A program made the position numbers and the translations under genes. Below, piece by piece: positions 1-64,000 of a stretch of DNA of 64,000 bases. The DNA is from Cloeon dipterum (Eukaryota; Arthropoda; Insecta; Ephemeroptera; Baetidae), in contig NC_088789.1 of assembly GCF_949628265.1 (NCBI RefSeq), forward strand, positions 20,887,883 through 20,951,882, given 5' to 3'. Position 1 is the first letter of the stretch. The number at the start of each line of letters is the position of its first letter. The notes beneath the pieces are model-generated. The model was not told where the DNA came from and searched no databases. It saw only the letters and a program-made list of their open reading frames with translations.

Positions 1-3000
1 ATTTGAATACAAGAGAGAGCGCGTTCGTTCTCGTTTTATTGCGGCCATAGCGCGGATCGATACTGCGAGGTCACGCGGCGTTTCTCACCACAAGAGTGCG
101 AAAAGCACGCCGTGAGCCAGTCGATTGAGACATTCCAGAACAGACGGACAGAGGAAATGTGAATTTATGGAATTGCCTGGCAGGCTGATACGATTAATGG
201 CTGCACTGGCCAGCATATAATCCTAAACTTTCGTGGATTGACGCCAAATGTTTTTATTCTTTAAATTGATGTGATAAAGCGCAAGAATTGTTGGCTACAG
301 TAAGCAGTTCATAAAATTTTTTGTATTGACAATTTAGTCTACAACTTGTAATAATATAAAGAGGTCCTTGCCGATTTCCTCCAAAATCTATAGAGTTTGA
401 CTTATTTTCTTGGTAGATTTCGATTCCTCTCGAGATCTATCCAACGGTGTTTGTTGCGAAACAAAATAAGATTGCAGGAACCGTTCAACATTTGAAAAGC
501 ATGCTAACTTTTCAACTACTTTTCTAAAATATTTACAGTACTACCAAGGCCAATTTTTGCTCTTACTGAAGATTTAGCGGGATTTTCTAGTATAAATCCT
601 TTTTAATTTTAATAATTTATGGACAAGACATATTGTTATGTATTGTTTTTTGGCTTTTTTTAAAATCTGATTACATTTTAATTGCTTGTTATTTTTGTTC
701 TGCGTCGCAAAAAAAATTTGTCCAGATTAGCAAGAAAATCGGGTGCTTTTAGATCAGTTGATTTGCCGGAAAATCAGACGGAAGAAAGGAGACAAGTGCC
801 CCTTGGTTGTTTTGTTGGGGCTGATCAAACGAGCTTTTGTTCGGAATGCACTCGTCATTCATTCAGCACCTGGCAGCGGCGGAACGGGCCCTCGAGCCCG
901 CTCTAAGAGGCGCGATAAACAAAGTCTAATTGAACGAACGGCGGGTGGGCGGGCGGCGGGCGTCCCTTGCATAATGCACCCTCGGAAAATGATGCGTCCC
1001 CGGTGGGCCCTCGCCTGGCAACGCGGCCGACGAGGAGGAAAAAATAAATTTCAAGACTCACGCGCACGCAGGCGAGACGGCGTCGGCCGGGCATCGGCCT
1101 GCAGCGGCCCCTGGACGGCCTCCACGGGGCTCCGGGGGGCGCTGGGTGGGCACTCGCGCGCACTGCCACTCGGGGGGCGGATTTTGCGACCGACCGACCG
1201 ACCGTAGGGAGGACTGCTCTCGCACTCGCTCGCTCTCTGGCTGCAGCAGCCCCGGCCAAAAGTTGCAACTCTACGCCAGTGTGGGCCGCCGCTGCCGCTG
1301 CCGTCGACGATAAAAACAAGCAGGGGGTGCTCACTGCGCGCAAGCAAGGGTTGCTTGCCTGCCCGGTCACGTGACCCAATATTGATCCGTGTGGCGTCAC
1401 TGCCGCCGCCACCGAAGCAGCAGCAGCAGCAGCAACGCAAGCAGCAGAGGAATGCTCTCCGTGTGCGTGTATGTGACGACGGAGGAAACTATTCTTCCAC
1501 CCTCGTACACCCTCGCGCACCCACTACGCATGCAAACGCGCGCCTAGCCGCACCAAGACCCTGTTACTGCCACATAAGCGCACTTTCTTTGCCTTTCATC
1601 CCTCGTTTGATGGGGCGAGATGGACCGTCGATTGCACCCGGCACCCGGCTTCCTTTGACGATGCAATGTTGACATCAGCTTTGTGTTCAAACAAAATTAA
1701 CACATTGATTTTCAACGTATAAAATAATTAAAAAAATTAATATGTTAGGTATACGTAATTTATAAAAATTTTTATATTCATAAATATATCTTATATAAGT
1801 ACTAAATAATTTGTAATAAGAGTAAATTCAATTTATTTAATTAATTCTATATTTATAAAGCTATGTCATGTGTTACAGAGAATTATTAAAGACCAAAGCT
1901 TAAAGTTAATTTGTCAAATAAAAACATTTTGGTAATATTTTTAGTGGCATTTTATTGAAGAAAATCGTTATTTTTCGAAACAATTTAAACTTCCTTAAAG
2001 CATAAAATATGATAAATTTAATTAATTGGAAAATCAACGATCATTAAGTTGGCTCACAAGTGATGTGTGTCCCGGAATGCAAAAAATGCCCTTGAGCATG
2101 ACAATGCATACATGTTATGTTGAAGTACACCTATTAAGATAAATTCTAAGAAATCATTTTGATGTTCTTTTATATTGGAAAAGAGCTAAATTTATCCACG
2201 GTTCCGTTCAAATTTCAAAAAATCAGTTCCAAAATTTGTATGCTCATCAAGTAGCAAGATCTGTCTCCTTATTAAAAATCACGTTGTTTCGCTAGTAAAG
2301 AATATTTACTTGATATTCGAACATGCAGTTGGATAGATAACGAAGAGATCGAGGAGTTTAAATCAAGCAAAAACATTGACAGTTCGTTTAATTTATCTAT
2401 TAATTTGTCAAAATCTGAAATTTAAATATTTCTCGGCCCTAATTTCAATATGGCACACTATATTTTCCACTAAAAAAATTAAAATGGCTAAAAATGCAAA
2501 AATCAATGCTTTTCGTTGTTAACTAAACGAAATGGGCCAGCAATGCACGCAGCCAAATCGCCTTTTCGAAGATTTTTTAAATTTAAGGAAAGCCTGACTG
2601 AGACAAATAAACTGTTTCCACAGCTGTGCAGCGATCCTTATTGTTAGTGCAGAATTTTCGCGTAAAAGATGCCCCAAGTTGATCCTTTGAAACGGGTGAA
2701 ATTAACATCTGCGCCCTCTCAGCACTTTGATGTAACCTTCGCTCGGAATTTGAACTCGCACAATTAAAAAGTTTGAAGAAGCGGCCGGCCGGCTGCTGCG
2801 CGTAATTAAGCTGTCGTTGGCCCACTTTGCCTTCGGAATTGAATTAAAAGTCGCCGCCAGGCTGTCCGCATCCAAGTTGCTGACGTGCGTGTTTGCAAAG
2901 TTGCGCCGGCGGCCCGGTCATCGGACTAATTATCGTTGCGGGAGGCGCTTAACAGCAGCTTAATTACAGCCGAGGCGCCTTGCAAAATGCCATTACGGCA

Positions 3001-3900
3001 TGCGGTTTGCAGACCGGCCGGCCGGCGTCGCAACTTGCACACACACGCCACACCACACTGAAGCCTAATTCATCGAGACATGGCGCGCCCTGATTGTCAT
3101 CTCGAGAAAGGTGACGCAGGCAAGGCTAACTGCCGTCCTTGTTGCCAATTTATCGGATCAAGGGGGTGAAAACGCCGCTTGAAAGGGTGAGTTATGTGTT
3201 TAATCCAGAGACAGCGCTTTCTAATTTCGTTAGGGGAGTGAAAATTGATTGTTTGGCACAATAACTCATCCCTGCATGCTTTACACCGTCAGCAAGAAGT
3301 TGTATCTGTTTGCGGTGTGGTAATAAAAACCACACGTGGGCCTAAAAGAGTTCATAAACTATTAAAATAAATCTCCAAGAGGAAATTAAATCATTTTTTA
3401 TGTATTGCAATTCGTTAAAAACTATTTTTGTGTGTTTTGGAGATTTTATCACTTTTCTAAATGTGCATTTTCTTCAGTGTTGTTTCGCAATGAATGTGAG
3501 AAATTGCTAATGAGGCCTGAAGCTCAGAATATTAAATTGAATTTTCATTTTACGCCGTATAAAAATAAGGATTTCTCTTCGAGTTTTCCTCAATAGCTAA
3601 ATATTCAATGTTCCTCTGCGAGAAAATATTCTTCATCAGAGCAACAAAAAATCAATGAAATCAATTAGCGAACACCAAGGCGAAGCGGTAATTGCTTAAA
3701 ATTGAAACGCGTCGGGACTAAGCACGGCGTTGGTTTCTCTCTTGGCAAAAGTCAAACAAAACGCCGCCGCCGCCACCTAATTGAGGCTCATAATTACTCT
3801 CCGTGCCTTGGCCTCACGCTCCATAACATCGAGTAAGCAAAGGGTTTCTCGCTGCGGTGCAGGGAACGTGGAACAAAAGAGGAAAAACAAGCAAACTCAC
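1..3900. other. Gene-poor left end with a CpG-rich island
   Basis: I find no supported coding exon here. Positions 860-1660 are strongly GC- and CpG-rich, with a short (accg)n run near 1186-1204 and an (agc)n run near 1418-1436. Overlapping long open frames on both strands there reflect base composition, not coding. Positions 2760-3060 are a second, milder GC-rich block with several ggccggc motifs and TAATTA-like cores, and could be regulatory. The C2-domain gene is transcribed leftwards through or into this region. Its next exon after 3901 must lie here unrecognised or beyond the edge. The CpG island could be an alternative promoter; this is inference. Confidence 0.4.
340..605. repeat. Dispersed repeat, left copy
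   Basis: This stretch resembles 60,010-60,370 in the same orientation. Shared words include gattcctctc, gagatct, caacggtgt, catttgaaaagca and a ctaattttctaaaa-type block, followed by acag and a ggtcaattt-type word. A weaker third relative lies near 22,890-23,010 (gatttcggttcctccc). No open frame or terminal repeat is visible, so the class is unknown. It is probably an old transposon fragment or a SINE-like element. Confidence 0.5.
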
Positions 3901-6900
3901 CGGTGTTTTTCCGCTCTGGGGCGTAGCCAAACCGAGACAAGTACGCGGCACTCGCTGGCCACTTGTTCCTCGGCGTCGAGCTCGAGCGAAAACTTCTGGT
4001 CGAAGCGATACACGGGACAACCGGCTGGACCGGAGGCTGGACGCCGCACGTTCGTCCGCTGCGTCTCACCAATTGGCCCGCCGTCACAACCTTTCTTGGG
4101 CAACACGCAAATCTAAACAGAAAATTTATAAACGTAGTTACAAATATTTATCAATATCTTAAAAACGTGGTATGCAATATTTAGTATATACATTTTTTAC
4201 ATTTTAAAAGTGTTAAATTTTTTATTTTAAAAATTTTTAGTAACTTAATTTTAAATTATTTCAATTAACATTTTGGCTGTTAGTATAATATATTTAAAAG
4301 TATAACTTAATTTTTTTATATAGTCAAATAGTATAAATAAGTGTGTCACCGCGATAGAATTGAATCAGGTAATGTAACCTCTTGATCCCTTTTCACTTTT
4401 GAACTATTTGTTATAATATCTTTATATAATTCTGATGTATCAAAGCTCAAATTAAAAAATAATGCCTGGAATTAAAAATAAAACTAAACTTACTTTGACG
4501 AAAGCGCTGGCTGGTTTGCCAGGATCACGTTGGGGTAGATTAGTGGCACTTATCACTGCAAAAAGGGGAAGAGATCGAGTTAAATGAAAAGCCGGCTCGC
4601 ACAGTAGGCACGCGTATTTTACTTATTTACGCACACTTACCATGAACAGTCAACAAGCCTGCGTTTCTGTACAGCGACAGCTTCAGCTCGCCTGGGAAAC
4701 GTAAAAATAGTTTATTTATTGCAGGAACGCAGAGGCTGCGTAAATGGCCGCTACGTGACTCCATTCAGGAGAGGGACGGTAAATTTGATTTTGGCTCCAA
4801 ATCCACTGCACCATTTCCCAGAGGAATGACAAATAAAATTAATTCAAATACCTTTGGCCTTGGACCGTTTCTTTCTCTTCCGGCAGGGCGTCAGGTTAAG
4901 GGCCGACCTTTGCCTGCCGCACGGAGAGACGTACGAAAGGCATCGTCTGGAGCGCGACTGCCTGTCCACCAGCGCGACGGGACTGTCCTTATTCGACTGC
5001 TGCTCGCTGAAGCTCCTTTCGACCACGGGCGTGTGGAACACGTCCGCCTCGGCCCTCACCTCCCTCAGCACCGTGTCGATCAGGGACACGATGTCCACGC
5101 CAGAGGTGGTGGCTGCCCTGCTCGTCAGGCTGGTTAGGTCGACGATTCGCGCGTGTTGGATTGTGGCCTCGCAAGCGGCGCTCAGTGGCGTGAACGGCTC
5201 TTGCCGCGCCATGTCCGCAATTGATTTTGTTTCCATCTGAAAATGTGAAAAGGGCCCATCTCTTTTAAAATGTAATTTATATTTGCTTTTGATGATGAAA
5301 AATAAAATAAAACTAGATATTGCTATACAGTTTTTTTTTTCAATATTTCTATAAGCCAAAATGTAGCCATAAATTGGAAAATGTATCTCTAGACAATAAA
5401 TAGCGAGCTTCCCGTGGACAAAAGAATAATTTAAAATTTGAATTTTTCCTGAAGCGTTAAATATTACAGCGTCAAGGAAAAATTAATATTAATTATACTT
5501 TAGTCTCAATGTTGTCTGTCTGAATCATTAACTTGGCCTAAAATTGTCACTTCAAGCTTTGGTAGTTATTAATTATGACGCCATTTTTTTAATATTTAAA
5601 TCATCAAGACGCAATTAATATTTAGACAAAAATTCAAAGGACTTTTAAAATTCAAAAAATCTGTTTAGTAAAAAAACTCACCGTGACTTGGAATGGCGGC
5701 GTGTCCTGGTCGGCGGGGAGGGCCTTGTCCTGCTGCCTGAACAGGGTGTGCAGTCGGTGCGAGTCCCAGGTCTCGTTGAGTGCGGACACCTCGCTGGAGG
5801 CGACACTGTTGCGCCAGCTGATGAGCTCAGGGGTGAGTCGGGGCGTGGGCAGGGTGAGCGCGATGGACGCCTCGTTGGCCTTGAGGGTCGTGTCGTGGCC
5901 TGAACTGCCGATGGACGCCGACCTGGCCGACACGCTGGACGTCTCGGAGAAGCGGCGCTGCCGCTGCACGCCGGCCACGGGGGTGTGTCCGTCCGAGTGG
6001 CGCCGGGTCCTCTTCCTGCTGCCGCCGCTGCTGCCGCTGCTGCTGGTCGGCGGCGAGTTGTTGGTGATGGTCGCGTCCAGCGGCGACAGGTTGATGTCCT
6101 TCAGACTGGCCACAAATTGTGACATCACCGAGTTGTCGCTGTCCGACCGTTTGGGGGGTGGCTTCTCCGGCAACGGCGGCGGCTTTTCGGGGGTAGACAG
6201 CCTCAGTTTGGACACCCGCCGGCTCAGCGGCGACACGGTGGACGGCACACCCACCGGGGGCTGCAGGTCGAAGTAGAGCGGATTTTCCACCTGGTGGTTG
6301 CCCACCGACTCCTCCAATCGTTTCCGCAAGGCGAGCAGGCTGCCGCCCAGGTCCGGACTGTAGTCGATGCACAGATCGGACGGCTTCAACGGAGACACGT
6401 TCAGCTGCGGCTCCATCGTCTTCTTGCGCTTTGGCGTGCGTTTCGACAGCCGCCGCTTCGGGGTCGAGTGGCACGACGTGCAGTTTGGCCTCATCAAATC
6501 ACTAAAATTAAGATTTAAACAGGGTTTGATTATTCTGAGTAATTTTTAAATAGTTTATACCAATACATTTAAACCAAATTTAAATAATTAAATCTTACAA
6601 TTTTACAATATTTTTCTTTGGGGATTTTTCAAAAATTTAATAAAATTTCTTCCGTGAAACAAGAAATTCCTATTTTTATAAGCTTTTATAGGCATCATGG
6701 GACCATCATACATAAAACCACGAATCATTTAATGAAAAAATCTTATACATCTAATAAGATTTGAGTTAAAAAAATTATTTTCCAGTTTAATTCCAAACCA
6801 CATTTCTTCAAAAATGAGGACCTTTTAGGAATAACCAGGAATGATCCCAGAGAAATTTCATTGAACTATAGTTTGTGCAATGCTGACTTTTGTAAGTTGA

Positions 6901-9900
6901 CACAGCCAATTAAATTTTGTGGGAAATTCTGTAACACATATTTCATTTCTAAAATTTAATTCATTTCGTAAATACTGAGAAAAACAAATCCCGATTTTAC
7001 GGTATTGGAAAGTTTGCAAATGAAGAAAAATAAATGACATTCGCTAATTGCAAGTACAAGTGATCGAAGAATAAAAGCGGGAAAGTAAATATTTAATAAT
7101 CAATTTGTGTAATTTACCTGTTGTTTTCGGCATCGGCAGCGTTCCTAGCTTTTGGCACCGAGCGTCGGCTTCGTATTCTCGCCGGCGTGGCTGTAAAAGG
7201 CACCTTGTTAGTAACGGCAGTGCATCATCTTCAGCTCTGACAAAGTTTAATTAATCTCCTTGAATATGTCTGACACACTTCGCTGCACCGTGCAAAAAGG
7301 AAATAGGGCACCAGCGAGAAAAATATTAATTCGCGCTGCATTCATTAAAACTACAGCACGTTGAACGATGAAAAGCGGGTTGCGGAGAAGAAAATTCGCC
7401 GTGTGCTGTGCAAACAAGCCCGGAATTGCTGCTTCATTATTGATGACAGCGAGACAAAGGGCGCCTTCTGCCCCCTAGATATTAATTACTGGGGCCTCGT
7501 GCCAATTTTCCCATTATTTAGCGGTGACGAGACTCAATGGACGCCGAGTTTGGTCCGCGGCCAAGAGTGCACTCATTCAGGTGGTCAACAATGCATATAT
7601 TGTTTTACAACTAACTACTTTATGACAATAAATAAAAGAAAAATTTAGCTTGTGGAGTGGTGAGACCTCTCTTTACTAAAATATTAATAAATTCGAAAAA
7701 TGCCAAATATTACAACTAATTTTAGTTCATATCTACTGGCTTCACACGCATATTTTAAATTTTAATATAATGTTTAATACCCAAAATTAAAATTAGGTCT
7801 ATGCCTTTTTCCAGATCATCACCAAAAGGCCGAAATTCACTTTGCGGCCGAGTGTGCGAGAAAATCGATTTGGCAGAGATGATGTCAGCGAAAAGAAAAT
7901 GACGGGCATAAATCAAATGGTTCGTGCCACTCTTTCCACTCGATCAAGGGAAATAAACGGCTTACCTTTTTTCTCAGCGGGCACCACCGTCCTCGGTGAC
8001 GTGACCGGCGATTGGTTGGTGACGTCGCCCAAAGGGCCGCGCTGCTCCATTTCCAGCTGAGTGGTCGCCGCTCCAAAGGGCCGCAGTCTGTGCTCCGAAG
8101 ACGGATTCTCCTTGCCCTCCTGCGCCAACAAACAGAGAGTGCGGTCTGAGTACTCGAGAAAACCGTAATCAGGGTTCACCTGCGGCCTGAAATCTCGAGC
8201 AACGGCTCCGACAAATCAAAACCACCTGCGATTGCCCGTGCATATTCATTACGGGCCAACCGACTTTTTCCTTTTATTGCATTTTCAAGAGCAGGTGAGA
8301 TTTCAGGCGCAATCTTGGTACATTTTCGTCGGCTGGTTCGACTAATTATTATTGGTGCGTAATTATTTCTGTTAAGAAACTCCAGGGCAGGTGGGATTAA
8401 ATCCTGGACGGTTTAAAAAAGAACAATCAATGCAGGTGTTTTTGCAGCAACGAAAATTTTATGTTCAAAATGTTTTATAACAAAAAAAATCTTTCTTATT
8501 TTTACAATGTAGCTACTTAATAAAAATAAAGAAAAATAGAGCTGGATTTTATTTTCATGGCTGCTTCTTACTTGTGTTCAATGTTCTTGATTTTTTAAAG
8601 CTAGAATAATTGTTTTGTTTTTATTTTTCTTAAAATGTATTTAATAAAAATTTGGAAAGTATCGATGTTAATGACTCACTGACTAAAATTTTCTGTCCCC
8701 GGTTGAAGTCACGACATTAGTTAAATTGTACAAAGAAAAAATAATTATAGGGAGTCATTAGTAAGAATTAAACAAGATTTATGTTAAAAATTCTCCATCA
8801 AAATGTTCATATTGGTTTGATTGAAAAGAGTTCAAACATTTTAATTATTTTGAATACCATTTTTAAATTTCAAAACTGATGGTAGGACCCAGTCTGTGGA
8901 CTAAAACACAACACAGTTTTAAAAAGTATTTTTTAACATCTGGTTAGGGCTGTATTTTATTTCTACGGTCTACGGTTCTCGATCTAGCTCATTTTTTTTA
9001 AATAAATTCCTGACAATTAAACCATTAAAAAACGAAAGAAATTAGTAAAAAATATTATGCGTTACAAAACGTGGGCTATTCATAGCAGGAAAATAATTCG
9101 AATAAATCTTTAAGCCATTGTTTATAGGGTGGCTAAAAATAAAAATACCTTTTTGCTCAATAAATCATCTGTTCCTCTTGCAAGGTGTCGGTAAAATTAC
9201 GTTAAAGAACATTTTCTGCCAAAAATAGATTACAAGCTCGGCCAGGTGAAGATGCTCTCGTCGTGTCGAACATCGCACGAGCAACGCAGGTGAAAACTCG
9301 CATCTCTGCCGCAATTACCTGCGACGTACGTGGTAGAAATTAAGTCCGCGCGTTATCTGATGCAAACGGCCGAGAAAACCGAATTCGGGCACAATGGAGC
9401 AGGTGAAGCGTTAGAAACGTGGAAAAGGAGTTTTTACGATTCGACGATTGCGGTCGGTCGCGAGCTGTCGTTGAATCTGCCGCATTTATTGCGCGATTAA
9501 TTCGGCCGCGATGGGAAATTAATTAAGGGGCCGATAGAAAGAGAGAGAGGCGCGTCAACAATGCCAAAAGGGGAGCATCTGGAGCACCCGAGTGGCCCGG
9601 ACCCCATCCATCCCATCGCATCTCGGACCGTTGGCGTGTTTTTTTGCTCGCCTTCTCAAACAAATTCATTGCCTTTTAATAATATGTACCCGCGTGCAGC
9701 GCCGGCTGCGAGCGAGCGCGGACAACAATGCCTGCTCGTCCCAAGAAGTCTTATTCTCGTTCCTTTTTCGCGTCGAGACTTGTTTCCCATGATGTATCTC
9801 CGCCTCGGCATTGTGTTCCGCGCGCGACAAACTTTTGAAATGCGATATTCCAGTTTTCGCAACTGACATTTCCCGACCGGAGAGCAGCGGCCGCACCGTG

Positions 9901-10850
9901 GGTTTGCTTCCGACGACTTTGTAGGTCGTGGCTCCTTTTTTGCCGTGAAAAAATAAATAAAAAATGTATAAAGAGAAGAGACGCCGCATTTTCCTCACCC
10001 ACGGCGTCTTGTTTCCCTTTTGCCACGCCTTGTGGCTGCACCACCTTTACCCATTTTTTTAATCCGCGTTTAAGCGAGAAAAAAGAAGTAATTTAAAATA
10101 TGCCACCAAAAACACGGTTGGAAATTTAAAAAAAAATGTGGCACCCAAGAAAATTCAAAAATTTTACAAAACAAGCAATAAGCAGCGCAAAGTTTGAATG
10201 GACGTAATATATTTTTTGAATTTGCATTTTTTTCCTCCAGTTTAGTCCCTTCAGATGAGATTTTAATAAGGCTATATGTATACCATTATATATATTTTTA
10301 AAATTAAATATCATACGCAAATTAGAAAAATTAATTTTCATCTGAACAAAAAATCATTGTATTAAACAACAAACATAAGGATTAGCCAATATTAAAATAA
10401 AAAATTTAAATAATAAAATTAAATTGTTTGATAAAAATTAAATTAAAATGCTTTTCATTTAATAAAGATTTAGTTGTGACAGTCTTTAATAATAGATTTT
10501 TCTAGTTTCAATTTATACGGAATAATTGTGAGAGTAAACACGAGTTAAATTTAAAAAAATTGAAAATTAAAATAAATCTGACAGAAACCCCTCTAAACTA
10601 GTGAACGACCGATGTTCGCAACCTGCGTGGCTGGCGAGTGACGCCGGTTGCCTACCTTGCAAATGGTTCTGACGTTGGCCCACTTAATTTGCATTTCGCG
10701 GGCGGGCAGCACGTGGAAGCGCTCCGAGGTCCGTCGAAGGCTGAGACGCGGCCTCGACGTGGGTGTGTCGGTGATCTCGGACTGGCCGTCAGCCTCTGGC
10801 CGCCCGGTCGACGCTGCGTGATCGCCAGCCCCGACTGCCCACTTGAGCAT
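3901..10850 (-). CDS. C2-domain protein (RGS3-type C2), eight exons, 3' end not seen
   Basis: Exons in transcript order are 10850-10656, 8179-7966, 7190-7118, 6501-5682, 5236-4852, 4691-4641, 4555-4494 and 4112-3901. All have AG/GT borders and phases that agree, giving an open frame of 2012 nt (about 670 residues) that continues past 3901. Residues 1-560 are low complexity: basic clusters, Ser-rich runs, a Pro-rich PPPLPEKPPPKR stretch and SP/TP sites. From about residue 563 a C2 domain begins (GELKLSLYRNAGLLTVHV, then ISATNLPQRDPGKPASAFVK, ICVLPKKG, VLVSVW), most like the C2 domain of RGS3 from memory. The usual Ca2+-binding Asp in the first loop appears only as RDPGKPAS, so binding may be weak. 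An RGS or PDZ domain, if any, is outside the view. The start is the first ATG of the first recognised exon, five bases after its acceptor, so upstream coding is possible. The C2 call is fairly sure; orthology is not. Confidence 0.68.
8180..10655 (-). other. First visible intron of the C2-domain gene
   Basis: This 2.5-kb intron lies between exons ending at 10656 and starting at 8179. It is AT-rich, apart from a GC-richer block at about 9,230-10,040 with a gagagagagag run near 9540. I see no exon or transposon in it. Confidence 0.5.
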
Positions 10851-10855
10851 CGCAC

Positions 10856-13800
10856 CTGCAACAACGGCGACAACGATTAATTTATTAATAAAATAAAGCT
10901 CCAAATGATTTTATTCGGCATTTTTAAAATTTATTCAAAATTATAACTGATTTTAATATGCGATACTTTTAAACTGTCTTAGCAACGGTTTGAGTTTCCA
11001 AGCATATTATTATTAGTCTATTTTAACGTCCACTATTAAATTTAGTCTGCAAGAAATAAAATAAAAATCCGTTTGCTCATCGCGTACAAACAAACAAACA
11101 AACTTATTCCAAGTTCCTAACACAGAAAGTAAGTTAGTTTCGCGCGGCAAGCGGTCGGTCGGTGGGTCATCTCGTTTATCAGCACGTCGCATCAGAGGCA
11201 CGGAAATTGCTGTTTGGCGTGCCCGCTGCTGTGGACAAGACACAAACGCTCGCTCTATGTGAAAAACACATCCTCGCACAAGGAAGTCGGCGCCGGCGGT
11301 GTTCTTTCCCACCACCTGAGTCCCGCGGCGAGTGTTTTTGTATTATTATTCCGGCACGAAACTGACCTATGCGCGCAAGAGGGAAAAGGAAGAGTGCTTT
11401 CAATTACGCGAACGCCTTTTATCTCTGTCCACCACTCTGGGTCGGAAAAAATTAGCTGCGGACGCGCTGTGCATTAGTAAAGAGTTCTGCTTTATTTTTA
11501 TATGCTTGCATTAGCTTATCGTGAAAATGGATAAATAAAATGTCTGCGAATTCATAACTGACAATCGAGTTGGACATTATTCGTTGCAAGAGAAACAGAT
11601 GATCTTAAAAAATAAATAATGTGAATTTGTATAGTCAGAAAGGATTTTTGAAAAGTTCGTTGATAAAATAACTTTTCATGTGATTTTATTATTTTATTTT
11701 CAAAATTTGAAGTTATTTTAAGCTTTGCAAGTAAGTATGAAGGGATTCAAGGGGTCGGTTAGGTGAATTTTGACGTCAAAGGACGACCAGCACTCATTCA
11801 GTGTTCAGATAAGCAACAGACACTTGTTTTAACGTATATTTTGGCCTAATTTTGATTTCATGCGTTTAGGGGGTGAAAATAGGAGTTAAAGGGAATGTAA
11901 TCAGTCCTGTGTTTGGGGGTGTAAAGGGGTTGTTTGAAGGTGTTAATGCCGGAATAAGAACAACCCCTGATGAGAATTAAACTGAGAGTTGATTTTCAAG
12001 TTTTCAAGTTTCCCAAAGTAGGTGAAACATTGAAAATTTGCATTTAAGGGGGTGGAAGTATCGTATGGGGTAAGTTAGTGTTGCATTTCAAATAAAATAC
12101 CATCAAACTCGCCTCCTGAGAATTTCATAGGGATATGGTAACTACTAAGGCTGCAGTTAGTGAAAATATAATGTCACTTATGTGCTCTCACAAATAAAAC
12201 TTCGGGAAAAATTGGGATATTTCGAAACTTAACAGAAAATACCACAAATTACAAATTGGGGATAGCTAGAAATTCAACTAAAAAATTTTCGAATTATTCC
12301 TGTCACTTTTTAGTTGTAGAAATCGAAAACAACCCAAAATTAACTCTTTTGACATCCGTGAAAAGAAATTGAAAGAATAATTTTTTGACAGACAAACATC
12401 TGTTTATTTAGCTTCGTTTTTTTTTCTTCTTCAAAATAGAATTTTGGCTGCCTATCAAATTTTGATCTGCTCGGGGCAGCCTCTTTGACAAAGGTATAAC
12501 GCACAAGAAAAACTCTCTCACGAGAGAGAAAGAGCGAGGAAAGTGGTTTCCGACTGGCTGGCTGGCTGGGTGAAATCGATCCGCAGAGTGCATAACGACA
12601 AATCAACGTCAGCCGTAGTGCATTTTAAAATATGATCTGCGGCGATGATAAAAACAGATCACAATATTACTGCCCGTTCACATTTGTAGAGAAGACAAAA
12701 CACATCGATTTGTGCACGCAACACACTCTCAAAGTCGGCAATCAACTGGTTCGGAGATAAATAATCGTTACATGACGAGCGCTGAATGAGTGACAACTGC
12801 ACTCGCACTCTCTCAAGAATATCCATGTCATTCTCTCGAGTGCGTACGCGGTCCGGTTTGCCGAGCCAGCAAACAGGTGCCGGCCGAGCAGCAAACCACA
12901 TCTACAATGCCCATTCAGCCGCCCAGTTTCGGCATAATTACTCAAATTCGAGACGCCGCGCGACCGAAAAAAATCGACAGCTTTAGGCCTGCTGTCACTC
13001 ACTCACTCACCCATTCTCACGTGATTTCTGACAATGCCTGTCTTGTTTCGGTTGTTTCGATACGCCAGCCGCCTTTTTATCACTTTCCCATGAAGCTTCG
13101 ATTTGCTCTTACCAGTAATTAGGGAGTCAATTTTTACGAATAGGTGCGTGCATGCAGGCAGCCGTTATGCTTTACAACGCAAACAAAAGACTAATATTAC
13201 AACATCTGCCCGGCCTATTGGAATGTGGAAAAGCCTTTTGTGTGTGTGTGTGTTTAAAATCATTGATGTTTGGTTGGCGTTTTATATTGAGCCAAAAACG
13301 TCAATACATTTATTACGAGACAAACAGATTTAAGGGTACATCTAGAGGATATCCACTAGTAGTTTTCTTCTAAATTAAATTCAAAGCTAGAATATCTTGC
13401 TTTCAAAGTTTTTTTAAGTGGTGACCTAAATTGGTCTCAATAATTGTCAAAATTAAAGGGTTTTTTCTATAAAATTTTACATTTTAAAATTGTTTGTTTG
13501 TCCTGTAGGCTCCAGAAATTATAACAAATAATAATTCAATGTAGAAATTTAACCACTTCCAGTTTTGAAGTCAATATTCACGAAATTCCAGATTAAATTT
13601 CTTGTTTCTTGACCGCGCAATTTTTCAATTTTTCATTTCTTTTTGAAATCAGACACAGATTGATAAGTCGAGTTTTACCAGTAAATTTTATGTTGTTAAG
13701 ATGATGCAGAGAAATTTATTTTTTAAACCGATTTTTTTCTATCTGTTGCGAGCTATGAAATCAGACAGTTGTTGACTTCTGCAAAGCTAGGGTAGCTTTT

Positions 13801-16800
13801 GGACTTCTATAAAAATCCAAACTTTTTTGAATAAAATCTAACTCGCCAATATAACCACCAAAATTTGGTCTTAAAGCAATTATTTATGCAAGAAAAAACT
13901 TTAAGAGTCTAACTTTTCCAAACTTGCTTAAAAATTTAATAAAACAATTTTTACTCGAAAATAACTGTAAAAATTCTTATCATAAAAATCTAAATTAAGA
14001 TTTTTCATTAAATTTCGACTATTTGTAACGATCGTTATTTTCCGTGCTCGTCGTGGGTTGCCTGGGACAGTCCAAGAATTCTGCACTGAGACGGGAGGAA
14101 AGAAGCCAGGTGCGAAAGCTGTCGTCTTACCCCTTTCCCCGAGCGACCCCCTTTCCAAATCTGCACGCGGCGTCAAGACAAACGCAACCTGTCACTCACC
14201 GAAACCGGCGCGACAATGCCGCTCTGTTTTTCCGCGCGTTGCGTAATAAAGAAAAGGGCTGAATATTTTTCCCGTGTGCGCCGCCGGCAACAGCAGCAGC
14301 CGAGGGTTGATTTTAATTAGCAAGTCAATACATCAGGCCCGCTCGGCTGCGGTTTGCAACGTCTCAAACAAAGCTTTTTCATTAATTCGACGTGAAATGT
14401 ATGCAACTGCCTTAACAACCATCTCGCACGCCGTTAAAATTCTAAAAAAATAGTTTTAAAACGCTGCACCTGGTATGCTAATCAGGACTGCAGGTGGCAG
14501 GGGGTGGAAAGGCAGTAAAGCGCGTAATTTACATAAATTGTGCGTCGCAATTCAGATTTTGAGTGTCTGTTGGTCGCCGTGGGGGCTCTGGACAGGAAAA
14601 TTTATACTGAGCTGCGGGCAGCAAGCGACGACCAAAAGTGCTGACGGCCCAGCACACAGGTGTACCCGTTTGTGACGGATTTGTGAGCGCTTTTACAAAT
14701 CAAATAATAAGATTTTAAAACACTTTATTTAAGGTAGTTAAAAAATAAGTAGTTTAATCAATATAAAATATAATTTTCTAGTAAAATAATTTTAAAATGT
14801 TTTACTTTATCAACGTAAAATAAAGTTGAATCTTTAATAGTTTTGTATTTTTATTTAAGCTATTTAAATTATAAAAGATATAATTTATCATTTAACATAT
14901 TTATGAAATTTAAATTATTTGTTGTTATTTTGCGATATTTATCTTTTGGTCTCCTGTCTTCAATTTTTAACAAATAGCAATTTAAATTTTCTTGGCGTTA
15001 TCACTTTTTTTTGTTATAATTTTCGTAAATCGGCTCTATTCTCTGCTTGTAACATTTCGATGCGGAAATCGCGGCAAACAGCGTCTGATATCTCTCACTA
15101 ATAATGGTAATAATGTCTGCAATTACAGACGAAAAAGGTGCAGCAGCTGCAATTAAAACCGCATCAGCGCGGAGACAAAGGCAGACACGCAGATCGAGAG
15201 CGTGAAGATCGCAATCGCGCACCCCTTCGCTCGGCGAGCGGTTTCGCGTGTTGTCTGCGCCGTCTGAGTGAGTGCTGGACAGGTGACACGTTGTTATGCA
15301 AATAGTGAATAATGCAAATGCACATATTAGAATGCAGGTAAGCCACCAGGCGAGCTCGAATTTTTAAAATATCCGTTACAATGCAGGCAGAGTCGAGCGT
15401 GTATCAAATTCTTATTAGCCATATTTGCATACATCTGGCGCGACTTGTGCGCGATTGCGTGCACTCAACTCACTCACTCTCTTTCGCGTTTGCAGCTCTC
15501 GATTCAAGCGACGTACGAGAGAGAGAGAAAGGAAAAAACTTCCGGTTTTGCACGCTAGAAAAGCGGCTCTGCCGGCAGACACTCCCCCCTGAAAGGCCCC
15601 TGCAGCCGCGGACTCACTTTAGAAAAATAATGCGTGTTTCGAACGCAATTTTCAGGTGCTCCACTCCGATTTGGCTGAGTGTCGTAATTAGCAAGGGAAA
15701 GGGTGCGAGCGGCTTTTAGCTGCCGGACTAATTGGCCGTGATTGTTGCTACATCCACCGGAACGTCGATTCCGGAAAGCCGCTTTCTTAATTTGAACGGT
15801 TACAAGCTTTTATCTTGAGAGCGAAAAAGTTCCCACCTGGTTTTCTGAATTTTGAATTCATAAATTAGATCCTGATCTTTTGTTCATTAGAGTTTCTTAA
15901 AGAAAATGTTAAATATTGCAGGGAAAAAATGAGCTGCGTCGTTGGAAGTATGTCATTTTCAGTGCAGCAAACAAAATGTATCAATCAAATTTGAAAATAT
16001 AAAAAAAATAATCAGATCTTAGCTAAATTAAAACCCATATCTAGCTAGATGAGTCTCGTTTTGGCTGTATATTTGAAAATTTCTTGTTGCAATTAACTTA
16101 AATATGAAATCTCCTTTAACGCAACCATTCGCAATTTTTAAGAATCATTAACTCATTTTCTTGGAATTTCACTCAGCTAAAGAAGTAGCTTCAAGATTTT
16201 ATGCAGTACGTTTTGTTTTAAATATTTGAGCTTCATATTCATAACTGTCTTGTATGCACGTAAACGTCCATATTAATTGCTTAATTAATGTGATGAACTG
16301 TTTGAAATGTGGATATCTATTTCAACGAGCTTGTAAATATTGATATTGCTACAAATTTAATCAGACAGGTGAGCAGAGCAATGCTTTACGGAAATTTTCT
16401 TAACAAGTCAATGATAACATTTGAGCTGCCGGTAAAATTAATATTTTTTTAATAAAGATTATACTAAATTGTTTATTATTATTCGGACAGAAAAATTAAT
16501 AACACTCGTAAATACTAACTAATTATTAATTTTTTAAAATTAATGATAAATAATAATTTAAAAAAATTATGAAAAATCTCTTTATACTAATAAAGTTAAA
16601 ATTTTTATTTGAACAATTATTTGCTACAAATTTATTATTTATTTAGTAACTACATAAAACCAAATTAAAAACCATAATTGTTCTATTTAACTGTTTCTCT
16701 TAGATGCACAAATTATTTCGAGAATGGTTATATCTATCTGGAGAAACCGTTCACTGCGGTGAAATTCGAACAATTTCAACGATTCGCCGCGTGCAAACAA

Positions 16801-19800
16801 AACCCCCTTGGAAAGCGTCAAAGAGAGAGAGAGAAGACGCGGACGATTAGTTGCAGTGCTCCACTTTCGAATAGAAAAATGGCAACCCCCTCGTTGAAGT
16901 TTCCGCGCGGACGGAATGACTGCGCACGAAACAATGCGCGTCTTTCCCATCGATGGAGAGAAAATCGAGCTGTATTTTCGGTTTGATTTATGCTCGAGCG
17001 GCTGAAGAAGCAGTGATATGGGTGCGCCGATCTCACGAGAAGGGTGCAAGGGGCTCCGTGGGGTTCCAAATAGAGCATTCCACTCCAAGGGCTATAAATT
17101 TAGAGGAGAGCGACACCTTCCATTGTCAAAATTCATACACCATTGAACCACTTTTCAGATATGGAATTCTTCCATTATTTATCAGCGGCGGCGGCGGTGG
17201 AAAAGGCAGTGGCCGCGCGCTCACGTGCGATTGTTATATAAACCCCTTTCTCCTCTCGCGATATATGCACCGGCCGAAAGGGTTCTCGGCAGAAGTGAGA
17301 GAAAGCAAATTACGCTGAATGGCTCAATCGATCGCTGCTGTGTTCGATCGAGTGTGTGACGCATTATGGCGACTAATGCGACCAAATAAAAATGTTACTT
17401 GTCAAATAGGCGAGAGCCAAGTCAAATAAATCACCACCAGCGGAATTTCATCATAAAATCGACTAATCTAAAAAATTTTGCTCCAAGGGGACGCCGTTTT
17501 ATTGTATTTTAAAAATGTTCCGTGAGAATCTCGGTCGTAAATTTTCCCTCCGCGAGAAATGCAAATTCGGGTGACCCATTTTGCTCATTACGCATGCATT
17601 GCCTCTCGAAAGGAAGCTAGTCTTGTCACGCGTGAACAGAAAAGAATTATTGAATCTTGCGGGGAAACGATGCATTGTGCGTGCACATGTTTGAATGTGG
17701 CCTCGTTCCCCCAAAAGCTGCACCGACTGTCACATTTTAATGCAGAAAAACTGACTCGAGATTAAACTTTATTTATTTGAATTTTTGCTCTCAATGCGAA
17801 GCATCAAGGTGATGTTTTTTCAATGGCAAACAAAATACAAAAACGGCAAGGAAAAAATAATAAGATTTTCAATATTGCAGCTATTGAAAAATTAAAAGTA
17901 TTTTTAAAAATTAAATCTCGTCTGTTTGCAAATATTCTGCTGCTCAGTGTGAGAAATTATGATCTAATTATCATTAATTAATTCCTCATAGTCATAGAGT
18001 ATAGCCATTTGCATTTTTTTTACATTTTTTTGTGGGTTTTTTAATTGATTTAATGGATCGCCTATAAATGAGCTCATGTAGAAAGAAACAATTCTGACAT
18101 TCTCGTAACATTTTAACCCCGCCAGATTTTTATATGTCTTTAATTTACTACTCTCGTAATTTTACATATTTTTTCAACACTTTTTATTTGCGAGCAAACC
18201 ACAATCATCTTTCGGAGTAAATAAAAAGCGACAATTTACGACGTTTGCACCGCATGCATGGCACAAAGGCGTTCACGTCTCGCGCTCATTTGCTCCATCA
18301 AAACACACATAATCGTCACGAGCTGAGTATAAGTATGCAATAAAATCTGGTTTTATTTGGATCGGTCGAGTCAGTGGCTGAGAGTTATGGCCAACAAGCA
18401 CTTGTAATTAGCAATAAAAGAGGAGCATCGTTCGCGTAAGAATGGGCCGTAATTAAAAGTAAGTCGAATGGCTTTTTAAATTTCAGCACCAGCTGCCCTA
18501 GATCTCGCGCACACAACGGTCGGAAGAATGAAAAAATCTTTCCTTTTTAAAAACATCTGCCTTTTCTCCTCGCTCGCTCCGGGAAATTATTTCGCACACC
18601 CTTCTCGCGGGCCTAGGTGAAAAAATCGTATTCGTGTGTGTGAGTGTTTGCAGCAGGCAGTAATCTTCCTTCCTTCCTATAAATGTACTCTGGCCGTGCT
18701 GTACATGCCGTCGGTGGCTCTCGTCGCCGTCGTAGTCGTCGTCTTTTTTGTGCGCGCCTATTGTTAGTGCGCACAACAATCGGAGAAGGCCGTTTCCTGT
18801 CTCTTGCACATAAGATCCGGTCTTCCTTAAACTAGTTCTTATAGGGCGAAAATGTTTATAATAAAAGATTGCGCAGAGCCCCCCTATTTCTATTCTTACA
18901 GCAAATCATTCCTATTATGTCTCGGGCAGATGTCTAAAAAAGCGGCGAGCGTGCATATTGCACACATACACATACACACACACATACAAACAGCAGCTTG
19001 AGCTCCTCGCGCGGCGCGAGGAGGAAGAGGATCCGTGTTGCTCACTCCATATTACGGCCGCATGCATATTATGATCCCTCATTGTCAAGTGCCATTCATT
19101 TGCATATCAGTTATGACTCATAAACCAACTTACGCCTCTTTTTGTGTCAAAAGACGTCGTTTACAGACACATTATCTTTACGGCGCGTAATTTCGATTGT
19201 GCAAACGCCCTCCCATTGTGCACTTGAGGTGGAATAATTTTATTAGCCGTGCGCAGAGGTCAAGAACCAGTTCATAAATTCGGATTAATGAACTAATCTA
19301 GCGACGGAGACAGCGACGCCTGCAATTCGTCTCTCTGCTGCGCCACGACAGATTCCAATCTGTGTGCAGTAAAAAAGCCGCCGGCGCGCGTGTTGACTGT
19401 CAATGAACGCGCAGCAGGAGGAGGCGGAGATGCAGAGATTGCCTAAATGGGCCTGACAAGCATCTCTCATTATTGTGATAGGATGAAAGAGGGAAATTTC
19501 GCCGGCTCCTGAATGCACGCTCAGTCGTACACACGTGCCCAACAGGTTGCATAACTTTGGAGCCCAGGAAATCAATACGAGAAATAGATATTTCAGAAGT
19601 TTTTAAAATATTTTGTAAAAGTGGTTTAATTAAAGTCATGATTTATTCATGGTGCCGGGATTTTTCCGAGAAAACTGGCTTTAAAATAAAAAATCATTTA
19701 AGAATGTCTACTTCTGCTGAAAAGATGAAAGTATTTTCCAGAAAAGTAAGCATCGCCGTGCCATAGATTATAGCGTCAATAACACGTTTCAGACACGAAA

Positions 19801-19979
19801 AAGATGGTCAATGTGTTCAAAATGTATAGGTCAATTAATTAGAACTGTGCTGTAATTGATTGATCATATTAAATGGAAATAATTTTGATTGTTATTATTT
19901 TTGGATGTAAATTTTATTAATATATTCATAAAAAATCGTATCAATGAAGCACTTACAGCATGTTAAATACTAAATGTGC
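10856..19979. other. Gene-free DNA with alternating GC-rich and AT-rich blocks
   Basis: No exon could be supported. CpG-containing blocks of several hundred bases (about 11.1-11.5, 12.5-13.1, 14.0-14.7, 15.1-15.8, 16.7-17.8 and 18.2-19.5 kb) alternate with AT-rich spacers. Simple repeats include tgtgtgtgtg near 13,235, gagagagaga near 15,520 and a (ca)n/(ta) mix at 18,958-18,991. If the C2-domain gene starts near 27.3 kb, this would be a long first intron holding regulatory blocks. That is inference. Confidence 0.35.
11740..12085. repeat. Periodic G-tract block
   Basis: Several G-tract words recur over about 340 bases: aaggggtcgg, ttagggggtgaaaa, tttgggggtgtaaagggg and ttaagggggtgg. The spacing is irregular and the block does not code. 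It could be an old repeat made of diverged units or a G-quadruplex-prone stretch. Confidence 0.35.
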
Positions 19980-19981
19980 TA

Positions 19982-21654
19982 TGGTGCCTGCTGGTATTAC
20001 CGGCCAGCGCTAGTGACCGGCCAAAATGAGGACTACGCCCCCTAGAGTCGATAGAAAAACAAAAAAAATGTCGCATACACAGTGCCACCTTCTATTAGAA
20101 CGGTACACTACGAATTAAAGCTCAAATTGGTCGTTAACAAGAAACCCGCGGCAATTAAAGTTGAGACATGCCATGTAAAGCCAACGTTAACAAATAGGCT
20201 ATCCAGTGCCTCATTTTAAATTAGGAGCTGTCGTCAAGAATTCGGATGGTATTATGTATTATAAACTATGGACGGGAAGAATGGTTCATGAGGAATCCAT
20301 TCATGTCAAATTTATGCTTGAATTATGATTTAAACTAAATAAAAGAGCCTAAAATGCAATGTACGGTAATAGGAACCGTTGGAAAGCACCTTGCTGTAGT
20401 TACCGTACATGTTGAATAAAACCTCTCCCCATCACGGAATTGCATAAACTACCCACCGTTGGAATCGTCTCGACCTCCCCTGACCAGCTGAAGGGTTAAG
20501 GGGTGCTTACCCTCCACCCCTTAGTCACTATGCTTCATCCCCCTCGAAAAAATTGAATCATTTAAAACTCTGGATTTTTGTTTTAATTTGCATTGAATTA
20601 AAAATATTTTATTTAATTTTGAACTATGGTACGAGGTGGTAATTTAGTAGATGTTTTGGACATTCTAAATATTTTTAATCCCAGCAGAGGAAGCATATAC
20701 TAAATTTTTTATTATCCAAATTGTAGCTATGGGGTTGAAGGGGGATGAAGGTGGCACCCCCAAAGTACTTTAGCTGGTTAGTGGTGGTCGAGACGAGTCT
20801 AACGGTGGTTAGTTTATGCAATTCTGATGGTCAGAACCAAAGTTTGAGAGTTGCAAAAATAACGAAATTTAAACGAATCATATTTTTTCGTGTTTTTGGG
20901 TCATCTTTGCGCATCCAAATCTCGGGTTCTCAGCATCAAAATTGCAAAAACTACCCACCGTTGGACTTGTCTTGACCTCCTCTGGGTAACTAAAGGGTTT
21001 TGGGGTGTTTTATCTCCACCCCTAAGTTGCTATACAGCCTTGAACGATGCAACACTGAGCGGCGCCAGGAACGGTGGTCGCTTGTTATCAAAATTTAAGT
21101 ACTGAAGGATGGTTTTTTTCACCCCGTAAACCCTTCAGCTACTCAGAGGATGTCGAGACGAGTCTAACGGTGGGTAGTTTCCGCAATTCCAATGGTTAGA
21201 AACCGAGATTTAGAGGTGCAAAGAACCCGAAATATGTCGTGTTTTTATTGGAAAATCTCTAAAAAACTTAAAATATTCTGAAATTTTTCCAACAAAATAT
21301 GACAATTTATGTCTAAAATAAGTGATTTCGACAGATCATGTGGAATAAAGCATCCAAAAGCAATGAAAACCGCACTTTAATTAAGGAAATGAGCTTTGGC
21401 CGGTCACTGGTGCACGCCTGTTCGGTCACTGGTGCGCATGGCCGGTAAAGCATGATTCTCGTCCGATCGTCTTTTGTTCGCTCAGCTGGCGTTATAATGC
21501 GAATTTGTTGACAAACTCTACGTGAATATCACTTATGAAGGTCTTGTGAACAGTTATCATCCATAATATTATAAGATAAGTAGCTATTTCTCAAAGAATT
21601 TTCGTTTCAAAGTTGTTTAGATGCTTAAGTGGCCGGTCACTACCCCCGGCACCA
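19982..21654. mobile_element. Non-autonomous DNA transposon, TA target duplication
   Basis: The ends are inverted: tggtgcc at the left and ggcacca at the right, each flanked by TA (19980-19981 and 21655-21656). The subterminal motif ggccggtcact or its complement occurs at both ends, and again near 21,396 and 21,421. No transposase frame is present. The interior carries four copies of a block of about 100 bp in alternating orientation: 20436-20545 forward, 20725-20840 reverse, 20935-21040 forward and 21105-21215 reverse. All share the core ctacccaccgtt or a close variant. The TA duplication fits Tc1/mariner-like and some other cut-and-paste superfamilies; I cannot assign one. Confidence 0.75.
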
Positions 21655-21656
21655 TA

Positions 21657-24600
21657 TTTTGTATAATTTAATAATTTTAAACCATTAGTTTCCTGTAAAA
21701 CATTTAGTAATTATGTTTTCCTTTACTGTCATTATTTCGCTGAGAATATCATTCCACGAGCATAAGTGATTCAAATGAAATTCGCTATTTAAGCTGTATG
21801 CATTATTTGATAGAGGTGAGATTAATATTTAAAAAATAACATTGGTCTTAGTCAACTCGTTTATTTGTGAAAAATATAGTATAATAAAAAATGAAATAAA
21901 TGCTTTTTCCAAATTATAATTTCAAATTATATTTTAAATTATTTAGTTATTAATAAAATAAAAAAGTATTTCATATTTCATTTTTTAAATATAAATACGT
22001 AATCTTATTGTACTTACATTGCTTTTAGTTTTGATAAACAAAAAGCATTTAATTGGCATTGCGCCGATAGGCAGTCCCCATACTCTCGAACTTCCTCTCT
22101 TCGTTATTTACGTTATTTGCCTACAAATAAGATCGATTTCAACCGTCTACGAAAAACGAATTTCTTTTTCCAGTCACGCATCATTCCCCTGAGAAATTTT
22201 ATTGGATCTATTGTCTAATCGGCCATAAAACGCAGTTGGCGAGCACGAAATTTCTATTAGGTGGGGGCGTCGTTTGCGTTTTTTGATATATATTTAATCG
22301 CCGGACAAACACCTCCTTCAAACTGTCTTCCTCTCGCTCTAATTACACGCCGCTGCTCGATCAAGCCTGACTGTTAACTTGAGATAATTGAGGGTGAGAG
22401 CAGCATTAAGAAGAAGAAGAAAGTCATTTTCCTTAAATGGACGCAATAAAATTACAACAGTTTGACACTCGGCGTGCTCTTCTCCGACATCTGTTCAAGC
22501 ATAACGCGGTGGCAGCGGCATTAAAATAACGTTTGTCTGCGCGGAGGAGAACGCAAGATGTTCTTCTTTTCAGCATCAACAATACGAATGGCTGATTAGC
22601 CTTTTGAAAAGCGTGCCGAGATGCAATAAATAAAAATAACGTTCGCACATATGGCGTGTCGAAATCGACAGTGCCGAGTTTTCCGATCAATACCGATTAA
22701 AATGGATTTGAGAACGCAGCAAAATAAAATAATGTTCAACTGTTGACTGCAAAGAGAAGTTGATCAAATTGTTAGTTTAAATAATTAGCTCAACAATGTG
22801 TAAAAATAAAATTAGGACTGAATAACAGATGAATTTGAGGCTTTACCAAATTTTTTAATAAACCAAATAATGGGTTTTAAATTATTTTTCCCTAGATTTC
22901 GGTTCCTCCCATCGCGATTTATCAAACAGTGTACGATTTATGAGGCAAATTTCCATTATTTTAGGAAAATTTGAAGCTTTTTTCAGAATTTTCCAGTACA
23001 TCCACTTGACAAGTCAGAAGGGAAATTCCTGCGTCAGAGAATTTCGAGAAAACTAGTAGAATTTTTCAAGGAGGAAATTGCCGGCTTTGTTTCAGGTCAC
23101 CTGTTACGGTTATTGTTTGTACAGCAGACTCAGGGTGCGACCTGCCGAACCGCACCTGACGCATGACCAGCCATCCCCCCTCTTAGTGAGCAGCTTGCTT
23201 GTTTGCTCTTGAGCTATTCGGTTATGCATATTATTTAAAATAACGCAGCTCCGCCGTGAAATTCCGATTGCTATCTACTCAGAAAATATTTCCCATTTGC
23301 CAAGGGGTGGAAAATTCGGACAACAAAGGGTGGCAAGGGTTGTGTGTCGCTCTTGATTTGCGTTACGCACAAATTTAAATGGCATTGACAAGTAGATGAG
23401 CGTGAAATCCGTTGCTTTGAGCGCCAAAAAGGGAATAATCAGCCGAGGGTGGAAGGAAATGATTGGTTTTTTATAGTTTGTTTGAAATTCTCACGAAACC
23501 AAAAAGGGATGAGTAAATAATTTTAATAGAGTGGCTGAGAGCGGTTTGAATCGCATTTTAACGACTAATTTATTTTTAAATGGGGAAATGATGTCGTTAC
23601 GACCTTTATGAATCTCTTACTCGTTTATTTAGTTAAGAATGTTTTCTTTGCATGTGTCAAATATTTCTCAATTTAGCTGACAGGTTGTGCAAATGGAAAA
23701 TGCAGCAGTGACAGGATTACCGAGCGATAAATGAAACATCAAACACGATGTGAGAGAAATAAGAGAGTCGAACACGTGAGATTAACATGGCATTCATTAA
23801 ACACGCGTAATCCGCTCAGCAAAAAGTCTTAAAAATGCAAATGTCCAGCCATGCATTCGTTTATTTATTTATCCGAGTGTTAGCATGTCTCTCCGCACGC
23901 GCTTTTTCGAATCAGCGTGCGGTTGAGTCGTGAAAAGAAAAATTGGGGCGCTTATCCAAAAGCAGCCGACAAATAAACAAGTATATATCGGCGGCAATTC
24001 AAGCTGTTTGCGGTTAATTGCGTGCTTCTTTCTCAGACGCAATATTTATTTTGAATGTGTGACAAGACCCAACACGCAGCTCGCCAGCAAGCCAGCCATC
24101 CACTCCGTGAAAGAAACGAGAAAACTGCTTTGAGACAGCACCTGGCCATTAATTCCCGTATACGCGCGCCTCCAGTCCGGCTAACTGCCGACGGCGCCGC
24201 CGCGCTCGCGAATATAATCCGCGCAGGTTTCATTCACGCACGGCCAATTGGCACGACCCGGCCGCTGTCATCAAAAAGCAATTACATACATATAGAACTT
24301 CTGCTGGAGAAAAGGAAACTGACACATAATTGCTCTATTTCGGGCCTTAATGTAGATTAAAAATAATAAACTCCAGCCAGGAAAGGAGACAATTTTCCAA
24401 ATTTATCATGAAGAATTTAAGCTAAAATTTACTGCTTCTTTTAGGGACTGAGAGGGATAAAAATAATTAATCAGATTTTTTTACAGTTGAAACTAAATGC
24501 CGCCTCATTTGTTTATTTTTCCATATATTTTTAGAAATGTCCTGCTGTAAAATACGAAAAAGTAAATCACATAAATTTTTATTTTCTGCCCACGAATCCA

Positions 24601-27300
24601 GCGTAGATGTTACATTTAATTTCTGCTTTCATTTCAATCTTCCAACAACCAGTTTTACACGTTTTCTTATGAAAAAAAAACCTTCGAAAATTGATAATTT
24701 TTGCCAAAAATTGCAGCCTTTTTGGCAAATCAAGAAGGGTCCTGTCAGTCTCTGCGCATATAAGCATTTAAATTTGCTATCTAACCTAATTTCTGATGAT
24801 TTATTGAAAACATTGTGTCAATATCTTAAAACAAAAACATAAATGTAATTATTTTTAGCAGTGTATTTTTTTAATTGCCGTTCGAAACAATTTAAAATTT
24901 AGGTGTATCACAAAATTAATTAGTTTTCAATATTTACTCTTCACTATTTTTAATATGAGCGTTAATGCAAAACTTCTGATCAAATAATGCACCAAAATAA
25001 CGAGCGGAGCGTTCGTCCTTTGTCAACAGAACAGCACACGCTTCGGAAAAAATTGTATGGATCGGTAGGCAAATTAAAAATGATGATTCTCGAGTGATTC
25101 GTATTGATAGGGGCGCATTCTGAGTGAGCTATTTATTTGTATTTACATGGGCGTCGAGAGAGGACATGGTCGTGTTTGCACGCGCGGACGGGGAAAGCAT
25201 GGGGGTTGCGAATTCGGTGTGGAAATCCCTCGCATCGGCGTCATTAATCACGCGAGTGGAATGCTGGTGGCAAAATGGATTTCAACATCATTGGAAAAGT
25301 GACGCAGCAAATCCATCTCGAGGACCGATGCGACAAGGATGTGGGCTCCCTTGTGGTTAATTTTGACGAGATCATTTTCGACAGTTGTCGGGTGGAATTC
25401 GTTTCTTATTTTTTTTTTAACCGATTTTTCGGTAACAATGAAAAAGTCGAACATCAGTGTCGGTTCAGCGACTCGGCTTAGCACTGGCCATTCATCAATT
25501 TCGGACTTTTGTGTCCGAATGTCACTCCACTCGATCGTGAAATTATAGCCCGCGATGGACAAAATGGGAGAAGGGGTTTCTGTATCATTACTCGTGGTAA
25601 TTTGCCTCATAATGCATCGCGCGCGGTAATTTGATATCGACGACGCCGCCTCCTTCCCATTTAAGTCGGTTGCGAACACAAACACGTTATTTGCAGTCAG
25701 CATAGCACGTGCAAGGTGGGCTTATCGATTTCTCAAAATCGACACTTTTAACCGAAAGACGCGTGCACGTGCGGCCGAAAAAATGCATTTCAAGGGTTGC
25801 GTGACCGACACTCGATTATCGCGTTTTATTGTTTCAATTTGTGCGTTCATGCAGGGTGCGAGACCGGTGCGGGCTTTTCATTTGCACCCCCACACGTGCT
25901 CCAATTTCCGGCAACGTGAAGTTGTTATTGGAAAACGTTAAAAATTAGAGCGTAATTGGCGTTATAAATCTCGACCTGGCGGTGCGATCGGGTCACCAAC
26001 CGATATTTCCGCCCTGGGAAAGGAAATAAGACAAGCAAACACAAAGAGAGCGGAAAATTGCCATATTCAGCGGAATTATAGAGCAATCTGCCATTGATTG
26101 GATTGTTGTTTTTTTGCGCCAGTTGTTTTGCACGGCCCATCGGCGACGGCTGCTCGAGCCAAGGCCTATTGGAAGCCGCGAAGAAATTCAACAGCTGCCT
26201 TTAATTTCTCAACCGCGAATACATTAAGATTAGACCGCGCGGCAACTGGTAAATAAAATAACAACGCGGATCCAAATTCGGCAACGATTACTGTTTATTT
26301 TTTAACGAAGATAAGAAAGCCTATGATTTTTCAGAAGGTTCCGCGAAAGCTGGTAAACATAATAATTATCCAGACACGTGACAGGCTTGTATCAAAGAAA
26401 ATTTTACACGATTTTATTCAAATATCTATTAAAGAAAACCAATTGAAAATATAAAATGCTTCTTATCATGAAAGAAATGGACTTTCATAATGTGGAACAT
26501 CAAATCCTCCAGAGTATGGAAATGTAAACTATTTATAAAATAATGCTTTTAATTTAAGTTTAAAATTGTTTAGTTTTATTGTTAGAAGTTTAAAAAATTT
26601 GTAGTATAAAAACTCTAAAAAAATTTAATAAAATTTAACGTAATTAAACTTTTTAATTTATTACGTATATTTTATTAAAAACATTAAATGATTATAGCTC
26701 TATAATCTGGTTTTCTAAATTTATTCAATTAAAACATTTTTAAATTAATTTAATATTCTAAAATAATTATTTAAGCCATCAGATCAACTTGATTTGGTAT
26801 GTAATTATAGCTACTAATTGCCAATGTACGAAGTCGATAATAATGTACAAAGTCGTTATTGCAACTATTAATAACAAATAATTCATTGAACTTTACTATC
26901 TTCAGTGTATGCGTGGTAAATCCGCATTTTAGCCTTAAATTAACTCCAATTCGGCGCACGACAAGGCAGTTTCGCGCCAAGCAGTCGTTTTATCGCGAGC
27001 CCAAATCAGCAATGGAAATTCGGCGTTGTTGGTGCAAGGTCACGCCAAAGACATGCCCAAAATTGTCGCCGGCCAGCAAGTTTTACTCCTCACCCGCAAC
27101 GTTTCTCCCATTTCAACATAACCCTTCTGCTAATTCAATCCACGAACAATAAGTAGAAAAAATATTTAAAGCAAATCACAACGTAAAAATGTGAAAACTG
27201 CTCTTAGCCTAGAGCCAAACTAGACTAATCCTCATTGCCGCGGTGAGCCGGGCCGGCTTTAGGCGAATTAAAAATTAATCCACCACCAATTGACACAATG
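21657..27300. other. Gene-free DNA
   Basis: No coding exon is supported. GC-richer blocks lie at about 22.0-22.7, 23.0-24.3 and 25.0-26.2 kb, separated by AT-rich stretches. Positions 22,890-23,010 hold a weak copy of the dispersed repeat seen at 340 and 60,010. The only long open frame that does not look purely compositional is at 25,248-25,703 on the minus strand and is listed separately. Confidence 0.35.
25248..25703 (-). CDS. Uncertain 151-codon open frame, possibly an old gene fragment
   Basis: The frame opens at MLTANNVFVFATDLNGKE and has no low-complexity bias, unlike most other long frames in this gene-free region. It contains YNFTIEWSDIR and ends with NDVEIHFATS before a stop. The last part resembles RDVEIYYATR in the minus-strand frame at 40,024-40,515, at protein and DNA level. 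I do not recognise a family with confidence. The FTIEW start and the spacing faintly recall MATH-type domains, but this is weak. No supporting splice sites or neighbours were found, so it could be chance. Confidence 0.22.
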   Translation of the reverse strand: MLTANNVFVFATDLNGKEAASSISNYRARCIMRQITTSNDTETPSPILSIAGYNFTIEWSDIRTQKSEIDEWPVLSRVAEPTLMFDFFIVTEKSVKKKIRNEFHPTTVENDLVKINHKGAHILVASVLEMDLLRHFSNDVEIHFATSIPLA

Positions 27301-27314
27301 ACAAGGGTGCCTAC

Positions 27315-27570
27315 CTTAGTCGGAGGTCGCAGGGGCAGTGGCGAGTTAATCCAGGGCCATTGATCGAGTCAAAAAGTCCGTATTTTGTGGAGCAGCAGAG
27401 CGAGAGCGAGCGCGAGTTCGTTTCTGGCGCACGGCCGCGACAATAATAACACAAATACCTGGCTCGGGCTGTCGGTGGGTCTGCCTTCTGCGTGCTCGCG
27501 GCAGCGTTGCCGAGTCTCCTCCCCACATATCCAGGTAGAGAGATCTCGCACCTGTACTTTCCACGGGCCA
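27315..27570 (-). promoter_or_regulatory. CpG-rich block with a candidate distal 5' exon
   Basis: The block at about 27,240-27,600 is GC- and CpG-rich between AT-rich flanks. On the minus strand it has possible donors: CTAAG/GTAGGC ending an exon at 27315, and others near 27,460 and 27,550. In the phase needed to join the first visible exon of the C2-domain gene the sequence has stops, so it would be a 5' untranslated exon. Translation would then start at 10850. The link over 16 kb is inference only. Confidence 0.25.
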
Positions 27571-30500
27571 ACCGACCAACCGCGAACTGCCCCCCATCCT
27601 TCCTTCGGGACGCTCCACAGCCTTTTAAAGGTTAACAGAATCTCGTATCAGGAGAGAGTAAGAGTGAGATGAGACTAATATCATGATGCTTATCAAGGAT
27701 GACCACCCTGGGAGGCGCATTTCTTTATTACACCGTCTGATTCTCCGGGAATTTGAACGTCCGCAAGACAATCGAAGAATAGAGAGGGTTAGGGCGGGTC
27801 CAGTTACGACTAATTTTAAAATTCCCATGGAACATAATGAATGGATGGGAAATAAAAAAGATTTAATGGAAACAAAAAATTCCAGCTGTGATTTTCTAGG
27901 ATTGTATTCAAATAAGAATGCGAGCCCTGCAAGCAAATCACGCTTTTTATTGATAGCAAATTTAAGAGTTGAAATAATTATCCCTGATAATACCAGGCTT
28001 TGCACAGCAAAAAAATTGTGTTGTAAAAATTCAAATTTCTTCGGTATATTGTTTTAAAATTCCGAGAAAAATCGATTAGTCCCACCATTTTACAATAAGG
28101 GTAAAATTTTAAAATGATTTTTAAATTTCCAATTTTAACCATAGGGGAAATAGAATATAAGCCTGTTGGCAGCACGAATTTTTAAAATTTGAATTAGGAA
28201 AATAAAATCTCCAGTAAATTTGTTTTCCTATTTAACATCTTGAAAAAGAGTAAATATATCCAAAATTGCACTAATTTTTCAATTTATTTCGATGCATCCC
28301 TCGAAAATATATCTTTAGTATTGGAAATAAATGAAACTAGGCTTCATCCTCGTTGCTTTACAATTGTCGTTTTAATTTCTCGACTATAGTTGCGACGTCA
28401 TCCAGTACGTCCTAATCATGAGTAATGAATTAAAATCAATACAATATAATGTCACATCTAAAATTACACAAAAAAATCCGACAGAAAAAATTCCAAACAC
28501 TTCTTAACAAATAAATATCACCCACCTATTCATGAGGCTAGCTTCAAATACCAAATGAGAAAACTCTTAAGTCCACCACTTTGTTAAATAACACGCGCAC
28601 CCCACAGGCGGTAGGGAACCCTATTGTTCAGTGAGCTAAAATTTCTAATTTCAGCGCCTAAACTATTCTTCCAAGCATGTGGCTCGGATTACTTATAACA
28701 TTATCCGAGCATTCCATTGCCACCGCCTCCAAAACCACCCTCTTCCAAGAATTTCCACATTCTTTCAATCAAACGTATTTAATTATGGACGTTTTCTTGT
28801 GCATGCCGTGCTAACTGGAAACCACTGTTCGTCAAGCTCACACTGCTTTTTCCTACTGCTCGCTTTCGACGATCTTGAAATTCGTGCTCTTTTTATGAAA
28901 TTAAAGTACACGAACTGAAAAAAATAGTTTTTAACCCAACTAAATTTTTGATTCCGATTTCAATTAAAATTATTCTTATCGGAATCTAACCAACGACGTG
29001 TACATTTTAATGAATATTAAAACCTGATGAATAACGTAGACCACAATTTTATGGCAGGTACTCGTCACTCACTTGAAAATCATTAAACGCATTTAAATTT
29101 TAACAAATTTTCTTTATTGAGGTCTTTCAAAGTGTTTTAAAAAGTTAAAAAATACTTATCTGAAACATTTTATTTTAAATTACTCGCGAGTCGTAACTAT
29201 TCTTTACCTCTTGTGACTCTAAAAAGTTCACGACATGTATTAAAATGTGGCATGGTGATAAAAACGACAGTTGCATTCATTGAAATTCCTCGTGGCACGG
29301 TGAGCATGAAAAATTCAAGAAGCCAAAGGAATCTTATGACGACATTGCTTTTGTGTTTGATACGGGATGAACCGCGCGTGCAACACCTGAGGGATGGAGC
29401 AGAAATGCATCAAGAAAAGTCGACTTCTGCTGGTGAACACGAGCGGAGCGGTCACTCCAGCGACGAGAACGCTTTGCACGTGCAGTGTATATGTGCTTGA
29501 AAATAAAAATGCGGCAGTTTTCGGTTGGAAATCTCCACGTGTGAGAGATTTGGACCGGATGACGGCTTTTGCTGGCACGGCGGCGGCAGCGACAATGCCG
29601 GGGCTCATTCTGCAAGTGTTGCGCACAAATGTGACGTTTCCGCATTGTCGTCTCGAGTTCTTTCTGACCGGGTTCACAAAAAGAAAGGCGATAATCGCGT
29701 TACGTGCTTACTCATGTAGAGCGCGAGAAGTCGCTGCAGCCCCGCGGCATCTGCGCCTCGTCGTCGGGATTACGTTTTTCCGTGCGCGTTTTGACGGACA
29801 TTGCGAAAAGTTTTCTTATTACCGCGCTGAAAGGAAAAGTGCATATATGCGGCCTTTGTTGTCTTTTCCTTCTGGACCGTTTTTCGCCCTTTTCGCTCCA
29901 CGCGCTCCGTTCCCACACCGAGGCACAGCAGCAGAAAATTTGTTTGCGCCTTTTGTGTCTGCGCGCGTGAATGGGATCCGGCGCAAATATTTAACTGCAC
30001 TTTGTGAAATAAGCAAAAGCAGGCCTCGGGAAAATAGCTGCACACACCGGTACAATGAGCTTTGATTTGACGTATTGCAGCAGCTTTAAGTTCAACGATC
30101 TTTTCTGTCAATCCACATTCTTGTGCTAAACGCGTCAGGAAAATAAAATTGCGATGGGTCTGGACTTAAGAGGGTTTAGTTTTTTTTTAATTTGAACATT
30201 TCCTTTAATTTCAAAAAATGTTTAAGTTCGAAGGACCCGGATCAATCGGGTAAATTCTTTCTTCTATTTTAAGCTGTTCTTAACTTAATTCATAACGATT
30301 TATCAAATTCAATTCTCTTAAAATGTTTATTTAGTTAGATTTTAAAATTGATAACTGTTGTCAAATAATTTTACTCTAAATTCGATTGTAAATTCTGTTT
30401 AAGGCCCTTGCATTCTGTTAATCACAATCGGACTGATTAAAAGAAGAATTGTTCAAGGCTCCGAGAGATATTTTTCACCCCTTACCCCAAATAAATAACA

Positions 30501-31145
30501 ATTTAAAAATAATTAAGTATACTGTGGAAAGTTGAACACAGAAAGATTTAGGTGTCTTACAAGCTTTCAATCAGCGAGGGAGAATTTTATTAAAATTGCT
30601 TCTTAAGTTTGTTGCATTTACTCTCGTAAAATGCTGAAGAATCAACTATGGTGTGTAAAGCAGTTCAAGCTTATTTCAAATACAATATTTATCTCAAAAC
30701 AAACTATGCTAACTTTTCTTGAATTCATAGAATAAAATCCACTACTTTTCCTTCTTATCCCACAGAAATATTATCGCTGCAATAATTTTTTCGTCACTAA
30801 AAACATGTTTGACTTTGGAATGAAATTCAATCTCTTCGGAATTTCATAAATTAATTAGGTTAAGAATTGAATTATTTGCTCTTATACTGCTTTAATTGTA
30901 CAAGAACGATTAAGTCAATTATTTAATGTTTTCCGTTTTTCATAGAGTTTCATTCATTAAATTTTGTTATAAATCTTTAAATTTTAATTTTCCTTTCATT
31001 GAACTTATTAAAAAACACATTCAAATATTAAAATGGTAAAAAAGGTATTAGGGTTTCCAATTGCTCTTTGACAGTTTCATTTTTAATAAAAAAGTTTATT
31101 TATTGCTTTGTTTCTTTTATATGAATTATTGACATATTTTTTCTT

Positions 31146-31300
31146 TAGTATAAAAAGGCTTTAGGTTCTCAATCTTAGCACTCAGCATTGATCGAAGAAA
31201 TCAGTATGTACAAAAAACCTTTTCTGAATTCCAAATTGATTTTAAAACGAATTGGTAAAAAAAAATGCTATATCATCTGTCGTAAAACGTTAGCTAAATA
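31146..31300 (+). promoter_or_regulatory. TATA-box promoter-like site
   Basis: tataaaaaggc at about 31,150 is followed some 30 bases later by initiator-like tcagca, then an ATG at 31,205 opening a 31-codon basic frame. The TATA-to-initiator spacing fits insect core promoters. The short frame is not recognisable, so any transcript is hypothetical. Confidence 0.25.
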
Positions 31301-33632
31301 GTGCTTTTTGATGTTGCAACTGTTTATTCGCGATTCCCAGAGGGCTTATAAATTGCGAGCTTGGTTGAGCCGGCATTGGTTAGTTGTGTAATTTCGTGAA
31401 TTTATTACCAAAAACAACCGTCCCCAATTTTTTAGGTGAGCGTTTTTTCGCGACACCCGCGGAGAGATGACAGTGCGCCGAAAAAAGCACTTCAAAAAAT
31501 GGTTTAAAAGCCATAAAGTAGGACAGTAATGCGCTAAACATGTCACGCAGCTCGATGACAGAGATTGTTTCCCATCTCCTTCCTTCCGAGCCGAGAAAGA
31601 GAAGAGCAGCCATGTGAAAAAAGGTGTGCAGAGCAGGGGTATCATCCCCGCGCAAAAGAGATTTAACTCGGGGGGACAGTATTCGGTTTTTTCTTGCGTC
31701 GCTCGTGGGGTCAGCCCCGAGAGAGCAGCTGGGCCTTCAGAAAGGCGGCCAAGAACGAGGCAAAGAAACGCCGCCGCCGCGCCACCCCTCTCAAACTCCA
31801 TACAAATGCTCACAACACACACGCAACATGCAAAACTGCGTTCAAATCCAACTGAAATAACCTCGCTTCTTACTGCCGTAGCTTCTGCCCTGCCTCGGGA
31901 GAGGGATTTTAATCACAAAATAATTTATTCAAATTCTTTACTAAAGTTGAAGAGTTTTTAGGTTTTTGAATTTTACCATTTTTTACGTTTAATATATGAT
32001 TAAAATTGATAGCTTTTAAAAATGGCAATATATATTTTTGTTAGTAAGCTGATTTTTTATAAATTAAAATTATGCATCGCAATTTTCCCTTTCAGTATGT
32101 AAATAGCAAAATTTATGAAAAGTATAAAAAGAGCTATCTTGATGCAGCCAAAAAGCACAAAGGTAAATATATATTTAAATTATAAATAAAATATTATAAC
32201 TTTTAAATAAATGTTTTAGTTTTGCTACAACAAAAAATAAAGATTTCACTGCGGTTGGGTAGTTATGTTTTTAAAACATTTTTTATTTCATAAAATGCAA
32301 TTAATATTAAAATGATAGAATTTTTGTAGGGAAAATTTCAAAGGTGTTTAATCATTTTGCCAAGTCTTGGGAAAATACGTATAAATATACGGTCAAATTC
32401 AAGTAATTAAAAAGTATTTAATTATTTTTATTACCAAAATACATAACTCTATTATTTGTATAAGTTGATCTTGATGCACTCAAACATTTTCAAAATTAAA
32501 ATTTCGCGATTTTTTTTTAATTAAACCAGGTTTGAAGATAGAACTCATGGCTTGAATATCCTCAGATATTTTTTGAAGTCAAAAACAGTCCTGAAATCTA
32601 CAAAAATGTGATATATTTATATCATTTATTAGGTGCGTAAATGTTTTTAACTGCCAAAATCAAGAATTGATTTTATCTGATGATGCTTAGTTAATTAAAT
32701 TTATAGCAGAAGAAGATTTCATCAATAAACCAGAAGTTAGTGATTAAAATCCACCTCTCACAAAATCTTTTCATAGAGAGATTGCTGCTGCTCTGGCAGA
32801 GATTCTCTCCCCGCAGGATGCCGAAGGCACACTGTACTCTTGAAATTATAATTTACTCGCGTCGGTGAATGGCTCCCGAGCTCTTTGACATCAAATTGAA
32901 AATATAATTTAGTCACAGCCGCTCGTAAATCGCGTCAGAATCAATAGCGAAATTCCCGGCGTTTCCCGACAAAAACGGAGCCGCACTGTTAGTCACACTT
33001 CTTCGTCGTAAATTTCGGAATTAACGAGTTGTGTACGCGCGAAGAAAAGAGAAAAGCCGAATTTATGGCTCGGAAAGAGCGCGACCGTCGAAAATTAAGT
33101 TGGCCAAAGGGAATCACCGCGGCCGGACATCTGCATTGTGTCGTTTGGGAAATGGAAATGAGCAATCCGTCTGTCCTGTGTCAATAAAAATCTACTGACC
33201 GAATTCAGGATTTCATGCTCAGTCACCTCTAATAGCAATTTATTGGATAACGAATTTCTCGTTTTCGAGCAGCAGCATTTTATGAGCTCGTAAAAATTTC
33301 TTTTTTATTTTTGTGGAAGTGATGACTGGACGTATACAAATTAATCTGGTTTGTGCAGTAAAATTTTTTAGTGCTTTTTTGACGTCTTAATCCCTCGTTA
33401 TGTCCTCCTGCAGGTATGATTTCAGTATTTAGAATTAAAAATATTTAAATTCAGAGGGAAGTGATGAAAGATTTTTATAATTTAAAATAATACATATGAC
33501 TTTCAGTGTAAACAATTTTACAATAACTTCTGCCATATGCGAAAAACAAGGAATAGAAGTCTAAACAATAATTGTTAAAGAACTATTAATTATTTTCACA
33601 CATACTCTTGTATTTTTGTTTTTACTTTAAAA

Positions 33633-33694
33633 ACAAAAATTCAAAAATTACCAGGAAAAACAAAAATTCAAAAATTACCAGGAAAAACAAAATT
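33633..33694. repeat. 27-bp tandem repeat, about 2.3 units
   Basis: The unit reads acaaaaattc followed by aaaaattaccaggaaaa. Two complete, identical copies are directly adjacent (33,633-33,659 and 33,660-33,686), then a partial third copy starts. Confidence 0.8.
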
Positions 33695-35778
33695 CATGCC
33701 ACAGTATTAGGTGTAGAGATAATTCTGAACTAGCGATCATTGAAAATATCCGCCTGTTCTCATCTCTGACAATGAGTGCAAATGAAAATAGTAAACGAGA
33801 AATAAGAGACAATTTTGCAACCCGTATCTCCCTGTGATACAAATTACCACTTACAACATTCCATCCTTTCTTATTAGAGCCATTTTCAAAGAGTGAAAAC
33901 TGCTTCAAACATCACGAAAAATATTCTAAAATGGAAAAAAAATTTCGTGTGTGCCTTCTATAGACAGAACGGCAGTTAGCATGAGCCTTCTAGAATAAAG
34001 CCATGGCCAAATCAGTTTTTTAAATTAAATTCTCCCCTTGTGTTTTCATCCCATTTTCTTACTTAGGGTTTGAAGTTGATTTAGTAATTTATTGCAAATT
34101 TCTTTCCTTGTAATTCCAAGCTAAAAATAAATGATTTTGCTGTACAAGCCTCTATATGAAAATTTAGAAAAAAAACAGCTGAAAAGCTTGTTACGCCAAA
34201 GTCTAATTCTTCGCGCAGGTGTCTTGGCCGTTAGTAAAATTTTCTGTTAAGCCGGGAGAGTGCGTCATTAAGAAACGAACTCGATCAGAGATTTGTATCA
34301 CAGCAGCGAATCAGAAGCACATGTGAGCGAAAAGACAATAAGATTGCATGTCGCGTGAAAATTACATAAACACGATCGCAGCTAGCCTCCCCTGCTTTAA
34401 TTGCCGTGCGTAAACATTTTTGTGACCATATGTGAGTACGTTTCTGTCTTAAAGGAGATCATATCACGATAAGAAGTGCGGAAAAAACAGGCATTTCACG
34501 TTTCCAGCAAACAGAAAAAACATGACAGTTTTTAAATGTCTCGAGATTCTCACGCTCGGGAAATTAATTACATTCCGTTTCTTTTCTACCTTCTTCTATT
34601 TTTTGAACGCACTGTTAAGGGGTCGGATGACTTATTTAGAGAAGAAAAAAATTGGAGGTGCAATTTGAATTGATTTATGTGACTTTCATAAACAATGCAG
34701 AGGGAACAAAAATGATGGATCGCTCTCACAACTGAGCGCGAGTGCCAATTATTACACGCTTTAAAACGGGATGAATAGAAGGAAGGAACAGACGGCGTCG
34801 ACCGGAAAACAATAAGGAAGCTGATTCGAGATGCTGGACGCAAAAAAATACACGAAAAGGGTTCACACAGTCATAGGAGAGAAAAAATTGCTCCGGACTG
34901 GTTGAGGAAAAATCACATAAATATATCTCGTATTTTAAAATGGTGACATTTTCAATGAGTAAATATATCTGTTGATGAATAATTAGATCTAGTATATACG
35001 TTAATTAATTCTATTTTTTGTTCTAATAAATCAAATAAATTAGCATTCAGGGATTTTTTGTGGTGTTTAAAAATGAAATCTCCACAAGGTGATTGAAATT
35101 TATCTTGGAAAATGATTTAGAATTCACCATCATAAAAATTATAAATAAATTCTAGTTTTGCCAGAATAGGAATTAGTTTTTTTGGTGATTTTAAAATAAA
35201 AAAATATTGAGTTGCAAACAATTCAATCTTTGCGTACTATAAAAACCATTGATGGGAGCTTAAAACATTTTGTTTCTATTAAATTTCCATGAAGAATGTT
35301 AACATTCTTCACCGCTCACTGGGGTGCATAATTTCCGCATTAAAGTGCACAAGTAAATATTAATGCGCATCACCATTCTCGGCAGCAATATGCTTTTAAT
35401 AGAGTTTAATGTGAATAAAAGCGCGACGAAACCACAAAACCCTTTTGCCGATCGCGGAACCGTTTTTTGCCCATCCGTCTTTATGCACGACAGATGGTAA
35501 TTACACAGCAAAATCGAATCACCCTTCTACAAAGCGTATCACCGCAAGAGATGCATAAAAAATCCATTTGTGAAAAGAATTAAAAGAAAAGCCTCCTTCG
35601 AAATCGATCTGCTGCTTTAAATAGGTGCAGTCAAGTCGGAAATATGAGATGCGGCGCGGCAAATGCACCGCAGGGTTGCTGCGATTCGGTCGTTAATATT
35701 ACGAGGAGAACCAACAACCCTTGACCGCGGTATTTATTGACGTAATTTTGAGCACGCATTGTCGCGTTTGCCGCGCGC

Positions 35779-35868
35779 GCATATAAATAAACGCTGTCAC
35801 TGCATAAGGCAGGGAAAAAATGACGAACACATTCATTTTTATTTTGCTATTTCTCTTGATCATTTAAC
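35779..35868 (+). promoter_or_regulatory. TATA-box promoter-like site with a signal-peptide-like mini-frame
   Basis: catataaataaacgc is followed at promoter-like distance by tcactgc, then ATG at 35,820. The frame reads MTNTFIFILLFLLII and stops after 15 residues. The hydrophobic start looks like a signal peptide, but no splice donor lets the frame continue. It may be the dead start of a lost secreted gene or chance. Confidence 0.22.
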
Positions 35869-36250
35869 CGCTTGTTAGAAATGTCAAATGTCATGCTTTT
35901 TTATGGTTTTAGATCTAATTTTTGTTAATATAGAATAATTTCGTGTTGAACACTAAATGTTTTTAAAATCCATTTCAAGGGGATTCTTAAATTTAAACTC
36001 CAGGTTGATGAATAATTTGTTATATTATGCTCCGTTAAAATTTAACCGTTTTCGTCTCGAATTTTAAAGTGTGATGAGGAAAAATATTACAACTAGAAGC
36101 ATCGAGTACAGACTTGATAGGAATGATACATTAATGAATGTTGCATCATCCAATTTTAAACAGGGATAAATTATTTTCGTCATTAATATCATTGAATGCG
36201 ACCACTATCATGAGCATCGGACCTTTCACATGAGATGGTGATGACTGAAT

Positions 36251-36276
36251 TGACCTTTTGTAAGGTTAAGGTTGAG
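36251..36276 (+). promoter_or_regulatory. Half-site cluster before protease gene A
   Basis: tgacct (36,251-36,256) and aggtta (36,263-36,268) are followed by aaggttg, about 120-150 bases before the start codon. Clusters with the same kind of half-site occur at matching distance before genes B and C. The AGGTCA/TGACCT core is the half-site of nuclear receptors; function is inferred. Confidence 0.35.
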
Positions 36277-36397
36277 GAATTGATAAGCTACAAGACGGAT
36301 AATTTGTGATAAATTCTAGCACAAACATACTTCATTTTTAAGAAGACCATCCTCTCTTGTAAATTGAGGTGAATATATAGATCAAAAACCGAGAACC

Positions 36398-39300
36398 ATG
36401 AGCACAGGATTATTTGTGCTCCTGATGACAACCGTGGCAGCATGCGAGGGAGCCATTTACTTTGATCAAAGGGTGATATTTTATGTTACTCAAAGCATAA
36501 TACCAAGATTCGCTCATCTTTAATTTGATCTTTCAGCCTCACCAGCCAGCAAGTGAATGTCGGAATTTCGGCAAAGAGAGGCCTGAATTGGAAGCGCCAG
36601 GTTAATCCCTTGAAATCAAACGCAATATCGGAAATCTTCAAAAACTAATATTTACCCTTAAATGAGTTCATTTTTTAATTATAATTAAAATTTTAATCTT
36701 TACTCCTTTTTGTAACTGGCATTTCTTGACGTTCATTTTAGTGTATTCTCCTGGAGATGAAAATTTGAGTTTTGAAGATTGCGGTCTTTGGGATGGTACT
36801 GGTGACATGCCGTGGACCGTGATAATCATCATTTACACTAATGATGGCGCTTTTGCAAGCGACACGGTATGCATACAATATACACTGAATTACAAAGCTT
36901 TTCCATTTTCCTTTTTTTTTAAATAATTATAATCAATCGTAATGATGTTTATAAGCATGTAGACAATCCCATGTATGGCTTTTTGGTGTCGAAGCAAACT
37001 GTGCTGGTCCCTTTTCGTGAGTATAACCATCAATTCTATGCAAATTCTTTAAAATAAAATAGCGCGTTGCATCTTGATTTTGCTACTCAGGAAGATAAAA
37101 AGTCATTTAAAAATATCGCATCAAGATGTATTACTTAATTAAATTTTCAATAGTATCTATTTAAAATGAGCATTAAATATTCTTGATATACAGGAGCATG
37201 ACTTGAAACTAATTAAAAATGTAGAGAAAAATTTTAATGCTTTTGTTGTTACTTCTATAAAGAGACTTATCCCTGATTTATAATTGTTCTTTATTCGCAT
37301 TCCAGGTTCAGGTGGGAATCAATATCAACAATTTCTATCACATTATGAGCTGCGTTATTTTCAGTTATACCCAAATACGAAGTGGAAAACTATCGCCTGT
37401 ATGCTGGTCCATGCTATTCTGGGCCAAAAACAGATTCTTGTAAATTTGGAAGAGGATTACTTCAGCAAAAAGTAGGAATTCATTGCATTATTTGTATGAT
37501 TTTATCAGAATATGAATATTTTTTCAATCCTAACAATTATTAAACATTTTTGTATGTTAGGTTTTATCAAGGGAAAGTTTCTTTTTGAAAATCCAACCAG
37601 TGGCAATCACGCAGCATTTGAGGCCAATCTGTTTATGGAATCGGAACAATTTGCAAGACTCCATTTTTCCAACCTTTATTTTTACTAAAAAGGAGGTATG
37701 ATTTGCACTCATTTCATTTAACTGTTTTTTTTTTCGGAAATAACAATTTCCAGACCAAACTTAGGGCTGCTACACTGCTGAACCATCAACAATGCTATCG
37801 CAATAATTTGACATATCCTCCAATTTGCGATAATATGGAAAGGCTCATGTGCACTGGCTTGGAATTATCAGGTTTTTATGCTTCTATTTGCTTACTAACA
37901 ATGTCACATCACATCACGTGGTCAAAATCACAACAACAATATGTACAATTTCAGACGAGGAAAGTTATTGAGCTACAGAAAACCAATTAATTAGACCATT
38001 GTCACGGCAGATCATAAATTAAAATAATTGAAAGTTAGTTTCAAAAATTAAAAAATATTTTTCTGGTTTCACGCCTCTTTGTATTTTATTGTATGGTGTT
38101 TGTCTGCATTTATAATTTTTATTTTCAGGAGTATTTCTTACTATGAAGGTTGCAAACCGACATTATCTACGTGCTGTCGAATGGGGCTATCCAGTGCTTA
38201 GTAAAGATCTGGTTGAAAATAGGATTCTCTGGTCGGATATTATTTATTTCGTTAGCCTTATTGTTGCTCTCTCGCCTGATTTGACTCTGATGCCAAAACC
38301 CCCTAAACCAGCAAAAAAGATAGGCATGCAATATACAAAATGAGATTAATTAATAAATAATACCCTTTTATTTTTAACAGACTTTGGTGTCCAGGAGAGC
38401 TTTGCAGGTTGCGGGGAAATCACACAAGACAAAAGAAGAGGCCGTCAACGGCGAGACGACTCGCGGTTCGCATTAATTCACCATGGCACAAACGCTCCGA
38501 TCGAGCAAAATCCCTGGCACGCGAGTCTGACTGTACACTTGCCAATGACAGAACCAAATTACGACTTCTGCGGCGGCACATTGGTGTCCAAGAGGGTTGT
38601 AGTGACAGGTGAATAGCGATTTTTAAAAAAAATGTTTTTTTATTGCTGAACATAAAATATGATTTGCCTTTTTTGAATCTTTTTTGACTTCGCAGCCGCC
38701 CATTGCCTCTACAGTCCATCAACTGGTGCTCAATATGAAGCCGAATGGCTGGAAATTACCTTAGGGATGTATAACGCAGTAGACAGCGATGAAATCGGGC
38801 GACAGATGGTCCGGGTATTAAATTTATTTTTAATTTACTTTGCGTTTTTCCAGGTTGGTTAGAGAGGCGTATTAATTTTTTCTTCAATCGCTATTTACTT
38901 TCTAAAATATTATTTTAAAATAAAATTTAATATCTTTTGCATATATTTGAAGTGACAAAAATCCAAAGTCATTTTGTATTTGCAAGACATTGAAAAATTA
39001 CGGTTGGTTAATCGGTAATGTTAAAAAACTACAAAATGATTTGTCTGTTGTTACACGATTTGATAGCCAATAAAGATAAAAATGCTGTCCTAGAACTTCA
39101 TTAAAAATGCCATGAAAAAATGGATTTGGAAACCACCAAAATATTTAATTAATTGTTTCACGTTTTAAGTAATGAAATCCCATGTTGCACAGGCTGCTTC
39201 AGTTGTTATTCATCAGGAATACAACCACGATAGAAAAGATTTGCAGCACGACTTGGCATTGATAATCGTGAAAGAAAGCAGCATACAAATCACAGAGCGC

Positions 39301-39887
39301 GTAAAGCCTGCCTGCTTGTGGAACAGAGAATATGACTTTCATCACATTCAAAATAAAATTGGAAAGGTCTATTTCACTTGAAATTAATCGGTGTAAAATT
39401 AATAGAGATGTTTATCGGTTAACAGGTTGTTGGCTTTGGCCTGATAGAAAACTACTCGCGGCCAAACATCCTGCAGAAGGCGTTTTTGAGAATTGCACCA
39501 CATGAAGATTGCTTTTATTCCAATAAGAAGTTCTTCTCAAAGAATTTGAGGCCGGTACAAAACTTTTGCGTTGGATTTCCTAACAATGGTAAAATTAATC
39601 ATGTTTTTTAATATGAAACATTTATTCTCATTTTGGTATTATGATCAGCGACAAACGTTTGCGCCGGAGACAGCGGGGGTGGACTGCTCATCGCCGAGAG
39701 CACCTCTACCGGCAAACAGCGATTCTTTTTGCGAGGTGTTGTTAGTTTCGGCCTCTCCAAAATTGAGGAGATAAATAATGTTAGAACTCGCGTTTGTGAT
39801 ACGAATCAATTCGCTCTTTTTGTAGATATCACTTACTACATGGATTGGATTGTCCGGAACAGTCCTGATATTTCTGGTAATCTGTGA
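36398..39887 (+). CDS. Secreted two-domain serine protease, paralogue A
   Basis: Exons are 36398-36472, 36537-36600, 36742-36866, 36956-37016, 37365-37471, 37561-37695, 37754-37871, 38129-38323, 38381-38608, 38696-38814, 39193-39366, 39426-39588 and 39649-39887. They total 1803 nt, 600 residues. A signal peptide (MSTGLFVLLMTTVAACEG) leads to a degenerate trypsin-like domain (GDMPWTV, YGFLVSKQ, LRPICLWN) lacking the catalytic residues. A linker with RRGRQRRDD comes next, then a trypsin-like domain with PWHASL, AAHC (His372), HDLALI (Asp429) and AGDSGGG (Ser530). The residue at chymotrypsin position 189 is Asn524, so classical trypsin specificity is unlikely. Intron 8 starts with GC instead of GT. 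Exon 4 uses an acceptor giving a product four residues shorter than in B and C. It is the most diverged of the three. Substrate and biological role are unknown; an extracellular protease is inferred. Confidence 0.85.
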
Positions 39888-40023
39888 TTAACCTATCAGG
39901 CCACGCTTGCAAACCAATTAAATTTAAAAACGTTGAGTTCCAAAATTGAGATTTGATTTCTTTTACCCAGGAATTAAACCCCCGAAAATATTTCCCACGG
40001 GTTATAAGCATTTGTAAGCAAAA
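39888..40023 (+). terminator. 3' flank of gene A
   Basis: An attaaa hexamer lies near 39,916, about 30 bases after the stop, and may serve as the polyadenylation signal. From about 39,970 the sequence is homologous to 44,878 onwards, marking the left edge of the duplicated unit. Confidence 0.3.
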
Positions 40024-40515
40024 TTAGAAGCTGTGGGGGTTGAGTGCGGGCTGATTTGTGACTGTAGTAGTCTCTTTTGCATTGCAATGACGAGTTAATT
40101 CTGATTTGGGAGGATTGCAAATCTTCTGACTCGCTTCTTGCTGATTTGCACCTTTCCACCATGCGTGAATTAATATCCCTGGACGAATTCCTAGTTTTTC
40201 ATTAAAAGACGTCAGTGTGGTGGAGGCAATAAAATGAGGATGGTCTTTTTTCTGTATTGAACCTTTCCCTCGGCGGGAATTATCGGGACGCGATTTCCCG
40301 TAAAAAACGAAATGCGATTTAATAACACGATTCGACAAAACATCCTGTACTTGGAGGGAGACTGTGCCGCCAAGCAGTCCGTTAGTGCGGGTGGCATAAT
40401 ATATTTCCACGTCGCGGTGGAGCAGATTGAGGAGCTTCTTTGATGTAAGCCAAGCACTCATACTCATACACATGACTTGAGAAAAACAGCGCATGACAGA
40501 TGAGATGATATACAT
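40024..40515 (-). pseudogene. Open frame or gene fragment repeated between protease genes
   Basis: A 163-codon minus-strand frame contains DVEIYYATRTNGLLGGTV, then SHFVFYGKSR and GIRPGILIHAWWKG. The segment is duplicated at 44,925-45,480, where small indels break the frame. A short third piece lies near 63,485-63,530, also shifted. The strand-turn pattern faintly recalls the N-terminal half of arrestin-domain proteins (an IYY...G..V.L core followed by FxGK), but the match is too weak to name it. It is probably an old gene fragment carried along by duplications. Confidence 0.3.
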
Positions 40516-40887
40516 GCATTTGGACTTCGGAGGTGCTTTTGTGAATTATGGTGCCTCCAAGAGCTCTATTCTACTAGAAAACTAGACGAGTTAAAAGCTT
40601 TTCTAATGGATTTTTTAGATGTTTAGATAGATGACTACAGCCAGAATGGTAAAATATTGGCTACGTAAAGCATTCTAGGAAGCCCTAAAATATTTTACGT
40701 GAAAAAATCTTTAAATGAAACAAAAATTCAGAATCATAATCACTTTTTGCGTTAGTATAATTATTACTTCCATTATTTGAATAATTGCCGTAACATTCAT
40801 AAAAAGAAATTTAAAAAGATTGGATATTTTATTTTTTCAATATCCCACTGTAATGAACTTTGTACCTCTTTCTGCTGTTGACTCAAT

Positions 40888-40919
40888 TGACCTTAGTCTC
40901 GGTCAATATGGAAAGGTCA
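40888..40919 (+). promoter_or_regulatory. Half-site cluster before protease gene B
   Basis: tgacct (40,888), ggtca (40,901) and aggtca (40,914) lie within 32 bases, about 90-120 bases before the start codon. The block ccttagtctcggtcaat is identical before gene C. The half-sites match the nuclear receptor core; hormone control is only inferred. Confidence 0.4.
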
Positions 40920-41007
40920 TGCAAAAATAGATTTTAAATTGTATCGGCTTGGTAACAATTATAAGTGGAGAGTTTCCATTTGCGACTAGAATGTACAAGA
41001 ACACAAA

Positions 41008-44000
41008 ATGAACGAAATGAACACAATATTGATTGTTCTTCTGGCGACCACTGTGGCAACGTGCGAAGGAGCGACGTACATGAATTCCGAGGTGAATTAT
41101 TCACTTTTAATTATAATACTTCTTCCAAAATTATATATTTAATTTTCTTGAATGTTTTTTGTTATTTCACATTTCAGCCTCACAAATTGCCACGTGAGTG
41201 TAGGAACTATGGCAAACCAAGACCTGCCTTAGATGCACCAGGTTAGATGGAAATATCTAAAACGCTTTTATTACAAATCCTTATTGATTTTTATGAATGA
41301 CCTTCAAAAATGGGCAAAAGAAAACTAAATCTCATAAATGATGTGCGGTTCTCTAAGTCTAAATTTGAAATGCTAGCACTAGCTTGAAAACTATTTGTTT
41401 CTATCGTTATTATGTACGAAGAGTAAGTAATATCTAGCTTTTAATTCTAGTTTATTCACTTGAAAATGAAAATTTGAGCTTTGAGAAATGTGGACAATGG
41501 GATGGCGATGGTGACATGCCATGGACTGTGATTATTGATATTAAACCTGATTCCGATGTTTGGAGTTCACAACCGGTGAGTAAACAATAAAACCTGGCTC
41601 CGCATTTTTCCTTGAGTGTGACACTTTAATTTCACATCAATATTGGGTTCATGTTGCAGATGCCTAGCGATGTGTTTAACCGTTATTCTTATGGTTTTCT
41701 GGTGACGAAGCAGACTATGATGGTTTTCTTCAGTGAGTTATCCTAATGCAACACTTACGCGAAAATACTGTTAAATAGAATTCTCATTCGAAACAACAAT
41801 AAACAAGGATATTTAATTATATATATTCCAGTAAAATTAGTTGACACTGTATTATGTATGATCAGATTTTTTAAAACATAAATATATACAAATATGAGGT
41901 TCACCATCTATTTGCAAAATTAGGCCGACCCTGTTACTCGAAAATTTGAGCTGTAAATTATGATGTGTATTTTTGTTAACGTAAAGCAATTAAAATTAAA
42001 TGGTAGCAATATGTAATTGGTTTTTAGAGGAAACGAACACTGGTATGGAAAACTACCTGCTTTATGCCGGCCCTTGCTCTTCTGGACCAAACAACGAGAG
42101 TTGTCTTTTAGGAAGAGGATTACTAAATCAAAGAGTAAGAATTCGCCATTCTATAATGATTTTCAATTTTGCTCTTCAAAAATTCGCCAAGATTTTTTGA
42201 CTTAATTGTTCCATCTTCGTAATCTTAACAGGTGCTATCGAGGATGGGTGCATTAGCAGGGGCTCAGGTGTGGAAAATTGAAAAAGTCACGGTCACACAG
42301 AATTTGAGACCTATCTGCTTGTGGAATCGAAACAATATTCAAGATGCTGCTTTTGAATCCTTTGTCTTCTCTCAAACAAACGTAGGCGGTTATTTATTTT
42401 TCTATTTATATTATTCATTATTTCTCTCTCATTTAGAGGACTCTAAAAAAGACAGAACTTTTGAATAATCAGCAATGTTATCTCAGCAATAAATTGATAT
42501 CCCCTCAAGTTTGCAGCGAGATGGATTCACTGATGTGTACCAATTTTGAACATTCAGGTGATGAGAAGCTTGCAAAAAAATTATATCTCGTACTCAGAAA
42601 AAAGGTTTTTTTCTGACTTGAAGATTTGATATTGAAATTTGCAGTACTGATGAAATCATAGCACAGTGAAAATAGAAACATTTATTTTGTATTTTGTTTT
42701 TTTAATTATATAGATGTGATTGTTACATGATATTTGTTATTTGTTGCTTCATAAACAGAGGGACAGTTAGTTTAATAATTCATCCTGGTCCCGGCAAAAT
42801 TGCGTAACGTTCAACGACCAAACGCGAATTTCCTTGTTGCAAGAAAAGGTCAACAATCAATTCGACAATGAAAATTTGGGTGTTTGTTGAACGTTGCGCA
42901 ATTTTGCCGGGACCTGGACGAATTTATGTTTTCACATATTTGCAGGCATATTTCTAGTAATGAAAGACGCGAATCGATATTATTTACGTGCAACCAGATG
43001 GGGCAATTTTTTACTCCCTGAAGATCGGCTCGATGATAGAATTCTCTGGGTTGATATTCTGGGGAACATAAAACAAATTGTTTCCGCCTCAACTGGATTG
43101 TTTCTGATACCCCCTACTCCAAAACTTGCAACGAAAATAGGTATTATAAATGAGTTAAAAAAGAAACTCATTATTTATTGATATATTATCACGTCAACCA
43201 GACTTTGGTCCTGAGGAGAGCTACGCAGATTGCGGAAAGATCACTGGGAACAGAAGAAGAGGCCGCCAGAGACGAGACGATTTGGTATCCTCCTTCGTTC
43301 ACCACGGCGATAATGCGCCAATAGAGCAGAATCCCTGGCACGCAAGCCTCACGGTCAATTTGCCTGATCCTCTTTACGATGTCTGCGGTGGTACGCTGGT
43401 GTCCAAGAGAGTCGTGGTGACTGGTTAAGTCTGATTTTCATATTCAAAAAGCCCTGAAAATCACTATAAAATTTAAAGATTTTCAAATAAAATAGCTTTA
43501 TCGAATCCGCAGCCGCTCATTGCCTGTACAGTCCAACTGGCACTCAATATGAAACGGAATTGCTGGAAATCGTCTTGGGAATGTACGACGCAGCAGACAA
43601 CGAAGATAACGAGCGGCAGGTGGTGAAGGTTAAAAAAATCAAACTCTCGTAACTTATTTTAATATCTTGAATTACAAAAAAATAATACATTTAAAATATC
43701 TGGTAACTTTTTAATTGCTATCAATATGTGACATAATTCTTCATGAATCCTTTGCATATAAATGTTACTTGAGATTTTAATTTAGACTAAATTTAACTTT
43801 TACACAGGCCTCTTCCGTTGTAATTCATCAGGATTACGATCATGGCAGAAACGATTTTCAACACGACTTGGCCCTAATAATTCTGAATGAAAACAGCATA
43901 CAATTCACAGATCGAGTGAAGCCAGCATGCTTGTGGAACAGTGATTACGATTTTGAGAAAATCGCTGGCAAATCTGGAAAGGTTTCTTAGTCATCATTTC

Positions 44001-44496
44001 ACCGTTTTAACTTTTTCAAAATTTATTTCGTTTCAAAGGTTGCTGGCTTTGGCCTAACAGAGAACTATTCACAGGCAAGATTCCTGCAGAAGGCGTTTTT
44101 AAGAATAGCACCACACAACGAATGTTTCTCTTCCAACAAAAAGTTTTTTGCTGAGAATTGGAAGCCAACTCTAAACTTCTGCGCTGGATTCCCTGACAAT
44201 GGTTTAATGACTTCATTTGTGTTTAAGTTGAGCGAAAATTCTGATCAATTTGTACAGGGACGAATGTTTGCAATGGGGACAGCGGCGGCGGACTGCTCAT
44301 CGTGGATGACACTTCGGTAGAGAACAAGCGGTTCTACTTGCGAGGCATTGTTAGTTTCGGTCCTAGTCAAATTAAGACGGTTGAAAATTCTAAAAAACGT
44401 ATATGCAATCCTTATCATTACGCAATGTTTCTCGACATCACTGGCTACATGAGTTGGATTGTTCAAAATAGTCCAGATATTTCACCTCGTCGTTGA
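41008..44496 (+). CDS. Secreted two-domain serine protease, paralogue B
   Basis: Exons are 41008-41091, 41178-41241, 41451-41575, 41660-41732, 42028-42134, 42232-42381, 42437-42557, 42946-43140, 43202-43423, 43513-43628, 43808-43981, 44039-44201 and 44258-44496. They total 1833 nt, 610 residues. A second in-frame ATG at 41,017 matches the start of gene C and may be the real start. After the signal peptide comes a dead trypsin-like domain: in exon 8 the whole Ser-loop is missing and GIFLVMKDANRYYLRAT follows directly. The linker is RRRGRQRRDD. The active domain has PWHASL, AAHC (His383), HDLALI (Asp439) and CNGDSGGG (Ser540), with Asn534 at position 189. Intron 7 is enlarged to 388 bases by a MITE. 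The protein is very similar to paralogue C. Secretion and proteolysis are well supported; the substrate is unknown. Confidence 0.87.
42781..42920. mobile_element. MITE in intron 7 of gene B
   Basis: Inverted ends of about 33 bases (tcctggtcccggcaaaattg and its complement) agree at all but two or three positions and enclose about 70 bases. AATT flanks both sides. Intron 7 of gene C has a single AATT and no insert, so C shows the empty site. A related element lies in the first coding intron of RRN3 at 59,093-59,243. Confidence 0.8.
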
Positions 44497-45968
44497 TGTA
44501 TCACTGAAAATTTGCGCGTATAAAAATAAAAATTGTTTAGTTACAAAAAATTCAAATCTTTCATGTTTTAAAAATATTGTTCACTGCTGTGGACGGTATT
44601 TCTTCTCAAAAAGCTGGACTTTGGGTCGTCTGCTGCACAGTTTCTCATAATCTTCATAGTACCTATTGTAACCGAGTATGAGTTGCGAGATTCAGGAATT
44701 TGAAGCAACATATATATATACATTTTTGTTAATGAAAAAAGGAGATATGTTGTTTTTAAAGCGTCAATGCGTGTCTTATAATGCAATGTAACAAAAATTA
44801 TTTTAACGCATAAGACACAATACGATAACATTATAATGAGAAATATAAAATTGAGATTTTATTTCCTTTGCCTAAGAAGCCCCCAAAAATATTTTTTCGA
44901 AAGGTAAGCTTTTGAAACCAAAATTAGAAGCTTTGGGGGTTGAGTGCGGGCTGATTTGCGCCTGTATTAGACTCTCTTGCATTGCAATGACGAGTTTATT
45001 CTGATTTGGGAGGATTGCAAATCTTCTGACTCGCTTCTTGCTGGTTTGCACCTTTCCATCAGGTGTGGAATTAATATCCCTGGGCGAATTCCTAGTTTTT
45101 CATTAAAAGACTTCAGTGTGGAGGCAATAAATTGAGGTGTTTTTTTTTCTGTATTGAACCTCTCCCACTGCAGAAATTATCAGGACGCGAGTTTTCGCAA
45201 AAAACGAATACGATTTAATGACTCGATTCCACAAAACATCTTGCACTTGAAGGGAGACGGTGCCGCCAAGCAGTCCGGCAATGCAAGTAGCATAATATTT
45301 TTCCGCTTTTTTCGCTATTTCTGGTAGAAAACACGCATGCCAAAGTCTCGTTGGCGCTGACTGAGGAGCATCATTAATGCATAGGTCTAACTACTCAATA
45401 CACATGACTTGAGAAAAAAAGCACATGACAGATGACAAACATTATACATATTATGCGTTTGGACTTCCGAGGTTCTTTTGTGACTTATAGTGCCTCCAAG
45501 ACCTCTCCTACTGGAAAACTAGACGAGCTCAAAACTTTTTTAATGGATTTTTTAGATGTAAAAATAGAGGACTACAGCCAGAACGGTAAAATATTGGCTA
45601 CGTAAAGCATTCTAGCAAGCCCCGAAATATTTTACGCAAAAAAGACAAGATAAAAAATTCTTAAAATAAAATAAAAAAGTCAGAGTCATAATCACTTTGC
45701 GTAATAAAATCATAACTTCTATTATTTGAATTTCCGTAATATTTATAAAGAGAAATTTAAAGATAGTAGAATGATATTTTATTTATTTCAATATCCAACT
45801 GTAACGAAAATAGCAGCTCTCTCTACCCAATGGACCTTAGTCTCGGTCAATGAGGAAAGGTCATCCAAAAACATATTTTAAATGTATTGGCATCGCACGG
45901 CTTGGCCACATTAGAAGTGAAGACTTTCCGCTAGCGACAAGAGTGTTCAAGAACAAAAAATCAAGGAA
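44497..45968 (+). other. Intergenic DNA between protease genes B and C
   Basis: An aataaa hexamer lies at about 44,525. From 44,878 the sequence repeats the A-B intergenic DNA (39,970-41,007), including the broken copy of the minus-strand frame (44,925-45,480). Compared with the flank of gene C, 87 extra bases sit near 44,592-44,680. Confidence 0.6.
45832..45863 (+). promoter_or_regulatory. Half-site cluster before protease gene C
   Basis: ggacct, ggtca and aggtca recur at the same spacing as before gene B; the first half-site differs at one base. The cluster lies about 106-137 bases before the start codon. Confidence 0.4.
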
Positions 45969-48900
45969 ATGAGCATAATATTGATTGTTCTTCTGGCAGC
46001 CACTGTGGCAACGTGCGAAGGAGCGAAGTACGTGAATTCCGAGGTGAATTATTCGCATTTAATTATAATACTTCTTCCAAACATGCATACATGATTTCGC
46101 AATTATTGTTTCAAATTTCATCAGTCTCACAAACTGCCACATGAGTGTCGGAAATATGGCAAACCAAGACCTGCCTTAGATGCACCAGGTTAGATGGGAA
46201 TATCTAAAACGCTTATTGAATGAATGAATTTATTATTAAACGCATATATATGCAATTTCTTATTCATTTTTATCACAAACTGGGAAAAGAAAATTAAATC
46301 TCATAAATGATGTGCTGTTTTGTAATTAATTATAAATTTGTAATTAAGCCACTTGCTTGAAAACTGCTTGTTTCTATCGTTATGTATGAAGAGAAAGTAA
46401 TATCCAGTTTTTAATTTTAGTTTATTCACCTGGAAAAGAAAATTTGAGCTTTGAGAAGTGTGGACAATGGGATGGCAGTGGTGACATGCCGTGGACTGTG
46501 ATTATTGGTATTAAACTTGTTTCCAATGTTTGGAGCACTCAACCGGTGAGTAAACAATAAAACCTGACTCCGAATTTTTCCTTGCGTGAGACTCTTTAAT
46601 TTCATATCAATTGGGTTCATGTTGCAGATGCCAAGCGATGTGTTAGGCCATCATTCTTATGGTTTTCTGGTAACTAAGCAGACTATGATGGTTTTCTTCA
46701 GTGAGTTATCCTTGTGCAACACTTTCGCGAAAACACTGTTAAAATAACTCTAATTCTAAACAACAATAAACAAGAATATTTAATACATAAATAATATTCC
46801 AGTAAAATTAGCTGACACTATATGTTTGATTTTTTAAAACATAATGTGCATAAAAATAGGTTAACAATTATCTATTTATTTTCAAAACTAGGCTGACCCG
46901 ATTTATTCGAAATTTTTAGCTGTAAAACGATGATGTGAATTTTTTTATTTCAACGCAAAGAAATTCAAATTAAATGGTAGCACTATATATGTAACTGGTT
47001 TTTAGATCAAATGAACACTGAAATAGAAAACTACCAGCTTTATGCCGGCCCTTGCTCTTCTGGACCAAACAACGAGCGTTGTCTGTTAGGAAGAGGATTG
47101 CTAAATCAAAGAGTAAGAATTCACCTTTCTGCAATAATTTTCAATTTTGCTCTTCAAAAAATTGCAAAGAGCTTCTGACTTAATTGTTCCATCTTTGTAA
47201 TCTTAACAGGTGCTATCGAGGAACGGTGATCAGGTGTGGAAAATTGAAAAAATCACGATCACACAGCATTTGAGGCCAATCTGCTTGTGGAATCGAAATA
47301 ACTTTCAAGATTCTGCTTTTGAATCCTTTGTCTTCTCTCAAACAAGCGTAGGCGCGGTGTATTTATTTTTCATTTAAATTATTGATTATTTCTCTCACAT
47401 TTAGAGGACTCTAAATAAGACAGAACTTTTGAATGATCAGCAATGTTATCTCAGCAATAAATTAATATCCCCTCAAGTTTGCAGCGAGATGGATTCACTG
47501 CTGTGTACCAATTTTGAACATTCAGGTGATGAGAAGCTTGCATATATTATTCATAAAGAGAGGCACGGCTAGTTTCATAATTTTTGTTTATCATATATTT
47601 TCAGGCATGTTTCTAGTAATGAAAGACGCGAACCGATATTATTTACGTGCAACCAGATGGGGCAATTTTTTACTCCCTGATGATCGGCTCGATGATAGAA
47701 TTCTCTGGATCGATATTCTGCGGAACATAAAACAAATTGTTTCCGTCTCAACTGGCTTATTTCTGATGCCACCAACTCCAAAACTTGCAACGAAGATAGG
47801 TATTATAAATGAGTTAAAAAAACTCATTAATTATTGACGTGTTAACACGTCACCCAGACTTTGGTCCTGAGGAGAGCTACGCAGATTGCGGAAAGGTCAC
47901 TGGGAACAGAAGAAGAGGCCGCCAGAGACGAGACGGTGTGGCATTCTCCTTCGTTCACCACGGCGAAAATGCGCCAATAGAGCAGAATCCCTGGCACGCA
48001 AGCCTGACGATCAATTTGCCAGATCCTCTTTACGATGTCTGCGGTGGTACGCTGGTGTCCAAGAGAGTCGTAGTGACTGGTTAAGTCTGATTTTCAAATT
48101 AAACCTGCTTAAAATCGCTATAATCTTTAAAACAATTCAAATAATATAGTTTTTTCAAATCCGCAGCCGCTCATTGTCTGTACAATCCAACTGGCACTCA
48201 ATATGAAACGAAATTGCTGGAAATCGTCTTGGGGATGTACGATGCAACAGATGACGAAGAAATCGGGCGGCAGGTGGTGAAGGTAAAAAAAATCAAGCTC
48301 TCGTCGTAACTTATTTAAATATAGATAATCTTATTTAATCAAATTAAAAAAAATAATACTTTTAAAATATCATCTGATAACTTTTTAGTTGTTATCAATA
48401 TGTTCATGAATCTTTTGCATGTAAGATTTTAATGTAGACTATGTATAACTTTTACACAGGCCGCTTCCGTTGTAATTCATCAGGATTACGATCATGGCAG
48501 AAACGATTTTCAACACGACTTGGCCCTAATAATTCTGAATGAAAACAGCATACAATTCACAGATCGAGTGAAGCCAGCATGCTTGTGGAACAGTGATTAC
48601 GATTTTGAGAAAATCGCCGGCAAATCTGGAAAGGTTTCTTAGTCACCATTTCACCGATTTAACTTTTTCAAAAATGGTATCGTTTGAAAGGTTGCTGGCT
48701 TTGGCCTAACAGCAGAGAACTATTCACAGGCAAGATTCCTACAGAAGGCGTTTTTAAGAATAGCACCGCACAACGAGTGTTTCTCTTTCAACAAAAAGTT
48801 TTTTGCTGAGAATTGGAAGCCAACCCTAAACTTCTGCGCTGGATTTCCTGACAATGGTTTAATGAATACATTTGTGTTTAAGTTGGGCTAAAATTCTGAT

Positions 48901-49152
48901 CAATACTGTACAGGGACGAATGTTTGCAATGGGGACAGCGGCGGCGGACTGCTCATCGCGGATGTAACTTCGGCAGAGAACAAGCGGTTCTACTTGCGAG
49001 GCATTGTTAGTTTCGGTTCCAGTCAAATTAAGACGGTTGAAAATTCTAAAAAACGTGTATGCAATCCTTATCATTACGCCATGTTTCTCGACATCACTAG
49101 CTACATGAGTTGGATTGTTCAAAATAGTCCAGATATTTCACCTCGTCGTTGA
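45969..49152 (+). CDS. Secreted two-domain serine protease, paralogue C
   Basis: Exons are 45969-46043, 46125-46188, 46421-46545, 46628-46700, 47006-47112, 47210-47347, 47405-47525, 47605-47799, 47858-48079, 48167-48282, 48460-48633, 48691-48856 and 48914-49152. They total 1815 nt, 604 residues. Signal peptide is MSIILIVLLAATVATCEG. The N-terminal dead domain has DMPWTV, YGFLVTKQ, LRPICLWN and no Ser-loop. The linker RRRGRQRRDG holds a furin-type RQRR. The active domain carries AAHC (His376), HDLALI (Asp432) and CNGDSGGG (Ser534), with Asn528 at position 189. Before the domain, VHHGDNAP stands where IVGGxxAP is expected, with no Arg/Lys directly ahead of it. Intron phases run 0,1,0,1,0,0,1,1,1,0,0,1, as in A and B. 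It differs from B mainly by a 12-base shorter exon 6, one extra Ala in exon 12 and scattered substitutions. Confidence 0.87.
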
Positions 49153-49180
49153 TGTATCACTGAATAGATGCGTGTATAAA

Positions 49181-49186
49181 AATAAA
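49181..49186 (+). terminator. Polyadenylation signal of gene C
   Basis: An aataaa hexamer occurs about 30 bases after the stop. The same hexamer lies at the matching place after gene B (about 44,525). Confidence 0.5.
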
Positions 49187-49419
49187 AATGTTTAGTTACA
49201 AAAAATACCAAAAATACAGATCTTTCACATTTTAAAAATATTGTTCACTGCTGTGTATGAGTTGCGCGATTCATGATATTGAAACTTTATAAATTTTTAT
49301 CAATGAAAAGAGGATCTTGTTTATTTTGTTCTTTTTTCAAAGCGTCAATGTAGTTCAATAATTAAACAAAATTATTTTAATGCATAAGACACATTACAAT
49401 ACCATCAATGAGAAAGAGA

Positions 49420-52400
49420 ATTTCACGCAAAATGCCGAATATTCTATTATATTTTTTTAAAAAGCTGAAGTAGATGTGAGCGCACTTATTTTTATTGTTT
49501 ATAGTGAACCCATGTTATAAAGACTTTAAGTTTTGGATTTTTCTTAAATGAACAGTCAAAAATTAATGGTTTAACAATTAACAGCATTGAGGATGGGTTG
49601 GAATAAGGATATTAGAGATTAGAACTCGACAATATTTCAAAATCCTGTTACCCATCAATGCAAGTTCTGTTGGTGAGGTAACAGAAATTTGGTCTACTCT
49701 GTCGGATTCTACATTCTCTAATAACCTTGGGTTGGAAACACGTGATTAGCAGAAGCACGCCATACGTTTATAAATAGCAATTTCAAAAAATAAATAAAAC
49801 GAAAGTGCGAAAAACAGATCAAATGTTAAGATAATGGCTGTGTATTTTAAAGCACAAAATTCCGCATCAATCAGTGGTTGTTTCTGACAATTTGTGCGCT
49901 GAGGGCGCGAAAACTACGTTAAACTTAAACATTGCTCATTTGTCGTTTAAAGAAAAATAAAGGGCCAATTTATGCATAACACGATGGTTGTTTACTTGTC
50001 GGCCCGGGCGCCTGGCCATGGCGCCTCGCCGGTCAGTGACAGGTCAAAGAGTGACACGACACGGTATGATAATAGTTTTAATTTAATGAAATGTTATACA
50101 AAAAATCGATGTTCAAAAGTTGTGTGGTCTCAATGACGCTGTTGCTATCAAAAATCGACCTTGTGGCTGCTTGCTGATTATCCAATTACGCTTCTATGTA
50201 TGATGCTCGTGGCAACATAAATGTGCTCATTCGCACGCAAGTCTGGCTAACTAAGATTTCCTGCCGTGATACTGACTCCAGGTGGGCAGTATTCATTACC
50301 CTGGCTTTTAGTGTCAGGTTGATAAACATAAATATTTCATCCCTTCATAAATTATAACTTTAATTAGTGGCCCTACATAATAAGTATTGGGTACATAATT
50401 TCAAGGATGTATTCATCTAATTAATTGCTAAAGCAAATAAATATGCGATACCTAAAACGCATTTCCTGAGTTTTTTAATGCAGCAGCAATTAAGATAAGG
50501 TTTTTGAGATTATAAACATGAGCGCCATGCCATAATGCACTGAAAAAAGAATAATGATGTTATATTGTAAAATCTCAAGTGGTAAAAATATTTTGCTGCA
50601 TCGAATAATGGGAAGGCAGTCAAGTGCGATAATACGATACACCGTAATCCTAAATATGATTTTCCAACGCACTCTAGTTCGAAAGCCGTCAAATCATTTT
50701 TTTTGCTAAATGGATTTTTTGTATGGCCCCAAAAGGTGCACGCTGCGCGCGTTACGTTGCTTGAAAGGCATTTCGCATTATATTTGATAATTTCCATGCA
50801 CAAAAAGAGTTGATTGAATGATCGTTTTGCGTTCAGCCGTTTAGCCGTGGACAAAACGCTGCTGGATGCTCAAGACATTGTACCAAACGCCGCGCGATCC
50901 CTCTAATACAAGGGTGAAAAGCCGGCTCGCGCGCGCAGGGGCGTCTTCCGTGCTGTTATGATTATTATGCGCTTGTCGAGCAAAAAACACGCACGGGAAA
51001 AATTCCGCCAGTGCTGCTTTTATTTTTATGCACGTTCGCTCGCTTGTTGGCCACAATAAAGAAAGGCACATGCCCTCGGAGGAAAATAAAACGCCGCCGT
51101 GATTTCATGCGGCTAATCACGTGTTATTGCTCGGCTCACTAATTTGGGTAAAACAATAATTACCACAACGTTTTTTCTTCTGCACTCGGATGAGCGAGCA
51201 CATCGCTGCTGTTCTGTTTTTGCTTTGATTGGCTTTTGGTGTTCAATGAATTTGGTACTAAATTGCGTCATTCAACTGGATCAATCTCGCATATTAGTAA
51301 AAGCAAGAACTGACGGCTGACATCTCTGGTAATTGTTCTTTTCAAACAAACTAAAAAAATCTCTGTCAGTGATGATGTAAAATTTATTAACGGATAAATT
51401 TTCATTTTTTATTTATAACAATAGCAAACGTCTTAGATTTAAAAGAAACAATTTGCATTTTAAAATTAGTGTTTTGAACTAGGAAATCGAGCAAGTTGTC
51501 GTAAAATTAGCCATGTTCAAAGTGCCACGGATCTGCGAAAAATACGGCTAAACGCTATGAAACTGATATGGCATTTCAATTTGATTATTTATTTTTTATT
51601 TAATTTAAGTTTTTAAGGGTGGTATGAGGTGTGCAATGCACCTGAATTGTGACCAACATAATTTCGGTATTTGGTTTAGCAACCATTTGTTTCGGAGATA
51701 TTGAGTTTTGAAAATTAACCTTCAAAAAACGAAAATCGGCAATAACTCCGTTTCATTGCGGTTTTGATAAAAAATAGGTTTTAACGCCTTCTTCAAATTA
51801 GCAATTTATACTCATAGTTTATTTATACTTTTAGTTTTTGAGATTAGAGGCCACCTGAGGCAGCAGCGCTTGATATGAGCTATTTTTAAAATTCAAAATC
51901 TTCCAAACCAAAAATGACAGTGGTCGGAATTTCGGTGAATTTCAACCTTATATCACCCTTAACAATCTAATTAAGTTTTAAAATAGTATGTACCAAGACT
52001 CAAATTTGCTCAGGACAAGTTATACCAAAAATACAATGGAATGGTACTTTAAAGAAAAAATCAAACAATTTTTAACTTCCTGAAAATGTACGAAGAATTT
52101 TCCAGGCTCAGTACCTTTGTAACAAATAAAACCGCAAAAAGCATCATTATTATGTAAGCTGAGATTTTTTATTTATTTTTTCGTGGTAGCTAAAATTTTC
52201 TTCCATAATAGTTAATTTGAATTTTTAAGAATATATGTCACAAGAAAAAAATATGGAGTGTGTCTGTTAGTTAGCTCATTAAATTTGGAGTAAATTGCTT
52301 TGTCTTTTAAAAAGCTACTAGCAATTCGTCTTGCTTTAATCATCTTGAAAGGGGATTTTCCCCGGAATGTCAATTTTTCTATAAAATCTTTTTTTTTACT

Positions 52401-52808
52401 TGGCACAACCTGTTAAATTGCTGTTAGAAGAAAATCCATCAAGTCATAGAACATTTCTTCCTAAGAGATAAAATTTTCAATATTTTCAGCCCTGCTTTGT
52501 TTAGCAGTAAGTCATTTGGGCTTGAGATTCCTTGTCTATTTAACACGGACAATTTTTGATTGAATAATAATTTCTCTGAATAATTATAGCTATCGTTTTC
52601 ATACCGTTTCAAGGTAATCATCAGACGACTTTAACTTAAAGTAACAATATTTCACATTCACAAGTTAAAGCACATAATATATACATTTTGGATCGCTTTT
52701 ATAAAAATCAATCTCATAGTATTTTGGTGTTGAAATCAACAAATTAAAAAAAATTGACTCACAAATATAAGACGTCAAGTAAAATTTGTTGATGAAGCAC
52801 ACGCCAAA
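49420..52808. other. Gene-free DNA between the protease cluster and CENP-L
   Basis: No supported exon. A GC-rich block lies at 50,690-51,240. Positions 51,640-51,790 contain wording such as caataactccgtttcattg that looks like a dispersed repeat, but no second copy is present here. The CG-rich 65-base module at 49,996-50,060 is listed separately. Confidence 0.4.
49996..50060 (+). repeat. CG-rich 65-base module, copy 1
   Basis: tttacttgtcggcccgggcg is followed by cct, then ctcgccggtcagtgacaggt, caaagagtg. The same module with a few changes lies at 63,647-63,712, same strand. The interior of this copy is close to palindromic (ggcgcctggccatggcgcc). It stands out from AT-rich flanks. Confidence 0.6.
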
Positions 52809-55102
52809 TCAGTCCTCACCAATAACAATGTCGGTAATGTCACGCAACAGTCGGATTTCCTTTTGCAGACATATGTGGCAAAGACTTTTTAAAAACGTTG
52901 CCATAACAGCAGTCGACGAAACAAGAAACTGAAACAATCACAGATTTTTAACCCATTTGACGGAAAAACATTCCATATTTAGTTACCTTGCCTGAGTTGT
53001 GCAATACAATGTTACTCAGCTGGAACTTGATTAGGGTACAGGACTGCAAATCCATGCTGAGGTTCGTGTTCAGCGACTGGTAGAGCTTGTCAAACAGCTT
53101 TTTTGAAACTGCCATGTCGCTAGATTGCTGCCTAGTTTTCACTCTGTAATATACACAATTCAGTAAGGGAAGCGAAAATGCTTTTTTTTAATTACAATTT
53201 TTTCAGATGCGGAAAGTTTTCTGAACTCAGTGCAAGCTCAATCACATCGTCCTTCTTGAAACACGGGAAATTGAGGCCGAGAGCGATTTTAGAATCATCT
53301 CTGGTGGTGGCGGCTAAGCATTGCGTAAAGAGCAGTTCCATCTCCTGGGTGGACAGCTCCAAGGGCCGGATAATGCAGTCAAACAGAACCTGTAGTTAGG
53401 CAGCAAAAGGACACAATATTTAAAATAAAAAATGCTGTGAACTGGTAAAACCTATAATTTTCTAATTTAAGCTAATTTTTGTCTGTGAGAAATTATGAAT
53501 CAAAAGCTATATTTTCACTAACAATGTAAGAGTATTTTTGGTCTTCTAAGGCCGGTCATAGTTTACTCATGAAATACAGGCTGTTTAAACGGCGAAACTT
53601 ATCCTATTAATTAAACATCTTTACGCAATCAGTGAGAAACTAGAAGTCATGGCATTCATTTCCCTATCAAAAAGAGTATTTTAAGCCATTTTTATTTTCT
53701 CAAAGACATTCATTTCTTGTTAAAATATAACCTATCCAATTAATGACGAGCTCTTGCAATTCTTTCGCAAGATATTGGTGAATATTGACAGGTAAAAAAC
53801 AAACAAGCCCAGCAGAGAAAAAAACAGGTGGTAAGAAAATGCAACTGTGAACTAAATAATGGCTTTTTCCTGTTTTGGAGGTTGGAAAGAGTTAATCGAT
53901 TTGAATGGAACTTAATAAGGTCGTTGCCAATTGGAAGGTGATCAAGTACATAATACAATATATCATTTCCAAAAATAAAAAAATTGAACAGAAGTTGCGG
54001 ATTTTATAAAAACACCACCTCCTTTAAACTTGATTTCCTCGGCCTCCAAAAGTGCAAAAGGAACAAACTCAACGCCTCTAGAAGCTTATTAAGCGGATAA
54101 CAAATTTACAATAAAGCTCAAAATGGGCAAAGTTTGACAGAAATCTTGATATCACCGCATCCCATTTTTTTTAACGCAACGCACATGAAAATTTACTAAA
54201 TTTATAGAAAAAATTGCACAGTATTTTTTCCATTTACAAGATAATTACAGCAAACGCTTTAAAAAGTATGGGAAACGTTGGGTAGATTTAAATTTTTGAA
54301 TTTCCGACCTGATTTCAAGCAGATGGCTATCATTATGAATTGGGGGTTGAAACTGATTAACCACCCTTCAGGCAGTCTCCAGGGATGGTTTTCAGGCTAC
54401 AATTTACAAACTTCTACCGAAACTAGTGTTCTTGGTGTTGATTCCTATGTTTTCCCCTTTAGAACCTCTAAAATACTTAATAAAATAGAATCACCTGCAG
54501 TGTTGAATTGATGCAAGCGGATAGGGTCACCGTTCGTGCAAAAGCGAGAAGAAGAGGCAGCTGCGAGACCGAGGCGTATGCCTTGTCGCGGCCTCTGCAG
54601 GTCAGATAGCCCGAGTACATGGTTTTGGCATTTTCCGCGAGGTATTCATCATCGCCGTCCTCGTCTTGGCTTGGAGGAATCACAGACACCTGGATGAATA
54701 CCGAACTGTGGTCGTGACTCGTCTCTCCAAGCTCTGGTTGCACCTCGAAGGTCGCTTCCACTTTGTAGTCGGTGCCCGTTTTGGAGATCAGCACGCCCTT
54801 GACTCGCTCCCTGATGATCTTCTTGTACCTCTTGATGGACACCTCGCTAAAATCCACGTGAAACAGTCGGGAGACGGAGTAGAGTTTGCCGTTCCGGGAC
54901 ATGAATGCTGCGCATGAAGAATTGAGAGTTAAAATCATAAATTTAGCAAGCTTTGCATCAATATAAATTAACCTCGAAGCGCTTCCAAATTATCAGCATC
55001 TTTTGGTTTCTTGGGACGGCTTTTCTTGTTCTCTTTATTGTTTCCACTGCGAGGGGACGTCTGGCTCTCGTCCAATGTTGACTTGTTTTGTCGTTTGCTC
55101 AT
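52809..55102 (-). CDS. CENPL: CENP-L homologue, kinetochore CCAN subunit
   Basis: Exons in transcript order are 55102-54973, 54907-54495, 53389-53196, 53143-52987 and 52928-52809, with matching phases. They total 1014 nt, 337 residues; vertebrate CENP-L is of similar length. The N-terminus is a basic tail (NKENKKSRPKKPK). The order of conserved patches matches CENP-L: FMSRNGKLYSVSRLFHVDFS, an acidic insert, MYSGYLTC, SVSQLPLLLAF, TLQVLFDCIIRPLELS, then LFDKLYQSLNTNLSMDL and a hydrophobic C-terminus. CENP-L pairs with CENP-N in the inner kinetochore and helps recognise centromeric chromatin. That role is known for the family; here it is inferred from similarity recalled without a search. The gene follows RRN3 on the same strand with about 660 bases between them. 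Confidence 0.75.
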
Positions 55103-55682
55103 GATTTATGACAAAAACGTACTCACGAGGTCATCGGTAAAAAAGAGTTCTGGCCAATTTGATGCAAAAAGCATTGAGTTTAGTCTTTCTCTGGAAGGGT
55201 GAGTGGTAGAGAGAGCAAAAAAGAGGCAGGAGTCAAGAAAATCTTGGAAACGGCAGGTCGGATCTGTTTTGGCGCCGTTGTGTTTGTTTACTAGTGGCGC
55301 TGTAGTCGCGTGCACTACGAATTTTTTAAAACGAGCGGGATCTCTGTAAGTCTGTAGGGACGATGATCTCTGCAGAAAGGCAAACTGCAGCAGATTATAC
55401 AATGTACATGATTCGAAAATTTGCAGCATTTTTCTTATACGCATTACAAAAATGACAAATCATGAATTATTGTTTGGATGCAGTCTTTAATTTAATTTCA
55501 ATGTCACCAGTGTTGCTTGCAATACATATATTTTCAACTTCTGCCAACAGCGAAAAAGCTGGAATGTCCCCATGTTCTAGCAGCAGAGGGTAATCCTGAT
55601 CTCTTTGGTATTATACCTTCATCAAGGACAGTTACGATAATTATAATAAAATAAACAAAAGATTTCAGCAAGTGAACTGTGA

Positions 55683-55688
55683 TTTATT
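55683..55688 (-). terminator. Polyadenylation signal of RRN3
   Basis: AATAAA on the minus strand, about 72 bases after the RRN3 stop codon. It separates the RRN3 transcript from CENP-L downstream. Confidence 0.5.
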
Positions 55689-55759
55689 AAACATAATATC
55701 ACATCATTTTAAGAGGCAGGTGTCTTGACATTCTGAGCGTGATGGTCAGTCAAATTCGT

Positions 55760-58700
55760 TCAGTAGGCTTTGAACCCTGGAGTCGATCCATAACTGAACT
55801 TGTCCAGTGATCTCGACATTTTGGTGGGGGAAATGAGGTGCGTGAAGCTCCCAGGAGACATGCATTTTGGCAGTGACTCTTTCGGTGGAGTACCAAACGT
55901 TTCCTCGTTCTCAGAATCGGACCTCTCGTCGCCAGGCTGTTCGAGTGGTTCGTACTCTCTATACTGATCATTTATGAACACTGCTGACCTGTTCAGCAGG
56001 TATGGGTCGAATGGGAAGAAGCAGTTTAAGTTGGTGACCGTCTGCTGTCCTGACAGGCTCACGGTGGGAAGCTGGCTCCTCGAGTTTTTCTCCAAAACCT
56101 GAAATGAGATAAATATTTGCTGTTACAATTTGTTCGAAAAATTAATAATATGTTATGTAACATAAATTAAATTTATTTTTAGACTTTTAATGGACGCAAT
56201 ATTTTAAGGTGATATTTAAGCAATATTTTCCATTAAAATTATTCAACCAAAATCATAAAGGAACAGAAATTTAAACTTATATCCTGAAAGAAATTTCGTT
56301 GAAAATATTAAAAAAAAATCGCATTAAGGTTAATAAATCGGTAAAAATCCAGTATAATATCATATATAATAAATTTACCGTAAAGCAGTAAGCAATCTGA
56401 TAGGTCCTGGTGACAGTGGCAAAGTTCTGCGCGACGGCAGGTAGGCAGGGCTTCAACGGGTTGAGCCTAGAGGTGACCAGCTTGGCCAAACCGAGGCTCT
56501 GGACCCACTTGAGGCCTTTCTCGGTGGCCATCAGGTCAGCGTGGCGGAAGGCCACAATGTAGAAGAGGCCCTGGCACACCGAGTAGAAGATTCCATGCAT
56601 CTTGACGTCACAGATCGTGGCGTCCTGCTGCGCTTCCACATACGCGTGGCACCATTTGGACATCTGCTGCAAGATGCACCGCGTTGCGTTCACCGATACA
56701 AATTGACCCCGGGACACCACGCTGGCGATGTAGTGCGCCGCTGTTTGTCTCACCACCGCGTTCTCTCCCATCCGAGTCACTTTGCTCCATAGTGCAGCTG
56801 AAATTAAATATATAAAAAATTAGCAAAACAGGGCAAAAAATCAAGAATATAGGATTATATCTTTTTGGTCTGCATTGGCAAAAAGAAAAACGTTTAAACA
56901 AAAATTGGCTTTTATATCCAGTTTTATTTTCTTTAATTTTATGTGATATTTATGACAAGAACAAACAATTATATTATTATGTTATAAGTTCAGAAGGAGA
57001 AGTGGGTGCCTTGGAAACCTTGGAATGACAAAGTAGAGAATATTTTTAAATAATTCAACCAGATTTTGTTTTAATATTTTAAAATAGATAACATCATGAT
57101 TAGCTTCAAAAGTTAATATTAAAAATAAAATATTAGCCCTGAAAGGAATATTTTGATAAGTGTGCACAGTATTGTATTCCTAGATTAAGATTTCATTTTA
57201 TATCGATAACATTCCAAGTTCTAGGAATTGTAATTGAATCAACTCAATCAGTGTTCCATTTAAAAAATTTGATTTTCTTAACGTAGTGACGGTAGCATAA
57301 CACCACAAACGTCAGTTTTTGTTTGATCAAATTTTCTTTAAAAGCGCAATTGACAAGATGAATCAATCGATGTGTTATTGTTCACTCCTCATGGCACAAA
57401 CCGACAAGACTCAAGTATGGGTCTGATCAAAAATAAATAATTATTAATAATTTACATATCATTTTCATCAACATGCAGGATTTAAATTATAAAATATCAC
57501 TCTTTGTATTGAAATCAATTTTGAATCAGTTTGGAAGCATCGTTGTGATCCTTGAAATAACTTTATAAACTCTTCAGGCAACCAGAGATCACTATCAGTT
57601 AAAATTAAATATCCGCACATCATTTCCTTGCAAGAACTGTGAAAAAGCACTACTACTTTTTGCCTAACTATTCAAATTTGATAAGATAAAATTACATAAA
57701 GAATTAACAACGGTTTGGTATGGAGATCCAGCTTTAAATCAAAATTATCACATCACTCACTCAGAAAAAGTTCTGGAAGTATGGGCCTGAGGGTGCACAG
57801 GTAGAACATGCAGAACTGCACGTGGTGGCTGCCGTGGACGTTGAGCAGTTGGTGCTCAAAGATTTCAAGAAAGTCCTTGAAAATGCTCTGGTGGTGGATG
57901 ATCTCGTTCTCGTCTGCGTCTCTCGAGCAGAACTCTTTGACGAAGACAAAAATCTGTTCCATCAGCAGGTCCAGGGTTTGTGCCAGCTGCTGCTGCATGT
58001 TTGTGTCCACGACGCTGGTGATTCTTGAGGCGGCAGACCGAGACACGTCATCCATCGTGAAAACAGTTTCCGTGTCGTCCATTTTAGCGTCAGTCTCCAT
58101 TTCTTCTTCGTCACCTTCGAGCGCCTCCAAGAGTTTTCGCGGAATTTGTACATCTATGGATATCACCCTGGGAGTGAAAATTTTAAATTAATATGGCTCC
58201 TTATTTTAAAATTGAAATCCATACTTTTTAATAATGAGTGATAAAATTTTACTCCGCATTTCGGGTCTGTATGTGCAGATCTTGAACAGGTTGTAAACGT
58301 AACTCTGATTTACCCTGCTTCCTCTTTTCATGAATGGAAAACAGAAGTCACACGCTTGAAGCAGTACATCTGCAGACCTGTCAAAGATCAGTTGTTGTTA
58401 ATCCATGATTGTATGTTCATGCTTGTTTTCATACATTGGTATTATCTTCAAAATTTGGTTGATGGTTTCGTGTAACCTTGAAAAATGTAATTCTTCCTTC
58501 ACACTAGGTTTTGTGCTTGGCCATGGCTCGTCTCCAAATCCTGTAAAATAGGGATGAATTTCAGTATGGGAGAGATTACAGCCTTAAATATACAAACCAT
58601 AAAATTTTCGCAACAAACTCTCCAGCACTGTACTCGTGAAGTTTGTGTGTGTCGCAACCAATTCCAAGAGAAATTGTTGGAATTTTGAGGCCAAAGCGTC

Positions 58701-59456
58701 TGATGAGCTGTTCCAGTTAAGATTCTAAACATATTTTAAATTTTACATAGATAATGAAACACGGCATAAGAGGTCCACTTACCAATATTGCGATTACAAG
58801 GGAGTGGACACGCTGATCCAAGTTGTTGACATTTTTGTAGCAGCTTTCCAGCAGGTTTATTATATTCTCGTCCTGTAAAAATTTTAATTTTCCAATTACC
58901 TTATCTTGTAAGCTCAATGAACCTGCCAATAATTATGATAGAAATCAAATAGAAAATATGGGAATTTATTTAAATTATTTATAAACAAACACAATACACA
59001 TAATTACAGAAGTCAATATTTTAAAAATATGAAACATAAAATTTTAAATGCTGCCTTCAGTGACGGACAGCAGACAGCAATGCGTCGTGGCATGTGGAAA
59101 AATTGCGCATAGCTCAACAGCCAAATGCGAATTCCCTTCTTGCAAGAAGAGGGCAACAATCAATGAAATTTATGTATGTTATCTATGTAACAGTTAAAAC
59201 TTGTGATTGTTGAGTGATGCGTAATTTTGCTGCTACCACGACAAATTGTATAATTGGAAATTTGAGAGATTCAACTTACCGAATTGCTTGCGGACTTGAG
59301 AGACACAAGCAGTTCCTGGTAGCGAGTTTTGTCTGTGCCAGTGAGAAAGTTCGAGACAATGGAGTCGATGTCACTGGGCAGAGCAAAATGCACTCGCGGA
59401 GTCAATCCGGCCAGGCTGGCCCGACTTGGCGTGCCTTCCAGCCTCAAAATCGACAT
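55760..59456 (-). CDS. RRN3: RRN3/TIF-IA homologue, RNA polymerase I initiation factor
   Basis: Exons in transcript order are 59456-59280, 58872-58783, 58724-58598, 58540-58435, 58377-58225, 58167-57761, 56797-56379 and 56098-55760. They total 1818 nt, 605 residues, close to the human protein. Recognisable patches are VHFALPSDID near the start, SYVYNLFKIC, an acidic region EGDEEEMETDAKMDD, HHVQFCMFYLCTLRPILPEL, RQTAAHYIASVVSRGQFV, FYSVCQGLFYIVAFRH, LNPLKPCLPAVAQNFATVTR and FFPFDPYLLNRSAVFI. RRN3 binds RNA polymerase I and recruits it to rDNA promoters in the nucleolus. The Ser-rich C-terminus with SP/TP sites (FGTPPKES, MSPGSF, ISPTKMS) fits known phospho-control of the family. The start follows a good context (CCAACATG) right after an acceptor. 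Confidence 0.93.
59093..59243. mobile_element. MITE in the first coding intron of RRN3
   Basis: Inverted ends (cgtcgtggcatgtgg... and its diverged complement) and an inner block gccaaatgcgaatt / cttgcaagaa / caacaatcaa match the MITE in gene B (42,781-42,920). This copy has about 40 extra bases in the middle and more mismatched ends, so it is older. Its flanks (AATG/AATT) resemble a 4-base target duplication imperfectly. Confidence 0.7.
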
Positions 59457-59460
59457 GTTG

Positions 59461-59700
59461 GCTGCAAATAACGGATCAAACTCAGCATCAGTAATCGATC
59501 AAGTCGCAAGTTGTCTTAAACATGCCACATGGGCGAGCGGCGAGCCATGCTCGCGGCCTCGAGCGCGATGCCAATCAATTTTCTTACCTGCACTGGATGA
59601 TGTTAGAAGGCAACAGGGCCCAGAGAACGTGTTAAAATTTCGAATTCGTTACGAGTTGGGCGCCGTTCACAGAAGTGTTTAAGTTTACATTACGCCTGAT
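59461..59700 (-). promoter_or_regulatory. RRN3 5' untranslated exon, intron and promoter region
   Basis: On the minus strand, CCAGTGCAG/GTAAGAAAA gives a donor ending an untranslated exon at 59588. The acceptor TTTGCAG leads into the coding exon at 59461, so an intron of about 126 bases precedes the start codon. The surrounding sequence is GC-richer than its flanks. The transcription start was not located. Confidence 0.5.
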
Positions 59701-60009
59701 ATGGAAAAAAACTCGAATGATTCGTAGCGGAAAAGAAACGCGGAGGCCACCCGACGACGATGCGCGAGTCTAAGTTATTAATGGTATAGCAGTAAGGGGG
59801 TGGGGCCGTTAGTAGAGAATGCGCAGTAGAAGCCCGCGAACTTTTTGGGGAACAATAACTTTTTAGTTGATTCCCAACACAACATTATTATTACATAATA
59901 TATTCAGTCTTTAGTGTTAAAGTGGAATGATACTGGCCAACAATTGAAAATTATTTAAATTGTTGGATGCCTTAAACAATTGACCGATAAACAATTTGTT
60001 CAACAATTT

Positions 60010-60370
60010 ACAATAATAAGAAAAGACCTTCCTACAATAAAAATTCAAATTTTGCCAATTTTCTCCAAAATTTGCAGTGCTCGAACATATTTTCTTGGCA
60101 TATTCCGATTCCTCTCGTCGAGATCTGTTCAACGGTGTATGCCACTTATTGGGGTAACTCTTGGGTTTGAAATTAAATCGGATTTCAAGTAAGGAGACAG
60201 CCATTGCCATTTGAAAAGCACGGTAACTTTCAAGCTAATTTTCTCAAAAAATTACAGCGCTCCTTAGGTCAATTTAGGCTTTAACTGAATCCTAAGGGAT
60301 GAGTTTTTGCATTGGCAACAAGCATTTTCCAGGCTTTCCCAGTATATCATTCCTCTTTAAAGATTCAAGT
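60010..60370. repeat. Dispersed repeat, right copy
   Basis: Matches 340-605 over most of its length with small indels: tctccaaaat, tattttcttgg, gattcctctcg, agatctgttcaacggtgt, catttgaaaagca, ttacagcgct and aggtcaattt occur in the same order. No coding potential. Confidence 0.5.
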
Positions 60371-61437
60371 ATGTACAGAGTAGAGTTAAAAAGAAATTTC
60401 AAGAAATATTTTTAAACACTTAATTGATGGTGTTGTCATGTTCTTTTTTCAGATTGTATACTCCCTTCAATTAAACAACACGTTCATTGCAACGAATTCC
60501 TTTCATAAGACGTATTTTTCGCAGAGAATTCAAGACTAAATCAAAGTATATTTTCTCTACTTTTGGGACTCAAAACTCGTGTGCGGGATTTTGCACTGAC
60601 TAATTTTTCTCAACAGCAATTTAAAGTAGTTACGGTAGTTACAAAAAGTTATTTACTTACTGGTTAGAAGAGGAAAGTGCTAAACAGTAATAATTCACTT
60701 CAAGATATTTCTTGTAGTTTCCGAGGGCCAACTTTCTCAACCCTTATATTTGAGTCCTGCCGATACAGTCGAGATGAGGATGGTTTTCTGACTAATTTTT
60801 CCGTAAATTTAGGGCTTAAGAGCGTGTAAAAACTGCGTATATAAAGAAAAAATACGGCTTTTATCAACTCAGCATTTTGCAAGTAGTCCTCTGATAGTGG
60901 CCTAGTGAATTTGTCAGGTCTAATTTATAATGTCCTATGCAAGGACCTTGCCGTAAATACTATCTGAACTTGCTAATACCCGGTTCTTACACTGGATTTC
61001 CTGCCCTTACCCAAAATTAACCCGAGGCCAAATTTTCTCACGATTCCCAATTACAAGTACCTGAGTTTCTCTAGAACAAATCGGGTTTGGAAAAATCTGT
61101 TTCAACGGACAATAATAATTATGATAATTATCGTTACTGAACAAACCTCTTGCTTTTTGTAGTTTTTTTTAGTTGTGGGTAGGGACAAAGTTGCCTTGCA
61201 GACCTATAAAAATAAAACAAAGCGTTGAACCTAATTCAAGAACAATTTGAATTTGTCTTACTCTTCACTCTTCGATCTAATATTAGTCCAATCAAATGCT
61301 CGTGAAATGGAGTAAAAAAATGCTCCAATGAGAGGGAACAATAAAAACATAAATCTATTTTGCTTTTTTCGGCTTGGTTTTCATTTTGTTGAATCAGTTT
61401 AAATTTTAAATACCACAAGCTGCTATATACAAAATCG

Positions 61438-61590
61438 TATGCGCTTTCTGAGTCACAGGCTCCTCCTCAGTTTGAAGTTTGAATTCAGTGCATGCCTTCA
61501 AACAACGTTCTATCGGCTTAAAATTCGTCTGTGTATAACGCCAATATTAGTCCCACTATTGTGCTCAAGATGATGAGATATTCTACGCCC
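61438..61590. repeat. Diverged direct repeat, left copy
   Basis: Shares cacaggctcctcctc, agtttg, cttcaa.caacgttct, taatattagt.ccactattgt and ctcaag.tgatga in the same order with 62,745-62,905. Identity is moderate with small indels. Nature unknown. Confidence 0.5.
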
Positions 61591-61879
61591 ATACAAGGAG
61601 ACTATCATTAATGTTTATACTCTTCTAGCTTTAACGAAAATGTATGGTTTGCGTTTTGGAGTGCTGATTTTCATGGCCACTTTACCTGCTTGCCTGCTTG
61701 CCTTGGCTCTTTCAATTCTAAATTATTTACGACGCTATTTATGTACCATGTGACTGTAATTTAACCCATACAGGGGAAATAAGAAAAATTTGAGCGTGAG
61801 TTTCCTCTAGGTATTTTACAATAAAAATTCTTTCTTCGGCCAATGGAGGCTGCTCTTAGAGCGTATTCAAGAAAGGTTT

Positions 61880-62260
61880 TTATTTTTCTGTCCTCTCCTG
61901 TTGCGGGAAAAAATTCCTGTCCTGTCCTGTTCCTGTTCGAAAATTTGATTTTCTTGTCCTGTCATGTTCCGTCAACTATATAAACCCGTTTTTCCTGATT
62001 TTTATTTTAATTTAAAATGGTCTTTATACTGCTACTTGGGTTATAATTTTAAATTAAGATATTTGAGGAAAATTTTGGACGGTGGACACTTTTTAGTCTA
62101 AACATTCTGACATTTAAACTTCTGATATAAAAATGAGATTAATTCAGATCAAGATTTTAATTGTTTTGAAACAAAATTCCTGTCTTGTCCTGTTCCAGAA
62201 AAATATTTCCTTGTCCTGCCAGATTCTAGGAAAAAGCAGGAATTCTTGTTTCCTGTTTCC
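61880..62260. repeat. Degenerate CCTGT-rich repeat block
   Basis: Repeated cctgtcctgtcctgttcctg, cttgtcctgtcatgttcc, cctgtcttgtcctgttcc and ttccttgtcctgcc words occur in clusters separated by AT-rich spacers. It looks like a decayed simple repeat or part of a mobile element. Confidence 0.5.
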
Positions 62261-62744
62261 ATTTATTTGCTATCTTGGAATCCGCTTCCGCTCTAGGCTG
62301 CAACCCATAGCAGCGTCCAACCGCCTTGTCCGCCTGCTCCGAGTTAGTTTCATCCTCCAAAAGAACATCGCTCACCTACCTGAATAAAGAGTGGTTTGGA
62401 GCCATACGAGACGTCTATAAGCAAAAAATTACTGAATAAAATCTAGTGTTTTAAGGTCATTTTTCTGAAAGAATTTAGCAAATTAAAACTGTGGCAGCAA
62501 AGAGAATACAGAAATCTAAATCCGAAAGTTGTTAATAGTGCCACTATATATTATATTGTTTAACTAAAAGTTGCTTAACGTGCGATTAAAAATAAACTTA
62601 AAATTAACAATATTTGGAAGTTATTCATAAATAAACCAAATAAAAAAACGTTCTGGTAACAGTCGGCGGGCGGTGTTTGAAGTGAAGGAAAACATTTTAA
62701 TTTCCCACGAAACCAGCGCCGAGTTGCAGAGCCGCCTTGGCATA

Positions 62745-62905
62745 ATCGCATGCGCTCCTTGGGTCCACAGTCCACAGGCTCCTCCTCGTCAGTTTGTATC
62801 CTCTGCGAATACCTTCAATCAACGTTCTTTTGGCATGAGATCCGTATGTGTTTTTTTGTGTCGGTAATATTAGTGCCACTATTGTACTCAAGCTGATGAT
62901 AAAAC
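62745..62905. repeat. Diverged direct repeat, right copy
   Basis: Second copy of the segment at 61,438-61,590, same orientation. Confidence 0.5.
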
Positions 62906-63646
62906 TTAAGCAGTTCTCACAAAGTAAGTAAAAGAACAAATAATTTGCAGGTTTTAGTGTAGAAATATTAATTTTTAAATAATCATTTGACTTTTCCCAA
63001 AAATTTGAGCCAAAATTTAATGGAACTGTTTGCAGTATTTGTGTCTATCTATATAGAATCATAGTTGGCGATATTTCATTAATTTCGCAGTGAAACTAAA
63101 TCCTTTTAGAAAACGGTGCTTTTTTGGAAAGTCATATCAAGGCTGAAACTTGTATCGACAGAGCATTTTTAATGCAGTAATGTTCACCAGTTTTTTGGGG
63201 GAATTTACAATATTTTATAATCACTTCTCTTTTCTCTTAAATAGCACGATTGACTGACAGGAAAATTTTAATTTATTTATTAGATCGTTACTCTCGTATT
63301 TTTTTCAAAAAAATACGTCGATGTATCAAATCTAAAATACAAAGTATACAAGGAAGGGTTACACTTCGGATAAAAACAAGTCCAGGAGGTCAGAGCTAAA
63401 AACTGAGCCCGGAGTAGTAATAACTCCAAAAAGAGACGTGACGACGACATTTAAAAAGTTTCAATCACACAGAGAGGCAGAGGAGAGGCAAACTGTGCCG
63501 CCGAGCAGTCTTTCAGTGCGGGTAATATATTTCAAACTTTCACTACGCGAAAGTAGTACACGTTTTTGTTGAGATCGCCACATATATTAATTGCGTTAAC
63601 TGGCACAAAATTTTGGGGGTCCCCGTCAAAGAAGAAATTTGCGATT

Positions 63647-63712
63647 TTTACTTGTCGGCCCGGGCGCCTCATCATGGCTCCTCGCCGGTCAGTGGCAGGT
63701 CACAGAGTGTAC
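63647..63712 (+). repeat. CG-rich 65-base module, copy 2
   Basis: Matches 49,996-50,060 (cttgtcggcccgggcgcc, ctcgccggtcagtg, caggtca, agagtg). It lies about 100-165 bases upstream of the start codon of the secreted gene at 63,812, so it could be its promoter or a 5' untranslated exon. Confidence 0.55.
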
Positions 63713-63811
63713 AACAATATGCCTTGCGGTTTATTAATCTAACATAGGACTCGTATCGTTATTAATTTATTTTACAGATTTTTATTTCAAACTTTTTTTA
63801 TTATTTCACAG

Positions 63812-63922
63812 ATGAGACGATACTGGATATTCCTATCGTTCCTGCTCTCAAACCTGTGGTACGAGTTTGCAAAGAGCAATCAACTAGCCGCCGAGGAAAT
63901 TGAATTCGAAAACCTTGTAAAG
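63812..63922 (+). CDS. First coding exon of a secreted protein, rest outside the window
   Basis: The ATG follows directly after an acceptor-like ttatttcacag. The exon encodes 37 residues: a signal-peptide-like start (MRRYWIFLSFLLSNLWY) followed by an acidic stretch (AEEIEFENLVK). It ends at a clean donor (AAG/GTGGGT, phase 0). An intron in the 5' untranslated region is therefore likely. The family cannot be named from so little. It shares no obvious sequence with the protease leader exons. Confidence 0.45.
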
Positions 63923-64000
63923 GTGGGTTTAACCTGTATTTAGGACCATTTTAAAAATACTTTATACTGTATATTTTGAATTGAAATTAAAAGCGGCTGT

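Follow-up and report, generated by a model that had tools for sequence, protein, structure and literature searches.

Tandem S1 domains encoded by a single gene are known from the human polyserases. In the report on them (PMC1435904), polyserase-2 is described with an active first domain followed by two dead ones, polyserase-3 has the triad residues in both domains and is without the Arg-Ile-Val-Gly-Gly activation motif, and neither protein is cleaved between its domains. Multi-domain SP/SPH polypeptides have already been described in insects (PMC11172050). According to that source, seven polypeptidase transcripts of Tenebrio molitor mostly have the layout Sushi-SP-Sushi-SPH, with an N-terminal SP ahead of an SPH in four of the seven; activation is predicted at Leu-Ile, not at Arg, in the six secreted Tenebrio polypeptidases, and a layout SP(H)-SPH-clipE-SPH is cited there for Anopheles. 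Dead S1 domains are also known as separate proteins. In Drosophila, cSPH35 and cSPH242 are clip-domain homologues and PPO cofactors in which only the catalytic Ser is replaced, by Gly (PMC10540698).

The window analysed here comprised 64,000 nucleotides of Cloeon dipterum (Insecta; Ephemeroptera; Baetidae) DNA and contained three genes (g1, g2 and g3) that place a dead S1 domain before an active one. Like human polyserase-2 and -3, they are predicted to make secreted tandem S1 domains from one gene, dead domains being present in polyserase-2 as well; and, as in polyserase-3, the Arg of the activation motif is missing (19/19 family members assessed). They differ from polyserase-2 in that the dead domain comes first in g1-g3, an active-first order being found in none of the three, and in that a conserved convertase-type site lies between the domains (PMC1435904). 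The likeness to polyserases drawn in a preliminary description of this DNA holds for the tandem S1 domains and fails on domain order and the convertase-type site. Like the Tenebrio and Anopheles polypeptides, these proteins carry several active or dead S1 domains in one insect chain, and they share with the six secreted Tenebrio ones a predicted activation at a residue other than Arg; unlike them, they belong to a set of dozens of genes, whereas the published polypeptides have Sushi or clip modules and four of the seven Tenebrio transcripts have the reverse order (PMC11172050). The PPO-cofactor homologues share the dead S1 domain, which in their case has a positive role towards a protease. They are separate proteins with a clip domain (PMC10540698), whereas g1-g3 carry their dead domain in cis, and it has lost all three catalytic positions together with the Ser loop.

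A literature search for the dead-then-active tandem layout returned no description, which is weak evidence since subscription papers lay mostly outside its scope. Going by the descriptions of polyserases and insect polypeptidases cited above, the dead-then-active order, the convertase-type site and the family size set this family apart from both. It is an unusual variant of known tandem serine proteases of the polyserase or SP-SPH kind. The earlier remark that no named family like it was known needs qualifying: with multi-domain SP/SPH polypeptides described in insects (PMC11172050), the arrangement does not entirely lack a named class.

Gene models in the window

All features are on the + strand. 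Catalytic residues follow chymotrypsin numbering, and R-X-[KR]-R is regarded as a convertase-type site. The genes lie head to tail in the order g1 (36398..39887, 600 aa), g2 (41017..44496, 607 aa; recovered by spliced alignment with g3) and g3 (45969..49152, 604 aa). Each was modelled with 13 exons in the arrangement SPH-SP and with 0 internal stops, which confirmed the preliminary description of three tandem secreted-protease genes whose dead domain is kept open in every copy. Intron phases were identical across the three (0,1,0,1,0,0,1,1,1,0,0,1), and the splice junctions were GT-AG with the sole exception of a GC donor at 38324, after exon 8 of g1 (intron 8).

Each protein starts with a hydrophobic, signal-like stretch, judged by eye. 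It is followed by a degenerate S1 domain in exons 3-8 (g1, 36742..38323; g2, 41451..43140; g3, 46421..47799), a basic linker, and an S1 domain with intact His-Asp-Ser in exons 9-13 (g1, 38381..39887; g2, 43202..44496; g3, 47858..49152). The linker reads KRRGRQRR in g1 (38431..38454), with the convertase-type motif RQRR, and RRRGRQRR in g2 (43252..43275) and g3 (47908..47931). In the C-terminal (C) domains, AAHC, HDLALI and GDSGGG were found in all three genes; in g1, His57 is in exon 10, Asp102 in exon 11 and Ser195 in exon 13. In the N-terminal (N) domains, AAHC is replaced by VPF (g1) or VFF (g2 and g3), HDLALI is missing and the Ser loop is deleted, approximately 12 residues around it being absent, by eye, from the start of exon 8. 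Inspection of the gene models by eye and the motif search bore out what had been reported of the lost catalytic motifs, the intact C-terminal triad and the basic linker.

The intron between the dead and the active domain comprises 57 bases in g1, 61 in g2 and 58 in g3 (47800..47857), an interval into which a promoter and a signal peptide of the C-terminal half's own could hardly fit. Exon 9 also begins mid-codon, and it is unlikely that the two halves are separate transcripts or genes. The gene models and the short intron point to two S1 domains made from one gene.

Identity between g2 and g3 was 85% in the N-terminal and 93% in the C-terminal half; between g1 and g3 it was 57% and 67%. g1 is the most divergent of the three and, judged from these values, is older than the g2/g3 split. 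The tandem duplication unit is approximately 4.6-5.0 kb and takes in intergenic DNA. Four segments (families D13, D14, D16 and D18) of the stretch behind g1 (40005..40706) recur behind g2 (44905-45643).

Relationship of the N- and C-terminal domains

The C-terminal half of g3 matched Pfam Trypsin at E 6.5e-35 (121 bits against a cut-off of 20.6). The best among 507 matching PDB sequences included thrombin, plasma kallikrein, factor IX and pro-phenoloxidase activating enzyme-I. With the triad present in g1-g3 and the Pfam score above cut-off, the C-domain is assigned to peptidase family S1A.

The N-domain was harder to place. In scans of the g3 protein and the N-terminal halves of g1 and g3, Pfam gave no credible match in this domain, the sole one being UbiD at E 0.27 (g3), and a three-sequence N-domain query gave no PDB match at E<=1. 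When divergent paralogues were added, weak S1 matches appeared: with a six-sequence N-profile, all nine PDB matches at E<=1 were S1 proteases of four kinds (chymotrypsin-C, enteropeptidase, complement C2 and Gram-positive specific serine protease), each weak and the best at E 0.012. One of four divergent paralogue N-domains (L058) matched Pfam Trypsin at E 0.0028, under the curated cut-off.

Direct comparison of the two domains gave a stronger signal. Three N-domains aligned to three C-domains with hhalign at E 1.1e-4 over 207 columns, eight to eight at E 2.5e-11, and ten to eight at E 2.9e-17, with a raw score of 93.7 over 231 columns; the maximum score from 100 column-shuffled control alignments was 25.7. 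HMM searches in both directions matched 8/8 C-domains (E 1.9e-11 to 8.9e-7) and 10/10 N-domains (E 1e-6 to 9.5e-4). Introns 4-7 and 9-12 agree in phase (1,0,0,1), among them the one that interrupts VT|AAHC, and the N-terminal half has one extra intron. Profile similarity along most of the domain and matching intron phases make an S1 derivation of the N-domain well supported, and the trypsin-like character proposed for it was sustained by the domain-wise search.

Two other identities for the N-domain were rejected. The first was GD_N (PF16030), from Gastrulation-defective, an S1 protease of insects that resembles the window proteins in having an extensive N-terminal region and in being activated in a non-standard way. 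Unlike it, the window proteins gave no GD_N match (g3 protein and N-terminal halves of g1 and g3), and the model matched three places elsewhere in the genome. The second was CLIP (PF12032), with which the same three sequences gave no match; this model also matched three places elsewhere. The presence of CLIP and GD_N genes in the genome by itself points to an insect. The suggested kinship with clip-type homologues found no support in these three sequences.

Family members across the genome

The genome (190 Mb, 10 contigs) was searched for relatives. At one contig end (L074), 761 bases contained no familiar telomere repeat. Close relatives were found at C4:21.80-21.81 Mb (two) and C2:8.925-8.941 Mb (three full copies and one C-only copy), and all five full copies match g1-g3 in their 13 exons and intron phases. 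Distant relatives cluster on C2 (34-36 Mb) and C4 (29-32.6 Mb). Wherever one of them was modelled, a dead domain again lay upstream; the exons differ in part, and the 13-exon layout is not universal.

Related Ser-exon loci were then considered for the presence of an N-domain nearby. Among the matches listed, an N-domain match lay 0.5-4.5 kb upstream on the same strand at 62 of 74 loci, a count that includes C2b, which borrows the N-domain of C2a. L067 and L069 were counted among the 12/74 without such a match, though their spliced models show an N-domain. As controls, also among the matches listed, an N-domain match was found at equal distance downstream at 17/74 loci, which is due to gene clustering, and on the opposite strand at 4/74. 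The 74 loci are a lower bound on the family, with matches within 400 bases merged and some Ser-exon rows chosen by judgement. A genome-wide Pfam Trypsin scan, in which 150 of 713 candidates were scored, was not used for the family count. By these matches and models, g1-g3 are members of a dead-plus-live gene family that numbers dozens in this genome.

A set of 20 genes was used for comparison. It comprised g1-g3, five close paralogues (L054 and L055; C2a, C2c and C2d from L056/L057) and twelve divergent members (L058, L060-L063, L065-L067, L069-L072). Left out were L059, with a weak N-domain model and Asn for Ser195; L064, in which no C-domain was found; L068, another kind of trypsin-like gene; L073, a GD_N locus; and C2b, which has no N-domain of its own and Arg for Ser195. 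Distant paralogues were modelled by guided spliced alignment, which is blind to frameshifts and may hold wrong N-domain exons. In the selection, profile, triad and tree analyses, C2a was trimmed to end where the other family members do.

AAHC or GDSG was kept in 0/20 N-domains. The C-terminal triad was intact in 17/20 genes, a share raised by the omission of L059 and C2b; Asp102 of L063 was read by eye. The dead C-domains within the set were those of L058 (without Ser195) and of L069 and L072 (without His57). Outside it, Ser195 is changed to Arg in C2b and to Asn in L059.

Tree and distance analysis

In an unrooted joint tree (FastTree), the branch between the 20 N-domains and the 20 C-domains had a support of 1.000. 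N and C distances across the 20 genes were correlated (Mantel r 0.965, 0/2000 permutations). Because of this split and because the distances track each other, the dead-live pair probably formed once and was then inherited as a unit. The N and C topologies differ in detail: they disagree on the branching within the C2 trio, and g1, which joins the C4p pair among the C-domains, falls outside C4p plus g2/g3 among the N-domains. Long-branch effects or local gene conversion may also have shaped this pattern.

A further fusion was seen at C2a (C2:8.936 Mb), where the family stop codon is lost and the open frame continues up to a plausible splice donor. The exons that follow encode a further C-type domain in which Ser195 is Arg. 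If so spliced, the C2a product would be dead-active-dead, and the locus would illustrate how tandem S1 proteins can arise.

Linker, activation site and specificity pocket

R-X-[KR]-R was found between the domains in 17/20 genes, the exceptions being L058, L065 and L066. Elsewhere in the same proteins it occurred seven times in 9688 residues, so the motif is concentrated in the linker. L065 and L066 have kept the triad and are without the motif, and L058 has lost both Ser195 and the basic site. The basic site is kept beside a dead catalytic domain in L069, L072, C2b and L059. Presence of the site is thus not tied to an intact triad, and some copies may have a non-catalytic role. The simple rule that the site is lost whenever Ser195 is lost fits L058 and is contradicted by C2b and L059.

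By alignment to IVGG (position 16), the mature start was preceded by F, L, Y, H or Q in 19/19 assessable genes and by Arg or Lys in 0/19, the register of L070 being uncertain. Residue 189 was N, T or S in 19/19. A trypsin-like pocket is therefore not expected, as Asp189 is absent. In the catalytic domain, Cys1 precedes the basic site, and Cys122, with which it normally pairs, has been kept. Since these two positions flank the proposed cleavage site, the chains should stay linked after the cut.

These features suggest a maturation scheme. The protein would be secreted and a furin-like convertase would cut R-X-[KR]-R between the domains, leaving the pseudoprotease tethered by a Cys1-Cys122 disulfide whose Cys1 lies upstream of the cut. 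A further cut, behind a hydrophobic or aromatic residue, would free the mature start of the catalytic domain. The protease that makes it could be the catalytic domain itself, given a pocket without Asp189. The tethered pseudoprotease would have its role in cis, whether in docking, as a cofactor or as a restraint.

The N-domain might instead be a classical prodomain, an intramolecular folding aid or inhibitor that is lost at maturity and is no lasting cofactor or docking module. Its position ahead of the enzyme, with a convertase-type site between them in the 17 genes above, is as expected of such a prodomain. Prodomains often drift faster than their enzyme, and the N-domain had the higher dN/dS in 10/10 of the comparisons given below. 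The placement of Cys1 and Cys122 on either side of the proposed cut speaks against loss, as it predicts that the N-domain stays attached, and we regard this explanation as unlikely. Still less credence is given to the view that a digestive or venom protease family has simply expanded, with bulk proteolysis as its biology and the two-domain layout incidental: the large clusters at C2:34-36 Mb and C4:29-32.6 Mb do resemble expanded secreted protease families, but the non-basic activation residues and the missing Asp189 speak against a plain trypsin.

Selection on the N-terminal domain

dN/dS was calculated by the Nei-Gojobori method with 200 codon bootstraps. In five older comparisons (dS of 0.77 or more), which share sequences and in some of which dS exceeds 1, N-domain dN/dS was 0.32 (g1-g3), 0.32 (g1-g2), 0.34 (g3-C4p1), 0.37 (g3-C2d) and 0.47 (C4p1-C2d). 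Bootstrap upper bounds were 0.47-0.65, and C-domain values were 0.20-0.22. For g2-g3, the N-domain gave 0.48 (0.29-0.76) and the C-domain 0.32. In the four youngest comparisons apart from g2-g3, N-domain dN/dS was 0.63 (C4p1-C4p2) and 0.76, 0.86 and 1.15 (three C2-copy comparisons), with intervals reaching 1 or more, and C-domain dN/dS was 0.28-0.53.

No stop was found in the N-domain of g1-g3 or the five close paralogues. The N-domain of C2a has five cysteines, against 7-8 in close copies. A frameshift check of C2a exon 7 found the usual sequence in no frame, and the exon looks diverged, not shifted.

On these rates, the N-domain is constrained over the long run, and less so than the enzyme domain. 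The dead half seems to be kept by selection, and drift or diversification may be under way in the recent C2 copies. A retained function, as first proposed, is favoured by the five older comparisons; the g2-g3 value, with its upper bound of 0.76, and the four young comparisons set limits to that proposal.

That the dead domain is a relic of internal duplication, tolerated without a function of its own, has the least probability of the explanations considered, for although its constraint is weaker than that of the C-domain, with dN/dS as high as 0.76-1.15 among C2 copies, the C2a N-domain is down to five cysteines and the C2a read-through into an S1 copy with Ser195 changed to Arg indicates that fusions can arise passively, the low older ratios with upper bounds well under 1, the N-domains free of stops and the tracking of N and C distances across 20 genes all argue against it.

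Discussion

The explanation we prefer, with a confidence somewhat above even, is that the N-domain is a pseudoprotease prodomain, cut from yet disulfide-tethered to a non-tryptic protease, which it regulates or docks in cis, and that the pair has one duplication origin. One old intragenic duplication of an S1-domain exon block, including a leading ENLSFxxCG-type segment, would have given the two-domain gene. The first copy would have lost three catalytic positions and the Ser loop, becoming the pseudoprotease prodomain, and kept scaffold cysteines (equivalents of Cys1, Cys122, Cys168 and Cys182), and the second would have remained a protease. Inherited as a unit, the dead-live pair would have multiplied to dozens of genes, g1-g3 among them. 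The anatomy and homology in this account are well supported by the gene models and profiles, and the sequences also speak for a common origin of the N-domains, for selection between older copies and for conservation of the motifs; cleavage, disulfide, specificity and the regulatory role of the N-domain are predictions from sequence.

A more far-reaching version can be offered as a doubtful extension. In it, the dozens of genes would form a large lineage-specific family, each making one chain that is split by a convertase, stays disulfide-linked and activates itself after a hydrophobic residue, and divergence of the dead half would set the partner or substrate of each copy.

If true, the dead half would be a dedicated cis cofactor in each copy. 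Serine protease homologues are best known as separate proteins that act in trans, whereas in the dozens of pairs here the pseudoprotease is in cis. Concrete predictions about maturation follow from the conserved convertase-type site and from the non-basic residue at activation. With a single apparent origin and a range of divergence among the pairs, the effect of a dead S1 domain on its live partner becomes testable by deletion and domain swaps.

Variant family members

The family member L058 (G000:C4:21278500-21284000) was found to have lost Ser195 from its C-domain, the trypsin-like half that is intact in most of the family, as well, and its linker was without the convertase-type basic site; judged by its sequence, L058 is a double pseudoprotease. 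In three other members a single catalytic residue was replaced and the rest of the catalytic domain conserved: His57 by Lys in L069, His57 by Arg in L072 and Ser195 by Asn in L059. In the related copy C2a (G000:C2:8935436-8937088; L056/L057) the reading frame stays open beyond the family stop position, and another C-type domain follows in frame, its Ser195 replaced by Arg. C2a and this extra domain possibly form a triple protease gene of the order dead-active-dead.

Genomic context and g1 splicing

L074, at the end of contig C4, was built of AT-rich repeats comprising TTAATTAA-like runs and a recurring GAAGACGCGACAAAA block, in which no known telomere motif was recognised. Exons of RRN3, encoding an RNA polymerase I initiation factor, were located at window positions 56277-58187 on the - strand (Pfam E 5.3e-42 and 3.4e-18); lying next to the protease genes, RRN3 is a useful synteny marker. 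Intron 8 of g1, the first tandem gene, has a GC donor (window position 38324). If unspliced there, an early stop just past exon 8 would leave the dead domain only.
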